This document shows, one piece after another, positions 1 to 64,000 of a stretch of DNA of 64,000 nt (positions within the stretch are counted from its first letter, which is position 1; each line of letters opens with the position of its first letter). Origin of the DNA: Candidatus Poseidoniales archaeon. GTDB lineage: Archaea; Thermoplasmatota; Poseidoniia; Poseidoniales; Thalassarchaeaceae. The position numbers and the translations under genes are program-made. Under the pieces are notes generated by a model. It had not been told where the DNA came from, searched no databases, and saw only the letters and a list, made by a program, of their open reading frames with translations. The DNA lies in NCBI GenBank assembly GCA_028283505.1, contig JAPOFX010000007.1:1-64000 (forward strand), read 5' to 3'.

Positions 1-3000
1 GGACTAACGTCCCCAAACTCTGATTTGATTAGAGCAATACTCGTAAACGGTGCCGAAGATATTGGAGAATTAGATGTCCCAAACCCGCAAGAAGGTTGGG
101 GACAACTAAACATCTCAAACAGTATTTTCCCCCAAAGCAACGGGATAAACCAAACGCTATTTTTGGATCAGGATAGAAATCTCCTACCCGGTCATAGTTT
201 CATCTATACCTTCGAAGTTTCCGGGAATAACGCACTTGATGCCACTCTGTCTTGGAACGACAGGGAAGGGTCCGCATCAGCAGACCAGAATACAAGTCGG
301 CTCGTAAACGATCTAGACTTAGTAGTAACCTCGCCTTCGGGAGAGCAGTTCAACGGCAACGACTTCGCAAGCGGTTTTAGTCAGTCAACTGGCAATATAG
401 ACATTTTGAACAATCTAGAGAGGGTCAGAATCGCATCTGCTGAATCAGGAATTTGGACAGTCAAGATAGGACATTCAGGAGGATTCTCCCAAGACTTCTC
501 ACTGGTTTTTTCTTCTAATGCAGTCGAATTGCAACAGGCCGACTTAACAGTAGTTCCCAATTCCATCTTCAGTTCGGAAACCAGTCCTCTAAAGGGGGAC
601 ACAATTTCTATGCAACTTTCCTGGATAAATCAGGCTGCAGCTCCAACTGGACAGTATTCAATATCTCTTGAAGATGTGACCGATGGAAACGAAATAGGGA
701 CATACTCGATGCCCTCATTACCGGGGGGGCAGATAGAGACCTTCTCTATTTACCACTCCTTCCAGTCGACCGGGACTCACTTGGTCAGACTAACCCTAGA
801 TTACCTTTCTCAAGTTGATGAATTGAACGACGAGACCATCGGGACGAATAACAACATCTTCGATCTAGAATTCAACGTTACAGAGATTGGTGTAAGAATC
901 ATACCCCTAATGGCCGATGGGTCTTATCCTACTGATTTCGTCGAGTCTCAGTCTGCTAGGAATAGGGACATCAACCCCAGCACTGAGAGCTGGGCAAACT
1001 TCCAGTTGGAGTTAGTTAACGAAGGAACTTCGGAAACCACCGTGGAACTTTCGATTTCTGCGGTCCAGGAAATAGGAGATTCAGGAATCATGTCGTCTCC
1101 TCAGGATGAGTGGTCCGAGACCCTTAGCGATTCAGGACCATGGGTTCTGTCTCCATCGGGAGAGTCTGGAGACAGTGTCCTAATTTCTCTTAATTTAACA
1201 GACGAAGATGCTGACGTAGAGAGTAGATTCGCACTTCCTGGCCATTTCGTGACTGACCTGATTCTATACGACAAGATGGCACCAACAATTTCGCATTCTG
1301 TTCGACTCTCTGTCGATATAGACCGGGTCGAGGGACTCTTCACTGTTCCTGCTGGGACAGAAGATCTAGGGGCTAGACCAAACGAATTCGCGCTTTTCAC
1401 ACTCTCAGTTAGGAACATAGGAAATGGCCCCACTGAATACGGAATTACCTGTGAAACAGAAGATAGATGGATTGTTCACGTAGGAAACAGCCAGGTTCCC
1501 GAAGTAACAATTGGTCCGCTCAGCAGGCTCCAATTCGTTCCTGTCCCGATTCGCGTAAAGGTCCCGCCAGCCTCTTCTGGTATCCTTGCAGGAGCTACAA
1601 ATCTAGTAACCTGCATCACAAGTTCGGTCAATGATCCAAATCTGCAAACTACGGAGACAGCCACAGTCGAAGTTCTAGAGAGCAGGGCATTCTCAACCCA
1701 GATTTCAGATATGGAAGGAAACGAATTAGGGCCCGTAGCCATAACTGAGTCTCGTGCAGTACAAAATGGAGACACAATTTCTACAATACTGACAATTTCC
1801 AACAGGGGAAATATTCCACTTAATTTCGAAGTAAGGGCACTATCATCTAGCAATACTTGGCCAATGCAGGTTTATCTGTACGACGAAGACCCTCCATTGG
1901 GAGAGGTCACAACAATAAAAACAGATATCGATCCGGGTTCAGAATCTAGAATAATTATCAGGACTATTGTCCCCCTGGCTTCAGTAAAAGGTGACAGAAA
2001 CACCGTGACTGTCAAGACCACTTTAGACGACAATATCGTCACTAATGCAACGGTCCTAGAAGTGAAAGAAATCACAACTCTGGAAATACAGGCTGAAGAA
2101 GGATTCTCAATATCTTTGGGTAGGGATGGGAATGCCAATATTTTCTTGCACAATTCTGGAAACGTACCACTGTTGATTGAGCTCACACTAGGAACTCTTC
2201 CTGAGGGTTGGTCCGGAGGATTCCTGACCGGAAGCACTTTCTCCATGGACATGAATCGGGACTCTGTAGTCAATATCGCACTACAGTTACCTAGCGGCAC
2301 CCCCTCAGGATCTCTATCGAATAAGGTTCCAGTAATAATACAGTCCACATCGCCCAGCCTCTCCACTGAAATAGTCACATTAGAACTGGATGTAACAGTC
2401 CTACCCTCAGTTTGGCTTGAAATTCAATCTGAGACCCCCAGCATTCAGGGAATTGCCGAGGGGGAGGAAACAACTCTGGTATTGGAAGTGCAAAACAAGG
2501 GTAACACCGAATCCCCGATATTAATCAATCATGAAGAACTCAGTGGTTGGACCGTAAAGTACCAATGGCCAGTAGAGGAGTTAGAACCAGGGGAAAATTA
2601 CGAAGTTACAGTCTCGATAACCCCCAGAAAATCAGCAGAGGACGGACTCACTCAATTGCGATTCTATGCCAACTCAACATCTCAGGACAGCATGGTAACT
2701 TTGACTAACTCGTCCTTTGTTTTTGATGTCAGCAAATCCAAATCCTCCAACCAAGGGGGCATATCTGGGTTGTTCGAAACTTTAGGCCTACCAGCTTGGA
2801 CTCTAGCAGTACTGTTCGTGGTTGCATTGGGCGCGCTAATCTCACTTGGGATTAGGGCCAGACAGGAATTCTCCCCAGTTGATTCGGATGAAGAACTGAT
2901 TCCTCGAGGATCAGCCCTCCAGGCAGGGACAAAGGAAGAAAGAAGAGCGGCTGCTCTCGACACCTACACAACAGGGGACGTAGTTACCGGGGGGGTCTCG

Positions 3001-3165
3001 GAGTCAGAGATCAATGAAACGCTTCAGGCAACTGTCCCCACTCTCCCCACTCACCAAGTTCCCGAAGGAGCGATGCCGCTACCAATCACCGGACTTCCAG
3101 ATGGGTGGTCAATGGAGCAATGGGTAGCATATGGGCATCTTTGGTGGGAACAGAACGGTCCCTGA
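1..3165 (+). CDS. Subtilase (S8) family protein, C-terminal part, membrane anchored
   Basis: The frame is open to the window edge, so the 5' end is missing. A TTG at 25 could be read as a start, but upstream codons continue in frame. The first residues (LIRAILVNGAEDIG, then GWGQLNI) match the last helix of subtilisin-like catalytic domains. A P-domain-like segment with RLVNDLDLVVTSPSG follows. The next roughly 750 residues are beta-rich and resemble CARDB/NEW3-type repeats seen in archaeal surface proteins. One transmembrane helix lies near 2780-2860, followed by a short acidic cytoplasmic tail ending in a Trp/Tyr-rich motif (GWSMEQWVAYGHLWWEQ). The catalytic triad lies outside the window, so activity cannot be judged. 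The likely role is an exported protease or adhesin anchored at its C-terminus. Confidence 0.8.
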   Translation, partial: GLTSPNSDLIRAILVNGAEDIGELDVPNPQEGWGQLNISNSIFPQSNGINQTLFLDQDRNLLPGHSFIYTFEVSGNNALDATLSWNDREGSASADQNTSRLVNDLDLVVTSPSGEQFNGNDFASGFSQSTGNIDILNNLERVRIASAESGIWTVKIGHSGGFSQDFSLVFSSNAVELQQADLTVVPNSIFSSETSPLKGDTISMQLSWINQAAAPTGQYSISLEDVTDGNEIGTYSMPSLPGGQIETFSIYHSFQSTGTHLVRLTLDYLSQVDELNDETIGTNNNIFDLEFNVTEIGVRIIPLMADGSYPTDFVESQSARNRDINPSTESWANFQLELVNEGTSETTVELSISAVQEIGDSGIMSSPQDEWSETLSDSGPWVLSPSGESGDSVLISLNLTDEDADVESRFALPGHFVTDLILYDKMAPTISHSVRLSVDIDRVEGLFTVPAGTEDLGARPNEFALFTLSVRNIGNGPTEYGITCETEDRWIVHVGNSQVPEVTIGPLSRLQFVPVPIRVKVPPASSGILAGATNLVTCITSSVNDPNLQTTETATVEVLESRAFSTQISDMEGNELGPVAITESRAVQNGDTISTILTISNRGNIPLNFEVRALSSSNTWPMQVYLYDEDPPLGEVTTIKTDIDPGSESRIIIRTIVPLASVKGDRNTVTVKTTLDDNIVTNATVLEVKEITTLEIQAEEGFSISLGRDGNANIFLHNSGNVPLLIELTLGTLPEGWSGGFLTGSTFSMDMNRDSVVNIALQLPSGTPSGSLSNKVPVIIQSTSPSLSTEIVTLELDVTVLPSVWLEIQSETPSIQGIAEGEETTLVLEVQNKGNTESPILINHEELSGWTVKYQWPVEELEPGENYEVTVSITPRKSAEDGLTQLRFYANSTSQDSMVTLTNSSFVFDVSKSKSSNQGGISGLFETLGLPAWTLAVLFVVALGALISLGIRARQEFSPVDSDEELIPRGSALQAGTKEERRAAALDTYTTGDVVTGGVSESEINETLQATVPTLPTHQVPEGAMPLPITGLPDGWSMEQWVAYGHLWWEQNGP

Positions 3166-3204
3166 GCCGGTTCATTTTTCTGTAACTTCTCGCGCCGTAA
3201 ATTC

Positions 3205-3828
3205 ATGACAGGATCAATAGTATTGTTTGGACCTCCCGGAGCGGGCAAGGGGACTCAGGCAGATAAGATCGTACAACTGACGGGCAAGCCTCAGGTTTCA
3301 ACCGGGGATATGCTTAGATTGGCCCTATCCAAGGAGACGGAACTAGGTTTAGAGGCCAAGAAATATATGGAGGCAGGACAACTAGTTCCAGATAATGTGA
3401 TTATCGGACTGATTAAAGACAGAATGCATGAATCTGACGCCAGGAATGGGGTCTTATTCGATGGGTTTCCGCGGACAATTCCTCAAGCAGAGGCCCTTGA
3501 ATCGATTACTGAGGTATCGACCGTCATCTCCATAGAGGTTCCAGATGAAGACATAGTAAACAGGATTGTAGGCAGGAGGATGGACCCTGAAAACGGTGAA
3601 ATCTACCATATCACTTTCAAACCCCCTCCTACTGAAGTCGCACACCGTCTTGTCCAGAGGAAGGACGACAACGAGGAAACAGTGAGGATGCGGCTATCAT
3701 CCTACCACGAACAAACAAAGCCACTTGGCGATTGGTACATGGAAAAAGGAATACTACACGCCGTAGAAGGGACTGGATCAATCGAAGAAGTGGCACGATC
3801 CATTTCCAAGATATTGACTTTCCTTTGA
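3205..3828 (+). CDS. adk: Adenylate kinase
   Basis: This 207-residue protein interconverts ATP+AMP and 2 ADP in the cytoplasm. The P-loop GPPGAGKGT is at residues 9-17, the AMP-binding STGDML segment follows near residue 32, and FDGFPRT sits near residue 87. The GRRMDPENG segment begins a long LID that lacks the four-cysteine zinc site. The length and motifs match the bacterial/eukaryotic adenylate kinase family, not the short archaeal AdkA family. It is 39 bases after the subtilase and 10 bases before rnp4, and likely heads an adk-rnp4-yhbY transcript. Confidence 0.95.
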   Translation: MTGSIVLFGPPGAGKGTQADKIVQLTGKPQVSTGDMLRLALSKETELGLEAKKYMEAGQLVPDNVIIGLIKDRMHESDARNGVLFDGFPRTIPQAEALESITEVSTVISIEVPDEDIVNRIVGRRMDPENGEIYHITFKPPPTEVAHRLVQRKDDNEETVRMRLSSYHEQTKPLGDWYMEKGILHAVEGTGSIEEVARSISKILTFL

Positions 3829-3838
3829 GGTCGAAAAA

Positions 3839-4168
3839 ATGGCCAGACGGAGTCGAAGAATTAGGCCCAATAAAAGTGAACAAGCCAAGGAATCCGTGGA
3901 TTTCCTAGAGAAAATATTCGAACGATCTCTACCTAACGATTCGCAAACCTCCGATACGGCCGCTAAGCACATACTGGCTATCGGGAAGAAACACGGAAAA
4001 AGACCAAGAAGTAGCATAAAAAAGAAGATTTGCCGGTCTTGTAAGAAATCTCTATTGCCAGGACAAACATCTAGGATTAGAGTGACATCAAAAGTTATTT
4101 TCAAAACATGCCTTAGGTGTGGGCGAGTGAATCGCGAGATTCTGAGTGTCAATGGTGATAAACAATGA
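3839..4168 (+). CDS. rnp4: RNase P protein component 4 (Rpp21/Rpr2 family)
   Basis: This 109-residue, very basic protein would be a subunit of the archaeal RNase P holoenzyme that trims the 5' leader of pre-tRNA. The N-terminal half is helical, and the C-terminal half carries the zinc ribbon CRSCKKSLLPG ... CLRCGR, the four cysteines typical of Rpp21. A GAGGT Shine-Dalgarno-like sequence lies 8 bases before the ATG. The stop overlaps the next start by ATGA, which suggests coupled translation. Another RNase P subunit, Pop5, is encoded at 23487. Confidence 0.88.
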   Translation: MARRSRRIRPNKSEQAKESVDFLEKIFERSLPNDSQTSDTAAKHILAIGKKHGKRPRSSIKKKICRSCKKSLLPGQTSRIRVTSKVIFKTCLRCGRVNREILSVNGDKQ

Positions 4169-4446
4169 AGAAACAACCCTTGTCAAATCTGCTTAAATTG
4201 GCCAAAAGCGAGTCGTTGCGAGTCTCCATTAGAATCGGAAAAGATGGAGTTAATACCAGTTTGATTTCTGAATTAGAGAACCAACTGGAAAAAAGGACCG
4301 TTGTCAAGCTCAAGATAAACAAAGGAATGGCACCGAATAAGGAGGATAGAAACCAGATTTTCACCAGAATAGCGGATGAATCCAACTCTTCTGTGATATT
4401 TCAGAGAGGCAATGTTGCAGTCTTTTGTAAGGCCGGTGGCCAGTAG
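4165..4446 (+). CDS. YhbY-type (CRM domain) RNA-binding protein
   Basis: This 93-residue protein is essentially one CRM domain. It has the family's GKDGV loop (GxxG-type) near residue 27, a central KLKINKG strand, and a C-terminal hydrophobic strand (SSVIFQRGNVAVF). CRM proteins bind rRNA or pre-ribosomes. Placement directly after rnp4, with a 4-base overlap, fits RNA processing or ribosome assembly. The exact target is not known. Confidence 0.85.
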   Translation: MKKQPLSNLLKLAKSESLRVSIRIGKDGVNTSLISELENQLEKRTVVKLKINKGMAPNKEDRNQIFTRIADESNSSVIFQRGNVAVFCKAGGQ

Positions 4447-4478
4447 CGTTCATATCCTCGATATCAGAGGGGTGTTCA

Positions 4479-6086
4479 ATGAACATCTTCAGTATAGCGA
4501 GAAGTCGCATTACTTCGGCGACCTATGCCATAATTTTGCTAATCATTTTCTTACCAACTGTGATGGCTGCATCCACTAGCTCTGGAATATGGGAGCCGCC
4601 AGAGATGCCCAGCTGGGCAGTGCCTGCATCTTTCGCTATTCTAATCGCGGTCTACACACTGATTATTTTCGAGGTGGTCCACAGAGCCCTTGCTGCCGCT
4701 CTGGGGGGGATAGCGGCTGTTGTAGCCCTACACGTCGTTGGTGATGGGCCCGACCTCGGAACTATTGTTACTTGGATCGATGAGGAAACAATCGGATTGT
4801 TGATCGGTATGATGGTAATAGTCGACATACTGGGGAAAACAGGGGTTTTCGAGTGGGCTGCCGTGCAAGCTTACGCTCTTAGTGGAGGTTCCATATGGCG
4901 TCTTTCTGTCATACTGTGTACTATAACGGCTGTGTTTTCGGCCTTCCTGGACAACGTTACGACGATTCTTCTCATCGTTCCGGTTACCATACAGATTGCC
5001 AAGGTCCTGGACTTAGAACCCGTGCCACTCATTATCGCGGAAGTGATGTTTTCGAACATTGGAGGAGCTGCAACACAAATCGGGGATCCTCCAAACATCA
5101 TAATCGGCGCCCAACTATCTACACAGGCCCTTTCTGGGACCGGCTTAGCAAATCAGGGCATCACGTTCCTTGATTTTATCGTCCATGTTGGACCAGCTGT
5201 GGTAATCGCGATGGCTCCTTCCTTCTGGTTGCTATCTAAGTTGGAGTCCGATGGATTATCTGGTGAGAAACATAGGAACGTGGACCTACTGAGGCTCAGG
5301 TACGGAATAAAAGATGAAAAATTGCTAAAGAAATCAGGTGCGATCTTGGCATTAGTCATCATAGCATTCTTCGCGCACTCCGCATTCCATCACCCATTAC
5401 TTACAGTCGCTACAATAGCCTTGGGAGGTGCGGTTCTGATGCTTCTGGTAACCTCGCCGCACCATGTAGAGGAACAATTAGATGGAGTCGAATGGACAAC
5501 AATAATTTTCTTTGCTGGATTATTTATCATGATCCACGGTCTTGAGAACATGGGGATGATCGACACTATAGCAGACGGAATCTCAGATACCATAAAGGGA
5601 GCCTCAGAGGAAAATAGACTTTTGATTTCTGTACTTCTGTTACTATGGGTGTCCGCCATCGCTTCTGCTTTTATTGATAACATACCGTATACGGCTACTA
5701 TGGTTCCTGTGGTCATCAAGCTAGCAGAAGATCCAGAATTAGGCCTGCAACTGGGGCCTCTTGCATGGGCATTGGCATTAGGGGCCTGCTTGGGTGGAAA
5801 CGGCACCATAATCGGGGCTTCTGCAAACGTTGTTGCTGCCGGGCTTGCGGAGGAGTCTGGTCATGACATATCTTTCAATAGATTCTTCAAAACAGGTTAT
5901 CCAATAATGCTCCTGAGTGTAGCACTGGCGACAGTTTACAGCGTCGTCAGGTACGCAATTCAATGGGATAATGGGCTCATTCCGGCGACTATCATTGGAG
6001 CGATGATGTTGGCATCTTTATCCCTAACTCCAATGATATACGGGCCACCGCCAAGAGAGTCCAAGATTGATTATGAGTTGGAGTGA
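4479..6086 (+). CDS. Ion transporter of the ArsB/NhaD/SLC13 superfamily
   Basis: This 535-residue polytopic membrane protein has about 12 hydrophobic segments. An N-terminal hydrophobic segment could be a signal peptide or first helix. The duplicated IT-superfamily architecture shows in two related hairpins: AFLDNVTTILL near residue 158 with GDPPNIIIG near 203, and SAFIDNIPYTATM near 393 with GGNGTIIGASAN near 435. Family members carry arsenite, sodium/proton, citrate or sulfate. The NPPNI/GxGTxIGA pattern is common in the NhaD and P-protein branches, but the substrate cannot be assigned. There is no arsenic resistance gene nearby. Confidence 0.8.
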   Translation: MNIFSIARSRITSATYAIILLIIFLPTVMAASTSSGIWEPPEMPSWAVPASFAILIAVYTLIIFEVVHRALAAALGGIAAVVALHVVGDGPDLGTIVTWIDEETIGLLIGMMVIVDILGKTGVFEWAAVQAYALSGGSIWRLSVILCTITAVFSAFLDNVTTILLIVPVTIQIAKVLDLEPVPLIIAEVMFSNIGGAATQIGDPPNIIIGAQLSTQALSGTGLANQGITFLDFIVHVGPAVVIAMAPSFWLLSKLESDGLSGEKHRNVDLLRLRYGIKDEKLLKKSGAILALVIIAFFAHSAFHHPLLTVATIALGGAVLMLLVTSPHHVEEQLDGVEWTTIIFFAGLFIMIHGLENMGMIDTIADGISDTIKGASEENRLLISVLLLLWVSAIASAFIDNIPYTATMVPVVIKLAEDPELGLQLGPLAWALALGACLGGNGTIIGASANVVAAGLAEESGHDISFNRFFKTGYPIMLLSVALATVYSVVRYAIQWDNGLIPATIIGAMMLASLSLTPMIYGPPPRESKIDYELE

Positions 6087-6090
6087 GTAG

Positions 6091-6309
6091 ATGGGAGATC
6101 AAGTAACCATTACATGCGATGTTTGTGGGATAGAACTTCCTCAAATCGGAATATGCCATGTTTGCGGCCATAATCAAAAAACCACTGAAAATCAAGAAGA
6201 TGACATCAGATACGAAGAGTTTGACTTGCCATATGGCATTGAGTTCGCTCCTCCCGCACTTGAAGAAATACGCATACCATATGGAATAAATCATGCCCCA
6301 CAACTCTAA
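6091..6309 (+). CDS. Small zinc-ribbon protein with two PYGI repeats
   Basis: This 72-residue protein is not recognised. It starts 4 bases after the transporter stop. The N-terminus holds CDVCGIELPQIGICHVCG, a C-x2-C-x10-C-x2-C zinc-ribbon pattern. The C-terminal half contains two short repeats, DLPYGIEFAPP and RIPYGINHAP, about 17 residues apart. The repeats resemble short binding motifs rather than a folded domain. Function is unknown; the gene may be a partner of the transporter. Confidence 0.65.
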   Translation: MGDQVTITCDVCGIELPQIGICHVCGHNQKTTENQEDDIRYEEFDLPYGIEFAPPALEEIRIPYGINHAPQL

Positions 6310-6540
6310 AATTCCGTTAGTTTGTACTGTTGTTCTGCTATATCCGATGTGGCTAGTCTCCCGTCTTCTTCAAATACCATAGGTTGGTCGCAAGCCTGCT
6401 TTGTGCGCTCTGATAGATTGCCTATCAGGGTAAGTGGTTGAGGCTGCTGCGCCCTGCGGGGAGACGTAGTGGCCCGAGAAACCAGAATTGATATGCCTGG
6501 ACACCAGAGGCCTCACATTAGTGAGTACAATAAGAAATAA
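6310..6540 (+). other. Leader region of the 23S rRNA gene with strong hairpins
   Basis: No open frame fits this stretch and there is no 16S rRNA. A 7-bp hairpin pairs 6410-6416 with 6422-6428. A longer hairpin pairs 6442-6451 with 6465-6474 (10 pairs including G-U), has an inner CCC/GGG tip, and is flanked by GGTT (6436-6439) pairing with AACC (6480-6483). It may be the transcribed leader of the 23S precursor or a separate small RNA. A TATATCC element near 6350 could be promoter-related, but this is weak. Confidence 0.45.
6505..6517 (+). other. 5' strand of the 23S processing stem
   Basis: CAGAGGCC at 6505-6512 is exactly complementary to GGCCTCTG at 9452-9459 beyond the 3' end of 23S. After a U-G pair and one bulged base at 9450, CACA (6514-6517) pairs with TGTG (9446-9449). 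Archaeal pre-23S RNA is normally excised through such a flanking helix by the bulge-helix-bulge splicing endonuclease. Confidence 0.55.
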
Positions 6541-9425
<2,885 letters not shown>

Positions 9426-9445
9426 AGAATTCACATATTGAGCCC

Positions 9446-9459
9446 TGTGTGGGCCTCTG
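9446..9459 (+). other. 3' strand of the 23S processing stem
   Basis: TGTG (9446-9449) and GGCCTCTG (9452-9459) pair with 6505-6517 upstream of 23S. The single bulged base between them is consistent with an archaeal bulge-helix-bulge precursor structure. It lies 20 to 35 bases past the mature 3' end and before the 5S gene. Confidence 0.55.
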
Positions 9460-9501
9460 TTCAATCAAGCATATCAATTCACACATTCGAAAGAAAGTTG
9501 A

Positions 9502-9618
9502 GCACGACCAAAGCGGAGGGGTAATACCCGGTCCCATATCGAACCCGGAAGTCAAGACCTCCTGCGTCGACTCCTGTACTGTGGTGCGAGAGCCCACGGG
9601 AACGATCGTCGTTGTGCC
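9502..9618 (+). rRNA. 5S ribosomal RNA
   Basis: About 117 bases match archaeal 5S rRNA. GCACGAC at 9502-9508 pairs with GTTGTGC at 9611-9617 to form helix I, with one G-U pair. The internal segments GGTCCCATATCGAACCCGGAAG and the GCGAGAGCC arm are typical of loop B/C and loop E. It lies about 75 bases after 23S and is followed directly by a T-run, so 23S and 5S probably form one transcription unit. Confidence 0.93.
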
Positions 9619-9628
9619 TTCTTTTTTT
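9619..9628 (+). terminator. Poly-T terminator after 5S rRNA
   Basis: The 5S gene is followed by TTCTTTTTTT. Archaeal RNA polymerase terminates intrinsically at such T-runs. The position right after the mature 5S end fits the end of the 23S-5S transcript. Confidence 0.6.
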
Positions 9629-9629
9629 C

Positions 9630-9649
9630 GAACATCGCTCGCGATGTTC
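9630..9649. repeat. Perfect 8-bp inverted repeat after the rRNA terminator
   Basis: GAACATCG (9630-9637) and CGATGTTC (9642-9649) form a perfect palindrome with a 4-base CTCG spacer. It lies between the T-run ending the 5S unit and the aIF6 promoter region. It could be a backup terminator hairpin, an operator, or part of a 3' trailer. Confidence 0.5.
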
Positions 9650-9660
9650 AAATCCCCGCA

Positions 9661-9673
9661 CAAATAATTATTC
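9661..9673 (+). promoter_or_regulatory. Possible TATA element for aIF6
   Basis: The AT-rich block CAAATAATTATT lies 40 to 50 bases before the aIF6 ATG, in an otherwise GC-balanced spacer. The spacing is compatible with an archaeal TATA box and a short leader. Only the composition and position support it. Confidence 0.3.
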
Positions 9674-9711
9674 GAATACGACCCCAAGAGGGAGAAAAAA
9701 GGGGAAGCAGT

Positions 9712-10380
9712 ATGGGAATTTCTTCTGGCGACATCTTGGGACACAGTCAAGTAGGCGTCTATTTGTCAGTTATTGGCGACGTTCTTTTCCTGCCAAAGTC
9801 ATTGGACAGTCAAGCCATAGAAGAAATTCAAACGGCATTCGAAATCGAAACCCACCCATTCATGGTTGGGGGCTCGTCTTTGATTGGTAGTTTGCTAAAA
9901 GGAAATAGTAAAGGAATTGCAGTTGCAGATATTGCAACCGAAGAAGATCTGGATGAATTAACTAGTTTCGGTGACGTGGTAGTCATGCAAAGTGGTGTGA
10001 ATGCAGCAGGAAACCTTGTTGAATGCAATGAAATAGGTGCAGTAGTTAGTCCAGTAGTCCCTTCTGGAGCTGATGGTGTGGACATGATAGGGGAAGTGCT
10101 TAGGGTAAAGGCAGTCAGAACCAAGGTTGCAGGGCATGATACAGTCGGGAGTATGTTAGTAGCAAATTCAAATGGCGCCCTTGCTCATCCAGATATTACT
10201 TCTGATGAAGCAAAAATCATAGAAGGTGCTTTGGGAGTTCCATTGATGGTAGGAACAGTGAGCTTCGGCTCACCCTTCGTCGGCTCAGGTTGTGCTGCCA
10301 GCGATTCACACGCAATGGTAGGTACCGGGTCAACCGGGCCAGAGATGAATAGAATTGAGGACGCATTAGGCCTGATATAG
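9712..10380 (+). CDS. eif6: Translation initiation factor aIF6
   Basis: This 222-residue protein belongs to the eIF6 anti-association factors, which bind the 50S subunit and block joining with 30S. The family's fivefold pseudo-symmetric repeats are visible as recurring blocks with DDL/G and SPxVP-like segments (AVVSPVVPSGA). The signature GSMLVANSNGALAHPD is near residue 145, and a late VGTVSFGSPFVGSGCAAS block follows. Length matches archaeal members. It is placed directly after the 23S-5S genes, consistent with a ribosome role, and has its own AT-rich upstream element. Confidence 0.95.
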   Translation: MGISSGDILGHSQVGVYLSVIGDVLFLPKSLDSQAIEEIQTAFEIETHPFMVGGSSLIGSLLKGNSKGIAVADIATEEDLDELTSFGDVVVMQSGVNAAGNLVECNEIGAVVSPVVPSGADGVDMIGEVLRVKAVRTKVAGHDTVGSMLVANSNGALAHPDITSDEAKIIEGALGVPLMVGTVSFGSPFVGSGCAASDSHAMVGTGSTGPEMNRIEDALGLI

Positions 10381-10382
10381 CC

Positions 10383-10613
10383 TCAAATAGCGGTAGGGGC
10401 CACATGGTCGTCCCCCTTTCCATCAGATTCTCTGACTCTATTCCACACCGACTTCATCAATTCGTCATGATGCTTTTCACAGTATCCAAACCTCTTGTAA
10501 GCTTCCCTGAAGGAGTATGCTTTGTTGCCTGTGCTCACTAGGAACCCATCTGGCGATAATCTACTTATGATGAAGCTCCCTTCAGCACACCCAGGATAAT
10601 CACATTCAGGCAT
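10383..10613 (-). CDS. Small cysteine/histidine-rich hypothetical protein
   Basis: This 76-residue protein is not recognised. It has CDYPGC at the N-terminus and YCEKHH near residue 44. These could form one zinc site, as in small treble-clef or HNH-like folds, but no nuclease residues are evident. It is the last gene of the minus-strand carboxylase set, 35 bases after the biotin carrier gene. It converges with aIF6, leaving a 2-base gap. Confidence 0.55.
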   Translation of the reverse strand: MPECDYPGCAEGSFIISRLSPDGFLVSTGNKAYSFREAYKRFGYCEKHHDELMKSVWNRVRESDGKGDDHVAPTAI

Positions 10614-10648
10614 AACAACCCCTGAGGGTTTCTATTATTGAAATCTCT

Positions 10649-11056
10649 CTAAGACTCCTCAATTTTCTGAGGTTCGATTACCAATAAAGGAGAGTTTGCT
10701 TCTATGCTATCACCCGGCTCGCAACTTATTTGTGTTACCATACCAGATATGGGTGCCTGAATTTCATTTTGCATCTTCATTGCCTCTAAGATCAATACCA
10801 CTTCCCCCTCTGAAACAAAATTTCCATTTTCAACAGAAATAGATACTATTTTTCCTGGGATTGGGGACGAGACAACTCCTGACTTAACCGATTTTCTTGA
10901 TGCCTTGCGCTTCCTTGGATTTTTAGGTGCACCAGCACCATCAGTTTTGACTGAGAACTCATGCCCATCAACAATTACTCTCCAGACATCCCCATCATTT
11001 GTTAGATGCACTTCAAACTCCTCTTCATCAACGATTACTCTCCTCTTGGTTGTCAT
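10649..11056 (-). CDS. Biotin carboxyl carrier protein of an acyl-CoA carboxylase
   Basis: This 135-residue protein has a short N-terminal strand-rich region, a basic linker (residues 45-57), and a C-terminal biotinyl domain. The biotinylation motif EAMKMQ places the modified lysine at residue 94, and the distal GDSIEANSPLLVIE hairpin is present. It carries carboxybiotin between a biotin carboxylase, not in this window, and the carboxyltransferase encoded upstream at 11265-12818. A biotin ligase domain is encoded at 23767-25125. Confidence 0.92.
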   Translation of the reverse strand: MTTKRRVIVDEEEFEVHLTNDGDVWRVIVDGHEFSVKTDGAGAPKNPRKRKASRKSVKSGVVSSPIPGKIVSISVENGNFVSEGEVVLILEAMKMQNEIQAPISGMVTQISCEPGDSIEANSPLLVIEPQKIEES

Positions 11057-11060
11057 TTAA

Positions 11061-11264
11061 TCACCTTGACGAGCTTCGCTTTGACTTGAAATAGGAAAGG
11101 CTCCTACTGCCTGTTGCAACCCTTCGATGATCAACAGACCATTCACTACCGGCACTCCTTTGAGGAGAAGTTCGGAGATAATCGCCTGTTGACTCTTCCA
11201 GCATTACTGCCATCATAGCAACTACTTTCAATTTTAGCAGTCTGTTACTATCCATATTTCCCAC
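11061..11264 (-). CDS. Small putative subunit of the acyl-CoA carboxylase
   Basis: This 67-residue open frame fills the gap between the carboxyltransferase (abutting) and the biotin carrier (5-base gap). The N-terminal segment LLKLKVVAMMAVMLEES is a short amphipathic/hydrophobic helix. It resembles the helix found in small OadG-like or epsilon-like subunits of biotin-dependent carboxylases and decarboxylases. The remainder is basic and low in hydrophobics. The assignment rests mainly on position; M4 is an alternative start. Confidence 0.5.
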   Translation of the reverse strand: MGNMDSNRLLKLKVVAMMAVMLEESTGDYLRTSPQRSAGSEWSVDHRRVATGSRSLSYFKSKRSSSR

Positions 11265-12818
11265 CTAAAGAGGAATATTGCCATGCTTCCTAGCCGGCCT
11301 AACCTCTTCTTTTTCCAACAAGGCACCGAGTGCTTTAATCATAACAGTTCTAGTCTCACTTGGTTGGATGACATCATCCAAGTAGCCGAGTGATGCAGCA
11401 CGATAGGGGTTTGCGAAAGTTTCAACATAATCATCTACCAACCTCTCCCTTTCTTGTGAGGGATTGCCTGAGGAAGCTATCCTCCTCCTATGAATTATCT
11501 GCACTGCGCCCTCGGCTCCCATTACTGCTAATTGTGCAGATGGCCAAGCGACATTGTAGTCGCCCCTGATGTGTTTCGATGACATTACATCATATGCCCC
11601 CCCGTAAGCTTTCCTTGTAATCACAGTTAGCTTCGGAACGGTCGCCTCGGCATATGCATACAATAGCTTAGCACCATGCCGAATTATGCCCCCCCATTCC
11701 TGACTAGCTCCTGGAAGGAATCCAGGGACATCAACGTATGTAAGAATTGGAATATTGAATGAGTCACAGAACCTAACGAACCTCGCCGCTTTTACAGATG
11801 CATCTATGTCTAGACAACCTGCCAGAAATAAGGGTTGATTTCCGACAACTCCAACGGTATGGCCTCCAAGCCTGGCAAATCCGACCACAATATTCCGGGC
11901 AAACTCTGGTTGTACCTCAAGGAAAGCCCCGTCATCTACTGTCTCCTCAATAGCCTTCACTATGTCGTATGGCTCCTTAGGATTTGTTGGAACTAGATCA
12001 TCCAAGGAGTCACAGGATCTATCAACTGGGTCATTTGTGGGTAGAACAGGAGCTCTTTGTAGGTTATTGAGAGGGAGCAATTCGACTAAATCCCTAACCA
12101 GATCAAGCGCTGACTCGTCGTCCTCTGCCGTGAAATGAGTAACCCCAGACTTCGTAGCGTGTGTCCCAGACCCTCCTAAATCTTCGAACGAAACTTCTTC
12201 GTTAGTTACCGTTTTGATGACCTCCGGCCCAGTAATGAACATGTGTGATGTCCGATCTACCATTATCACGAAGTCCGTAATTGCAGGCGAGTAAACAGCT
12301 CCTCCTGCGCATGGCCCCATAATTACGGAAATCTGGGGAATTACTCCACTTGCTCTGACATTTCTGAAGAATATCTCAGCATATGACCCCAAACTGGCTA
12401 CTCCTTCCTGAATTCTCGCTCCTCCACTATCATTCAATCCAATGACTGGAGATCCGGTTTTCAGAGCCATGTCAAGTATCTTGCATATCTTCAGACCATG
12501 CATTTCTCCCAATGACCCGCCATATACAGTGAAATCCTGTGCGAAGCAGTAGACGGTCCTCCCACTTATTGTTCCATGGCCACAAACGACCCCGTCTCCT
12601 GGAATCACATTCCTATCCATGTCAAAGTCCCTACATCTGTGCTCAACTAGAGGGTCTATCTCCATGAAGGAATCCTCATCTAGGAGTAACTCAATCCTCT
12701 CTCTAGCAGTCAATTTACCCTTTGAGTGCTGTGCTGAAACTCTTGCTTGACCTCCTCCAGCTACAGCTTGAGCCTTACGTCGGCGAAGGTCACTGACCCG
12801 TGCATCTTCCGCGCCCAT
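11265..12818 (-). CDS. pccB: Propionyl-CoA (acyl-CoA) carboxylase, carboxyltransferase subunit
   Basis: This 517-residue protein matches the usual length of PccB/AccD5-type carboxyltransferases. The N-terminal half has the [15 protein letters not shown] motif and the oxyanion/CoA segments [10 protein letters not shown] and [11 protein letters not shown]. The C-terminal half has VDVPGFLPG and the [10 protein letters not shown] biotin-pocket motif. It transfers CO2 from carboxybiotin to propionyl-CoA, or possibly acetyl-CoA. It is first in a minus-strand operon with the small subunit and the biotin carrier. The divergent neighbour encodes part of methylmalonyl-CoA mutase, which supports propionyl-CoA as the substrate. 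Confidence 0.94.
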
Positions 12819-12922
12819 GTACCTCCATCTGTCGGGACCTCAATATGTATTCCTGAAGATATCCCCCAAATTTGCGTCTGCGGTTGTTTCAAGGAGGGAA
12901 ACCGGTTCGCGAATGTCGAACT

Positions 12923-13360
12923 ATGAAGATCGTAATGGCGAAACCAGGTCTCGATGGGCATGACAGGGGTGCAAAGGTTATCGCTAGGGCACTGAGGGAC
13001 GGTGGCCACGAAGTCGTATATACTGGGTTAAGAAGAACTCCTGAGGAAATATCAAGAATAGTAATGGACGAAGACGCAACAGCTCTAGGATTGTCCACTC
13101 TATCAGGTGCTCATGATGTCCTAGTGCCTCGAATATGTGAGTTAATTAGGGAATCTGGGATGGGACATGTCATGGTTTTCCTTGGGGGGATAATTCCCGA
13201 GAGGGATCATGAAAAGATGTTCTCAGAGGGAGTAAGAGCTATTTTTGGCCCAGGGTCTAGAACCGAAGAAATACTAGCATTTTTGGAAAAGTCCAACTCC
13301 AGAATCGAAAAACATCTGCCGATTGGAGTCTCGAATAACGATGGGTGGCGTTGGAATTGA
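12923..13360 (+). CDS. Methylmalonyl-CoA mutase, B12-binding subunit
   Basis: This protein of about 145 residues is a stand-alone cobalamin-binding domain. The lower-axial ligand motif DGHDRG (D-x-H-x-x-G) is at residues 11-16, followed by SxL and GG segments (LGLSTLSGAH, FLGGIIPERD). The ATG at 12923 is preferred over an in-frame TTG at 12872 because conserved sequence begins there. Archaea often encode the mutase as separate catalytic and B12-binding chains. The catalytic chain is not in this window. The gene overlaps the MeaB gene by 16 bases. Confidence 0.92.
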   Translation: MKIVMAKPGLDGHDRGAKVIARALRDGGHEVVYTGLRRTPEEISRIVMDEDATALGLSTLSGAHDVLVPRICELIRESGMGHVMVFLGGIIPERDHEKMFSEGVRAIFGPGSRTEEILAFLEKSNSRIEKHLPIGVSNNDGWRWN

Positions 13361-14232
13361 CCGGGAAAGAAAAACTCCTGCAATCGGCCTTTGAAGGTAG
13401 TAGAAGGGACCTCTCGAGATTACTTTCTATGGTCGAGAGGGGCGAAGAACTCACGATTCCCGAAAAAGAATATGATCCCGACTACATGATTTTGGGCATT
13501 ACAGGTCCCCCAGGCGTGGGAAAATCTACTTTAGTTGGGAGGATAATCAGCTACTGGAAGGATAGGGGCAAGAAGGTAGCCGTGCTAGCAATAGATCCAT
13601 CTTCCCCACGTACAGGGGGAGCACTTCTTGGGGACAGGTTGAGGATGGATTCAGCTGATTCAGGTGAGGGAGTTTTCGTCAGGTCACTATCGACACGTGG
13701 AAATCCTGGTGGAATCTCTGCTTCCTTGATGGCTATGTCAAGATTGTTGGCATATTGTGGCTGGGAAAAAATCATTATCGAGACTGTTGGTTCCGGGCAG
13801 TCAGAACTCAAAATAGTGGCATTTGCAGATAAAATCATTCTAGTCGACGGACCAGATAGAGGGGACATAATACAGGCTGAAAAGGCTGGAATAATAGAGC
13901 TTGCAGATTTGGTAGTGGTGAATAAATCAGATGTTCCCAGCGCACTAAAGGTAGCTGAAAATATTAGGTCATCATTCTCTTTTAGCAATCAAAATGACTC
14001 GCCTGAAGTAATACTGGTATCCGCCGAGATGAACGATGGAATAGATGAGATGATGAACCTAATTCAGAGCGCCGAGTCACCATTGTGGAGAAGTAGGATA
14101 AAAATTAGAGAGAGGCTCTTGTCTCTGTGGGATCACCGGTTAATGTCATCCCCAAAGCTAAACCAAGTCATAGATGATATTGAGACCGGAAGTATTTCAC
14201 TAGAAGACGGATTGGAAATTCTATTAGGGTGA
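13345..14232 (+). CDS. meaB: MeaB/ArgK-type GTPase, chaperone of methylmalonyl-CoA mutase
   Basis: This 295-residue G3E-family GTPase has Walker A GPPGVGKS at residues 54-61, the MeaB-specific DPSSPRTGGALLGDR segment, IIETVGSGQSE as the switch region, and NKSD for guanine recognition. MeaB gates cobalamin loading and protects the mutase. The GTG start lies inside the end of the B12-subunit gene, implying translational coupling. The C-terminal dimerisation segment is short but recognisable. Confidence 0.93.
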   Translation: MALELTGKEKLLQSAFEGSRRDLSRLLSMVERGEELTIPEKEYDPDYMILGITGPPGVGKSTLVGRIISYWKDRGKKVAVLAIDPSSPRTGGALLGDRLRMDSADSGEGVFVRSLSTRGNPGGISASLMAMSRLLAYCGWEKIIIETVGSGQSELKIVAFADKIILVDGPDRGDIIQAEKAGIIELADLVVVNKSDVPSALKVAENIRSSFSFSNQNDSPEVILVSAEMNDGIDEMMNLIQSAESPLWRSRIKIRERLLSLWDHRLMSSPKLNQVIDDIETGSISLEDGLEILLG

Positions 14233-14236
14233 AGAG

Positions 14237-14881
14237 ATGAATGATGTGCTTGAAAACTTTGAAACAGATCATGTAAAGCACTCAATCGGGGGCCTTGGAG
14301 GGCACGCGCTCAGGAGAGCCACCCACATGATTATGGCCCTTATTCCGTTACTTTACTATTCTAAGGGCCAGGACCTGGCACTCTACGTGGGATTGAATCC
14401 CGAGCAGTTGGTAAGCTCTGTCGTAATTGCCATCCTAATGCTGGAAGCATTGAGACTGAAGCTAGGGATAGTTATAATTGGGCAAAGGGAATATGAGGCA
14501 AATCAAATCTCAGCATTGGCATGGGGAGGGTTCGCAGTTGCATTAGCATTATTGATTTCGCCCGATGATGGGAAAACCGGTTTAGATGCGGGCCTATACG
14601 GGATTCCAATAATATTCGGATTAACTTTTGTTGACCCAATAATGGGCGAAATTAAGAGAAAAAATCAGGACCTAAAAAAGGCTATTTACGTCGGATTACT
14701 GACATCATATGCAATATGGATTGGATGTCACTTTTGGATTGAAACACCTATCCTGGCATCACTCTTGCTGGCTCCTTTAACTGTAGCCGGGGAAGTTCCA
14801 AAACTAAGGTACATTGATGACAATGCGACAATGGTTCTATTCCCTCTCTCTGCGTTGGTAATTTTGCTACCATTCCTGTGA
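14237..14881 (+). CDS. Membrane protein similar to dolichol/phytol kinase and CDP-diglyceride synthase families
   Basis: This 214-residue protein has about six hydrophobic segments after a short cytoplasmic N-terminus. The conserved features resemble the SEC59/VTE5/DGK1 group: a basic RRATHM segment before the first helix, FVDPIMGEIKR in the middle, and a late EVPKLRYIDDNATMVLFPL segment, where D-D-N-x-T is the family's usual C-terminal signature. Such enzymes phosphorylate polyprenols or diacylglycerol using CTP. The substrate is unknown. It starts 4 bases after meaB but is probably functionally unrelated. Confidence 0.6.
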   Translation: MNDVLENFETDHVKHSIGGLGGHALRRATHMIMALIPLLYYSKGQDLALYVGLNPEQLVSSVVIAILMLEALRLKLGIVIIGQREYEANQISALAWGGFAVALALLISPDDGKTGLDAGLYGIPIIFGLTFVDPIMGEIKRKNQDLKKAIYVGLLTSYAIWIGCHFWIETPILASLLLAPLTVAGEVPKLRYIDDNATMVLFPLSALVILLPFL

Positions 14882-14933
14882 TGTAAGGATTAGTCCGGGT
14901 TATGTTTACATCCAAATCTGGTTTCCGGCCTTC

Positions 14934-15035
14934 ATGAGCGACCCGGATGGCGGTGAACTGAATCAATCAACGTACGTCATGATCTGGGCCATAGCGTCAC
15001 TCGCGTCACTTGCAATCTTCATAATTTACTTCTAA
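14934..15035 (+). CDS. 33-residue single-pass membrane protein
   Basis: An ATG at 14934 opens a 33-codon frame ending with TAA at 15033. The protein starts with a polar, acidic stretch (SDPDGGELNQS) and ends in one hydrophobic helix rich in Ala, Ile and Leu with a terminal IIYF. It is too short for routine gene calling. It overlaps the convergent alkyltransferase gene by 30 bases at its 3' end. The clear polar-head plus helix pattern in an otherwise empty gap argues for a real gene, but homologues would have to be found to be sure. Confidence 0.45.
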   Translation: MSDPDGGELNQSTYVMIWAIASLASLAIFIIYF

Positions 15036-15302
15036 ACGGATGAGAGACTCTGTTTCCAGAAGCTCAATCTTCCTTGCAATCCCGCCGTCAGCTGAATACC
15101 CCCCGATACTTCCGTCTTCACAAATTACCCTATGACAAGGAACTTCTGGAGCATATGGATTCGAGGCACAGGCATTAGCTACTCCCCGATATGACAGGGG
15201 CCTGCCAATTGCCCGAGCTATTTGCTTGTAAGTCCTAACTTCACCACGAGGGATTGAAAGTAACTCACTCCACACCAATTTCTGGAAATCTGTGCCTCGC
15301 AT
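15006..15302 (-). CDS. ogt: Methylated-DNA-protein cysteine methyltransferase (DNA-binding domain form)
   Basis: The C-terminal MGMT domain is complete: FQKLVWSELLSIPRGEVRTY, the RGVANACASNP recognition helix, and the active-site PCHRVI. The cysteine is present, so this is a repair enzyme and not an alkyltransferase-like protein with a replaced cysteine. It would remove alkyl groups from O6 of guanine in one irreversible transfer. The frame extends upstream to 15365, but the ATG at 15302, just after the neighbour's stop, gives a compact 98-residue protein lacking the usual N-terminal domain. Confidence 0.85.
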   Translation of the reverse strand: MRGTDFQKLVWSELLSIPRGEVRTYKQIARAIGRPLSYRGVANACASNPYAPEVPCHRVICEDGSIGGYSADGGIARKIELLETESLIRLEVNYEDCK

Positions 15303-15303
15303 T

Positions 15304-15606
15304 TCATTCATGTTCATCACTGGGAGATTCCATTCTGTAACCTTCATCCATGCCCACAATTTCATAATTGGACGGGAATAAGGCTACAGCTACTCCTCCA
15401 ATCATACAACCAAGACCAAGAAGAAACTGTCCGGTTATCATCATTTCCAGTGCGATAGCTACTAAAACCAATCCTCCTATATTGGATATCCAAACCAAAT
15501 TTTTGAACGTGGATAGAGATACCCCAGTAGTTCTATCCGTACGCTTTGGGCCAAACTCTGCTCCGAACCTTATTGGGTCATCCTCGCTCATTAAATCACC
15601 TATCAA
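15304..15606 (-). CDS. Two-helix membrane protein, unknown
   Basis: This 100-residue protein is not recognised. A polar N-terminal stretch of about 35 residues precedes two hydrophobic helices (VWISNIGGLVLVAIALEMMI and LLGLGCMIGGVAVALF). The tail is acidic. It overlaps the end of the upstream ferredoxin gene by 11 bases and is followed by ogt after 1 base, so the three genes form one minus-strand transcript. Confidence 0.6.
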   Translation of the reverse strand: MIGDLMSEDDPIRFGAEFGPKRTDRTTGVSLSTFKNLVWISNIGGLVLVAIALEMMITGQFLLGLGCMIGGVAVALFPSNYEIVGMDEGYRMESPSDEHE

Positions 15607-15928
15607 TCATTAGTATCGCGTCTGTCGGGCACGCCAGTACGCACAATTGGCATCCAGTACATGGGTCTCTCAAAACCTTCGCCTTTCTGTTCACCTCTAT
15701 ATTCAGAATTGGGCTGGCTAATGGGGTATCATATAGTTCGATTGCATCATCATCACAAACGATGGTGCACTGGTCACACCCTATGCATTGCTCCTCTTTG
15801 ACCCAAGCCACGGCATCTTCACCACCCTTCAGTTTGGCCTGGTCTTCTGATTTCCTAGCGTCCAAAAGCATTCTAATCCGACGTTGCTCGGATTTTCTTC
15901 TGGCTAGCAAATCTTGAATATCCGTCAA
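15596..15928 (-). CDS. Ferredoxin-like protein with two [4Fe-4S] motifs
   Basis: This 110-residue protein has a charged helical N-terminus of about 40 residues, followed by CIGCDQCTIVC and CTGCQLCVLACP. Both are C-x2-C-x2-C-x3-C sets, so two cubane clusters are likely. The first set ends in Asp-Asp rather than the usual Pro. About 30 residues separate the two motifs. It is a soluble electron carrier or a subunit of an oxidoreductase; the partner is not evident. It is first in a small operon with the two-helix protein and ogt. Confidence 0.8.
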   Translation of the reverse strand: MTDIQDLLARRKSEQRRIRMLLDARKSEDQAKLKGGEDAVAWVKEEQCIGCDQCTIVCDDDAIELYDTPLASPILNIEVNRKAKVLRDPCTGCQLCVLACPTDAILMIDR

Positions 15929-15997
15929 AAGTAACCCCCCTATTACCGCCTACTGTTGTTAACACGGTCCACACATCACTAATTTAACCATGTTTCA

Positions 15998-16273
15998 GTG
16001 GCGAGCAACATGAAGGCAACCGACCAGTCTTGGTTTCGTGATCCACTTAGCGTAATTGGGCTCTTTCAAGGTGTAATAATATGGTCAGCGATGGCATTCT
16101 TCATCTCCTTGGAGATTGCATGGATCTCTCTCGCTTGTGGAGGAATAATAGGAATTTTCCTTTCGTTGATTGCGCTTGGATATCAGCGATTAGACGTAGC
16201 TAGGTTCACATTATATGGAATAATCCTCAACGCTGTGCTATCGTCATATTCAGCATGGGTGGCATTTATTTGA
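15998..16273 (+). CDS. Small membrane protein, unknown
   Basis: This 91-residue protein has about three hydrophobic segments after a short polar start (DQSWFRDPLS). It is not recognised. The frame opens with GTG at 15998; an in-frame ATG at 16010 is the more likely start. It ends 3 bases before the convergent cytochrome/iron-sulfur fusion gene and is divergent from the ferredoxin gene. Confidence 0.55.
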   Translation: MASNMKATDQSWFRDPLSVIGLFQGVIIWSAMAFFISLEIAWISLACGGIIGIFLSLIALGYQRLDVARFTLYGIILNAVLSSYSAWVAFI

Positions 16274-16276
16274 GTT

Positions 16277-19057
16277 TCATTTTCGACCGGCTTCTACTTG
16301 CCTAGCTAAGAAACTCACAACATCTAAAATCTCGAAATCATGTTTCGGGTCTCCTTCGAACTTTAGACATTCGAAGTGAGAAACGCACTTGGGGCAAGAA
16401 GTTAGCATAATATCGGCTCCTGTGGCATTGACCTCTTCGAACCTCTGAACTCTTAGAGCCCTGCTGTTCTCATTGCAACTCATCATACTAGAGACTCCAC
16501 AGCAAAGTGCGTCCTCTCCATGATGTTCCATCTCTACCAGATCCACCCCATCTACACCAGATATCAGGTCCCTTGGCTGGTCATAGATGTTCATTTGCCT
16601 GCCAAGTCTACATGGGTCATGGAAAGTTACAGTAACATCTTCTTCTGACCTAAGATTCATGTCAAAGCCGTTTTCAACTAGGAACTCAGTGGTGTGCATA
16701 ACTTTCATATCATCCAGCTCATAGTCCATAGCAAATGTTCTGAAGCACTCGGCACAAGATGTGACTAATGTATCAATCCCGCTCTCACCTAGTTTCTTCT
16801 GATTGTATAACTTAAGCTTCTCAAATACCTCAGTCATACCTTGCCATTTCTGATCATGACCACAACACTTCAAGAAGTCCCTTCCTAGATATGTCACATC
16901 TTCCCCCATCTCTTCAAACAGGGTAAATGCAGATGTGGTTGCGTCTCCAAGATTCATTGTACCCTGGTTCACATGACTGAAAATCATCTCCTGATCCAGA
17001 TAGTCTACGCATCCAGGGTAGTAACCGATGTTAGAATCAATTGGGTAATCCTCTATCGACATAAAGTCTTCATCGGCTTCCTCTTCTGCTTCTGCAGCCA
17101 AAACCGCCTGAAGTACAGTGTGGGGTATCTCTGCAGCGGGTGGCCCTCCAACAATCATGTTCCTCCTTATGTCCACATATGAGTCATAATCCACCAGTTG
17201 GGGACAAGCGTTGGTACATGCTGAACATGTCAGGCACGAGTAAAGAGGGACGCCATCGTCCTCATTGTTCCAAGTATTGTAAATGATGTTCAGTTTGTCA
17301 CCTGCGTTGAAGAGCCTTACAGGACAGGCATCGTCACAAAGATCGCAGCCATAGCACTTGTTCATTTCATACTCATATCCTCTAGCCATACTTCTCATCA
17401 GCATGAAGACCAATGCCCCCACTCCCAAGCAAGGAACAAACAAGGAATAGATCAATTTTGCATCCAGGCTCTTCGGATTCTTCTCGAAGGTTGGGTTTTT
17501 CATATACATGGTAGACAGTGTCTCCAAATCCATGGTTGACTCTGACCTGACTACTGCAGTACCATCTTCGTTCAGAAGTAGTGGCTGATATGATATCACA
17601 GAGAAGCTTGTAATGACCTCAACGGAATCATTAATGCCTTGAGAGGTAGTCTGGAAATTCACGGTGTAGCTTTGTCCGGAATCGAGGTAAATGCTTTCTG
17701 AAATGCAACCGTCGGCTCTCCAAACTTCTGATCCGGATGAGTCAGTAAGAATGAGGCTTTGAGTGTGTGTACCTGCATTTCTTACCGACGTTCTGAATAG
17801 GCAACCTATGTCAGTCGGTACTTCTGATACTCCCAAGTCCTCTACCTCAAACGTAAAACTACTGCTGTAAATCACCTCTGATCCATCTTCCAAACCGAAG
17901 AAAGAAGCCCTATCATCTGCGGAATTTCTTCCTGTTTCGCTGTCCGCATGTCCATTATCCCCATTGAAATCAATAATTTTGAATTTTGTTGGTTGGTATA
18001 TTCCCCATTCAGACCAATGTACGGCAGCTATTACACACCAATCAGCTACATCTTCTCCCTCAGCCAGACTATTCCAAGCAGCCAATCCTTGACTCTCCTC
18101 ATATGGTATGCACTCATCTTCCCATTGCCCCCAAACATTTCCTTCTTCAACATGTACAAGAGTATCTGATGGTTGAGCTCTGAGGGCATCCAAATCTTCT
18201 AGATCGTCCATCGCTCCTAGTCCCCCATAGTCCCAGAATCCATTTTCATAAATGGGCCAGGTTACCACGGAAATCAGAACTGCAGCAATTAGGGAACCAA
18301 CCGCCACTTGTCTCCCTATGCGAGGGGTTACTCTGGATCCAACAGAGTTGAGTAGGAACTTCCTGGTTGGGAAGTATATCATGGCGAATAAGAAAATTCC
18401 AGTGAGTATCCAGGGTACGGCGTTGAAAACTTCTGCTGTCCATGGTGCCTGTCGGCCACACATTAACTCTGAATGTGACCCCAAGAAGCAGTAGTCACTG
18501 CGGTCTTTTGCATACAAGTCTAGGAATATGTTGATCGAAAACACCGATATGAACCAAACATGGGCGAGGTAGACTGCACCAGCGGTAGCGAACCAAGGGT
18601 CCTCTACACCTCTCTTCTCTCTGCCGGGGAGAAATGGTGGCAATGCCAAGATTCCAACTGGAAGCCCGGTAATTGCCGCCCCCCACCATGCAGCATTCCA
18701 GTCTATCACGGGAGCTCCTAGGAATTCACCGATAGGGCCAGCAGGAATGACGAACTGAGGTAGATACTCCCCCCATCTGAGATATCCATACGAGAAAAGA
18801 ACATACCAGTCCGGGAACACGAACCCAGCTTGAGCGAATGGATCTGCGGCACTGTGCAAAGGAGGTGGAATGAGCCACGAATAGAATGCTATAGTCATCA
18901 CAATGGAAGCGAAAATAATGGTGTCCCTGAGTACTTCTGTGGGCCAAAAGGGATGCCCTGTGAAGGTACGCCTCCTTTCTTTATCAGCTTCTAAGAGCTT
19001 ATCTCTCTCGCTAATGTATGTGTCAGCGATTCTACCAAATCTTTCAATCATGCCCAT
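16277..19057 (-). CDS. Cytochrome b C-terminal domain fused to an HdrD-like iron-sulfur module
   Basis: This protein has about 926 residues from the ATG at 19057, which has a GAGGT element upstream; the frame extends to 19084 and numbering here uses that longer frame. Residues 50-280 carry about six membrane segments like b6f subunit IV, with PDWYVLF at 91-97 in the place of the PEWY motif of the quinol site. Residues 280-540 form a polar domain with few cysteines, followed by a membrane helix at 545-562. Then come two ferredoxin motifs (C577/580/583/587 and C617/620/623/627) and two CCG domains. Both cysteine sets are complete: C692, C740-C741, C777, C780 and C825, C861-C862, C897, C900. This matches HdrB/HdrD non-cubane cluster ligands. 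It would link quinol oxidation to a cytoplasmic iron-sulfur or thiol reaction. Confidence 0.88.
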   Translation of the reverse strand: MGMIERFGRIADTYISERDKLLEADKERRRTFTGHPFWPTEVLRDTIIFASIVMTIAFYSWLIPPPLHSAADPFAQAGFVFPDWYVLFSYGYLRWGEYLPQFVIPAGPIGEFLGAPVIDWNAAWWGAAITGLPVGILALPPFLPGREKRGVEDPWFATAGAVYLAHVWFISVFSINIFLDLYAKDRSDYCFLGSHSELMCGRQAPWTAEVFNAVPWILTGIFLFAMIYFPTRKFLLNSVGSRVTPRIGRQVAVGSLIAAVLISVVTWPIYENGFWDYGGLGAMDDLEDLDALRAQPSDTLVHVEEGNVWGQWEDECIPYEESQGLAAWNSLAEGEDVADWCVIAAVHWSEWGIYQPTKFKIIDFNGDNGHADSETGRNSADDRASFFGLEDGSEVIYSSSFTFEVEDLGVSEVPTDIGCLFRTSVRNAGTHTQSLILTDSSGSEVWRADGCISESIYLDSGQSYTVNFQTTSQGINDSVEVITSFSVISYQPLLLNEDGTAVVRSESTMDLETLSTMYMKNPTFEKNPKSLDAKLIYSLFVPCLGVGALVFMLMRSMARGYEYEMNKCYGCDLCDDACPVRLFNAGDKLNIIYNTWNNEDDGVPLYSCLTCSACTNACPQLVDYDSYVDIRRNMIVGGPPAAEIPHTVLQAVLAAEAEEEADEDFMSIEDYPIDSNIGYYPGCVDYLDQEMIFSHVNQGTMNLGDATTSAFTLFEEMGEDVTYLGRDFLKCCGHDQKWQGMTEVFEKLKLYNQKKLGESGIDTLVTSCAECFRTFAMDYELDDMKVMHTTEFLVENGFDMNLRSEEDVTVTFHDPCRLGRQMNIYDQPRDLISGVDGVDLVEMEHHGEDALCCGVSSMMSCNENSRALRVQRFEEVNATGADIMLTSCPKCVSHFECLKFEGDPKHDFEILDVVSFLARQVEAGRK

Positions 19058-19067
19058 GATATCAACC

Positions 19068-19943
19068 TCAGTGTGGCTCCGCAATTCCTTGTGCCCAAAC
19101 TATGAACAAGTGAGCAAGAATCAGAGTGGTGACTACAACAGGTAGGATGAAAACATGAAGGAAATACATTCTTGTTACTGTTTGGCCAGTCACTGTAGTG
19201 CCAGCAAACATAGCTGTGGCGACCCATCCTCCGATTAATGGTGTGGAGTTGGCCATGTTGATTCCGATAGTGGCCGCGCCAAACGCCAGGCTGTCCCATG
19301 GAAGCAGATATCCTGAGTAGCCAAAGAAGATTGTGAAGAACATCAGGGCAACACCAATCAGCCAGTTGAGCTCACGAGGATTTCTGTAGGCCCCAGTAAA
19401 GTACACCCTGCACATGTGCAAGAAAACAGCCGCGACCATGAAATGTGTGGTCCAGTGATGAATGGATCTAATGATGTATCCGAATGGGAGTTGGGTCATG
19501 ATGAACTCCATACTGCTGTACGCAGGAGTTGGATCCCCCTCTCCTCCGGGGACATAGTACAGTCCGAGGACGGTACCAGTAATCACAAGAATTACGAACG
19601 CGAGGAAAGAGATTCCCCCGAGGCAGTACAGGGGATACCAGTACCATATTATTCTGAGCTTGTACTTCTCAGCATGTGTCATAGGCATCTGTCTGTGCAT
19701 ACCGTAATATGCATCCCTGCTCATACCCCAGTAGTCTTGAATCCTGAACCTAGTATCCAACCAAGAAAAGGCCCACAGGAATGTCTTCTCGGCCAGCCCC
19801 ATACTACTTGCACTAGTTTCCACGGCTCGAAGGATGTCCTTCCTCGGCATTTCCTCCCTTTCTTTTCTGAGAGTGAGGGCCACTATTACAACAACTAAAG
19901 TGATGAAAACCCAAAGGAACCAAAATTGAATCATCTCATTCAC
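19068..19943 (-). CDS. Cytochrome b6-like protein
   Basis: This 291-residue protein is the N-terminal, heme-binding half of a bc-type cytochrome b. An additional N-terminal helix and a linker of about 90 residues precede the core. Four candidate heme ligands are present: H162 and H176, spaced 14, and H263 and H278, spaced 15. The 14/15 spacing is that of b6-type proteins. The heme pocket motif GYLLPWDSLAFGAATIG is intact. It forms the core of the quinol-oxidising complex with the Rieske protein, encoded 1 base upstream, and the fused subunit encoded next. Confidence 0.93.
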   Translation of the reverse strand: MNEMIQFWFLWVFITLVVVIVALTLRKEREEMPRKDILRAVETSASSMGLAEKTFLWAFSWLDTRFRIQDYWGMSRDAYYGMHRQMPMTHAEKYKLRIIWYWYPLYCLGGISFLAFVILVITGTVLGLYYVPGGEGDPTPAYSSMEFIMTQLPFGYIIRSIHHWTTHFMVAAVFLHMCRVYFTGAYRNPRELNWLIGVALMFFTIFFGYSGYLLPWDSLAFGAATIGINMANSTPLIGGWVATAMFAGTTVTGQTVTRMYFLHVFILPVVVTTLILAHLFIVWAQGIAEPH

Positions 19944-19944
19944 C

Positions 19945-20799
19945 TCAGTCGCAATACGTATACCAATCCTTAAAATCTGGCAAGGCCTCTATCAAATCTC
20001 CGTTCAGTACGAAGGGTATCAGTGGCATCCCCATTGGGGCCGGGCCACCGGCCTTCTTAATACCAATGAAATCGAACTCTGCCCCACTAGATCTGTTTCG
20101 TGCCCTATTTTTTTCGATTACTGTTGGGTCAAATCTTGATGAATGGCAGATACAGAATAATTTACTTCCGCCAGAGTCTGTGCCATTAGGAACCCATTGA
20201 TCCTCGGTAAACTCGTTCGTCACTAGTTGCCATCCAGGGATACAACATAGATGCGTGCATCTGGAGAAAATAAGGATTAAATTGTCATGGATTGAAAGTG
20301 TCTCGTACTGTGGGTCCTCATCAAGCTCATATCCCGAGCCAACATATTTCCCATCCACCGTGTAACCGTCCATAAACTGGAATCTGGGTTTGTCTTGAAT
20401 GAGGTCAGAGCCCTTGTTTTCTTCATGAGGGACGTAAACGGCGTTCACTGGCATTCCCGACCACACACCTTGAGCAGCTGACATCCCGGTCGAGGAACTT
20501 GATGCAGCATCTACAAACGATTGGTATGTCATAGGCTCCAAGTGCTTATCCCCGTACCAGACTGAATCCTCAGCCCCGGTTGGAACCCAATATCTGACTG
20601 CAGTATCTCCTCCTGAAGAATCTGATTGACCCATAAGGAGTGCAGCAAAACCTACGCTAGTTAGGCCTGCCATGGTAATTACCCCTGCGGCTGTGTTGAA
20701 GGAATGTCTCATAAATTGCCTCCTGTCAATCATGTGAATGTCTGAATCGTTACCTTCGGCCCCTTCCGAAGTATCCCTCAGTGTGAATTTCCTCGCCAT
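19945..20799 (-). CDS. Rieske [2Fe-2S] protein
   Basis: This 284-residue protein contains a twin-arginine-like DRRQFM at residues 25-30 followed by a hydrophobic helix, so Tat-dependent export with a retained anchor is likely. Box 1 is CTHLCC (181-186) and box 2 is CICHSS (216-221). Ligands would be C181, H183, C216 and H219, with a C186-C218 disulfide. An extra cysteine sits at 185. An insertion of about 30 residues separates the boxes (EFTEDQWVPNGTDSGGS). It passes electrons from quinol to an extracytoplasmic acceptor. Confidence 0.93.
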   Translation of the reverse strand: MARKFTLRDTSEGAEGNDSDIHMIDRRQFMRHSFNTAAGVITMAGLTSVGFAALLMGQSDSSGGDTAVRYWVPTGAEDSVWYGDKHLEPMTYQSFVDAASSSSTGMSAAQGVWSGMPVNAVYVPHEENKGSDLIQDKPRFQFMDGYTVDGKYVGSGYELDEDPQYETLSIHDNLILIFSRCTHLCCIPGWQLVTNEFTEDQWVPNGTDSGGSKLFCICHSSRFDPTVIEKNRARNRSSGAEFDFIGIKKAGGPAPMGMPLIPFVLNGDLIEALPDFKDWYTYCD

Positions 20800-20802
20800 C
20801 TT

Positions 20803-21252
20803 CTAGACCTCATATTTTTTCCAAGACTCGGGGTCTTTCGCTGTGATGTATTTATTTCTCCTACTCTTCACTATTACTATGTCAGGCATAACGTACTTCA
20901 TGTATATCATACCCAGTATAATCACTGTCAGGAGCAGCATCCCCAGGAAAAAAGAAAGCATCTGCTGGTCCCACTTGTTGTAAAGCCCGTATGATAGTGA
21001 TCCGGCCCAGTATAATGACCACACTATCCCCCACAGGCCAACTAGTATGATTAGCCATGAGTCGCCCGAAGGAGATACGCTGGCTCTTACTATTGAGCCA
21101 GCTGGGGCCTCGTTGAACACGCCATGCTCTATTGCTGACTCATACGCTTCCTCGGATAACGATATACCGTCCAAGGCATCTCTGGCGTCTTCTACGCTTA
21201 CCTCCCCAGAGGCTACTTGCCTCAACATCTTCATGACTACATCGTCTTTCAT
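20803..21252 (-). CDS. Membrane protein of the Rieske/cytochrome b operon
   Basis: This 149-residue protein is not recognised. The N-terminal 60 residues are soluble and include a helical segment (QVASGEVSVEDARDALDGI) that resembles a short SHOCT-like helix pair. Two membrane helices follow near residues 67-90 and 98-120, then a basic tail. It overlaps the CXCH-protein stop by one base and is 3 bases from the Rieske gene. An accessory or assembly subunit of the complex is a reasonable guess. Confidence 0.65.
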   Translation of the reverse strand: MKDDVVMKMLRQVASGEVSVEDARDALDGISLSEEAYESAIEHGVFNEAPAGSIVRASVSPSGDSWLIILVGLWGIVWSLYWAGSLSYGLYNKWDQQMLSFFLGMLLLTVIILGMIYMKYVMPDIVIVKSRRNKYITAKDPESWKKYEV

Positions 21253-22061
21253 TACTGATCACCCCTTCTCTGATGTTTTATCCTCAACCTCAGCAAGTTA
21301 CTCCTTCCTTCATAATGCCTGGAAAATCCGTATCTCAACATTAGTCCGCAGAAAATAATCACAATCACAACTGCTGCGAATCCCAGCAGGCCCAACCAAT
21401 GTGCCCTCATTCCAGCTCCCATGTGGTGTAAATCTACTCCTTCTTCAACAGGGGCAGGGGGCTCTATGTCCCCATTTCCGACAAACACCGTACGGACCCC
21501 GCCAAACTCACCTTCATCCATTGAAGCGCTGAGGCGATTCCACCTATCGAGTTGCGAAGGAATACCATCTCCATTTACGGAATTCCCAGCTAGCCATATG
21601 GTCACCACTCCCGTTTCCTCAGGGGGGGCCGTCCATGTTATGTGCCATGTTCTATCTGGAACCTTGGATCCAGAGTTGGTGTGTGTCAGAGAGGTCACAT
21701 CGTCCTCCCAGTTGTACACGAGGGCCTCTGATCCTTCTGAGGCAGCTAGTGATCCACCGCTAACTCGCATAGAGAACCCCCCGGTATGAGATGCAGTATC
21801 TGCAGGAGGGCCTCCGATAATCTGAATTACCATCTCGTATGATTCCCCCGGCTCATAACGGTAAGGAACATCGGTCAGGATTAGAGTAACGGAATTATCC
21901 GGCTCATCGGCGTGGCATGTGCATCCTGCTAGAGCGACATCGCCCTCGTTGTTTGCATCCCCTCCTATACCGGTAGGATTTGCCTGAGAGCCTCCTGCAG
22001 CCAGAACAGCGACTAAGCTGATAGTCAGCATCTTCCTCACTGTAAGCATACTAGACGCCAT
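21252..22061 (-). CDS. Secreted, membrane-anchored CXCH protein (reeler/anchor-V-like)
   Basis: This protein has about 269 residues from the ATG at 22061, which has AAAGGTG upstream; the frame extends to 22088. A signal peptide is followed by LAGCTCHADE. That motif is CXCH, one residue shorter than the CXXCH heme c motif. A beta-sandwich domain follows (VPYRYEPGESYEMVIQI, SHTGGFSMRVSGG), similar to reeler or choice-of-anchor-V domains whose bacterial members carry CxxCHGG. A C-terminal helix and basic tail anchor it. It is the first gene of the operon and could be the electron acceptor of the Rieske protein. A paralogue begins at 63799. Confidence 0.75.
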   Translation of the reverse strand: MASSMLTVRKMLTISLVAVLAAGGSQANPTGIGGDANNEGDVALAGCTCHADEPDNSVTLILTDVPYRYEPGESYEMVIQIIGGPPADTASHTGGFSMRVSGGSLAASEGSEALVYNWEDDVTSLTHTNSGSKVPDRTWHITWTAPPEETGVVTIWLAGNSVNGDGIPSQLDRWNRLSASMDEGEFGGVRTVFVGNGDIEPPAPVEEGVDLHHMGAGMRAHWLGLLGFAAVVIVIIFCGLMLRYGFSRHYEGRSNLLRLRIKHQRRGDQ

Positions 22062-22205
22062 ACACAACACCTTTGGTGAACATGCCACTTGAAAGGGGGC
22101 TATTAACGTTGCATTGTCGGACTGTCAAACCAAACCCCGAAACGTGCCAATTTGTGACTTCCACGGCCACACCAAGCTAATATGTTGGAGCCCCAAGGCA
22201 AACTT

Positions 22206-22511
22206 ATGTCAGGACCACCTTGGAGGAATGTATACGGTCTCACAGATGACCAAATCTCCATGCTTGACATGGCTGAAGACAATATGGAAATGATGAAGCT
22301 TGGACTCGCTGAGAAGATACTAACTGCCATGCTTGAAGATGACCCACAATGTATCCCAGTTCTGAATGTCATGGCACACTTTCAAGGAAGATATATCTCC
22401 GATTTCGAAAAAGCTGTGGAATACTATGACAGTGTCCTAGAACTCGAACCAGATAATGCCTGGGCGAGAGACGAGAGGAGACGTTACCTCAGATATTCGA
22501 CCTACGACTAA
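22206..22511 (+). CDS. Small TPR protein
   Basis: This protein of about 101 residues has at least two TPR-like helix pairs. The second is clear: FEKAVEYYDSVLELEPDNAWA is a canonical TPR followed by an arginine-rich end. TPR proteins are scaffolds. An upstream in-frame ATG at 22182 is an alternative start. It overlaps the long form of the FtsZ-like gene, which follows directly, so the two may be co-translated and linked in function. Confidence 0.7.
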   Translation: MSGPPWRNVYGLTDDQISMLDMAEDNMEMMKLGLAEKILTAMLEDDPQCIPVLNVMAHFQGRYISDFEKAVEYYDSVLELEPDNAWARDERRRYLRYSTYD

Positions 22512-23451
22512 GCAATTCTATACGCCTGCCCCATACTCGAGGCTCGTGCGAGATGGCGAAGTCCTTGTTGTAGGAGTGGGGGGCCTGGGTTGTCTGTGGG
22601 CATTGGAGGCGCACTCAGGATGCCCCGATTTAGCAGAATTGTTGTTGGTTGATGCCGATGAATCGTCATTCGAAGGTGCTAGCTATGCAAATTGCCTTTT
22701 TTTAGATTCAGGAGGTGAGGGACGTGGAGCAGCCGCCCTTCCTTCAATGGCGATTCACAGGCTGATGGATGGTATGGAATCAATCTCCGATCTTCTTGAG
22801 AGGGCAGAGGTCGTGATTTTGATGGCCGGATTAGGCGGGGGGATGGGGTCAGGAGCTTCTGGGGAACTGGCTAAGATGGCAAAACAATTTGGATCTTTGG
22901 TGCTCTCAGTTGTCGGCCTACCCTTCGCAGAGCAGCCACTCAGGTGCGCCATCGCAGAAGAAGCACTGCCTTCCTTGGAGGCACACTCTGATGTCTGCAT
23001 CAGGGTTAGCATGGAGCGTCTAGCCTGGCAATCGAGGAGAAGAGAGACAAACTGGATGTTAGGATCTGGATGGATAGGAGAGCTGGTTGAGGGATTAGTG
23101 ACTACACTTGCCAGTGTGGGAAGGATCAATCTTGATCTAATGGACATGAGGGCGATAATCAACAAAACTGGTAATGCCACATTAATCGTAGGGACCGGCT
23201 CATCTGAGAATCCCAGCTCTGTAGTTGAGATGGCTAGAAACTCACCGTTGAATGATGTTTCTATCGAAGGTGCAAAAGGGTGTATGATTCAGGTTGAAGG
23301 AGGGCCTGATATGACTCTCTCCCATCTCACTGAATTGACAGACTCATTTGTATCTCAGATGGATCCCGATTGTCAGGTCATCATGGGAGCCAGGGTAAGC
23401 GACGAAATGATTGGAAAACTCAGGCTCGTGGCTGTGGTGAGCGGTATCTAG
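22456..23451 (+). CDS. ftsZ: Divergent FtsZ-family protein
   Basis: This protein has 331 residues from the ATG at 22456, or 301 from a GTG at 22546, which would remove the overlap with the TPR gene. Tubulin/FtsZ motifs are present but altered. The first nucleotide loop reads VGVGGLGC where FtsZ has GVGGAGCN. The T4 signature reads GGGMGSG instead of GGGTGTG. The T7 catalytic loop INLDLMD keeps the N-x-D-x-x-D pattern. The C-terminal domain is short. It is probably a polymerising GTPase in cell division; the partner SepF is encoded at 54796. Archaea often have two FtsZ proteins, and this may be the more divergent one. Confidence 0.82.
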   Translation: MPGRETRGDVTSDIRPTTKQFYTPAPYSRLVRDGEVLVVGVGGLGCLWALEAHSGCPDLAELLLVDADESSFEGASYANCLFLDSGGEGRGAAALPSMAIHRLMDGMESISDLLERAEVVILMAGLGGGMGSGASGELAKMAKQFGSLVLSVVGLPFAEQPLRCAIAEEALPSLEAHSDVCIRVSMERLAWQSRRRETNWMLGSGWIGELVEGLVTTLASVGRINLDLMDMRAIINKTGNATLIVGTGSSENPSSVVEMARNSPLNDVSIEGAKGCMIQVEGGPDMTLSHLTELTDSFVSQMDPDCQVIMGARVSDEMIGKLRLVAVVSGI

Positions 23452-23486
23452 ATTTCATTAATTAACTCAATTACATTCCGACTACC

Positions 23487-23777
23487 ATGGCAAAGCTAAG
23501 CAAGGCCAAAAGAGGGAAAAACCGGTGGATAGGAATAACTGTTTCAAACCCATCCATTATTCGGTCTGAAATGAGCAACTTATTGGAATCAGGGTTGCAG
23601 GGAATAAGCTGGAAGCTATTTGATTTTTACGAGCATGGAAATCAGAAGCTAGCCATAATCAGGACTAAATTGGAAGATGCTTCGAAAGCTCGGAAAATTA
23701 TTAATTCAATTGAGGGACTTTCAACCACCACCACCTCAGGTAAAATTAGGTTGGTAAGAGAGAGACTCACTCGGTAG
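23487..23777 (+). CDS. rnp2: RNase P protein component 2 (Pop5 family)
   Basis: This 96-residue basic protein starts with a lysine-rich stretch and then RWIGITV, matching the first strand of Pop5. The later segment KLAIIRTKLEDASKARKII, followed by TTTSGKIRLVRERL, matches the conserved second half (A-I-I-R and SGTIR). It would be an RNase P subunit. The 3' end overlaps the convergent methyltransferase/biotin-ligase gene by 11 bases. Confidence 0.78.
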   Translation: MAKLSKAKRGKNRWIGITVSNPSIIRSEMSNLLESGLQGISWKLFDFYEHGNQKLAIIRTKLEDASKARKIINSIEGLSTTTTSGKIRLVRERLTR

Positions 23778-25125
23778 TGAGGTTATTGCCAAACTCCCAT
23801 TCTAGGCCGTTGGTGGTTGAAAGAGCCTTCCTCTCCCCTCCAGAAACAATTTGTAGGAATCCGTCAGGGGTAATGCCAACGACTCTGCACTCCTTTCCTT
23901 TGTATCCTATTCTTTGCCCCCTTGACAGCGATTTAGAAAGTGAATTCCAAGATTCAATTTGCAATAACATTGGGTCAATATCAGGAATTCTGTCATCTTT
24001 CTCAATTATCGTTGAAACTCTGGAATCCACGCAGCTAAATACATAATCCCTTGAAAATTCACCTATTGTGTCCCGCCATCCAGGGCACAATAACCCCTTA
24101 ACCATTCGACTGGCCGAATTAATTCCGATACCCAGCCTGAAGCCCCCATCCGTGCTTTTTGCCTCGATTAGAATCCCGCCGATTTTTCCTCCTCCAGCAG
24201 AAACAAGGTCATTGGGCCATTTCAAATCGCAATCAATCAAACCAGAAACTAAAGCCCCTAAGGATATCTGAAGTAATCCAATGGGAGGCAGCTCAGAAAT
24301 TTCTCTATTTATCCTCCATGAAGCAATCAAATCCCCCTCCTTTGACTCCCACTTGGACCCTCTCCTGCCTCTTCCTGAAACTTGGGTGTCGGCAACAATT
24401 CTTTGCCAACCCTCAGCGGGAAGGTCAACCGAATAGTCCATCGTGGATTCACAGGAGTCGACCCTGATTGCGGATACTCCCAAGCCAGTTTTCCAAAGGC
24501 AAAAAACTCCCAATTTTTCATCTCCCATTCTGCGCGAATCGATAATTCTGCAAGACCAACCAGAGCTGTACCAATCTGAAGGCTTGCTCGGGCTATCAGG
24601 GTCTGTCCTGAAAAGAGCAACTACGACAATTTTGTCATTTCCATGGTTCTCTAGGTGTTTAAGTAGCTCGAAAGACCATCCCTTGCCATGAATATCGATC
24701 ATGGACGCCTCTTCAATTAGTTCCAGTGAGGGTTCTCCCCTTTTCGGCGGTGATAGATAGGGCAGATTCCAGACTACCAGCTCTGCATCATCAGGGATGC
24801 GCCATCCCTCCTCTCCCAATCCTCCTTCGTTTATTTTCACAGAGCTCGAGTAACCTAGCTTTTCGATATTCGCCCTGGAGCATGCCACTGCATAGGGATT
24901 TATGTCATAGCCATGTACTTTCCAACCCATCTCAGACAATGCCATTGATACAACTCCGGAGCCACAACCTATCTCGATGGCCTTTCTACCCCGGCCCTCG
25001 ATTTTGGACAAAGTTTTGCAGATTAATTCAGTGTCCTCTCTCGGGGGATATACACTAGGCGCTACGTCAACGTCCCAAGGCCCAAACCTTCCTGAACAGA
25101 ATCTGATAGTTTTGACTCCTCTCAT
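23767..25125 (-). CDS. Fusion of HemK/Mtq2-like methyltransferase and biotin-protein ligase
   Basis: This protein has 452 residues. Residues 1-210 form a class I methyltransferase with AIEIGCGSGVVSMALSE (SAM site), GYDINPYAV, and VVWNLPYLSP, which stands where HemK/PrmC/Mtq2 enzymes carry NPPY. Members methylate glutamine in release factors. Residues 215-452 form a biotin ligase with DSCESTMD, SGRGRRGSKW, LKWPNDL and GGKIGGILIEA, plus a small C-terminal beta domain. The ligase half would biotinylate the carrier encoded at 10649-11056. The reading frame is continuous across the junction. NLPY in place of NPPY is a conservative change. Confidence 0.88.
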   Translation of the reverse strand: MRGVKTIRFCSGRFGPWDVDVAPSVYPPREDTELICKTLSKIEGRGRKAIEIGCGSGVVSMALSEMGWKVHGYDINPYAVACSRANIEKLGYSSSVKINEGGLGEEGWRIPDDAELVVWNLPYLSPPKRGEPSLELIEEASMIDIHGKGWSFELLKHLENHGNDKIVVVALFRTDPDSPSKPSDWYSSGWSCRIIDSRRMGDEKLGVFCLWKTGLGVSAIRVDSCESTMDYSVDLPAEGWQRIVADTQVSGRGRRGSKWESKEGDLIASWRINREISELPPIGLLQISLGALVSGLIDCDLKWPNDLVSAGGGKIGGILIEAKSTDGGFRLGIGINSASRMVKGLLCPGWRDTIGEFSRDYVFSCVDSRVSTIIEKDDRIPDIDPMLLQIESWNSLSKSLSRGQRIGYKGKECRVVGITPDGFLQIVSGGERKALSTTNGLEWEFGNNLTTE

Positions 25126-25156
25126 TGAAATTTCCTACCAGCATCGTTTTTTTGTC

Positions 25157-25195
25157 AGCAAACCTTATTTGTGCCCCACCTAAATTAGGTTTGCT
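25157..25195. repeat. 9-bp inverted repeat upstream of tRNA-Lys
   Basis: AGCAAACCT (25157-25165) and AGGTTTGCT (25187-25195) are perfect reverse complements separated by 21 bases. A T7 run precedes it at 25147-25153. It lies between the start of the minus-strand fusion gene and the plus-strand tRNA/RNA polymerase operon. It could be a regulator site or an RNA hairpin. Nothing else is recognised in 25126-25294. Confidence 0.45.
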
Positions 25196-25244
25196 TCCGG
25201 TAGTTCGCGAGGCTAACTGCCCCAGTGCTAGCTATGCATTTCCG

Positions 25245-25257
25245 GTATATTCAAAAA
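25245..25257 (+). promoter_or_regulatory. Possible TATA element for tRNA-Lys
   Basis: GTATATTCAAAAA lies about 40 to 50 bases before the mature tRNA 5' end. AT-rich composition in a GC-richer spacer and plausible spacing for an archaeal promoter with a short leader are the only support. Confidence 0.3.
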
Positions 25258-25294
25258 CGCCCCTACGGTCCGAGGATAGCCCAGCATCAGCCAT

Positions 25295-25368
25295 GGGCCT
25301 GTAGCTTAGTCAGGTAGAGCACCGGGCTTTTAACCCGGTGGCCGGGGGTTCGAATCCCCCCGGGCCCG
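25295..25368 (+). tRNA. tRNA-Lys (anticodon TTT)
   Basis: The cloverleaf is complete. The acceptor GGGCCTG pairs with CGGGCCC with one G-U pair. The anticodon stem CCGGG/CCCGG encloses the loop CTTTTAA, giving anticodon TTT. The T arm is GGGGG-TTCGAAT-CCCCC. The discriminator is G and CCA is not encoded. The gene is directly upstream of rpoH on the same strand and may share its transcript. Confidence 0.95.
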
Positions 25369-25420
25369 CCTGCCAAGCTACGGGACCAAGGCTGAAAATG
25401 GGTCCTGGGGAGTGTGGAAA

Positions 25421-26008
25421 ATGGCGGTAAAAAGCTCAACTAAAAAGAGACTAATAGAACTAGGCGTCACAGAAGAACATGCTCACAAACTCGCTGATGA
25501 CGCCAACATGGACGCCATCAAAAGAATGACCGTCGAGGAAGTAGCCAAGAAGGTCGGTTTGGAGTCAGGCGCCTCAGAATTAGAAAATATCATGGGAATA
25601 ATAAGGGAACAGGCGGCCTCCAGGAGAAGAAGCAGGTCTGGCAGAATAACCATTTCGAGAACTGCCCTGTTGGATGAAGACATTCCAGTTGGAGAGGACA
25701 GGTTCAACGTGCTGAACCATCAACTCGTCCCACATCATTCTCTGGTTCCAGAAGAGGATGAAGAATCCGAACTCTCTCCATGGGGGCTAATGGAAACGGG
25801 TGACAATGGAGAAGATAGACTGGCGAAAGAATTATTGCCCAAGATTTTGATTACCGATCCTTCCGTCCAAGCCCTCAAGGAAATGGAGGAAGCAGACAGA
25901 GCCGACCTTCCTGCCGGCTGGCTCAAAAACAGAGTCGTTAAGATTTACAGATACAGCAGATCAGCTGGAGCTAGTACAGCTTACAGACTAATAGTGGAGA
26001 GCAACTAA
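25421..26008 (+). CDS. rpoH: RNA polymerase subunit H (Rpb5) with an N-terminal extension
   Basis: This protein has about 195 residues, against about 80 for typical archaeal RpoH. The C-terminal 95 residues are the Rpb5 core: LVPHHSLVPEE, LPKILITDP, VKIYRYSRSAGASTAYRL. An acidic, low-complexity insert lies within it. The N-terminal 70 residues form a helical domain with STKKRLIELGVTEEHAHKLADD, followed by an Arg/Ser-rich linker. Nearly the same domain begins RpoA'' (32835). ATG 25421 is chosen over GTG 25412 because MAVKSSTKK aligns with MVVKSATKK of RpoA''. It is first in the rpoH-B-A1-A2-rpl30e cluster. Confidence 0.9.
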   Translation: MAVKSSTKKRLIELGVTEEHAHKLADDANMDAIKRMTVEEVAKKVGLESGASELENIMGIIREQAASRRRSRSGRITISRTALLDEDIPVGEDRFNVLNHQLVPHHSLVPEEDEESELSPWGLMETGDNGEDRLAKELLPKILITDPSVQALKEMEEADRADLPAGWLKNRVVKIYRYSRSAGASTAYRLIVESN

Positions 26009-26020
26009 GGAGGAATTAAT

Positions 26021-29000
26021 ATGAAGGAAATTGTTGAAAGTTATTTCGCTCACAGAAGCATGGTAAATCATCAGCTCGCATCTTACGATGATTGTATCCC
26101 AATCGGGGATGGCAAAGGAAGTAGGATGGAGAGCATAGTCAGAGGAATTCGCATAGGAAGCGACGAAGATCTCGAGGATGTTCCAGGAGGAAAAGAAGCC
26201 GGGGGAATGATCAAGCTGGACGTACTTGACAAGGAAATCTTCATCCGCATGAAGGGTATTAGACTCGGGGCCCCAACTGTCCGAGAAGCCAATGGTGCAG
26301 AGCACCCAGCTACGCCACTAGAATGCCGACTCAGGAAATTAACCTATTTTTCTCCAATATACATGGACTTTAAAATTTACAGAGATGACCTCCCCCCGTC
26401 CTCCACAAATTCCGATATCGGATTCATAGAGGAAGAGGGAGTCCACATCGGAAATCTCCCAATCATGGTCAGATCAGGAAGGTGCAACCTCCATCCAGAT
26501 CACATCGCTGGAACTCAGGAGAAGTCGTTGAAACTCTCGCCCACAACTTCTGCCGAAGATGCTCTGAGGCACAAGGAACTACTCAGGAAATCGGGCGAAG
26601 ATCCACTTGACCCAGGTGGCTACTTCATCATTAATGGAACGGAGAGGGTACTCATCTCAATGGAAGACCTGGCTCCAAACAGAGTGACAGTTGAAAAGAA
26701 CAAGAAATATGCTCACGAAACAGAGGTTGCAAAGATATTCTCCCAGAAAGATGGGGTTAGGAAGCCGATAAATGTGGAAAAGAGACGCGATGGTATGCTA
26801 ATGGTGAAGATTCCTAGTGCGGGTACAACTGCAATCCCAGTGGTCCTTCTAATGAGGGCTCTTGGAATGGAAAATGATAGGGATATTTTCTCTGCCATCG
26901 CAGGACCAGTAGAGGCGATGAAGTACACGGTGGCAAATCTCAATGATGTAAAAGATAACCCAGAGTATGGAGTAGACAATACCGAAGAGGCAATGGCGTG
27001 GCTTGAGAAAAAATTCGCGGCTGGCCAGCAAAAGGAGTACAGGGAATCCAGAATCCAGAATCTCCTTGACAAGGAGTTGCTGCCCCATTTGGGCTCAGAC
27101 GAATCCGTGAGGACCAAGAAAGCAATCTTCCTTGGGAGGATTGTAAGGCAGGTTCTAGAGATGGCCATAACTAATAGAGATCCTAACGACAAGGATCATT
27201 ATGCCAACAAGAGAGTTAGGCTCGCTGGGGACCTCATGGAAGACCTATTCAGAGTGGGCGTTCAGGGCCTTGCAAGGGACCTGAAGTACCAATTAGAGAG
27301 GCATCACAACAGAAAGAGGGAACTCAAAATCAACTCGTGCCTGAGGCCGGATGTTCTCACATCAAAAATCATGCATGCACTGGCTACAGGAAACTGGGTC
27401 GGAGGAAGGTCGGGAGTAAGCCAACTTCTAGACAGGACTACCTATCTAGCTTCGCTTTCGCACATGAGAAGGGTTACTAGCCCCCTTGTCAGGAGCCAGC
27501 CACACTTCGAAGCCAGAGATTTGCATCCAACGCACTGGGGCAGACTATGTCCAAACGAGACGCCCGAGGGACAGAATTGTGGTCTTGTAAAAAATGCCGC
27601 ACAAATGATCGATGTTTCCGAGGAAGTCCCCGAAGACGACGTTAAGGAGCTACTAATTGAAGCAGGAGTTAATCCTAACCCAGAAGGATGGGCCGATGGA
27701 TCCAGAATCCATGTGAATGGTGACATCTTCGGTCTCCACAAGAGGCCCAACAAACTAGTTTCACAATTCAAAAGAAGGAGACGGTCGGGCAGAATTAGGC
27801 CCGAGGTAAGCATCCGTCATGATACCGAGAATAGAGATGTATTCATCAATACCGACAGAGGTAGAATAATGAGGCCATTATTGGTACTAGAAGATGGTAC
27901 CTTGAACCTCGCTAAGTTCCACTTAGAAGGCCTGAAAACCGGCGAAATAACTTTCTCAGATCTTGTTTCCTCAGGTGTCATAGAATGGGTTGATGCTGAA
28001 GAAGAAGAGGACCTGCTCATAGCACCAAGGCCTTTTGACCTGCCTGAGCTCTCTCCCAAGAACAAGAGGCCAATAGATCCGGCAAAGGTCGAGTGGACAA
28101 ATCTTGGAGATGAAGAAATTTCCAAAGCCAAGCTCAAAGTCGAAGTCAAGTTGCCAGATGGGTCAACAGTATCTGAGAGGTTTTCTGTACCATTGAACTA
28201 CAAGCAAGAGGATATTGATGTCCTGCGAAAGAAAGAGAAAAAGGACAACACGGTGCTAGTTTACACTCACGTAGAGATTGATCCACAGCTCATACTCGGC
28301 GTCTGTGCGGCTCTAGTTCCCTATCCAGAACATAACTCCACCCCCCGAGTTACAGGAGGGACCGCCATGGTGAAGCAAAGTCTAGGCCTCCCTAGCGCAA
28401 ATTATCGCCTGAGGCCAGATACCAGGGCTCATGTAATGCACTACCCTCAAGTATCCGTCGTGGGGACCAGGGCAATGGATACCACTAATTTCAACAGCAG
28501 ACCCGGTGGACAGAACTTTGTTGTCGCTATTATGAGCCACCACGGTTACAACATGCAAGATGCAGTAATAATGAACAAGGCCTCGGTTGAACGAGGCCTT
28601 GGGAGGTCATCATTTATCAGAACTTACAATGCAGAGAACAGGAGGTTTCCAGGAGGTCAGGAAGAAAGAATCGAAGTCCCTGGTACCGGCCTAGATGAAG
28701 TCAAAGGTATGAAATCTTTCGATAGCTACGCACATTTAGAAAGAGATGGACTTCCAGTACCGGAAGAATTCCTATCTAGCGGAGGAGGCCCAGATTCCGC
28801 AGTTTTAGTCGGGAAAACCAGCCCTCCTAGATTTTTGGAAGAAGCACATGGTGCGTTCCTTCAAGCTCAGGAAAGAAGAGAGTCGTCCATGATGGTCCGC
28901 CATGGTGAGGAGGGGTGGGTCGACAACGTCTTCGTCACGGAATCACTAGACTCGGGAAGACTGGTAAGAATCACTCTTCGAACAAACAAAATCCCAGAAT

Positions 29001-29746
29001 TAGGGGACAAGTTTGCAAGTCGTCACGGTCAGAAAGGAATCATCGGCAGAATTGTTGAGGAAAGAGACATGCCTTTCACTTCAGATGGGACAATCCCCGA
29101 TTTGATCATTAATCCGCACGCAATTCCCTCAAGAATGACTGTCGCACACGTACTTGAGATGATCGGGGGGAAGGTTGGATCCCTGGAGGCCAGAAGGATA
29201 GACGGAACAGCATTTACTGGTGAAAAGGAGGACTCCTTGAGGGCTGGACTTCTGAGAAACGGATTCAATCACACAGGAAGAGAGAACATGGTTAGCGGAG
29301 AGACAGGTGAGCAATATCCAGCTGAAGTCTTCGTTGGCGTTATCTACTATCAGAGGCTCCACCACCTAGTTAGCAGTAAGTTACACGCCAGAAGTAGAGG
29401 TAGAGTGCAGATTCTAACTAGGCAACCCACTGAAGGACGAGCTAGACAAGGAGGTCTGAGGTTCGGGGAGATGGAACGAGACTGTCTCATTTCCCATGGT
29501 GCATCCATGGTAATCAAGGATCGTCTACTCGATGAGTCGGATGGATGGCCACTAATGGTTTGTAATACTCCCAGATGCGGGCACATCGCATATTATGATT
29601 GGAAAAGAAGGACAACGGTCTGCCCTTCGTGCGGCGACCGTGCCGATGTTCATTCGGTCCAAACGTCTTACGCATTCAAACTACTCCTAGACGAGATGAA
29701 GAGTCTTGGGGTGGCTATGAGACTAGAACTGGAGGACAGAAGATGA
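26021..29746 (+). CDS. rpoB: RNA polymerase subunit B (undivided)
   Basis: This 1241-residue protein is a full-length archaeal RpoB. It is not split into B' and B'' as in methanogens and haloarchaea; undivided B is also found in Thermoplasma-type lineages. Landmarks are the [22 protein letters not shown] fork region, [33 protein letters not shown] (active-site lysines) and the C-terminal zinc site CNTPRCG ... CPSCG. A strong AGGAGG ribosome site lies 7 bases before the ATG. The stop overlaps the rpoA1 start by ATGA. Confidence 0.97.
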   Translation: [1241 protein letters not shown]

Positions 29747-32700
29747 GTGCCAAAGACGCAGCAAAGATTCCAAAGAGAATTGAGGCCATTAAATTCACTT
29801 TAATGGACCCTAATGAGATTCGTAAGATGTCATCTGTGGAGGTCAAGACAGCGGATACGTACAAAGATGATGGTCACCCCTTCAAACAGGGATTGATGGA
29901 CCCAAAGATGGGAGTTATAGATCCTGGAGTCAGGTGTGAAACCTGCGGCAATAAACACGATGAGTGCCCAAGCCACTTCGGACACATAGCCCTAGAACTA
30001 CCTGTGATGCACATAGGCTTCACCAATTTGATCAAAACCGCGCTAAAGTGCACCTGCAACACTTGTAGCAAGATACTTCTGCATGACAAGCCAGACACCC
30101 ATCCCGTCGATCCAGAGAAGTCAGAGCAGGACTATTACAACGACAAGGTGAAGGATGTTATCATTAAGCACGGAGTTGGCTCTACAGAATTCAAGAATAC
30201 CATCAAGGACATCGAAAAGGAGTGTTCAAGCAAAAAGAGGACAATATGCATGCACTGTGGTAGTGAGCAGGGCAAAATAATCCTCGATAAGCCGTCCACG
30301 TTCAAGGAAAAGAAAGAGAACAAGGGGGAGCACAAGCTCAATGCTCGTGACATCAGGGAATGGCTAGAGAGAATCCCAGATGAGCACCTAATATTCCTTG
30401 GTATGGACAAGGATGCAGCAAGGCCAGAATGGACTATAATGAAGGTTCTCCCAGTTCCGCCAATTACCGTAAGGCCATCTATTACTCTAGATAGCGGAGA
30501 TAGGTCCGAAGATGATCTTACTCACAAACTAGTCGATGTATTGAGGATTAACCAAAGACTCAGAGAAAATAGGGACGCTGGAGCGCCACAGCTGATTGTA
30601 GAAGACCTTTGGGAGCTCCTTCAGTACCATTGTACAACTTACTTCGACAACCAGACTAGCGGAATACCTCCTGCTAGGCACAGATCAGGAAGGCCCCTGA
30701 AAACACTCGCTCAAAGGTTGAAAGGTAAGGAAGGGAGATTTAGAAGCAACCTTTCGGGTAAGAGGGTTAATTTCTGCGCTAGAACTGTAATCAGCCCTGA
30801 TCCCAATCTGGGAATTAATGAGGTTGGAATCCCTGTCCAAACCGCAAAAGAGCTAACTGTCCCAATCAGGGTAACAAGCAGAAATAGAGAGCAACTAAGG
30901 CAAATGATCCTAAGGGGGCCAGACGTTCATCCTGGAGTCAATTACATAATTAGGGGAGATCGATTTAGAGTAAGAATTACTGATCGGACAAAGTACATCT
31001 GGTCCGGGTTCAGATGTCTTAATCCCCAATGTCACTCAGGAAGTGAGGATGAACCATACAGTGGCTACAGACCCGATTTGAATGAAGTCTTGCCTGCTCC
31101 GAACTTCTTGCCAGGAATGGTCCTAAAACCACAAAAGAGGAGAAACTCGTTTGGAGAACTCGAAGAAGAGTGGGGAGTAGATCTGGATGCTACTTTATGC
31201 AACCTTAGGGGTGAGGATGAGAGAGGCCTGCCTCTTCCAGAGAATGATCCTCGAGCAGCGATTCACTACAGGTGGAAGTGGGAAATGGAACACCCCAACG
31301 AGTATCTGCCAGACCATCTCGAGGTTAATTGCCCGCATTGTGGAAGTCCCGAGATAGAGGACGAATACGGAAACTCTGTGGGAACGGATATCGAAGACAG
31401 ATTGAGCACGTTTGATCTCGATGGAAATCCTCGTCCCGGGGTCGTGGTAGAGAGGCACCTTATCGATGGCGATGTTGCGCTTTTCAACCGACAGCCCTCT
31501 CTTCACCGGATGTCCATGATGGTCCATGAAGTAAGGGTAATGCCTGGAAAGACTTTCAGATTCAATCTGGCAGACTGCACACCTTACAACGCTGATTTCG
31601 ATGGAGATGAAATGAACCTTCATGTTATCCAGAGTGAGGAGGCTAGAGCCGAAGCCAAGATCTTAATGAGAGTCCAAGAGCACATAATCACACCGAGATA
31701 TGGTGGCAGTGTGATAGGAGGCATACATGACCATATTTCTGGCGCATATTTGCTAACGCACGGCGATAGGGTACTGCCCAAGAATCTCGTAATGCAGGTA
31801 TTGGGAGACACCAACTGGGACGGAGAACTTCCTCCCGAGGTCGAGAAGGATGGAGTAATTGGCTACAGGGGCAGTGATGTCCTGAGTCTGATTGTTCCTG
31901 AGGGATTCAAGCTGGAATACATCAGTAGGATTGGGGACAATGTCAACGTTTCCAAGGGAGATGTTTCGGGTACTATCGATAAGAGGGGAATTGGTGCGGA
32001 GGACGGAAGGCTTCTAGATGCTGTCGTCCACACACACGGGTCCCAGGCGGGGGCAGAATTTTTGGATAGAATGACGAGGATGACTATCTCAATTTGCACT
32101 TCACTCGGATTTACAACTGGGATCGACGATGAGGACCTTCCTCCCGAGGCAAAGGCAGAGATCGCTAAAATAAACAAGCGTGGCAGTGATGCAGTCGATG
32201 TGGAGCTGCAGAAGTTTGGCAAAGATGGCAGAAGGTACGAGACTCGTCCAGGAAGAACCCCCTTGGAAACTCTAGAGGAGAACATACTAATGATTCTTGA
32301 TGAAGCCAAAACCGAATCGGGTAACGTAGCCAAGTCGTTCCTTGGTTCAGATAACGCGGCAGTTATGATGGCTACATCTGGGGCTAGAGGATCAATGGAC
32401 AATCTTGCTATGATGGCCGGCTCAATAGGCCAGCCTAAGGTCCGCGGTAAGAGACTCGAGAGAGGATATCAAGACAGAGTATTGGCACACTTCCCAAGAA
32501 ATGCTAAGGGAGCACAAGAAAAAGGATTCGTAGGCTCTTCCTTCAAACGTGGCCTTGAGCCAACAGAATTCTTCATGCTTTCTGTTTCTGGACGCGAGTC
32601 ACTAGTCGATACTGCGGTTAGAACCGCCAAGTCCGGATATATGCAGAGGAGGTTGATCAATGCCATGGACGACCTCAAGGTAGTAGACGATGGAATGAGC

Positions 32701-32835
32701 TCTGTCAGAAATACTGCTAACAGAATCATACAGTTCGAATATGGGGAAGATGGCGTCGACCCAGCCAGAAGTAGAGGTGGGAAGCCATTTGACGTGACAA
32801 TGGTCTTAGATGACGCTCTTGGAGGTGGAAACTGA
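29743..32835 (+). CDS. rpoA1: RNA polymerase subunit A'
   Basis: This protein has 1030 residues from the ATG at 29743, which overlaps the rpoB stop; an upstream in-frame extension to 29599 lies inside rpoB and is rejected. The N-terminal zinc site is [17 protein letters not shown], followed by a second pair of CxxC sites. The catalytic magnesium loop [10 protein letters not shown] is at about residues 616-625. Bridge-helix and funnel motifs follow ([10 protein letters not shown], [21 protein letters not shown]). It forms the catalytic centre with RpoB and RpoA''. The stop and the next start share one base. Confidence 0.97.
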
Positions 32836-34406
32836 TGGTAGTAAAGAGTGCAACCAAGAAAAAGCTCATGGATCTTCAGATCGATGAGGAATACGCACAC
32901 AAGCTCGCAGATGACAGAAAATGGGATGATGTCAAAGTCCTGACACCAGGTCAAATTGCACAGATATGTGGGATTGACTCTGGCACTGCTCAGAGGATTA
33001 GTGACCTAATGGCCGCCTCCTTAAAATCTGCTAGAAGCGCCGCAGCTTCCACAGAGAAGACTGTGGTCAGAAGGAAATCTGCGGCTTCCAGGAGAAGAAG
33101 GAAGTCAATGCTACCTCTGGAGGGATTTGATGATGACTTCAAGATTGGGCAGATACTTAGAGACGTAGATCATCAAGATGAGATATATCAACAACTACAC
33201 TCAGCTTCCATTGATGCTAACGTAAGCCTTACTCCGAGGATGTTGATGGACCTAACAGAAGGAATAAGGGCAAGAGGCATCAAGAAAATCACACCTTCTA
33301 AAGCCAATAGGGTAATCGAATCAGCTGGGGCCTCATTGGTTATGTCCCGTGCCGACCCACATGAAGCTGTCGGAATTACTACAGCGCAATCAATAGGTGA
33401 ACCCGGTACTCAGATGACGATGAGGACTTTCCACTATGCAGGTGTAGCTACAGTAAACGTCACACAGGGTCTCCCAAGAATTATCGAGATTGTTGATGCT
33501 AGAAAAACCCCGAATACTCCAACAATGAGGATATATCTTAACGAGAAGAACTCGAAAGGTAAGCCTCTAAGAACAAACGAGAAGCTGGTTAGGGAAATTG
33601 CCGCCGGGCTTGAAGCTACAACCACCAGCGACATTGCGAACATCGATGTCGAGGTCGCACAGAGGTATCTGAGTTTGAAGCTGAATAAGTCAAACATGAG
33701 GCTGAAAAATATGAGCGGTGCAGAAGTTCAAGACAAGCTTAGCAGGGCATTGAGGCTTTACATACAGGCTGATAATGATGACAAGCCTTCAGAATTGAAG
33801 ATCATACCAGGCATCGCGAAGAAAGAAGACCTAGAAACACTAGCTACGGACCCCCCCACATACACAGACCTCCTCCAGCTAGAAGATAAAATCAAGAAAC
33901 TGCAATTGAAGGGAATTAGGGGGATTACAAGAGCCAATGTGCAGGCAGGTGAGAATGACGAGTACTACATCTCCACAATAGGGTCGAATCTTCCCAAGGT
34001 GAGTGAGTTCGCTGGCATAGACAGATCAAGGACCTACACCAATAATATCAATGAGATTCAATCATATCTGGGCATAGAGGCTGCACGGCAGGCAATAATC
34101 AACGAGATGTCAGACACACTTGAGGGCGCAGGCCTTGATGTTGACGTCAGGCATCTTATCACTGTGTCTGACGTAATGACGAGTAGTGGAGAAGTAAGGG
34201 CCATCGGAAGGCATGGTGTTAGCGGTACAAAGCACAGTATACTGGCCAGGTCTGCGTTCGAAGTGACCGTCTCTCACTTGTTGAGGGCGGGCATCATCGG
34301 AGAGAGGGATGAATTGAGAGGTGTAACTGAAAATATCGTAGTCGGGCAGCCGATAGCTCTCGGAACGGGAAGCGTTGATTTGTTCTATATCCCAGATGAG
34401 ACATGA
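32835..34406 (+). CDS. rpoA2: RNA polymerase subunit A'' with an N-terminal extension
   Basis: This 523-residue protein is longer than the usual A'' of about 390. Residues from about 110 onward are the A'' core: [27 protein letters not shown] (trigger-loop region), [11 protein letters not shown], and [21 protein letters not shown] near the end. The N-terminal 75 residues ([22 protein letters not shown]) repeat the domain found at the start of RpoH, followed by an Arg/Ser/Ala-rich linker. Start at the TGATG junction with rpoA1. Confidence 0.96.
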
Positions 34407-34415
34407 GGTGAAAAA

Positions 34416-34712
34416 ATGGATCTAACGAGAAACCTAAAGCAGGCATTGAGTACTGGAAAAGTAATATTCGGCCAAAGAGAGACTATTGGGGCATGCTCCA
34501 AAGGGGAAGCTAGACTTGTCCTAGTAGCCGCAAACTGTCCTGAGGGCTTCCTCTCGGATATCGTTGACTCCCACCCTGGCGTTCCGGTACACAGGGTTCA
34601 GATGGTTAACAGACAATTAGGTGCTGCTTGCGCGAGACCATTCTCAATCAGCGCACTCTGCATCATAGATCCAGGCCAGAGTGAATTAATGTCACTGCAG
34701 CACAATATATGA
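34416..34712 (+). CDS. rpl30e: Ribosomal protein L30e
   Basis: This 98-residue protein is an L7Ae/L30e-fold ribosomal protein. Recognisable are NLKQALSTGKVIFGQRET, KGEARLVLVAANCP and the late GAACARPFSISALCIID. It follows rpoA2 by 9 bases, its standard archaeal position. In most archaea NusA, S12 and S7 come next, but here the cluster stops and an unknown gene follows. Confidence 0.92.
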   Translation: MDLTRNLKQALSTGKVIFGQRETIGACSKGEARLVLVAANCPEGFLSDIVDSHPGVPVHRVQMVNRQLGAACARPFSISALCIIDPGQSELMSLQHNI

Positions 34713-34761
34713 TGCTGATATGCTCGTCTGCCCCATGGTTATAGCGCACGCTTCAAGTTAG

Positions 34762-35724
34762 GTGACACCTTCAGGGGAATACGTGGAAGATGCAGTTAGG
34801 CAACTACTGAGCGTGAGGGGGGTCCGACTCCAACATACTCCTAACAATGCACCTTCTCCCGGATTCTCCTTGTTAGGAATAGCCGAAAGGGTACCCGAAT
34901 TTGGTGAAATAAGCGGCAATCCAGTAAATGTCTGGCATATTCAGTCCAATCTATTGCCGGTAAGTATGGCTGAATTTGAAAGATGGGTGGTCGATGCACC
35001 CCAGGGTAGGCATTGGATTCTGAGTGAAAGGAGGTTACCGGCAGAGTATGGTTCTATATTACCGACCGGCCTAGATGTCGTAGTATGGGGGCCGAATGAT
35101 ATGTCAGTTTGGCTTGGTGAGGCCATTTTATCTGGCGAGTTAAAAGTTACCTCCCGAACAACAAATCTAGATGTTACACATACTCACTATACAGATGAAG
35201 ACCGCGAAAATCATGATATGTCTGGTTCTATTAAGCCGATAGTCGAAATCGAGTCTTGGCTAACCCAGAAAGGCTACGAAGGGGTACTGACGACTCCAGT
35301 CCTCCTTAATTGCATCATTTGGGAAGTACAGGGCGTCATAAACTCACCCTCTGGGGAGACTGAATACAAAAAATGGATGGTTCTTGAAGATCCTTGGGCG
35401 TCTACAATATCTATATTTCATGGATTTGATAATTCATCGATATCCCCAAGTCTGAGAGTCCTGAATCCCCCTCTATCGAAGTGGAAAGGAACTGAAGAAA
35501 TGAAATCCCTATTGCCATCAATATTGGATTCTAGAAGGCAGGGTAAGACGGAAGATAACGAGGGTTCGGTTAGAAGTATTATGCTAGAATGGTGGAGATT
35601 AGACGTTAAATCCACAAAAATAAGTCCTAGAAACGTCGGGATACCCGCATGGATCATTAAACTTGAGGGCATGGAGGATACCGTCCTTCACGGACTTAAT
35701 GGCAGGACGTACCCAATAGTCTAA
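34762..35724 (+). CDS. Hypothetical protein, 320 residues
   Basis: This soluble protein is not recognised. It starts with GTG after a 49-base gap from rpl30e and ends 4 bases into the convergent coiled-coil gene. It has no signal peptide, membrane helix or cysteine-rich motif. The N-terminal half alternates strands and helices, with tryptophans in conserved-looking positions (NVWHIQS, ERWVVDAPQGRHW, LDVVVWGP). A short His/Asp-rich patch (THTHYTDEDRENHD) lies near residue 155. It could belong to the coiled-coil locus that follows. Confidence 0.7.
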   Translation: MTPSGEYVEDAVRQLLSVRGVRLQHTPNNAPSPGFSLLGIAERVPEFGEISGNPVNVWHIQSNLLPVSMAEFERWVVDAPQGRHWILSERRLPAEYGSILPTGLDVVVWGPNDMSVWLGEAILSGELKVTSRTTNLDVTHTHYTDEDRENHDMSGSIKPIVEIESWLTQKGYEGVLTTPVLLNCIIWEVQGVINSPSGETEYKKWMVLEDPWASTISIFHGFDNSSISPSLRVLNPPLSKWKGTEEMKSLLPSILDSRRQGKTEDNEGSVRSIMLEWWRLDVKSTKISPRNVGIPAWIIKLEGMEDTVLHGLNGRTYPIV

Positions 35725-36599
35725 TTTCTCTGTAGCGACATCAGCTCTTCTGTTGACAACGTGTCACCAGACATCAATTTAGACATGAGGTCCGAAACCT
35801 CTGTCTTTTCCTCTGATTGGCCTTCGTTCGTTCTTGCTTCCATAGCCTTAACAATATCTTGGATAGAATGAATGCACCTTAGTGAAACTATGTATGAATT
35901 ATGTATGGAATCCGCTTCTTTCTTCGACTTAGTCAGTCCGGAATGTGCGGAATTAGCTAACTCTCTAAGCCTATCCACTTCCTCCGAGAGCTCCACCATC
36001 AGATCATGAGCTTCCTGAGCTGCGACAACGGCTTTCTCCACCCTATTGTGAGCTTCCTCTTGTGCTCTCTCAGCACTACGGACTGCGGACTTTAGGTCAC
36101 TTAACTTACCGCCGTCTTTGTTCGAAGCCTTTGCCTCTTTCAATTCCTGACCAAGCCTTTTCATCTCTCTAAAGAACCCCTTCTCGCTTGCCCCCGTGAA
36201 TCCACCTCTCTCATATTTTCTTTCCAAAGCATCCATTTTCGCTTTAATTTTTGATGGGGAAGGGCCGGATCTGCGTGATGCGCTGTCACCACTTTCCTCA
36301 AGCTTCGAAAGTATACCTCTCAACTCGGTCCTAATCAGCTTGAGCTCATTGGATTTCTCCGCCCTATCAAGTTTGAGTTCTTTGACCTTCGTATTTGCAA
36401 CATCCCGAATATCTTTCTGAGATCTGACCTCTGAAATCAGCTCCTTCACCTGACGATTAACTTCATTCCGGTTATCTAGATATGCCCTGACCTTTGCATT
36501 CAGCTGATCTCTAAGATCGCGTTTCTCATCAAGGCCAGATTCTAGTTCCTCCTTGATAGGGGAAAAAACCTTGTTGATCTCATTAACCTCCAATTGCAT
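35721..36599 (-). CDS. Coiled-coil protein A (COG1340-like)
   Basis: This 292-residue protein is almost entirely predicted long helix, rich in Lys, Glu and Arg with heptad spacing. The helix is broken once near residues 110-145 by Ser/Pro/Gly (SGPSPSK, GGFTGASEKG). The C-terminus ends with KLMSGDTLSTEELMSLQ, a motif shared in looser form with the other coiled-coil proteins at 36653, 37618 and 42695. The architecture resembles archaeal COG1340 proteins, whose role is unknown. It is last of three adjacent minus-strand coiled-coil genes. Confidence 0.8.
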   Translation of the reverse strand: MQLEVNEINKVFSPIKEELESGLDEKRDLRDQLNAKVRAYLDNRNEVNRQVKELISEVRSQKDIRDVANTKVKELKLDRAEKSNELKLIRTELRGILSKLEESGDSASRRSGPSPSKIKAKMDALERKYERGGFTGASEKGFFREMKRLGQELKEAKASNKDGGKLSDLKSAVRSAERAQEEAHNRVEKAVVAAQEAHDLMVELSEEVDRLRELANSAHSGLTKSKKEADSIHNSYIVSLRCIHSIQDIVKAMEARTNEGQSEEKTEVSDLMSKLMSGDTLSTEELMSLQRN

Positions 36600-36652
36600 T
36601 CCTCCCTAAATCCGAATTTGAACTGACATTTAAGCACATATACCGTGATATC

Positions 36653-37621
36653 TCAATCTTCCCTACTAGTTGCGAGGTTTCCCTTTCTCGGCCCTCTCCG
36701 TGATACTCCAATCTTCCTTCTCTTTTTGGTGGTATCTGTTATTCTCTTGAGGGATTTAGCTCCAGTTTCTGATTCACTGCCAGCAAGGTCAGATAGGTTT
36801 CCAGAGCCCAATAAAGCGTCTAATTCAAGGGTGCTAAGAGATCCACCTGTTTTCGCTTTTGCCTTAATTTCAGAGAATCTAACCTTCCTATTTCTGCCGC
36901 CGGTCACCCTCTGATATGACCTCACCATGGAAAGCTCCTTCCGTAGAGATTTCCTTTCACCATCTATGGACTCTATCCTTTTGTCGATTTTTGAAATCCT
37001 CTTACTGATTTTCCTGACTTCGGCCCTATTCGCTTTGCCCTCAACTCCTGTTTCGGATTCTGCACGCTTCTCCAGATCCTTCCTACCCCTTTTCCCTTCA
37101 TCGAGTTGAGAAGTTATCTCCCTCATTTCTTTCGCTTTAACGACATATTCTGAGTGTGCATCCTCCGACTCGGATTTTTTTGTTATCGAAGCCTGAATTT
37201 CGAAGAATCTTCTAAACGCCTCTAGCTCTCTGGTGAGTGTAGGAACCGCAGTTAAATCATTGTCTATGGTGGTCAACCTTCTGTATGTCTCGGAAAGCCA
37301 CTCCTTTAGAACTTCCATAGGGGGGGGAATCAGTTTGTTGACCTCGTCCCTTCTCTTCCTGTGAATATCCGCAGATTTTCTGGTTTCATGAAATTTTCTG
37401 AGCAGTTCCCTTCTTTCCGAATCAGCCCCTTCCATTCCCCCGACAATATTTCTGAGAACCCTGACTCTGTTAACCAAGTCCATCCTTTCGGCTCTGAGGT
37501 CCCTCCTCTCACCTTCAAGTGAACCAAGACCACGCTCCAGCTCGCTTCTGAGATCATTAACCTGATTCCCGTCTAGATTTTCCAGATGCTGGAATGAGTT
37601 AGGATTAATGCCCTCACTCAT
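36653..37621 (-). CDS. Coiled-coil protein B
   Basis: This 322-residue protein has two long charged helices joined by a short hinge, then a C-terminal segment (GGSLSTLELDALLGSG) like that of coiled-coil protein A. It ends in a strongly basic tail (KKRRKIGVSRRGPRKG) that could bind RNA, DNA or membrane lipids. The start overlaps the stop of the upstream coiled-coil gene by ATGA. No enzymatic motif is present. Confidence 0.8.
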   Translation of the reverse strand: MSEGINPNSFQHLENLDGNQVNDLRSELERGLGSLEGERRDLRAERMDLVNRVRVLRNIVGGMEGADSERRELLRKFHETRKSADIHRKRRDEVNKLIPPPMEVLKEWLSETYRRLTTIDNDLTAVPTLTRELEAFRRFFEIQASITKKSESEDAHSEYVVKAKEMREITSQLDEGKRGRKDLEKRAESETGVEGKANRAEVRKISKRISKIDKRIESIDGERKSLRKELSMVRSYQRVTGGRNRKVRFSEIKAKAKTGGSLSTLELDALLGSGNLSDLAGSESETGAKSLKRITDTTKKRRKIGVSRRGPRKGNLATSRED

Positions 37622-38433
37622 TCCTCTTCCTCCTTCACTTTTCTACCCTTCCTCATCGCGAAAGAAGACTTCCCACCAGCCAAAACTCTGTTCATATCAA
37701 CCAGCAGATCATCAAATCCATTGATCTCATCTCCAAATCCCGAAGAAACTTTGCTTTCCCAAAGAGCAATTGCATCTGAGGATTGGGCATAAAGCTCTTT
37801 GGCTCTATCTAGTTGTCTTCTGGTATCTCTAATTTCTGACTTTAAAGCCACCATTTTCTCATAAAGTGGTTGTGCCTTTACTACGGCTTTCATCATTTTA
37901 GAGTGAGCTGTCTCTGATGCTTTGAAATTAGCAACCATTATTTTTCTAGAATCGAGATAATTTGACATTTCAGGATTGGATTCTCGTCTCTCCTTAAGCC
38001 ATTTTTCGTTCTGCTCAATTAACTTCCTCCTCTTAGAAATTAGCCTACCCTCTTCTTTGTGATCCAAAGCAGATGTCTCGATTACGGACTCTATCTTCTC
38101 CAACTCTTCAAGAAGCTTCATCTTTTTCCACTCGGGATCCAAATTCACCATTCCTCCAGTCTTTGATAGGGTATCTACGGTCTGTCTAACTTCAACTAGC
38201 TTCTCCCGGGCTATTTTCTGAGCAGTATTCCTCTTCTGTTTATTGTCCGCCACAACCTTATTTGCAGTGCCGTGGGCTTCAATCGCTCTCCTCACTTTAG
38301 GAGAAAGGGCCTCTTCTTCGGCCTCCAGATTTCTAATTACCTTAGGCAACTGTTCTTCCAAGGCTTTCCATCGGGCTAGAAGGCCTTCAGCAAGCACTTC
38401 GGGTTTAACTTCCATCAACTGTTGGACGTCCAT
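37618..38433 (-). CDS. Coiled-coil protein C
   Basis: This protein has 271 residues from the ATG at 38433 (MDVQQLMEVKPEVLAEGL), which follows a GAGGGG ribosome site; an in-frame extension to 38676 would run into the divergent gene and is rejected. It has two long charged helices with a hinge near GGMVNLDPEW. The C-terminal INGFDDLLVDMNRVLAGG takes the place of the KL-x-SGxLS motif of its relatives, followed by a Lys/Glu tail. It is first of the three-gene minus-strand set. Confidence 0.8.
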   Translation of the reverse strand: MDVQQLMEVKPEVLAEGLLARWKALEEQLPKVIRNLEAEEEALSPKVRRAIEAHGTANKVVADNKQKRNTAQKIAREKLVEVRQTVDTLSKTGGMVNLDPEWKKMKLLEELEKIESVIETSALDHKEEGRLISKRRKLIEQNEKWLKERRESNPEMSNYLDSRKIMVANFKASETAHSKMMKAVVKAQPLYEKMVALKSEIRDTRRQLDRAKELYAQSSDAIALWESKVSSGFGDEINGFDDLLVDMNRVLAGGKSSFAMRKGRKVKEEEE

Positions 38434-38536
38434 TGCAATCCCCTCCACTCGTGACCGTCGGTTAAAGGTCACTATGTGACCTTGGGAGGGGTTTGTTTGA
38501 TACGCCTCCACATCTCGGAAGTTTTGAGGGACGGGC
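38434..38536. promoter_or_regulatory. Divergent intergenic region of the coiled-coil locus
   Basis: This 103-base spacer separates the minus-strand coiled-coil genes from the plus-strand membrane/regulator genes. It contains AT-poor sequence with GACCGTCGGTTAAAGGTCACTATGTGACC near its centre. There, GGTCAC (38466-38471) and GTGACC (38477-38482) form a 6-bp palindrome with a 5-base spacer. That is a possible operator for the DtxR-type protein encoded three genes away, but this is only a guess. Confidence 0.35.
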
Positions 38537-40435
38537 GTGAAGCATACTGCTAACTTTATGATGGCTGTAGTTTTCCTCCTCTTTTTTTCTGCTGGCGTTA
38601 ATGCAGAGGAGGGAGAATCGCATTCCTTAACAATACAAGAATCCAATTTTTGGAATATTGAAACAATCGACCCCACTACATCATCACCGACTGGTAACTC
38701 TACTGTATCTGACGGGGACTACCTTAGAATTTCATTGGAGGTTTACAATAATGTAGATCTTTCAATAAATGGTTCATGGGATTTAAAACTCCTTTCAAAC
38801 GGTATCTGGCAAACCTCTATGTTTCAGAATGAATCCTGGCTCCCATTTGAAACCAAAAGTCCGGAGATAACAATCGGTCCAGTTTCCGAAGGTACAATGT
38901 CCGTGATGTTCGAAGTACGGACGGTTGACCCCCCTCTAAACATCTCAGTCACTAGGGACATAAGGGTGGCCCCAAATCCTGTAATTTTTAGTTCAGCAGG
39001 AGACTCTGTAATCGCTATTACCGGTGAGCCCGCATACGTCGGCGACACATTGACTGGCTCAATTTTAGTCAAGAATCAAGGAAGTGCGGAGGGAACAGTC
39101 TTCCTTAGATTAACTCATGATGAGCCCTCGACCACTTACATCGGGCAAAATGTTACTATTAGTCCCGGTTCCAGTAGGGAGGTATCTGTGAATTTTGAAT
39201 TTCCTACTCCTGGGGTGAAAGAATTCAGATGGGATATTATCAGTAGCATTGGAGGTGTCTCACTCGAGCTGAATGGTTCACATAACCTCATTATCATGCC
39301 TCAACAGGAAGTTCACTCTGGGATTAAATCTCTCGCTTGGACCATATCTAGTGGCATAGAGTTGGAATACTGGGTATCTCTTTCCGACGGACCCCCAAGA
39401 GACATAGAAGTCTCCGTCGGCGAATATCAAGCAGGATCATTCACCGAACTTCAAAGATTTCCCATGAAATTAGACCAAGGTGTTAGAAATCTAAATTTTG
39501 AAATCCCCAATCCTGATAGTAATCTCGATAGAATTAGAATAACAATATCCCCTCTGGATTGGACGTCCGGTCAAATTCCAGATTTGTCTGTGGAACTAAC
39601 GAGCCCTCAACCAATTATCCAGATCACATCCTGCATCCAGACTCCGGAAATCGTCGACATCCATGAAACAGTTTCCTTGGAATGCACCTTTACGAATATC
39701 GGGAATTCAGACTCATTGCCTGGGGATATAACAATCATGAGGGTATCTGATGGAATGTTATTCGATGAGGCGGAAAAGAACTCAATTATCATATCCACAG
39801 GAGAATCTAAGGTGATAACAACCTCCATACAAAAATGGGAAAATGAAGGTTCAACCCCTGTTCAAGTTAGGTATTCTTCAGGTGTTACTTCGACAACTGG
39901 AAACATAACAATTCAGGCCAATCAGGTACCATCAGCCGGCTTTAAATTACCTTTCGACACAACTGCGGCTCTACTGGGAGCTGTATCTGGCGTTGTAATA
40001 TTGATGGTCGCAGTAGTTCTGTGGAGGGCAGTTACCGAAAGGACACCGTCAACAGCTACTGACAGCAAGCCTTCTATCTCCAGAATAGAAAAAAGGAGGG
40101 AGTCCGATAGTGTTGAGGTTTCTTGCCCAACATGTAGCCAGAGGCTGAGTATACCCGCTGAACACGTTGGAAGAGTCAGGTGTCCAGCGTGCACCAATAG
40201 CTTCGAAATTGGTGTTAAAAACAGTCCTCCTCCAGAAAACAGCAGTATCAAAATCGAAGAACAGGCTGAAACGGAAAATATAACGGAGGAGAAATTTTTG
40301 CACTCTGCATCGGATTCTGATATTCTTTCTTGCCCCTCATGCGATCAACTACTAAAGGTCCCACTTGAGAAGAGACCGATTATGTCTAGGTGCCCTGCAT
40401 GTAGGACAGAGTTCAATGCGTTAAGAGGTGATTAG
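38537..40435 (+). CDS. Surface protein with a cytoplasmic pair of zinc ribbons
   Basis: This 632-residue protein starts at GTG 38537. A signal peptide ends near NAEEGESH. About 440 residues of beta-sandwich repeats like CARDB/NEW3 face outside. A membrane helix follows (TAALLGAVSGVVILMVAVVLW). The cytoplasmic tail carries two similar zinc ribbons, CPTCSQRLSIP ... CPACTNSFE and CPSCDQLLKVP ... CPACRTEFN, separated by an acidic linker. The pairing of external repeats and internal ribbons suggests a sensor or scaffold. The stop abuts the DtxR-type gene with no gap. Confidence 0.75.
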   Translation: MKHTANFMMAVVFLLFFSAGVNAEEGESHSLTIQESNFWNIETIDPTTSSPTGNSTVSDGDYLRISLEVYNNVDLSINGSWDLKLLSNGIWQTSMFQNESWLPFETKSPEITIGPVSEGTMSVMFEVRTVDPPLNISVTRDIRVAPNPVIFSSAGDSVIAITGEPAYVGDTLTGSILVKNQGSAEGTVFLRLTHDEPSTTYIGQNVTISPGSSREVSVNFEFPTPGVKEFRWDIISSIGGVSLELNGSHNLIIMPQQEVHSGIKSLAWTISSGIELEYWVSLSDGPPRDIEVSVGEYQAGSFTELQRFPMKLDQGVRNLNFEIPNPDSNLDRIRITISPLDWTSGQIPDLSVELTSPQPIIQITSCIQTPEIVDIHETVSLECTFTNIGNSDSLPGDITIMRVSDGMLFDEAEKNSIIISTGESKVITTSIQKWENEGSTPVQVRYSSGVTSTTGNITIQANQVPSAGFKLPFDTTAALLGAVSGVVILMVAVVLWRAVTERTPSTATDSKPSISRIEKRRESDSVEVSCPTCSQRLSIPAEHVGRVRCPACTNSFEIGVKNSPPPENSSIKIEEQAETENITEEKFLHSASDSDILSCPSCDQLLKVPLEKRPIMSRCPACRTEFNALRGD

Positions 40436-41086
40436 ATGGTTGATCTTAGCGAGTTTGAAGAGATGTATCTGAAGAGAATTTACGAGATTTATGATTTAGA
40501 ACCGAGTACAATTGTAAAGACATCCCAGCTTGCCAAAATAATGGAAGTCACCAACGCATCTACCACAGAGATGATACAAAGGCTATCCGACAGAGACCTT
40601 CTGACATACATCCCCTACAAAGGTTGTAGGCTAACTCCGGAGGGATTCAAAATTGCAGCACGAATAAAGAGGAGAGAGGGACTATTGCAGATTCTTCTGT
40701 CCGAGGTAGTTGGATTTGAAGGTGATGTGGACGAGGCAGCCTGCAAAATGGAGCATGACATGTCGACTGAACTGGAGGAGGCTATTGACAGGATGCTTGG
40801 CTACCCTGAGAAGGCACCCGATGGCACAAAGGTCCCTGTTATAGAAAGAAATCTAGACCTGTCATCTAGGAAATACCTGCTTCCTCTTTCATACATACCA
40901 GTAGGATCCATCTCCAAAATTGAAATTATCGCACTTGATAGTACCGATCAGAAAACACTTGAACAGATAGGCCTGAAAGTTGGGGCTATCATAACCAAAG
41001 AAAAAGATGGAGTAAAACACCAAGAAAAGCTAGTGAGACTTAGCGATTCCATAATGAAGAAGATATTGACTAGGGTGGAGGGTTAG
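40436..41086 (+). CDS. DtxR/MntR-type metal-dependent transcription regulator
   Basis: This 216-residue protein has an N-terminal winged helix (YLKRIYEIYDLEP, VKTSQLAKIMEVTNASTTEMIQRL, GCRLTPEG), a DtxR dimerisation domain with metal-ligand candidates (CKMEHDMSTELEEAIDRML), and a C-terminal FeoA/SH3-like domain (LPLSYIPVGSISKIEIIA). It would repress genes when Fe or Mn is bound. Translation is likely coupled to the preceding membrane protein (TAG directly followed by ATG). Confidence 0.88.
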   Translation: MVDLSEFEEMYLKRIYEIYDLEPSTIVKTSQLAKIMEVTNASTTEMIQRLSDRDLLTYIPYKGCRLTPEGFKIAARIKRREGLLQILLSEVVGFEGDVDEAACKMEHDMSTELEEAIDRMLGYPEKAPDGTKVPVIERNLDLSSRKYLLPLSYIPVGSISKIEIIALDSTDQKTLEQIGLKVGAIITKEKDGVKHQEKLVRLSDSIMKKILTRVEG

Positions 41087-41087
41087 A

Positions 41088-42656
41088 ATGGACGATTTAG
41101 AAGGAGCAGGTCAGCATCTTGACAATCTTGCTGACGATCTCTCAGCGATTACCCCTCCTGCTCCCTCTGTCCCTGTCTCCAATATTTCCGACACCGATAG
41201 CACTTGGATGGATGATACCCTTAGGTCGAAGGAATCCACTTTGCTCAGAATAGACAGACTTCTCATCAGTGGAGGTGCGAGGCTGGTGTTGTTGCTCCCT
41301 TTACTGGCTGTGATGCTACTGGGAGCAGCCCAATCGTATGGCACGAATGATACAGAGTGGTGGAACGAGACATTAAGGGATGCAGCGGGTGGCTTTTCTT
41401 TGGTTAGGACAACATACGCCATCGCGCTCCTCATCTTAATTGCCGATATCTTCCTACTTTCCATTTTACTGAGGATGATGACATACACAAGGACGATTTT
41501 CCATCATGAAGCCGACTCCTTAACTTCCGCCGGTCTGACCTTCAGGAGCTCACATGGCTATGCAGAAATGAGGGCAACAATTGATGGCTCGATAAGACAG
41601 ATTACCGCAACATCATCTTTGATTGTCCTCTCCTCAATACTACTGGCTCTTTCATTGTGGTTCCCTTCTGGAAGTCAGGAGGTGAGTCCTGTGTTATTAG
41701 CGCTCTCTACAGGATGCCTTCTAGCTGGTCACGGTGTGGAGTTAATTTCAGTTCGTTCCAGATATAATGCATCAGAGCCATGGGGGATGCTTGAGGCATT
41801 CTCACCGCCCATTCACCCTGCATTACTAAGCCGGCCGTTTAACGATGTGATTAAGGCACATATCGATCCATTGCTCGGTATTAGGATTACGGAGTATCTG
41901 AAGACAGTAAGGTCTGACCTCAGAGAGGGATATACAATGTCTGAATTGCAAGAGTCATTATTACTACTCCTCCACTTAAGAAGGGCTTCCCTGATTTCGG
42001 AGTCAGAGTTTAAGACAAAATTAGCCACTATGGTCGAGCCGACTGCTATCGATGGCCTATTCAGGCATCCAGAAGTAGGTGAAGAGACATGGGACAGACT
42101 CTTGCAACATGCTAGAAGCCAGTGCAAACCATTCTTTAGGCTACATGACAGGATGAGAATGAGACGAGGGATTAGCAGTTCAGATGGGGGTTTCTGGTTC
42201 GATGTGGACATGGAGAACCTCGTTGTTGGCCAAGCAAATCTATTCGCATTTATACTAAATTCAGGAAACGAATCAAAAGACCTAGTTCTGAAAATTCAGA
42301 CTCCAGATTTTAAACCCAACGAGTGTGTGTATCGATTACGGTCAGAACCTATCGATATGGATTCAGACCCATTAAACCCTCCTCTCCTATCCACAATGAT
42401 ACAAGAAATGACAAACAGTACTAGTATTGTTTGGCAGAGTCTCCTGCCCTCCATTAAGGGGGAGGCTACTGTAACTGTTAGACTCGAGGATGACTCTGGA
42501 AATTTATTATCAGGGAGGGTACTGAATGTGCAGGTTGGAAGCGATTTGATTACTAGGACCAGGAGGGCTCTGGGAGCGATGTTTATGGCAGGGGCCCTCA
42601 TTGCAATTCTATCTCCATTGCTTCCATTCGCAGGGTCAGTCCTCGGACTTCTCTAA
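41088..42656 (+). CDS. Multi-helix membrane protein, unknown
   Basis: This 522-residue protein is not recognised. It has an acidic N-terminus and about four membrane helices between residues 65 and 215. A soluble region of about 280 residues follows, helical first (TEYLKTVRSDLREGYTMSELQESLL), then beta-rich near the end (FWFDVDMENLVVGQANLFAF) and like the C-terminal strands of CARDB-type proteins. A final helix ends the chain. It starts one base after the regulator gene and precedes a fourth coiled-coil gene. Confidence 0.7.
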   Translation: MDDLEGAGQHLDNLADDLSAITPPAPSVPVSNISDTDSTWMDDTLRSKESTLLRIDRLLISGGARLVLLLPLLAVMLLGAAQSYGTNDTEWWNETLRDAAGGFSLVRTTYAIALLILIADIFLLSILLRMMTYTRTIFHHEADSLTSAGLTFRSSHGYAEMRATIDGSIRQITATSSLIVLSSILLALSLWFPSGSQEVSPVLLALSTGCLLAGHGVELISVRSRYNASEPWGMLEAFSPPIHPALLSRPFNDVIKAHIDPLLGIRITEYLKTVRSDLREGYTMSELQESLLLLLHLRRASLISESEFKTKLATMVEPTAIDGLFRHPEVGEETWDRLLQHARSQCKPFFRLHDRMRMRRGISSSDGGFWFDVDMENLVVGQANLFAFILNSGNESKDLVLKIQTPDFKPNECVYRLRSEPIDMDSDPLNPPLLSTMIQEMTNSTSIVWQSLLPSIKGEATVTVRLEDDSGNLLSGRVLNVQVGSDLITRTRRALGAMFMAGALIAILSPLLPFAGSVLGLL

Positions 42657-42694
42657 TGAGTTCCATTCAATAACAGCTCCCTTCTCCCAAAACT

Positions 42695-43696
42695 GTGAAT
42701 GATGACGAACAAAGTCCTGATGACGACTTGAAATCCAGGCTTCATGCTATGGAGGCAAGGCTCAGAAGAATGAGAGATCAGAGGACTTCTCACAATGAAG
42801 ATGCTAGGAGGGCCGCAGACTCAAGAAACTCAGTTCAAGAACAATCGAAGGAAATTAGAGCTTCCATAGAGGAGAAATTAAACGAGCAAAAAGAAGTTAG
42901 GGCTAGAGCAAAGTCACATCAGGTACAGAGGGATGCTATCCAAATTAGAATTAGAGAGATTATCAATAGCAAGAAAGGTAGACGGACTGAGGCTGGTAAA
43001 GCAAAATCAGATGTAATCGAACTTTCTGAAGTTCTAGCTGAGATATCAAATATAGAAAATAGGCTAATGACTGACGGAACTTTAAGCCTGAAAGCAGAGA
43101 ATAGGCTACTTAGAAAACTCAAGACACTAGCCACTAAAAGGGACGATCTTCTTCCTAAAGCAACCGAATTTGAAGCCATCAACGTAGACCTTGGAGATTT
43201 GGAGAGTACGATTCAAACGCTCAAAGCAGAAGCCGATAAACAACATCAAGAGATGATTAGAGCCCATGAAGAGGCAGATACAATCTGGGAGGAAGTGAAA
43301 CCCATGTTGGAAGAGAGAGACTTCCTAAGGTCTGAAGGCGACAGGCTACACAACATCTTTGTTGAGTCAAAGGAGCTTGCAAACTCGGTACATGCTGAAA
43401 TCGAGGTCCTTCTGAAACAGGTCAATGAAACCAGAGATGAAATTAAGGCTAGAAGGGAGGAAAGAGAGAGGGTGATTAGAGAGCATAATGAGTCCGTTAG
43501 GAATTCTCTAAAGACCCCAGATAAAGACGAGGTTCTCGCAGAATCTCTTACGGATAAACTCCTTTCCGAAGGTACGTTAACATTGGGAGGATCGATGTCA
43601 GGGGATCTCCAAGCTTCACCAAACGCGATATCTTCGACTACCGGAAAAAGAAGAAAAACAAGAAAGGTTGGGTCGTTCAGGAAACCCAGAAAGTAA
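42695..43696 (+). CDS. Coiled-coil protein D
   Basis: This 333-residue protein starts at GTG and has two long charged helices interrupted at LMTDGTLSLKAENRLLRKL, the clearest copy of the hinge seen in COG1340-like proteins. Near the C-terminus it has KLLSEGTLTLGGSMSG, like coiled-coil proteins A and B, and then a basic tail (GKRRKTRKVGSFRKPRK). It is thus a relative of the three minus-strand coiled-coil genes 4 kb away and ends 1 base before the convergent pdxS. Confidence 0.8.
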   Translation: MNDDEQSPDDDLKSRLHAMEARLRRMRDQRTSHNEDARRAADSRNSVQEQSKEIRASIEEKLNEQKEVRARAKSHQVQRDAIQIRIREIINSKKGRRTEAGKAKSDVIELSEVLAEISNIENRLMTDGTLSLKAENRLLRKLKTLATKRDDLLPKATEFEAINVDLGDLESTIQTLKAEADKQHQEMIRAHEEADTIWEEVKPMLEERDFLRSEGDRLHNIFVESKELANSVHAEIEVLLKQVNETRDEIKARREERERVIREHNESVRNSLKTPDKDEVLAESLTDKLLSEGTLTLGGSMSGDLQASPNAISSTTGKRRKTRKVGSFRKPRK

Positions 43697-43697
43697 T

Positions 43698-44708
43698 TTA
43701 CCAACCTCTCTCTTCAAGCCTAACGTCAAGTGTCTCTATTTCTAGTCCCGGCATTGCTTCTCCTACAAGAGAGCAGGCCTCGGCAACAACATCTGGATCG
43801 TTGAAGTGGTGGGTTGCAAGAACGATTGCTTCTGCAGTTAAAGATGGATCAGAACTTTTGAATATTCCAGATCCAACGAAAATACCATCCATTCCCCTGT
43901 TCATCATTAGAGCAGCATCGGCTGGGGTGGCAATGCCACCTGCGGAGAAAGTGACAACGGGAAGGCGACCAATTCTTGCAACTTCGTCTAATACAGACTC
44001 CACATCTTCCTTGACCTCCCCCATTGTTCCAAATGGTGTATCACCATCCGGCAGGTTCTCAAGTGTTAAGTTGAATTCTGAAGCATCATTCATTCTTCTG
44101 TACCCTTGCATTATAATGTCTACCATATCATCCCTCTCCTGCTCATCGGCACTTTGAATGTGTTTGATTTCACCTGCCACTAAACTAGCGTGCTGGACGG
44201 CACTGACCACATTACCAGTGCCAGCCTCGCCCTTGGTTCTAATCATGGCTGCGCCCTCAGAAATCCTTCTAATTGCCTCACCAAGATTGGTGCACCCGCA
44301 TACAAATGGAATGGTAAAATCCTTTTTTGGGATGTGAAAGAATGGATCTGCCGGTGTCAGGACCTCAGATTCATCAATCATGTCTACACCCAGGCTTTCC
44401 AATACTCTTGCTTCTCCTTCGTGCCCGATCCTGGCTTTAGCCATCACGGGAATACTGGTCGTCTCCATAATTTCTTTAATCATGGTAGGATGACTCATCC
44501 TAGCTACGCCCCCCATTGCTCTAATATCCGCTGGGACTCTTTCCAGTGCCATTACTGAAACGGCTCCTGCGTCTTCTGCGATATGTGCCTCTTCTGGAGT
44601 CACAACATCCATTACGACTCCTCCTTCCTGCATCTTGGCAAAACCCCTCTTTAGGAGTTCAGTACCATAGCGCATCTTCGTCAAGTCAAGCGTACCACTC
44701 ATGGTCAT
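43698..44708 (-). CDS. pdxS: Pyridoxal 5'-phosphate synthase subunit PdxS
   Basis: This 336-residue TIM-barrel enzyme makes PLP from ribose 5-phosphate, glyceraldehyde 3-phosphate and ammonia. Visible motifs are [21 protein letters not shown], the catalytic VMAKARIGH lysine segment, [23 protein letters not shown], and [17 protein letters not shown]. The protein is about 40 residues longer than many bacterial PdxS proteins, in keeping with other archaeal members. The glutaminase partner PdxT is not next to it. Confidence 0.96.
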
Positions 44709-44755
44709 CGCTACGACTAGGTACTCATGAACCTATGTAAGAACAATCCTAACAA

Positions 44756-45028
44756 TTAGGCGAGAACCGGGGAGTCTCCCTCGGCAATGGGAAGGTTGGG
44801 GGCTTCCTCTTCGTTCCTATCGAGCCACTCTTCGTGTTCGTCAGGCAGATCGGTATCTGCGAAAATAGCTTCTACTGGACACTCTGTGACGCAAGCGGCG
44901 CAGTCGATACACTCATCGGGGTCAATAACGAGATAGTTGTCTGCCTCCCTAAACGCCTCGACCGGGCAAACAGCAACGCAATCTTGGTATTTGTGATCGA
45001 CACATGCGGATGTAACAACGTGAGTCAT
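44756..45028 (-). CDS. 7Fe-type ferredoxin
   Basis: This protein has about 90 residues from the ATG at 45028. The first site is C-x7-C-x3-CP ([14 protein letters not shown]) and the second is [12 protein letters not shown]. This is the arrangement of [3Fe-4S]/[4Fe-4S] ferredoxins such as Thermus and mycobacterial FdxA. The C-terminus is acidic. It is a soluble low-potential carrier, likely used by 2-oxoacid oxidoreductases. Confidence 0.9.
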
Positions 45029-45094
45029 GATTCTCATGCCCTCTACGTAGCAATGGCATTTGAACTCTTGCTCAAATAAAACATAACAATAGCA

Positions 45095-45565
45095 CTATAT
45101 CATGCCTTCAATAATTTCGGTGACAACATCCCTAGGGTGACTACCAGGATAAGACTCAATCTTGAAAATTCCCTTGACGGTTGGCTCATTGTTTCCGGAT
45201 CTAGCCAATTTAATTTGTCCCTTAACAAGCATAGGCAGCGATATCCGGATGTGAAGATTCTTATCGCCATCGATTCTTCTTTCCAGACCATCTGTGAGCA
45301 GAGCAATATGTACTTCACTGCCCAGTTTCTTCAAACAATCTAGTGCCACCTTCCTTCGATTTATTTTGACCAATCCCGTGTTCATTGCGGGGCCATGAAA
45401 AGACTTCTCCTTCGACCAATCCAAACAATTTTCCATGTTGCACAGCCAGTCCATAGAGTCCTCAATTAGCTTCAAATCATCAAATGCTGTAGTGTGAACC
45501 CTCCACTCAGCCCTGAGTATCCCCATATATCTGCGACATACAACCTGTAGATAGTCACTTACCAT
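45095..45565 (-). CDS. RNA-binding protein of the COG1325 type
   Basis: This protein has 156 residues from the ATG at 45565; a longer frame to 45685 would overlap the divergent eS1 gene. The pattern AEWRVHTTAFDDLKLIEDSMDWL, then KSFHGPAMNTGLVKI, then a late HIRISLPMLVKGQ with IESYPG matches COG1325 archaeal proteins, which have been annotated as exosome-associated or L5-like RNA-binding proteins. In that family the middle motif is GHHGNPI; here it is FHGPAM. Location beside a ribosomal protein gene fits. Confidence 0.6.
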   Translation of the reverse strand: MVSDYLQVVCRRYMGILRAEWRVHTTAFDDLKLIEDSMDWLCNMENCLDWSKEKSFHGPAMNTGLVKINRRKVALDCLKKLGSEVHIALLTDGLERRIDGDKNLHIRISLPMLVKGQIKLARSGNNEPTVKGIFKIESYPGSHPRDVVTEIIEGMI

Positions 45566-45651
45566 GCTTACTTCACTGGGGCCTGTTTCAAATACTATGT
45601 GTAGGTCGCAGGGGCGCAAGCGGGGAAGCCCCCGAAGATGAGGTCGTTGTA

Positions 45652-46536
45652 ATGGCAAAGGGAGCAAAGGCAAGAGCAGCGGCACGCAGACAGAGAGACA
45701 AGTGGAAGTCCAAGAGATGGTATTCCATCAGGGCGCCCAGAAACCCATGGTCATTCAGAGTAATCGGAGAGACCCTGGCTGAAGAGCCAGATATGCTAGT
45801 CGGCAGAAACTATGAAATCATGCAGAACGAGCTCGATGGAGACTTTTCTAAGATGCACGTGAAGATTAGATTCAGGGTAATTGAGGTACTCGGTAATGAT
45901 GCTATTACCGAGTTCATCGGACATCAAATGATGCAAGATCACGTCAGAAGACAGGTAAGAAGAGACAGAGGAAAAATAGACGACACCATTGACGTAGTTA
46001 CCGAGGACGGTTTCTATGTTAGATTCAAGCCTCTGATTCTCACAGCAGGAAGGGTGAAATCAAGTCAGAAAAACCAAATCAGGACAATCGCAAGGGATTC
46101 GATTCTAAAGGCTGGAGCCTCGTCGACATGGGTCGCAATGCAAAAATCAGTAATGGATGGAGAACTTGAAGCAAAAATTAAGGAAGAGGCATCCCAAATT
46201 AGTCCAATAAGGATGGTAATGATAAGAAGAACACAACTCATCCAATCCGGAGTCACAATTAACGATGGACCTACTCTAGAACAAATCAAGTCCGAGGAAG
46301 AAGCTCAAAAGGCAGCCAATCATGAAGAGGTCGAAGATGTCACCAGCGTCGAGGATGTGGTAGCGGAGGACGAGGTGAACCTAGGGGGGGAAGATATTGT
46401 AGAAACCTCGGATGATGCAGTAGAAACTCCTGATTATGAGGGCATGACTGTTCCCGAGCTGAAGGCAATCTTGAAAGAGTCGGGTAAGCCAGTATCTGGT
46501 AGGAAAGCTGACCTAATATCCAGAATTTTGGAGTGA
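45652..46536 (+). CDS. rps3ae: Ribosomal protein eS1 (S3Ae) with a C-terminal SAP domain
   Basis: This protein has 294 residues. Residues 1-215 are archaeal eS1: a basic N-terminus, KWKSKRWYSIRAPR, IGETLAEEPDMLVGR, FKPLILTAGRVKSSQK and the usual IRTIARDSI segment. A strongly acidic linker of about 45 residues follows. The last 35 residues (GMTVPELKAILKESGKPVSG, then RKADLISRILE) form a clear SAP domain, a nucleic-acid-binding helix-turn-helix. Typical eS1 ends near the start of the linker. Confidence 0.93.
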   Translation: MAKGAKARAAARRQRDKWKSKRWYSIRAPRNPWSFRVIGETLAEEPDMLVGRNYEIMQNELDGDFSKMHVKIRFRVIEVLGNDAITEFIGHQMMQDHVRRQVRRDRGKIDDTIDVVTEDGFYVRFKPLILTAGRVKSSQKNQIRTIARDSILKAGASSTWVAMQKSVMDGELEAKIKEEASQISPIRMVMIRRTQLIQSGVTINDGPTLEQIKSEEEAQKAANHEEVEDVTSVEDVVAEDEVNLGGEDIVETSDDAVETPDYEGMTVPELKAILKESGKPVSGRKADLISRILE

Positions 46537-46540
46537 TTAA

Positions 46541-47314
46541 ATGTCCCGCATTGCGGTGATTTGTGGCACAGGCATGAGTGGGTTATCAAACGAATTCGAC
46601 GTGATAAAACCTAACTCTACTCTCAGGATAGAAACTAAATGGGGAGATGTCCCAGTTACTTTGTCCCAAATAAAAGAAGGAATAGTTGCCGTAGTAGACA
46701 GGCATCACTCTTCGGGAGCCCTCAGAAAGCCCCCTCATAACATAGAGCACAGAGCCAACGTAATGGCCGTAAAAAGCCTAGTTCCAGATATCATCGTCAG
46801 TGTAAATTCTGTAGGGACCATGAGGAAAGACATGCCACCTGGGACTGTGGGAGTCACTTCCGATGTTTTAGATTTATCAACGAGGCCATGGACATTCTTC
46901 GACGAGGACGCCACTCATTTTGACAGGACGTCTATATTTGATGACTCATGCTCCAAAATCTGTGTTAGGGCGCTGATAGAATCTCAGGGATATTCCCCAA
47001 GCGGTGTAACCGTGGCACAGTGTGTAGGGCCACAATTTGAATCTCCATCTGAAATTACAGCCTTGGAAAAACTTGGTGCTGACACAGTTGGAATGACTCT
47101 GGGCCCAGAAAGTAGATTGATTTCGGAAATCGAAATACCATACATTGCCCTAGCATGCTCCTCAAATTGGGCCGCTGGAAGGGATCCTAAAGATCCAAAA
47201 TCACCTATAGATCATCATTCCGTAGACAAGCTCGCTTCGTCAATGAGGGCTCGAATATCATCATGTCTGATCGCTCTTCTAAGGGAATATTCAGACAACC
47301 AATCTCAAAGTTGA
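46541..47314 (+). CDS. Purine nucleoside / methylthioadenosine phosphorylase
   Basis: This 257-residue protein belongs to the PNP/MTAP family. Seen are IAVICGTGMSG (phosphate loop), DRHHSSGALRKPPHNIEHRANV (the H-x-H phosphate site and GHx-like segment), VSVNSVGTM, and the late GADTVGMTLGPESRL, in which GMT matches the substrate-binding motif of MTAP. It would split purine nucleosides or methylthioadenosine with phosphate. It lies 5 bases after eS1. Confidence 0.85.
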   Translation: MSRIAVICGTGMSGLSNEFDVIKPNSTLRIETKWGDVPVTLSQIKEGIVAVVDRHHSSGALRKPPHNIEHRANVMAVKSLVPDIIVSVNSVGTMRKDMPPGTVGVTSDVLDLSTRPWTFFDEDATHFDRTSIFDDSCSKICVRALIESQGYSPSGVTVAQCVGPQFESPSEITALEKLGADTVGMTLGPESRLISEIEIPYIALACSSNWAAGRDPKDPKSPIDHHSVDKLASSMRARISSCLIALLREYSDNQSQS

Positions 47315-47339
47315 TTTCTTTCCTGCAACTACGAGAGTT

Positions 47340-47726
47340 ATGAATAGAAAGACTAGCGTCGAAGATTGGGCCTCATCTGATGTAAACTCAATTCCCGATG
47401 GCTCATGGGAGACCATGATGAAAAGAGTGGCAAACTTCCATCAAAAACATTCATTCGACAACGCTGAGAACAATGGTCATGACATGGGATATAGAATAGC
47501 ATTAACTGTAGAAGAACTGGGTGAACTGTCGGCGGCGATAACAAAAGGCAAACCAAAGTCTGAGGCGTCCGAAGAACTGGCAGATTTACTCATCCTAATC
47601 CTCGGTCATTCATTAGCTATGAATGTCGACTTGGAATCTGAGTTTCACAAAAAAATGGATAAAATAATGAAAAGAGAATCGAAAAGGGGAGGCCTAGGAA
47701 TTAGGGTCACTGAATATGGAAATTAA
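47340..47726 (+). CDS. MazG-like nucleotide pyrophosphohydrolase
   Basis: This 128-residue all-alpha protein has the metal-binding EELGEL followed by EELADLLI, the E-x2-E and E-x3-D arrangement of MazG and dCTPase folds. It would hydrolyse non-canonical or excess nucleoside triphosphates. It follows the phosphorylase by 25 bases and overlaps a convergent 48-residue frame by 4 bases. Confidence 0.8.
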   Translation: MNRKTSVEDWASSDVNSIPDGSWETMMKRVANFHQKHSFDNAENNGHDMGYRIALTVEELGELSAAITKGKPKSEASEELADLLILILGHSLAMNVDLESEFHKKMDKIMKRESKRGGLGIRVTEYGN

Positions 47727-47869
47727 GACTCTACGAGCTTCTCTAATTGGCGAGTACTAAGATAAATATCACACTCATCTCTGAAAACAAAAGTCACCAC
47801 ATTGTTAAATTTCCTCACCTGTAGTGGAGGTTTTGGCTTGTCAAGGGAATAAGTTAGTACCGAAATCAT
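47723..47869 (-). CDS. 48-residue hypothetical protein
   Basis: An ATG at 47869 opens a 48-codon frame ending with TAA at 47723-47725, filling nearly all of a 162-base gap. The product begins MISVLTYSLDKPKPP and continues with alternating strand-like residues (NNVVTFVFRDECDIYLS) and a short helix (TRQLEKLVES). The composition is protein-like, with no low-complexity bias. The predicted fold is a small beta-hairpin plus helix. It overlaps the convergent MazG-like gene by 4 bases and follows the DoxX-like gene by 19 bases on the same strand. Confidence 0.5.
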   Translation of the reverse strand: MISVLTYSLDKPKPPLQVRKFNNVVTFVFRDECDIYLSTRQLEKLVES

Positions 47870-47888
47870 GGTATTGTTTGACTATTCT

Positions 47889-48350
47889 CTAGTTTTCATA
47901 CCTAAAGATGGCCTTTAGGGACTCAATAGATAATCCAGAAATCCACAGGCTAATCGCAATCCCCCCAATCTGGAGTAATAGTCTAACAACATGGCCGACA
48001 GGAGAAAGCGACTCACCACCTCCCAGCTCGACATCATAAATCCACATGTACAGATTGGCTGGGTACAAAATGATGAGCAATATGGCACTCGAGACACCGG
48101 CTCTTTCCCTGTAGTATGTTCCGTAATCAAAAATAACCTCAATCCCAGCCACAACCAAGGCGGCTCCGACCATTATTTCAGCCACACCGCTGATTAGAAC
48201 CCAGAACCTAGCGTAACCAAATATTGGAGGCACTATAGGCTCAAACCACTTCGTGTCAGTAAAGTGTAATACTCCCACATAGAAGAAGAAACAACCCCCA
48301 ACTAGGGCAGAAACTCCCTTTGCGAAGTTAGCTGTAACATAAGGATCCAT
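47889..48350 (-). CDS. DoxX-like membrane protein
   Basis: This 153-residue protein has four membrane helices. VGVLHFTDTKWFEPIVPP and FWVLISGVAEIMVGAALV are typical of DoxX-like proteins (in Thermoplasmata and bacteria), a family with only a loosely defined role near quinone or redox enzymes. The start abuts the folA stop. Confidence 0.75.
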   Translation of the reverse strand: MDPYVTANFAKGVSALVGGCFFFYVGVLHFTDTKWFEPIVPPIFGYARFWVLISGVAEIMVGAALVVAGIEVIFDYGTYYRERAGVSSAILLIILYPANLYMWIYDVELGGGESLSPVGHVVRLLLQIGGIAISLWISGLSIESLKAIFRYEN

Positions 48351-48875
48351 CTATTTTCGCTTCCATACTGAATATGTTGTACAAAACTCATTGTTTTCAT
48401 CTATTTCAGTTTCTTCCATCTTTGTTTCGACCCAATTTTCCCTTTCCCAAACCGGGAAAACGACATCCCCACTCTTCGACGTGTGTACAGTCGTAAGATG
48501 AATTTCATCCACATGCTCAAGGAACATTTCGTAAATTTGTCCCCCTCCTATTATCCAACACTCCTCGCAACCATCAGCATATGCAATTTCTATTGCCCTC
48601 CCAGGGTACAATGCATTTTCTGCATCATCATGATCCCAACCTGTATCTCTTGACATCACAATATTCAACCTCTCTGGCAAAGGCCTGAAGGAATTAGGTA
48701 GGGAATCCCATGTCTTCCTTCCCATTACTACCGCATTGAACCCGTCCCCTTTAGTAAGTCTCTTGAACCTTGTCAAGTCGCTGGAAATCCTCCAAGGAAG
48801 ATGTCCTTCCATCCCTATAAAACCATCTTCATCCATCGCTACGATCATAGAAATTTTCATTTTATCATCTCTCAT
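48351..48875 (-). CDS. folA: Dihydrofolate reductase
   Basis: This 174-residue protein is a bacterial-type DHFR. The motifs are [20 protein letters not shown] (substrate site with Trp), [12 protein letters not shown] (NADPH site), LNIVMSRD, and the late [26 protein letters not shown]. It regenerates tetrahydrofolate consumed by thymidylate synthase. The ATG overlaps the thyA stop as ATGA, so the two are translationally coupled. Confidence 0.95.
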
Positions 48876-49666
48876 ATTGATATTGGGGCTGGTATATGCG
48901 GGTGGTGTTGATAATTCTCAATCTCTATGCAAGAATAATCGAAATCGTCTATAGAGGTTATGTCCTTATTTAGCTTCAGAGTAGGCAAAGGTAACGGCTC
49001 CCTGATAATTTGCTCCTTTGCTTGTTCAATATGATTGTTGTACAAGTGGCAATCTCCGCCTGTCCAAATAAATTCACCCGGTTCTAAACCACAAACTTGG
49101 GCCATCATGCATGTCAGGAGACTGTAGGAGGATATATTGAATGGAACGCCCAAAAAAGCATCCGCACTCCTCTGGTATAACTGGCAAGATAATTTTCCGT
49201 CATTAACGTAGAATTGGAAGAATGCATGGCATGGCATGAGCGCCATCTCATCCAACTCTCCAACATTCCATGCAGATACAATAATCCTCCTACTTTCAGG
49301 ATTTGTCTTAATCATCTCTACAGCGTTACTGATCTGGTCTATTATCTTGCCATTTGATGATTCCCACTTCCTCCACTGCTTACCATAAACAGGACCAAGG
49401 TCCCCATTTTCATCAGCCCACTCATTCCAGATTCTTACCCCGTTCTGTTGTAAGTATCCGACATTAGTATCTCCCGATAAGAACCATAACAACTCATGAA
49501 CCACACTTGGCCAGTGGACTCTTTTTGTTGTAATTGCGGGGAGTCCCGTTGACAAGTCGAACCTCATCTGGTGTCCGAAAATTGAGATTGTTCCAGTACC
49601 GGTCCGATCCCCCTTCGAAACTCCTTCGTCCAAGATACGGCGTAGGAAGTCCAAGTATTGCTCCAT
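48872..49666 (-). CDS. thyA: Thymidylate synthase ThyA
   Basis: This protein has 264 residues from the ATG at 49666, the same length as E. coli ThyA, and its sequence is very close to bacterial ThyA throughout. Motifs: [53 protein letters not shown], the catalytic MPCHAFFQF, and [20 protein letters not shown]. It converts dUMP to dTMP using methylene-THF and produces DHF, which FolA recycles. Many archaea use ThyX instead, so lateral acquisition of the thyA-folA pair is likely. Confidence 0.97.
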
Positions 49667-49706
49667 AAGTGACCCTAAAAATGACAGTTCTTCAAGGATG
49701 CGGAAA

Positions 49707-50483
49707 TCATGGAGCCCCCATCGACTCAATAGTTGACATTAGCTGATCAGTAAAATCACGATATAATGCCTTCATAATTGAGCTCTTACCATGTTCATCA
49801 ATATCGATTAGATTCCCTATTTGAGAGCTAGTGAAATTCCCCCCATCTTCAGAACCTAGCCACTCGCCAAATGTTACAGGCTCGCCAATATTCACTTCTA
49901 CTCTCTTCCAAAACCTGATAAAATTGGCGCCCGGAGGCATTACTTCTCTTGAACCTATGATCGAAATTGGTAATACCGGGACGTCGGGAAAGCTGGCCGC
50001 GATTCTGGCAACTCCGGTTTTCCCACGTTGTAAAAATGGAGGACTAGAATTCCTAGATCTGGTCCCTTCCGGAAATATCCCCAAAGCGTTCTCACTTCTC
50101 AAAACATCGTAGGCTTTAGAAAGCGCGTCTTTAGCTCCTTCAGATCGAAGTGTCTCAATCATTCCATTGCTTTTCATAATGAATCTGTTGGGCTGTTTTT
50201 GGAAGTGACCCTCCTTAGCAAGATAGAATACCTCCCTTCTAGCGGCAAGAATCTTGAAAATCGGGTCTAGGTTGGAAATATGATTGGAGGTCAAAATCAT
50301 CGGTCCTTGACGAGGAATGCGCTCAAGCCCAGTGAAACTAAGATTGAAAGTGAATCTTACAATTGGGCTGAGGTATCTTACAAGAAATCTGTACATAAGG
50401 GGAATGGAAAAATCCTCTTCTGTACCTCCAATATCTGAAATCTTCGAGAATTCAGTAATATCTTCCGAGCTTAGTTCGGGCAC
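49707..50483 (-). CDS. plsC: 1-acyl-glycerol-3-phosphate acyltransferase (PlsC family)
   Basis: This 258-residue protein starts at GTG. Acyltransferase motif I is NHISNLD (H-x4-D), and motif III is FPEGTRSR. The region between carries the usual substrate-loop residues, and [15 protein letters not shown] matches motif IV. PlsC makes ester phospholipids in bacteria. Its presence in an archaeon fits reports of fatty-acid/ester-lipid genes in Marine Group II. It is first of a minus-strand set with thyA and folA. Confidence 0.88.
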
Positions 50484-50524
50484 GTACTTCCCAGGACGAA
50501 CGTGGTTTCACTGTTTGGTATTCA

Positions 50525-51664
50525 ATGACAAGTATTCTAGGCATTTGTCTCCTCCGCGTTAGTGTGCCCAGGAGCGAGACGGTAGGATATTGCCTAGTTT
50601 TATTGATGCTATTGCCATTTCTTGCTTCTCCCGTAGCAGGGGAATGGGGAGAAGATTCTTGGCTTGTAAACATAATCGGGCCAGAGAGGTTAGAAAACGG
50701 CGATGAATTTGGATGCCATGGATATGAGGGCATTTTAACCTCTGAGAACAATTGGGTCATTGAAGGTTGTAAAGATTACCTGATGGACAGTACAAATGCA
50801 TCCAGATGGGGAATGGCACCGATTTCGTTCGGAATTCCTGGTCAAACAGTCGATCTATTTACTTCATCCCAACTCCTCTTGTCTGGATTCAGGATTGTGG
50901 GAGACATGTTAGATGAAGCCCCAGAAGGTCTAATTTTAGCTCATAGGAACGGGGGGAGCCTCGAAAAGGGAGTTGCGGATATAACCCAGTTCGAATCTGC
51001 AGAAGAGGACTCCTTGGTGAGTATATACTGGAGGGCCAGAATTGACGATCTCAGGGTCAGAGAAGATAAGGATGCGATATCATGGCTAGAAAATCAAGAC
51101 CTTTGGTACACAACCTGGGGCGAGTGGATTATGCACCAATCTTCTTCAAAGAATACTTCTCTATCGCTTATTGGGTCAGAGATACATTCATTTTCAGAGA
51201 TTAGTGAAGGCGGATGGTCTGTTCCCGGTACATCATTTATCGAATTTGATGCCGATATCTCCGGCGTGTTCGACTCCAATGGTGACTCATATCCCGTGAT
51301 CTCCGCCGAATCGAAAAAGTTGGAGATTGGGTGGAGGGTTGTAGAGGGCGGAATATTGCTTACTCAATCTCCTGGAACCAATATAATCGTCCAACTTAGC
51401 GAAACCCCAGAATCAGTTTCGATAGAGCCAGCTATCACATTCAATGGACATAGGAATGCAGTGACAATTGTGGGCCACCATACAACGAATCTTTTCCAAT
51501 GGTCATCAGATTTTCAGGAGTCCCCACTAACCTTTACTTGGTTGATCGAGAAGCCGTCCGAGGAAGAAATTGATTGGACTCTCCCTATTATCGCAGTAGC
51601 CACGTTAATCGCTGTCCCTGTTGCCGTCAAGAGAGTGATTGAATCGGACAGAATGGGTTATTGA
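50525..51664 (+). CDS. Secreted protein with a C-terminal anchor, unknown
   Basis: This 379-residue protein is not recognised. The N-terminus holds a signal peptide (LVLLMLLPFLASPVAG); an in-frame GTG at 50564 may be the real start. The mature part is beta-rich with two cysteines near residue 65-75 (FGCHGYEG, IEGCKD) that could form a disulfide. A single helix near the C-terminus (WTLPIIAVATLIAVPVAV) and a short basic tail anchor it. It ends directly against the convergent saccharopine-dehydrogenase-like gene. Confidence 0.65.
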   Translation: MTSILGICLLRVSVPRSETVGYCLVLLMLLPFLASPVAGEWGEDSWLVNIIGPERLENGDEFGCHGYEGILTSENNWVIEGCKDYLMDSTNASRWGMAPISFGIPGQTVDLFTSSQLLLSGFRIVGDMLDEAPEGLILAHRNGGSLEKGVADITQFESAEEDSLVSIYWRARIDDLRVREDKDAISWLENQDLWYTTWGEWIMHQSSSKNTSLSLIGSEIHSFSEISEGGWSVPGTSFIEFDADISGVFDSNGDSYPVISAESKKLEIGWRVVEGGILLTQSPGTNIIVQLSETPESVSIEPAITFNGHRNAVTIVGHHTTNLFQWSSDFQESPLTFTWLIEKPSEEEIDWTLPIIAVATLIAVPVAVKRVIESDRMGY

Positions 51665-52711
51665 TTATGATATTTCTGGACCTGAAATTTCAATCCCATT
51701 TTCTCTCATCAATTCCAATACTGATATCAAAACCTCTCTAGGTAGGTTTTCGGGAGGATGATCGCCAGAAGATAACATGCTAGGATTCTCTAACCATGAA
51801 ATTATACATCCAACTGTTACCAATCCTGTAGTTCTGGCCATTGAGGAATCCCCTCCGTGTCCATGATCTATAATCTCCCATCTCATTACTCTATTCTCGG
51901 CATGGGCCACAACTTCCAACCATGTGAACTCTGATTTTTCAGGATGATAGCGCCATTCCTCCAAAAGGTCCCCCTCGTCTAATTTGCCACTATCTCTTTG
52001 ATCAATAAATTTCTGAATATGCCCCGGCCATCTAACGGTGTACTCGGACATCTCTTCAGCTGGAATATTAGCCAAAACTGACCGAAGACCATCAGTCAGG
52101 AATGCCTCCATGATGCCCTTCCCCTTAACTTCAAAAAAATGCCTTTCCGAGAGAGCTGGAATTGTAATCACTTCAGAATTCCTGATAACCCTGGCAGGCC
52201 GAGTATATTCTGCGATAACGTCTTTCGGGGAGAATGGCGCCATATATTTCCAAGCGCCGTCGGGTTTAGTTGGATTCCCACCAACCCTAATTTCCGCTTT
52301 ACTCAGATTTCCCATCACTCTGTAGGCCTCGGATAGTAGCATGTTCGACAATCCTGGGGCTATACCTACATCCCAGAGAATTCTGGAATCATTGCTACTT
52401 AATTCCACGGAACTAATATCTGGAGTAATCTCACTGAAGCTCAGGTCTACTATTGGCCATTTACCACCAGATAGCTTTCTTGTAAGATCGTATCCGATAT
52501 CTCCCGGGAGCATGTTAACGACCAAATCAACAGTACCAAATGCGGACAACTCTACATCCATTGCATTGACGTGTTTCACGGTAATGTTGGGATGGTCGAA
52601 AGAAATATTGGAGTCAAGGTCGTAAACCTGCACATTATGTCCTTCTTCCGCCAATTTCCTCGCAACATACGACCCCACGAGTCCCGCTCCAAAACAATGG
52701 ACAGTCTTCAT
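51665..52711 (-). CDS. Saccharopine dehydrogenase-like (amino acid) dehydrogenase
   Basis: This 348-residue protein has an N-terminal Rossmann fold, FGAGLVGSYVARKLAEEGH, then VVNMLPGDIGYDLTRKL and a catalytic-domain signature WDVGIAPGLSNMLL, which is typical of Lys9/Lys1-type and related reductases. GDSSMARTTGLVTVGC near the end is also family-like. Substrates may be saccharopine, lysine or another imine-forming amino acid. No lysine-pathway gene is adjacent. Confidence 0.82.
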   Translation of the reverse strand: MKTVHCFGAGLVGSYVARKLAEEGHNVQVYDLDSNISFDHPNITVKHVNAMDVELSAFGTVDLVVNMLPGDIGYDLTRKLSGGKWPIVDLSFSEITPDISSVELSSNDSRILWDVGIAPGLSNMLLSEAYRVMGNLSKAEIRVGGNPTKPDGAWKYMAPFSPKDVIAEYTRPARVIRNSEVITIPALSERHFFEVKGKGIMEAFLTDGLRSVLANIPAEEMSEYTVRWPGHIQKFIDQRDSGKLDEGDLLEEWRYHPEKSEFTWLEVVAHAENRVMRWEIIDHGHGGDSSMARTTGLVTVGCIISWLENPSMLSSGDHPPENLPREVLISVLELMRENGIEISGPEIS

Positions 52712-52809
52712 GCTCCTTCGTCATTGATTTCCTCTATTGCACCTTCGGTTCGTTACATTGAGACATATTCCTGCGATGACTTGATTGAGTGGCCCATATT
52801 CCAAGGTCC

Positions 52810-54192
52810 ATGGACGGCGACAATGCTATTGATCCATGGTCCTCAGAAGGAGTCACTAATTACTCTCGAATAGTCAATAAATTCGGGCTTCGGAAGTTAG
52901 ACCCGTCTTTACTCCCGAATCCCGGATTGCTGCACAGGAGGGGCATAGTTTTCGCGCACAGGGATTTGGATGTGGCCGTTAGGTGCATTAAAGACGACTC
53001 CCCATTAGGTGTCCTAACTGGACTGATGCCGAGCGGAGGAATGCACTTGGGGCACAGTATGGTAATTGAGCAGGTAAAGTGGTTTCAACAACAAGGTGCA
53101 GACGTGACCGTTGCTGTAGCTGATCTGGAGGCTCTTGCAACGAGAGGAATCAGCCTCTCAGATGGACGTAAAACCGCAATTGAAGAATACGTACTGAACT
53201 ATGCGGCCCTAGGCCTTGACCCATCTAAGTCGAGCGTGTACTTCCAGAGCGCGAGGCCCGATGTCCAGAGATTGGGATTTAAACTGGGGAGAAGAACTAA
53301 TCTTTCAGAATTTGAAGCAATCTACGGATTTAGCGGAGATACCAATTTGGCCCATGTACAGGCCCCCATGGTCCAGGTCGGGGATATTGTTCATCCTCAA
53401 TTAGAGGAATACGGTGGACTAAGGCCAATTGTTGTCCCAGTTGGGATAGACCAAGATCCACATCTCAGACTCACAAGGGATATCATAGCCAAGACACACT
53501 GGTTCAACATCAACCCCAGGAAATCGGGCGGCGTGACGATATCCCTTTCCATTCAGGATGACAACTCAAAAATTTTTGGTGTAGATAACAGGGGCAGAAT
53601 TAACAAGGAAATCAGATCAAAAATCTTTCAAAGTGTCGTTGAGATAGTTTCAACACTCGGATTTGCCGACGTAATCGCCAATCCCAAGCATGGGACATTG
53701 GAAATACCTGGCGCTACCAGTTCAGACAAGTACCCAATTAGACTTGGCCTACTAAAACTAGAGAGGGAACTTGGTGGCCTCGGATTGATGACGCCGTGTT
53801 CGACCTATCATAGGTTCGCACCCGGGATGACAGGGGGCAAGATGTCATCTTCAAATCCTGAGTCTACAATCTTCATGAACGATACGATAGAAACAATGTC
53901 AAAGAAGGTTAAGAGAGCAGTGAGTGGCGGTAAATCAACTGTCGAGGAGCACAGAAGATTGGGTGGTGATTGCAGTAAGGACGTTGCATTCCAATATTTG
54001 GAATTCTTTTTTGAAAAGGACGACATTGCGTTGTATGAGCTCAAGAGGGAATACGAAAGTGGAAGGATTCTTGCAGGTGAGATGAAAAAACTCTGCATCG
54101 AGAAGGCTAGCTTATGGCTCGAAGAAATCTCTGAAAAAAGGGAAATGTGGAGAGGTCGCCTGAGTGAGTTTTTAGCACCAGACTCTAGATAA
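52810..54192 (+). CDS. trpS: Tryptophanyl-tRNA synthetase
   Basis: This protein has 460 residues from the ATG at 52810, after AAGGT; the frame reaches to a GTG at 52789. The archaeal/eukaryotic-type TrpRS N-terminus NAIDPWSSEGVTNYSRIVNKFG is clear. Class I signatures are GGMHLGH (HIGH) and GGKMSSS (KMSKS). VPVGIDQDPHLRLTRDI is the ATP/tryptophan-site segment. It charges tRNA-Trp in the cytoplasm. The 3' end overlaps the convergent zpr1 by 8 bases. Confidence 0.95.
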   Translation: MDGDNAIDPWSSEGVTNYSRIVNKFGLRKLDPSLLPNPGLLHRRGIVFAHRDLDVAVRCIKDDSPLGVLTGLMPSGGMHLGHSMVIEQVKWFQQQGADVTVAVADLEALATRGISLSDGRKTAIEEYVLNYAALGLDPSKSSVYFQSARPDVQRLGFKLGRRTNLSEFEAIYGFSGDTNLAHVQAPMVQVGDIVHPQLEEYGGLRPIVVPVGIDQDPHLRLTRDIIAKTHWFNINPRKSGGVTISLSIQDDNSKIFGVDNRGRINKEIRSKIFQSVVEIVSTLGFADVIANPKHGTLEIPGATSSDKYPIRLGLLKLERELGGLGLMTPCSTYHRFAPGMTGGKMSSSNPESTIFMNDTIETMSKKVKRAVSGGKSTVEEHRRLGGDCSKDVAFQYLEFFFEKDDIALYELKREYESGRILAGEMKKLCIEKASLWLEEISEKREMWRGRLSEFLAPDSR

Positions 54193-54799
54193 ACTCTTCA
54201 CTTTCAACATCAAAAACCGGGTAAACTGGACCAGGTTCCAGCTCCTGAGCGATCTCCTCGGAAATCTCCGTAGACGTCGAATCCTCGTGTAATATTTGAC
54301 TGTGCCCAATGGGGTCTAGCAACTCCAGGGTTACGGCCTCCTGAGCAGTTTTGACACGTTCTATCCTGTTTAGAAGATCATCACATTTCCCCAATATTTC
54401 CGTATCCTTTTCATCGTCAGCCTGCCTCCTAATTATCCCAATCGCATCGCAGAACCTCTCTAAGACCCCCTCTACATTAGAGATATAACCAGTGGAGCTA
54501 GACCCCGGTGAGACTTCTAATCCCAACTCTGAAATCCTCACCGTGCATGAGGCAGATCTTACTACTCTGGCATTAAGATGCGTTTTATCCTCTATTTTGA
54601 GCTTCCAAGAGCCTGGCTTTTTTCCCTCGGCAGGGATGAAATCTGTCACTCTCCAGCCACAGTTGGTGCAAGACATTGTAATTTGAGTATGCTCCCCAAA
54701 ATAAGGAATCTCAGAGGTATGAGCCAGCATTTTTAGAGCATTATCCGCCCCGCAGACTGGACATGAGTGCTCAACCATACTTTCCATATAATCACTCAT
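54185..54799 (-). CDS. ZPR1-type zinc finger protein
   Basis: This 204-residue protein has a zinc site CPVC ... CTNCGWR (C13, C16, C43, C46). IPYFGEHTQITMSC, ARVVRSASCTVRISELGLEV and YISNVEGVLERF follow the ZPR1 zinc-finger/beta domain pattern. Archaeal members have one module where eukaryotic ZPR1 has two; in eukaryotes it binds EF1A. The start overlaps the sepF stop (ATGA), so the two are coupled. Confidence 0.85.
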   Translation of the reverse strand: MSDYMESMVEHSCPVCGADNALKMLAHTSEIPYFGEHTQITMSCTNCGWRVTDFIPAEGKKPGSWKLKIEDKTHLNARVVRSASCTVRISELGLEVSPGSSSTGYISNVEGVLERFCDAIGIIRRQADDEKDTEILGKCDDLLNRIERVKTAQEAVTLELLDPIGHSQILHEDSTSTEISEEIAQELEPGPVYPVFDVESEEFI

Positions 54800-55185
54800 G
54801 CGCTTGATGTACTTGAAAAGCTCGATGGAAGTAACAAGAGCCTCTTTTCTCCCAATCTTAGCACCTCTCCAGAGATATCATCATCGACAAATCTTTGAAT
54901 TTTATTTACTGCCACATTCAACTCAAGATCGTTGTTGATAATTCTTCCCATCTTAACAATAACAATGTCTCCGTCTGAAACCCAATTCATTATTTCTGAT
55001 ATTCCAGTAAGGTCCTGTAGCTCCGCCCTCCGTATAACTGTATCACCGACGATTCTTGGCACTGGAGCATCGGGATATGAAGAGCCCAAATCATGGTAAT
55101 CTTGACCCGGCCCCAGACTCTCTCTATGAGTGTCATAATTACTAACTTCAATCCACTTCGGACTCCCTCGTTTACCCCTCGCCAC
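54796..55185 (-). CDS. sepF: SepF, FtsZ membrane-anchoring protein
   Basis: This 129-residue protein has an N-terminal 50 residues that are polar and partly basic. The rest is a SepF core: RRAELQDLTGISEIMNWVSDGDIVIV, then VAVNKIQRFVDDDISGEVLRLGE and the final LLLLPSSF. In archaea SepF links FtsZ to the membrane. The N-terminus (ARGKRGSPKWIEVSNYD) lacks an obvious long amphipathic helix, so membrane targeting may differ. FtsZ-like protein is at 22456, 31 kb away. Confidence 0.88.
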   Translation of the reverse strand: MARGKRGSPKWIEVSNYDTHRESLGPGQDYHDLGSSYPDAPVPRIVGDTVIRRAELQDLTGISEIMNWVSDGDIVIVKMGRIINNDLELNVAVNKIQRFVDDDISGEVLRLGEKRLLLLPSSFSSTSSA

Positions 55186-55336
55186 GTTACTGCTGTTGAC
55201 AGTAACCCCTTGATGTATCCGGTTATTTGTTGATCTCCTTAGCTAGATGATTAGGAATTTCTCGGACCACACTCCCGTCGGATTCATAAGGGGCTGACCT
55301 GAGAAGAGACTGCCGGGAATCACCGGCGGTGGTTAT
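55186..55336. other. Intergenic region upstream of psmB
   Basis: This 151-base spacer lies between divergent sepF and psmB. A short hairpin, GCCGG (55312-55316) with CCGGC (55323-55327), lies 10 to 25 bases before the psmB start. No clear TATA element is visible; ATTTGTTG near 55225 is the most AT-rich part. Nothing else is recognised. Confidence 0.3.
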
Positions 55337-55963
55337 ATGGACTCAACTTTGGACGCTGTTAAGACAGGCACTAGCACCATTGGAATAACATTCGACGGGG
55401 GCGTGGTTGTAGGTGCGGACCACAGGGCAACAATGGGCCATTTTATCGCAAACAAATCCGTCAAGAAGTTGTTTGACATTTCTGACTATGTCGCTCTAAC
55501 AACCGCCGGCTTGGTAGGGCACGCCCAATCGCTCTCGAGAACACTTTCTGCCGAATTGAAACTTTACGAATTAAAACAAGGCAAGCCGATGACAGTCAAG
55601 GGTGCGGCAACACTCACAGCGAACATCCTCGTCGGTAGGCCGCATTATGTTCAATTGCTGATAGTAGGCGTCGACAGCTCAGGACCAAGTGTTTACAGCA
55701 TAGACTCAGCTGGAGGATCAATACCAGATGTCTACTGTGCCACTGGTTCCGGTAGTCCCTACATGTACGGCGTCTTGGAAGATCAGTTCAAGCCTGACAT
55801 GTCAGAGAAGGACGCACTCAAGGTTGCAGCTAAGGCACTACTCGCTTCCGCTCAAAGAGATGCAGCAAGCGGGAACGGCATGGACCTAGCTGTAATAACC
55901 CCTGAAACTGGATACAGACAACTAACAGATGAAGAGGTATCGACCTTAATCCAATCCCTTTAA
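55337..55963 (+). CDS. psmB: Proteasome beta subunit
   Basis: This 208-residue protein has a propeptide MDSTLDAVKTG that is cleaved before Thr12 (TSTIGITF), giving the catalytic N-terminal threonine. GVVVGADHRATMG, the SVKKLF lysine region, and the ASGNGMDLAVITP end follow the archaeal beta pattern. It forms the inner rings of the 20S proteasome with an alpha subunit encoded elsewhere. Confidence 0.96.
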   Translation: MDSTLDAVKTGTSTIGITFDGGVVVGADHRATMGHFIANKSVKKLFDISDYVALTTAGLVGHAQSLSRTLSAELKLYELKQGKPMTVKGAATLTANILVGRPHYVQLLIVGVDSSGPSVYSIDSAGGSIPDVYCATGSGSPYMYGVLEDQFKPDMSEKDALKVAAKALLASAQRDAASGNGMDLAVITPETGYRQLTDEEVSTLIQSL

Positions 55964-56023
55964 CACTCACCAAGTGAATCTCCTGTTATGACAGGACGAA
56001 TGGCGTGAGCTGGAAGTGAAAAA

Positions 56024-57943
56024 TTGAGACTGACTTTCACCGAGATTAAGAAAAAAATTTCGAAGATAGTCCCAGATGGTCTAGACTATGACGTGGATTT
56101 AGAGGCTGGCTCCATATCGATCATAACAAAAGAACCAGCTTCTTTTGGAGGGGCTGGAGGAAATAGCCTAACTGTAAAAATTGCTAAAGCGATCAGAAGG
56201 AGGGTAGTCATAAGGCCCCATTCCAGCATGCTCTCCACAGAAGATGAAGTGAACGATGCAGTCTCCAGAATATTGCCTGAAGAAGCACAAGTAAGAAGAG
56301 TCTGGCTTGACCCAGCTTTGTCTGAAGTCACTATAGAGGCCGACGATCCAAAATCCGCAGTTGGTCAGAAAGGATCGAATATTCAACAATTAAGAAATGA
56401 AATTGGGTGGTTGGTGAATGTTGTTAGAGCTCCTGCCAGGGAAAGCAGAACTCAGACGGATATTAGGAGGTTTAGGAAGGACTTAGCAGAGGAGAGAAAG
56501 ACACTGCTTAGAAAATTTGGGACCAGAATTTACAGGCCTCAGAGACCTGGTCCTTCTTGGGTGAGAGTGACGGCCTTAGGATCATATAGAGAGGTTGGTA
56601 GGGCGATGCACCTAGTTACTACAAATGAGTCAAAGGTGTTGGTGGACTGTGGTGCAAAGCCCACCTCCAACAGGAACGAAGTTCAACCTTTCTTTGCGGC
56701 TCCCGAAATGCTACCATTGGACAATATCGATGCTGTTGTGATTACCCACGCTCATGTGGACCACATCGGAATGTTACCCGTCCTGTTCAAGTTTGGGTAC
56801 AAGGGACCGGTCTATTGCACCCAACCAACAAGAGATTTGATGACCCTGTTACAAATGGACTACATCAAGGTAGCACAGGCAGAAGGAAATGAAGCACCAT
56901 ACTCAAAATCCGATATACAGGAGTGCATCAAACACGTTGTCGATGTCAATTGGGGTGAGAAGACCGATATCGCTCCAGACATTAAAATGACAATGGAGAA
57001 CGCTGGCCATATATTGGGGTCATCTAGTGTGTATATGCAAATCGGCGAAGGAAGAGATGAACACAAGTTACTATTTTCTGGTGATATAAAATACGAGAAA
57101 TCATGGCTTTTTGATGCTGCCACAGTCCGCTTCAACAAGGTCGATACACTAGTTGTAGAATCAACCTATGGAGGCCCTCAGAGTATTCAACCAACCAGGC
57201 AACAAGCAACTCAGGACCTGCAGGACTTGATAGTGGACACACTATCTAGGAAGGGAAAAATTTTCTGTCCCGTCTTTGCTGTCGGTAGGTCGCAAGAAGT
57301 GATGATGGCAATTGATGAATTGTTCAAGTCAGAAAAGGTGACTCCAGTAACCGTCTGGCTAGATGGTATGATTTCTGAAGCAACAGCCATTCACACCAGC
57401 CACCCCAATTACCTCAACAAGGATTTGCGTGGGAAGATGTTAAGGGGGGGAACCGAGAATCCATTTAACTCAAAGTGGTTCAGGCAAGTCGAGTCCAGAG
57501 ATCAGAGAGAGTCCATTCTTCTAGATCCATCCCCTTGTATAGTCCTGGCAACAAGTGGCATGATGACGGGCGGACCCATTGTGGAATACTTCAAGCACTG
57601 GGCACCTGAACCTGGAAATACCCTATGCTTCGTGGGATATCAAGCATCTGGGACTCTAGGTAGGAGACTTCAAGATGGCCACTCTCAGGTTCCCCTTGTC
57701 GACAAAGGACAGACTCTCATGGTAGATGTCCGGTGCAATATGGTGATAATAGACGGATTTAGTGGCCATTCGGATAGGAATCAACTAATGGACTATGTAA
57801 AAGCGCTTAACCCTACACCTAGAAAGATAATCTGTCATCATGGCGATCCACAGACCTGTAACGCATTTAGAAAGGGACTCAGAGAGAAGTTCAAAGTACA
57901 GACATACGCTCCTGACAATCTAGAAACATTAAGACTGGTTTGA
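56024..57943 (+). CDS. fttA: Transcription termination factor FttA (aCPSF1), beta-CASP ribonuclease
   Basis: This protein has 639 residues from a TTG at 56024; an upstream stop leaves little room for another start. The two N-terminal KH domains cover about residues 1-145 (the second has AVGQKGSNIQQLRNEIGW). The metallo-beta-lactamase domain has THAHVDHIGMLP near residue 240 and AGHILGSSSVYM. The beta-CASP insert has VFAVGRSQEVMMAID, and SGMMTGGP with GFSGHSDRNQL completes the site. It cuts nascent RNA at U-rich sites and ends transcription. Confidence 0.96.
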   Translation: MRLTFTEIKKKISKIVPDGLDYDVDLEAGSISIITKEPASFGGAGGNSLTVKIAKAIRRRVVIRPHSSMLSTEDEVNDAVSRILPEEAQVRRVWLDPALSEVTIEADDPKSAVGQKGSNIQQLRNEIGWLVNVVRAPARESRTQTDIRRFRKDLAEERKTLLRKFGTRIYRPQRPGPSWVRVTALGSYREVGRAMHLVTTNESKVLVDCGAKPTSNRNEVQPFFAAPEMLPLDNIDAVVITHAHVDHIGMLPVLFKFGYKGPVYCTQPTRDLMTLLQMDYIKVAQAEGNEAPYSKSDIQECIKHVVDVNWGEKTDIAPDIKMTMENAGHILGSSSVYMQIGEGRDEHKLLFSGDIKYEKSWLFDAATVRFNKVDTLVVESTYGGPQSIQPTRQQATQDLQDLIVDTLSRKGKIFCPVFAVGRSQEVMMAIDELFKSEKVTPVTVWLDGMISEATAIHTSHPNYLNKDLRGKMLRGGTENPFNSKWFRQVESRDQRESILLDPSPCIVLATSGMMTGGPIVEYFKHWAPEPGNTLCFVGYQASGTLGRRLQDGHSQVPLVDKGQTLMVDVRCNMVIIDGFSGHSDRNQLMDYVKALNPTPRKIICHHGDPQTCNAFRKGLREKFKVQTYAPDNLETLRLV

Positions 57944-57945
57944 AT

Positions 57946-58215
57946 CTACAGTATCGGTGTATCATAGCCGTAGTCTCCAGCACTGATCTCTTTCTTTTCA
58001 ATGTCTTCTTCATCCTCCATCCATTCAACGTTCTCTTCCAAAGAATTCGAAGGTGACTGGCCACTAGATAATGCCAATGAAATTGTGAATGGAATTAGTA
58101 ATAGAGAAATCCAAGAGTTCGATCCAACCTCCCCAGACGAATATATAGACAACAATGATACAAGAATCAATACTACTGTCGCCAACCAACTTACCTTCTG
58201 CCTGACATTTTTCAC
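57946..58215 (-). CDS. Small membrane protein with an acidic tail
   Basis: This 89-residue protein is not recognised. It has two hydrophobic segments (WLATVVLILVSLLSIY and WISLLLIPFTISLAL) and a strongly acidic C-terminus. The opposite strand also has an open frame of similar length, but that one is polar and lacks features, so the membrane-protein reading is preferred. It is convergent with fttA, leaving a 2-base gap. Confidence 0.55.
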   Translation of the reverse strand: MKNVRQKVSWLATVVLILVSLLSIYSSGEVGSNSWISLLLIPFTISLALSSGQSPSNSLEENVEWMEDEEDIEKKEISAGDYGYDTPIL

Positions 58216-58296
58216 ATTCCTCTGATGAGGTGACCATTAATCAGTCAAACTCTTGAACCCAGAATTTCAGCGGAGTACATGCAAGAGCGTTGGGCA

Positions 58297-58713
58297 ATGG
58301 TCAGATGTGAGTGCGGGAGATACTTTGGGTCTAGTCTGAAAAAAATCGTCAATTGCCCCAGATGCAACACAAAGAAAAATCAAAAAATAATCAAAAAGTA
58401 CTCATCATCAGAATTATTGAGGGACGATATATCCAAAGCAAATACCCCATCAGAAATCGAAAATGAAATCACAACCAGACTGGAAATATACGAGAAACCA
58501 AATCGGGATAGCCAATCAGTTGGAAAAGAATTAATCGGAAAAATACTTGCTTCGTCAACTTCCGATGAAAACATTATCTCCATCGATTCCATTTCGGACT
58601 CTATCAGAGAGCTATCCCTGACTAAGATCTCTCCCGAAGACATAATTGAGATACTTGAGGCGTCCTCTTTGGTCCTAAGAAACTCTAATGGAACATGGAC
58701 CGTTTTTCAGTAA
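58297..58713 (+). CDS. Zinc-ribbon protein, unknown
   Basis: This protein has 138 residues from the ATG at 58297 (MVRCECGRYF); a longer frame starts at 58279. The N-terminus holds CECGRYFG ... CPRCNTKK, a C-x-C/C-x2-C zinc ribbon like those of DUF1922-type archaeal proteins. The remaining 100 residues are helical and charged, ending with EDIIEILEASSLVLRNSNGTW, which looks like a winged-helix-like end. A DNA- or RNA-related role is possible. Confidence 0.65.
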   Translation: MVRCECGRYFGSSLKKIVNCPRCNTKKNQKIIKKYSSSELLRDDISKANTPSEIENEITTRLEIYEKPNRDSQSVGKELIGKILASSTSDENIISIDSISDSIRELSLTKISPEDIIEILEASSLVLRNSNGTWTVFQ

Positions 58714-58746
58714 TGTTCATTCAAGAGATGCCCTGGGGAAAGACAA

Positions 58747-58821
58747 GGGCCCGTGGGTTAGTCTGGTCTATGCTAGATGCTTTGGGAGCATTTGACCCTG
58801 GTTCAAATCCAGGCGGGCCCA
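58747..58821 (+). tRNA. tRNA-Pro (anticodon TGG)
   Basis: The acceptor GGGCCCG pairs perfectly with CGGGCCC. The anticodon stem GATGC/GCATT, with one G-U pair, encloses TTTGGGA, giving anticodon TGG. The T arm is CCTGG-TTCAAAT-CCAGG. The discriminator is A, and CCA is encoded at 58822-58824, unlike the tRNA-Lys above. It ends directly before the convergent NUDIX gene stop. Confidence 0.92.
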
Positions 58822-58824
58822 CCA

Positions 58825-59583
58825 CTAAATCAACCTCTTGAGCGCTTCAATATCAAAAATTGAAACTGCTTTGTCGATAGCTTCTGGAATACTAAACCAC
58901 CGTGCTTCTTCAATTTCATCATCCTTTGGGATAATATCGCGCTCTTCAAAATCTCCATGACATTTGTATGTGAATGAGATCCAGTTGATTCCATCCTCAT
59001 TAAAGATCTCCTCCCGTATAAATGCGTCTTCATCGGCGCCATGTGGTTCCCCATTCTCTCCTTTCGGATCATCAATCACTATCGAAATGCCCAACTCCTC
59101 CATGGCCTCTCTGACAGCCGCCTCACGCGGATGTTCACCGTAATCGACGAATCCACCCGGAAGTGTCCAACAACCTGAAAAAAAACCCCTAGAGACCTTC
59201 GCCAAAAGAATCTGATCTTGACTATTCAAAATCATCACCTTGCTGACAACTCTGTGTATAGTCCTGTAAACAGATTCCCTCGCGACTGGATCAACTGCGT
59301 TGTCACTTATTACGGAATCTTTCCATGCCCACTCTCCAGGCCAATCAATCAGAGGCTTACCATGGACGACAGTATGATTTTCCTGCCCCAGTCTGAATTT
59401 ATTTGTCCTGACCTTCTCCCAACTAATTCCAAAATCTACCAACTCTTCCTCGCTTGGAAGTCTTATTAGTTGGGATTCGCCATTTAATTTTGCTCTACCA
59501 GATTGAGGAATCGCCGGCCCAGTTCCATCCTCATAAACAAGCAGTAACTTACCATCCGACTCGAGGTAGATATGCTTCGTCAT
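58825..59583 (-). CDS. NUDIX hydrolase
   Basis: This 252-residue protein carries the NUDIX box [24 protein letters not shown] (G-x5-E-x7-REUxEExGU) intact. An N-terminal extension of about 115 residues precedes it, with strands and a [14 protein letters not shown] segment. The [15 protein letters not shown] tail is typical of NUDIX folds. Substrate specificity cannot be read from the sequence. It follows the mdh gene by 15 bases. Confidence 0.88.
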
Positions 59584-59598
59584 TCACACACCTTACTG

Positions 59599-60567
59599 TC
59601 AATACAATAGCCCTGCAACTGCTTCTCTTTCTTCCATAAGCTCAGCTATATTTTCATCTATCTTCGACTGGGCGAATGAGTCAATTGGAAGCCCCTCTAC
59701 GACCTTTATTTCACCGTTTTCACATCTACACGGGAAACTGAATACTAGTCCTTCTGGAACTCCATACCATCCTTCGGAAGGCAAGGCCATGGAAACAATC
59801 CTGCCATCGGAACCTTGCCACCAGTCGCGCATGTGATCAATGGCGGCTGAAGCAGCCGAGGCAGCCGAAGAGGCTCCTCTAGCGATAATTATGGACTTCC
59901 CACGTTTAGCAACAGTGTCTAAAAACTCTCCCTCTAACCAGTCTAAATCAAAAACGTCCGTAGCCTTCCTCCCGTCTACTGTTGCAAATCTTGGGTCGGG
60001 ATACATAGTGTTTGCATGGTTACCCCAGATGAATACATCATGTATTTTCGACGCTGACACACCTGAACGTTCCGCCATCTGGCCGATGGCTCGATTCTGA
60101 TCAAGCCTAGTCATTGCAGTAAATTGCCTCGAGGGAATCCTTGGGGAATTTGCATTGGCAATAAGTGCATTTGTATTACAAGGATTGCCTACTGTTATCA
60201 CTTTAACATCCTCAGAAGCAACCGCATCAATTGCCTTCCCCTGGCCGACGAATATCGGACCATTTGCGACTACCAAATCAGATCTATCCATATCTTTGGA
60301 TCTGGGTCTTGACCCAACTAGGAAAATGGCATCAGCGTCTTTGAATGCAACATTGGCATCATCGGTGCAAACTATATCGTGAACCAATGGGAATGCAGAG
60401 TCCATCAATTCCATCATCACGCCTTGCAATCTTTGCATTCCTTGGGGTATCTCCAATAGTTGGAGAATAACTGGCTGCTCCTTTCCGAAACAATCACCAC
60501 TCGCTATCCTCCATAGCAAAGCGTAACCAATATTTCCTGCAGCCCCAGTTACAGCAACACGAATCAC
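59599..60567 (-). CDS. mdh: Malate dehydrogenase
   Basis: This protein has 323 residues from the GTG at 60567, which has GAGGGG 7 bases upstream; the frame reaches 60627. It is the cytosolic/bacterial-type NAD malate dehydrogenase. [19 protein letters not shown] is the NAD site and [16 protein letters not shown] the mobile loop with its arginines. [10 protein letters not shown]- and [12 protein letters not shown]-type segments hold the substrate Arg and catalytic His. It interconverts malate and oxaloacetate. Confidence 0.95.
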
Positions 60568-60799
60568 TCCAATCCCCTCACTTTCACTCGTATGCCCTAT
60601 GTCATTTTCTCCCAAATCTCCAGACACGAACTCCCCTCATAAATGCGAGAAAGATTAGGGTATTAGCACTTTGTGAAGTAGGGTCATAAATCCTTCTAAC
60701 CTTATCCCGTAATGACATTGAGAATATTTAGCCGACGGTTTCAATAAGCGCCCACATCTCGCAAGTTCAATATTGGTCTCGAGACCGCAGAGGGATAAG

Positions 60800-61957
60800 A
60801 TGAAACTAGGTATCCTCAAGGAACCTGAAGGAGAGATGAGAGTTCCAGTTGTCCCTAATTCAATACCCAAACTGTCCAAGTCCGGACTTGAGCTGCTTGT
60901 TGAAAACGGGGCCGGTCTTTTCGCAAACCACTCGGACGCCGAGTACGAGATTAAGGGAGCAAAGATAGCTACCAGAGAAGACGTTCTTGCGTGTGACGCA
61001 TTGATAACAATAAACCCACCTGATTTAGAAGAGCTAAGCGAGGGGTGTATCTTGATGTGTGTAGCCGATCCATTCAGAAATCCTGATGTTGTGAACAAGG
61101 CTATCTCACGCGGAATTACCCTTATCAGCATGGACATGATTCCTAGGCGGCTTTCGAGGGCACAATCTATGGATGTCAACTCCAGCCAAGACAACCTTTC
61201 TGGTTACAAAGCAGTCCTGCTAGGGGCTTCTCACGTTCCGAAAGGAATTCCAATGATGACTACCAGTGCTGGAACGGTTAAACCTGCGAAGTTTGTTATC
61301 ATGGGAAGTGGTGTCGCTGGGCTGCAGGCCATCGCTACTGCAAAGAGAATGGGCGCAGTTGTTTATGCATCCGATGTCAGAAAGTCCGCGGCAGAACAAA
61401 TTGAGTCTGTAGGAGGAAGATTCATCGAAGTAGAGGGCATGGACGATTTCGAGGATGAATCGGGTTATGCTAAGCCGCTAACACCTGAGTTTATCCAGAA
61501 AGTAAACAATGCGGTATGTAAGGTCGCAAGTGATGCGGATGTGATCATAACCACTGCAAGGATATTTGGAAGGCCGGCGCCGATCACTATACCCGAAAGC
61601 GCCGTTCAAGAATTCAAAAAGGGAGCAGTTATTGTTGACATGAATGCTGATGTTGGCGGAAATTGTGAATTGACCTCTCCCGGGGAAATAATCAACAGTC
61701 ATGGAGTCAAAATAATCGGAATAGAGAATTTAGCTGGTACCATACCATCGACTGCTAGCATGCTATACTCAAATAATCTCACCAACTTTGTGACATCATT
61801 AATGGTCGATGGTAAAATCTCCTTAGATCTTAGTGATGATATTTTAGTTGGGCCACCTGAGGATTCCGATTTCTACGTAGAAGGGATGGGAGGAGTTCTG
61901 ATTTGTACAAAGGGGGAACTTCACAGCAATCAAACCAGGCTGGGGGGTATTTTGTAA
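60800..61957 (+). CDS. pntAA: NAD(P) transhydrogenase alpha-1 subunit
   Basis: This protein has 385 residues from the ATG at 60800, following AGAGGGA; the TTG at 60773 is a less likely start. The N-terminus MKLGILKEPEGEMRVPV and the NAD-site segment KPAKFVIMGSGVAGLQAIATAKRMGA are typical of PntA/alanine-dehydrogenase folds. It binds NAD(H) on the cytoplasmic face. With PntAB and PntB it drives NADPH formation using the proton gradient. It shares one base with the next start. Confidence 0.94.
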   Translation: MKLGILKEPEGEMRVPVVPNSIPKLSKSGLELLVENGAGLFANHSDAEYEIKGAKIATREDVLACDALITINPPDLEELSEGCILMCVADPFRNPDVVNKAISRGITLISMDMIPRRLSRAQSMDVNSSQDNLSGYKAVLLGASHVPKGIPMMTTSAGTVKPAKFVIMGSGVAGLQAIATAKRMGAVVYASDVRKSAAEQIESVGGRFIEVEGMDDFEDESGYAKPLTPEFIQKVNNAVCKVASDADVIITTARIFGRPAPITIPESAVQEFKKGAVIVDMNADVGGNCELTSPGEIINSHGVKIIGIENLAGTIPSTASMLYSNNLTNFVTSLMVDGKISLDLSDDILVGPPEDSDFYVEGMGGVLICTKGELHSNQTRLGGIL

Positions 61958-62277
61958 TGTCCTTGACTCTGACGGCACTGATTGGCAGTATTACCGTTTT
62001 CGTTTTGGCAATTTTCCTTGGTTTTGAGTTAATAAGTAAAGTGCCACCAACACTCCACACCCCGCTAATGTCTGGTGCAAATGCTATATCCGGAATTACC
62101 ATTGTTGGTGCACTAATCCTCTCAAATGCCACATTCGATGGCATGGATACCTCCTTTGCTGCAATATTAGCTTTCCTAGCCCTCATCATGGCCACGATAA
62201 ATGTCGTCGGGGGATTCATGGTCACTAATAGAATGTTAGAAATGATTGCAGGCAAGAAAAGAAAGGGGGGTAAATAA
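61957..62277 (+). CDS. pntAB: NAD(P) transhydrogenase alpha-2 (membrane) subunit
   Basis: This protein has 106 residues, with the ATG overlapping the pntAA stop (TAATG). Three membrane helices are visible: ALIGSITVFVLAIFLGFELI, NAISGITIVGALILS and FAAILAFLALIMATIN. SKVPPTLHTPLMSGANAISG is the conserved cytoplasmic loop of PntAB. It forms the proton channel with PntB. Confidence 0.95.
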   Translation: MSLTLTALIGSITVFVLAIFLGFELISKVPPTLHTPLMSGANAISGITIVGALILSNATFDGMDTSFAAILAFLALIMATINVVGGFMVTNRMLEMIAGKKRKGGK

Positions 62278-63723
62278 TTGCTTGATCCTGTTGTTTGGGA
62301 CGTCGGATACTTGCTTTCCGCATCGATGTTCATAATCGGTATCAAGAGGCTTTCGAGCCCTAGGACAGCTCCCTCGGGGAATAGGCTCGGTGCTCAAGGA
62401 ATGTTACTCGCCGTTGTTATTACAATACTAAAGATGCAATCTGAAGGCATTATCGGGTGGGAGTTGATTGTTGCCGGGCTGGCAATTGGCTCAATAATTG
62501 GCTACATCATGGCTACCCGTGTAGAGATGACAGGGATGCCAGAGCTCGTGGCTCTGTTCAATGGTTTTGGTGGAGCTGCATCAGCCCTGGTAGGGCTTTC
62601 CGAGGCATTAAAGAGAATCTCTGATGGAGTTCCAGATCCCGGAGTTGAACTTTATGCAACATGGACTGCTATCGGCCTTTCGGCATTAGTAGGATGGATT
62701 ACCCTATCTGGAAGCTTGATGGCGATGATGAAACTCAAAGGCGGATTCTACGTACCATTCTCCAAAAAGGATGACAGGGGAAGAAACAAATGGGTCTCGT
62801 TTCCAACTTGGGGCCCACCTTGGCTAAATTGGGTCAAGGCTGGTCTGTTACTTGCATCAATAGCACTAATAATCCTGACAATTCAGAATCCCGAAAATAA
62901 GACTTACGTTTACTCTTTGGTTGCTACATCAACCCTACTTGGCATTCTTTTCGTTCTACCAATTGGTGGTGCTGATATGCCAGTGGTAGTTAGCCTTCTC
63001 AATTCACTTTCTGGAATCGCAGCCGCCTTCACAGGATTCGTCATCGGTAATAATGTCTTGATAATCGCTGGATCGATGGTAGGCGCGGCGGGTTTGATCC
63101 TGACATTCATAATGTGCAAAGCAATGAACAGGGAGCTATACGATGTCCTATTCAAGGCATTTGGCGGATCAGGGGAGAAAGATCAGCTGACTAGAACAAA
63201 AGTTGGAAGTGATCCGGAAGAAGTTGCGATGGTCTTGGATGGAGCTCAAAAAGTAATTGTAGTACCAGGATACGGTATGGCAGTTAGCCAAAGTCAGCAC
63301 GCAGTTAAGGAATTCGCAGACCTGATGGAATCATACGATTGCGAGGTCCTATACGCCATTCACCCAGTTGCTGGAAGGATGCCAGGCCACATGAACGTAC
63401 TGCTCGCAGAAGCCAACGTACCTTATGAGAAACTAATTGAGATGGATGACATTAATTCCGAATTCCCTGAATGCGATGTTGCACTGGTAATCGGGGCCAA
63501 TGATACCACTAACCCTGCCGCTAGGACCAATGAGGGACCATTAGCAGGAATGCCAATTCTGGATGTTGACAAATCCTCGGTAGTAGTGATAATCAAGAGA
63601 AGCCTTTCTGTCGGTTATGCAGGTGTTGACAATGACCTCTTCTACATGGACAAAACTATGATGTTGTTCGGCGATGGTAAAAAGATGATGAATGAATTGA
63701 ACTCTGCAATTAAAGAGCTCTAA
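62278..63723 (+). CDS. pntB: NAD(P) transhydrogenase beta subunit
   Basis: This 481-residue protein starts at a TTG directly after the pntAB stop. The first 290 residues are membrane spanning, with conserved ATRVEMTGMPELVALFNGFGG and PIGGADMPVVVSLLNSLSG. The NADP-binding domain has VIVVPGYGMAVSQSQHAVKE, IHPVAGRMPGHMNVLLAEA, NDTTNPAAR and the late VIIKRSLSVGYAGVDN. It completes a three-gene operon. Confidence 0.96.
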   Translation: MLDPVVWDVGYLLSASMFIIGIKRLSSPRTAPSGNRLGAQGMLLAVVITILKMQSEGIIGWELIVAGLAIGSIIGYIMATRVEMTGMPELVALFNGFGGAASALVGLSEALKRISDGVPDPGVELYATWTAIGLSALVGWITLSGSLMAMMKLKGGFYVPFSKKDDRGRNKWVSFPTWGPPWLNWVKAGLLLASIALIILTIQNPENKTYVYSLVATSTLLGILFVLPIGGADMPVVVSLLNSLSGIAAAFTGFVIGNNVLIIAGSMVGAAGLILTFIMCKAMNRELYDVLFKAFGGSGEKDQLTRTKVGSDPEEVAMVLDGAQKVIVVPGYGMAVSQSQHAVKEFADLMESYDCEVLYAIHPVAGRMPGHMNVLLAEANVPYEKLIEMDDINSEFPECDVALVIGANDTTNPAARTNEGPLAGMPILDVDKSSVVVIIKRSLSVGYAGVDNDLFYMDKTMMLFGDGKKMMNELNSAIKEL

Positions 63724-63798
63724 ACCAAAGTGATGAACATGTCTCCAAGCAAGCGTTATTTGTCTTCAGCCTCCGAGCGTAGGTCAAGAGGCGGTAAA

Positions 63799-64000
63799 AT
63801 GACCGGGCTTAAGAGACTGTCAGTGGTTCTTCTTACGCTATCTATTCTCTCAATCCCTGCAGTGGGAATGAGCTCCGGACCCGGCTATGAAAATGCAGAT
63901 GGAGATCCTACAGTTAAGTATGGTTGCAATTGCCATAATAACGGCGCCGCCTCCACAAGAGCAGTCGTCATGGTTACTGGCGTCCCAGTTATGTATGAGT
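63799..64000 (+). CDS. Secreted CXCH protein, N-terminal part
   Basis: This gene is cut by the window end. The ATG at 63799 follows AGAGGCGG; an in-frame ATG at 63739 is possible. A signal peptide (LSVVLLTLSILSIPAVG) precedes KYGCNCHNNG, the same CXCH motif as in the protein at 21252-22061, and then VVMVTGVPVMYE, which aligns with the VPYRYEP strand of that protein. It is therefore a paralogue. It may begin another redox operon outside the window. Confidence 0.7.
   Translation, partial: MTGLKRLSVVLLTLSILSIPAVGMSSGPGYENADGDPTVKYGCNCHNNGAASTRAVVMVTGVPVMYE

Follow-up and report, generated by a model that had tools for sequence, protein, structure and literature searches.

A cytochrome b6f-like complex of Poseidoniales with a heterodisulfide reductase-type iron-sulfur arm fused to subunit IV

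Complexes of the cytochrome bc type normally send electrons outward only. A single gene from a member of the Poseidoniales (Marine Group II), an order that ranks with the most abundant archaea in sunlit ocean waters, raises the question of whether a complex III can also trade electrons with the cytoplasm. The gene (16277..19057, minus strand, 926 aa) lies in a window of 64,000 nucleotides and encodes a domain resembling subunit IV of cytochrome b6f, followed by an outside domain, two ferredoxin motifs and two CCG domains. An earlier note made from the letters of this DNA had described such a frame, with a return helix and two complete CCG sites, and had proposed a bc complex with a cytoplasmic redox centre. 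The reading frame, the motifs and all of the cysteine spacings were confirmed, and we conclude that the fused arm of the heterodisulfide reductase (Hdr) type probably allows this complex III to exchange electrons with the cytoplasm.

The ATG at 19057 was assigned as the start because Met1 is invariant in 43 aligned homologues. In this frame the PDWY motif, a PEWY-type signature of the quinol oxidation site that is conserved in 101 sequences, occupies residues 82 to 85 (18803..18814), corresponding to residues 91 to 94 of a longer frame opening with TTG. No Pfam match was obtained for the subunit IV part of the Poseidoniales protein itself; residues 20 to 95 aligned with b6f subunit IV structures (7r0w_J, E = 0.0019; 2e74_B, E = 0.0037), and orthologues of this part in two other families exceeded the PF00032 Cytochrom_B_C cut-off. 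The ferredoxin motifs, beginning at C568 and C608 (C568 to C618, 17204..17356), were matched by Pfam Fer4 and have conserved cysteines, while the CCG model matched twice (8.4e-22). CCG domain 1 (16745..17011) has the spacing C683-x47-C731C732-x35-C768-x2-C771 and CCG domain 2 (16385..16612) the spacing C816-x35-C852C853-x34-C888-x2-C891, so that all ten CCG cysteines are present and conserved and two potentially complete non-cubane sites are available. Hydropathy and charge indicated six transmembrane helices, the last being a return helix at residues 535 to 553 (17399..17455), and placed everything after residue 553 inside. The preceding 265-residue loop (residues 270 to 534, 17456..18250) is acidic, with 13 K/R against 48 D/E, and was placed outside. 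This domain bears a weak resemblance to GOLD/beta-sandwich folds, contains no heme motif and is missing from fusions beyond Poseidoniales. The AlphaFold model of the whole chain (pLDDT 61) was too weak for cluster placement; its use was confined to the outside domain and to a match of the CCG fold to EtfD, LutA and HdrB. The outside domain of about 260 residues, the return helix and the inside location of the iron-sulfur arm were thus upheld, and the fusion and the location of its arm support the proposal that a bc complex here bears a redox module on its cytoplasmic side.

A chimeric assembly or misjoined genes would have explained this unusual architecture. Of the 82 Poseidoniales genomes sampled, from two families, 70 carried the full-length fusion as a single open reading frame, a one-contig genome (G037) among them; the rest mostly gave partial matches or fragments at contig ends. 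Independent public genomes also carry the fusion, with constant gene order. An artefact is therefore rejected, its probability being practically nil, and the break or separation into individual genes by which the earlier note could have been overturned was not encountered in these 70 genomes. The 18 cluster cysteines (8 ferredoxin and 10 CCG) were 98 to 100% conserved across a set of 101 distinct sequences. When 84,980 species genomes were scanned with peptides of this protein, a search limited to close relatives, 137 relatives were detected; the 80 that were listed all bore the label Marine Group II, Poseidoniales, Thalassarchaeaceae or unresolved Euryarchaeota. Searches for the same fusion in a plasmid collection that included haloarchaea detected CCG proteins only, none covering 80% of the query. 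Fusions may exist beyond Thermoplasmatota.

The fusion gene starts 10 bases downstream of a cytochrome b6-like gene (19068..19943), which is itself preceded on the minus strand by genes for a Rieske iron-sulfur protein (19945..20799), a small DUF7318 membrane protein (20803..21252) and a choice-of-anchor V domain protein (21252..22088). These four genes formed an operon in 75 of 75 loci, the Rieske gene being a neighbour in each. The cytochrome b6-like protein matched PF00033 at 8e-42, and its heme-ligand pairs H162-x13-H176 and H263-x14-H278 were present in 100% of 96 sequences. C107, at the position of the cysteine that binds heme c_n in b6, was conserved in 92 of the 96 (96%) and replaced by Ser in some Marine Group III sequences. 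The Rieske protein (CTHLCC ... CICH) matched TIGR01416 (9.7e-10), below the curated cut-off; its first box, CTHLCC, has one Cys more than the usual CTHLGC throughout the order. No CxxCH motif indicative of a c1- or f-type partner was found in the operon proteins as read, and a canonical bc1 complex has not been reported in Marine Group II (PMC6336850). The choice-of-anchor V protein, which has a C-terminal transmembrane helix and a conserved CxCH and was always present in the bc operon, is a possible outside subunit in place of a c-type cytochrome. A gene for an FAD/NAD(P) oxidoreductase was sought in the operon and was not detected.

A single PF00033 cytochrome b, that of this operon, was found in each of 10 genomes checked, so the fusion complex is the only complex III in these genomes. 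A haem-copper oxidase was detected in 9 of the 10. Taken together, these two observations imply that the complex carries the ordinary flux from quinol to oxidase and that the arm is an addition. All genomes checked encoded 2-oxoacid:ferredoxin oxidoreductase and the 49-kDa subunit of complex I, while the NADH-binding NuoF (51K) subunit was not found in any of the eight genomes checked from Poseidoniales and Marine Group III; ferredoxin is therefore probably a main carrier. The literature terms this NuoF-less complex I canonical. The genome has electron-transferring flavoprotein (ETF) genes and separately encodes both an EtfD-type protein (L126:8429-10549) and a succinate dehydrogenase anchor of the CCG-type SdhE kind (L127), and the fusion is thus not needed for those tasks. 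The SdhB of the same genome (C1) has an N-terminal flavodoxin domain (CysJ-type, 1.9e-43), and the adjoining SdhE anchor has lost most of its CCG cysteines (L127:8393-10045 and 7533-8396).

Downstream of the fusion lies a gene for a 110-aa 2x[4Fe-4S] ferredoxin (15596..15928, minus strand), a candidate electron partner, paired with a gene for a 100-aa membrane protein (15304..15606, minus strand). In 72 of 77 loci the ferredoxin gene was detected no more than 3 kb away from the fusion (same strand in 65, opposite strand in 7); it was not found in the other 5. All eight of its cysteines were at least 99% conserved. Its best model was RnfB, with a score (6e-14) that falls short of the curated cut-off. 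The protein may therefore correspond to the 'RnfB without Rnf' described from Marine Group II, where an 'MGII-specific' complex III and an orphan RnfB were both noted without explanation (PMC6336850). The two probably belong to one machine. Between the fusion and ferredoxin genes, some genera have a 91-aa membrane open reading frame (15998-16273, plus strand in this window, strand varying) for which a family search gave no match. The same slot is occupied in Marine Group III by a ferredoxin or a flavodoxin-ferredoxin fusion, in family f22 by a ferredoxin and in family f25 by an HdrA-like N-terminus; the ferredoxins of these relatives are larger than the 110-aa protein. The flavodoxin-ferredoxin fusions (L133:7007-8044; L134:6949-7941) lie directly 3′ of the bc-Hdr operon, and their flavodoxin resembles that fused to SdhB in Poseidoniales.

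Fused orthologues were present in two distant families of Thermoplasmatota, f22 (L129, 791 aa) and f25 (L130, about 592 aa), in both cases without the outside domain and with scores over the Pfam cut-offs for Cytochrom_B_C and CCG. The cytochrome b proteins of these loci (L129:9089-10975; L130:413-3610) have unusual long N-terminal extensions, including a Big_5 Ig-like domain in f22. In Marine Group III (L131 to L135), the same operon encodes subunit IV and the two Fer4 motifs in one gene and the two CCG domains in the next; the frames of the two genes overlap, and one CCG1 ligand has been lost. A tree of the iron-sulfur module united Poseidoniales, f22, f25 and Marine Group III in one clade (support 1.0) with the fused f25 protein at its base, and the split in Marine Group III is therefore probably secondary. 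The nearest sisters of the clade, with weak support (0.42), were HdrD-like proteins of HdrA-rich Thermoplasmatota. The f25 genome itself (G091, 81% complete) has very many HdrA matches alongside the fused operon, and a haem-copper oxidase was not found in its 81%-complete assembly. This combination hints at an anaerobic origin of the operon, followed by a later move into aerobic respiration.

Whether the arm is a catalytic site or a conduit depends on its CCG residues. Both sites keep ten of ten HdrB cysteines, including the bridging positions, in Poseidoniales, f22 and f25, matching those in HdrB structures, whereas GlpC, GlcF and EtfD keep only four of the five CCG1 cysteines. The nearest solved structure to the arm was that of EtfD (9ojn), in which a Thr in CCG1 and a capping His (CPHC) mark a non-catalytic conduit (PMC13083937). 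Both marks (Thr539 and His583) are absent from the fusion, which has CC and CAEC where the EtfD of the same genome has CS and CPHC. EtfD was rejected as the identity of the fusion on these residues and on the membrane domain, which is subunit IV-like rather than NarI-like. The position of the capping His is occupied by an invariant Glu770, which could ligate or cap the cluster, leaving an open catalytic site uncertain. The best NCBIfam match was to TfrB, a CoM/CoB thiol enzyme, below the curated cut-off. The residues of the arm thus favour an Hdr-like site without proving it.

Architecture, cofactor ligands, topology, operon and conservation can be read directly from the DNA; the direction and partners of electron flow can be proposed from them. 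In the mechanism that we prefer, quinol oxidation would still send electrons outward via the Rieske protein and on to the terminal oxidase, while electrons would also pass between the CCG clusters, the two [4Fe-4S] clusters, heme c_n/b_H and quinone at the inner site (Qn). The neighbouring ferredoxin, fed by 2-oxoacid:ferredoxin oxidoreductases, would be the likely cytoplasmic partner, and a small thiol/disulfide couple may also act at the CCG pair. The main direction would probably be inward, from reduced ferredoxin or thiol to quinone, although the reverse is only somewhat less probable. We give about an even chance to such an exchange between the arm and the inner quinone site with ferredoxin as the likely partner. 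It would be a hard-wired analogue of the ferredoxin-to-quinone route proposed for cyclic electron flow in b6f, where heme c_n is the suggested entry for ferredoxin electrons (PMC9342900). Against this mechanism, the ferredoxin gene is on the opposite strand or was not found in a minority of loci, and in some Marine Group III members the c_n cysteine and one CCG1 ligand are missing. An inward route that does not pump would also be wasteful, because ferredoxin oxidation could be coupled to ion pumping by the NuoF-less complex I, an objection likewise raised for the anammox complex (PMC12954380). Moreover, two complete CCG sites exceed the needs of a simple conduit, for which GlpC, GlcF and EtfD make do with an incomplete CCG1.

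The main rival, an idea of the earlier note, is bifurcation at the quinol site, with one electron passing via the Rieske protein to oxygen and the other via b_L, b_H/c_n and [4Fe-4S] to the CCG pair, reducing a disulfide or ferredoxin inside. The intact HdrB-type cysteines, the missing EtfD marks and the match to TfrB all speak for it, as does the order membrane helix-Fer4-CCG, which is that of HdrE-HdrD. Bifurcation at the quinol site is, furthermore, common to all such complexes, and an NAD(P)-reducing form has been proposed in anammox bacteria (PMC12954380). Against it stand the absence of evidence for CoM/CoB, or for any other known substrate, in these archaea; the oxygen sensitivity expected of open non-cubane clusters (PMC13083937), in hosts that are aerobes; the possible capping of the second cluster by Glu770, in the manner of His583 in EtfD; and the reduced ferredoxin that aerobes oxidising 2-oxoacids already produce. 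Bifurcation is therefore considered rather unlikely, though deserving of weight, and its specific form, in which an HdrB-type double non-cubane acceptor passes electrons to thiol/disulfide or ferredoxin inside and oxygen is reduced outside, is unlikely. If true, quinone-based bifurcation would stand in place of flavin-based bifurcation by HdrA in aerobic archaea. HdrA is the flavin subunit that bifurcates; only weak domain matches and no HdrA were found in the checked Poseidoniales genomes, and HdrA-based bifurcation was rejected for them. That the arm conducts electrons from the cytoplasm to the quinone site is at least as likely as bifurcation, confurcation or thiol chemistry.

Two other explanations were weighed against conduction from ferredoxin. 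The arm might be an EtfD/GlpC-like conduit at which a soluble flavoprotein dehydrogenase or ETF docks, passing electrons to quinone within complex III. The quinone-linked proteins GlpC, GlcF, EtfD and SdhE do take electrons from flavins, EtfD is the closest solved structure and ETF genes are present. The genome has separate EtfD-type and CCG-type SdhE proteins for such work, though, the EtfD-diagnostic residues are missing and the conserved neighbour is a ferredoxin, a flavodoxin domain occurring there in just two (L133 and L134) of the Marine Group III loci read; flavoprotein docking is accordingly held to be improbable. A structural arm or redox sensor with no net electron flux, for example one controlling activity at Qn, would fit the retention of the module in Marine Group III despite the lost CCG1 ligand. 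Conservation of the 18 cluster cysteines across two families and beyond, together with a conserved ferredoxin partner, makes this very improbable.

Electron exchange through the arm would represent a natural, hard-wired connection at the inner quinone site/heme c_n, of relevance to the disputed route by which ferredoxin electrons would enter cytochrome b6f during cyclic photosynthesis. One protein here unites the heterodisulfide reductase family with that of the Rieske/cytochrome b complexes. The complex resembles cytochrome b6f in its split four-helix cytochrome b, two bis-His sites, c_n-type Cys, P(E/D)WY subunit IV and Rieske protein; it differs in that the operon contains no cytochrome f/c1 or CxxCH heme protein and in the extra helices, outside domain and inside iron-sulfur arm of subunit IV. 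In the HdrBC/HdrD and TfrB proteins, too, a pair of [4Fe-4S] motifs precedes a pair of CCG domains, but the b-type cytochrome HdrE serves as the anchor of HdrD, and soluble HdrA as that of HdrBC, whereas the anchor here is a bc-type subunit IV. EtfD, the mycobacterial ETF:menaquinone oxidoreductase, likewise combines a membrane part, two [4Fe-4S] clusters and two CCG domains facing the cytoplasm in one chain; its membrane domain is NarI-like, its CCG1 is incomplete (linear [3Fe-4S]) and its second cluster is His capped. The Kuenenia (anammox) complexes Kustd1480-1485 and Kuste4569-4574 share a b6f-like core, an enlarged subunit IV, a cytoplasmic redox module and a proposed heme c_N path, but in them the module is an FAD/NAD(P) oxidoreductase of its own, containing [4Fe-4S]/[3Fe-4S] clusters and accompanied by multiheme cytochromes c (PMC12954380), in place of which Poseidoniales have the fused HdrBC-type CCG module and a ferredoxin. 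The earlier claim that no complex of this form had been described therefore holds for the CCG fusion, of which no published example was found in the mostly open-access literature searched, but not for the inner arm, since a cytoplasmic NAD(P) oxidoreductase arm on a Rieske/cytochrome b complex was already known from anammox (PMC12954380). The feature without a counterpart in the papers searched is the joining of a bc-type subunit to an HdrBC module in what serves an order of aerobic marine archaea as its sole complex III.
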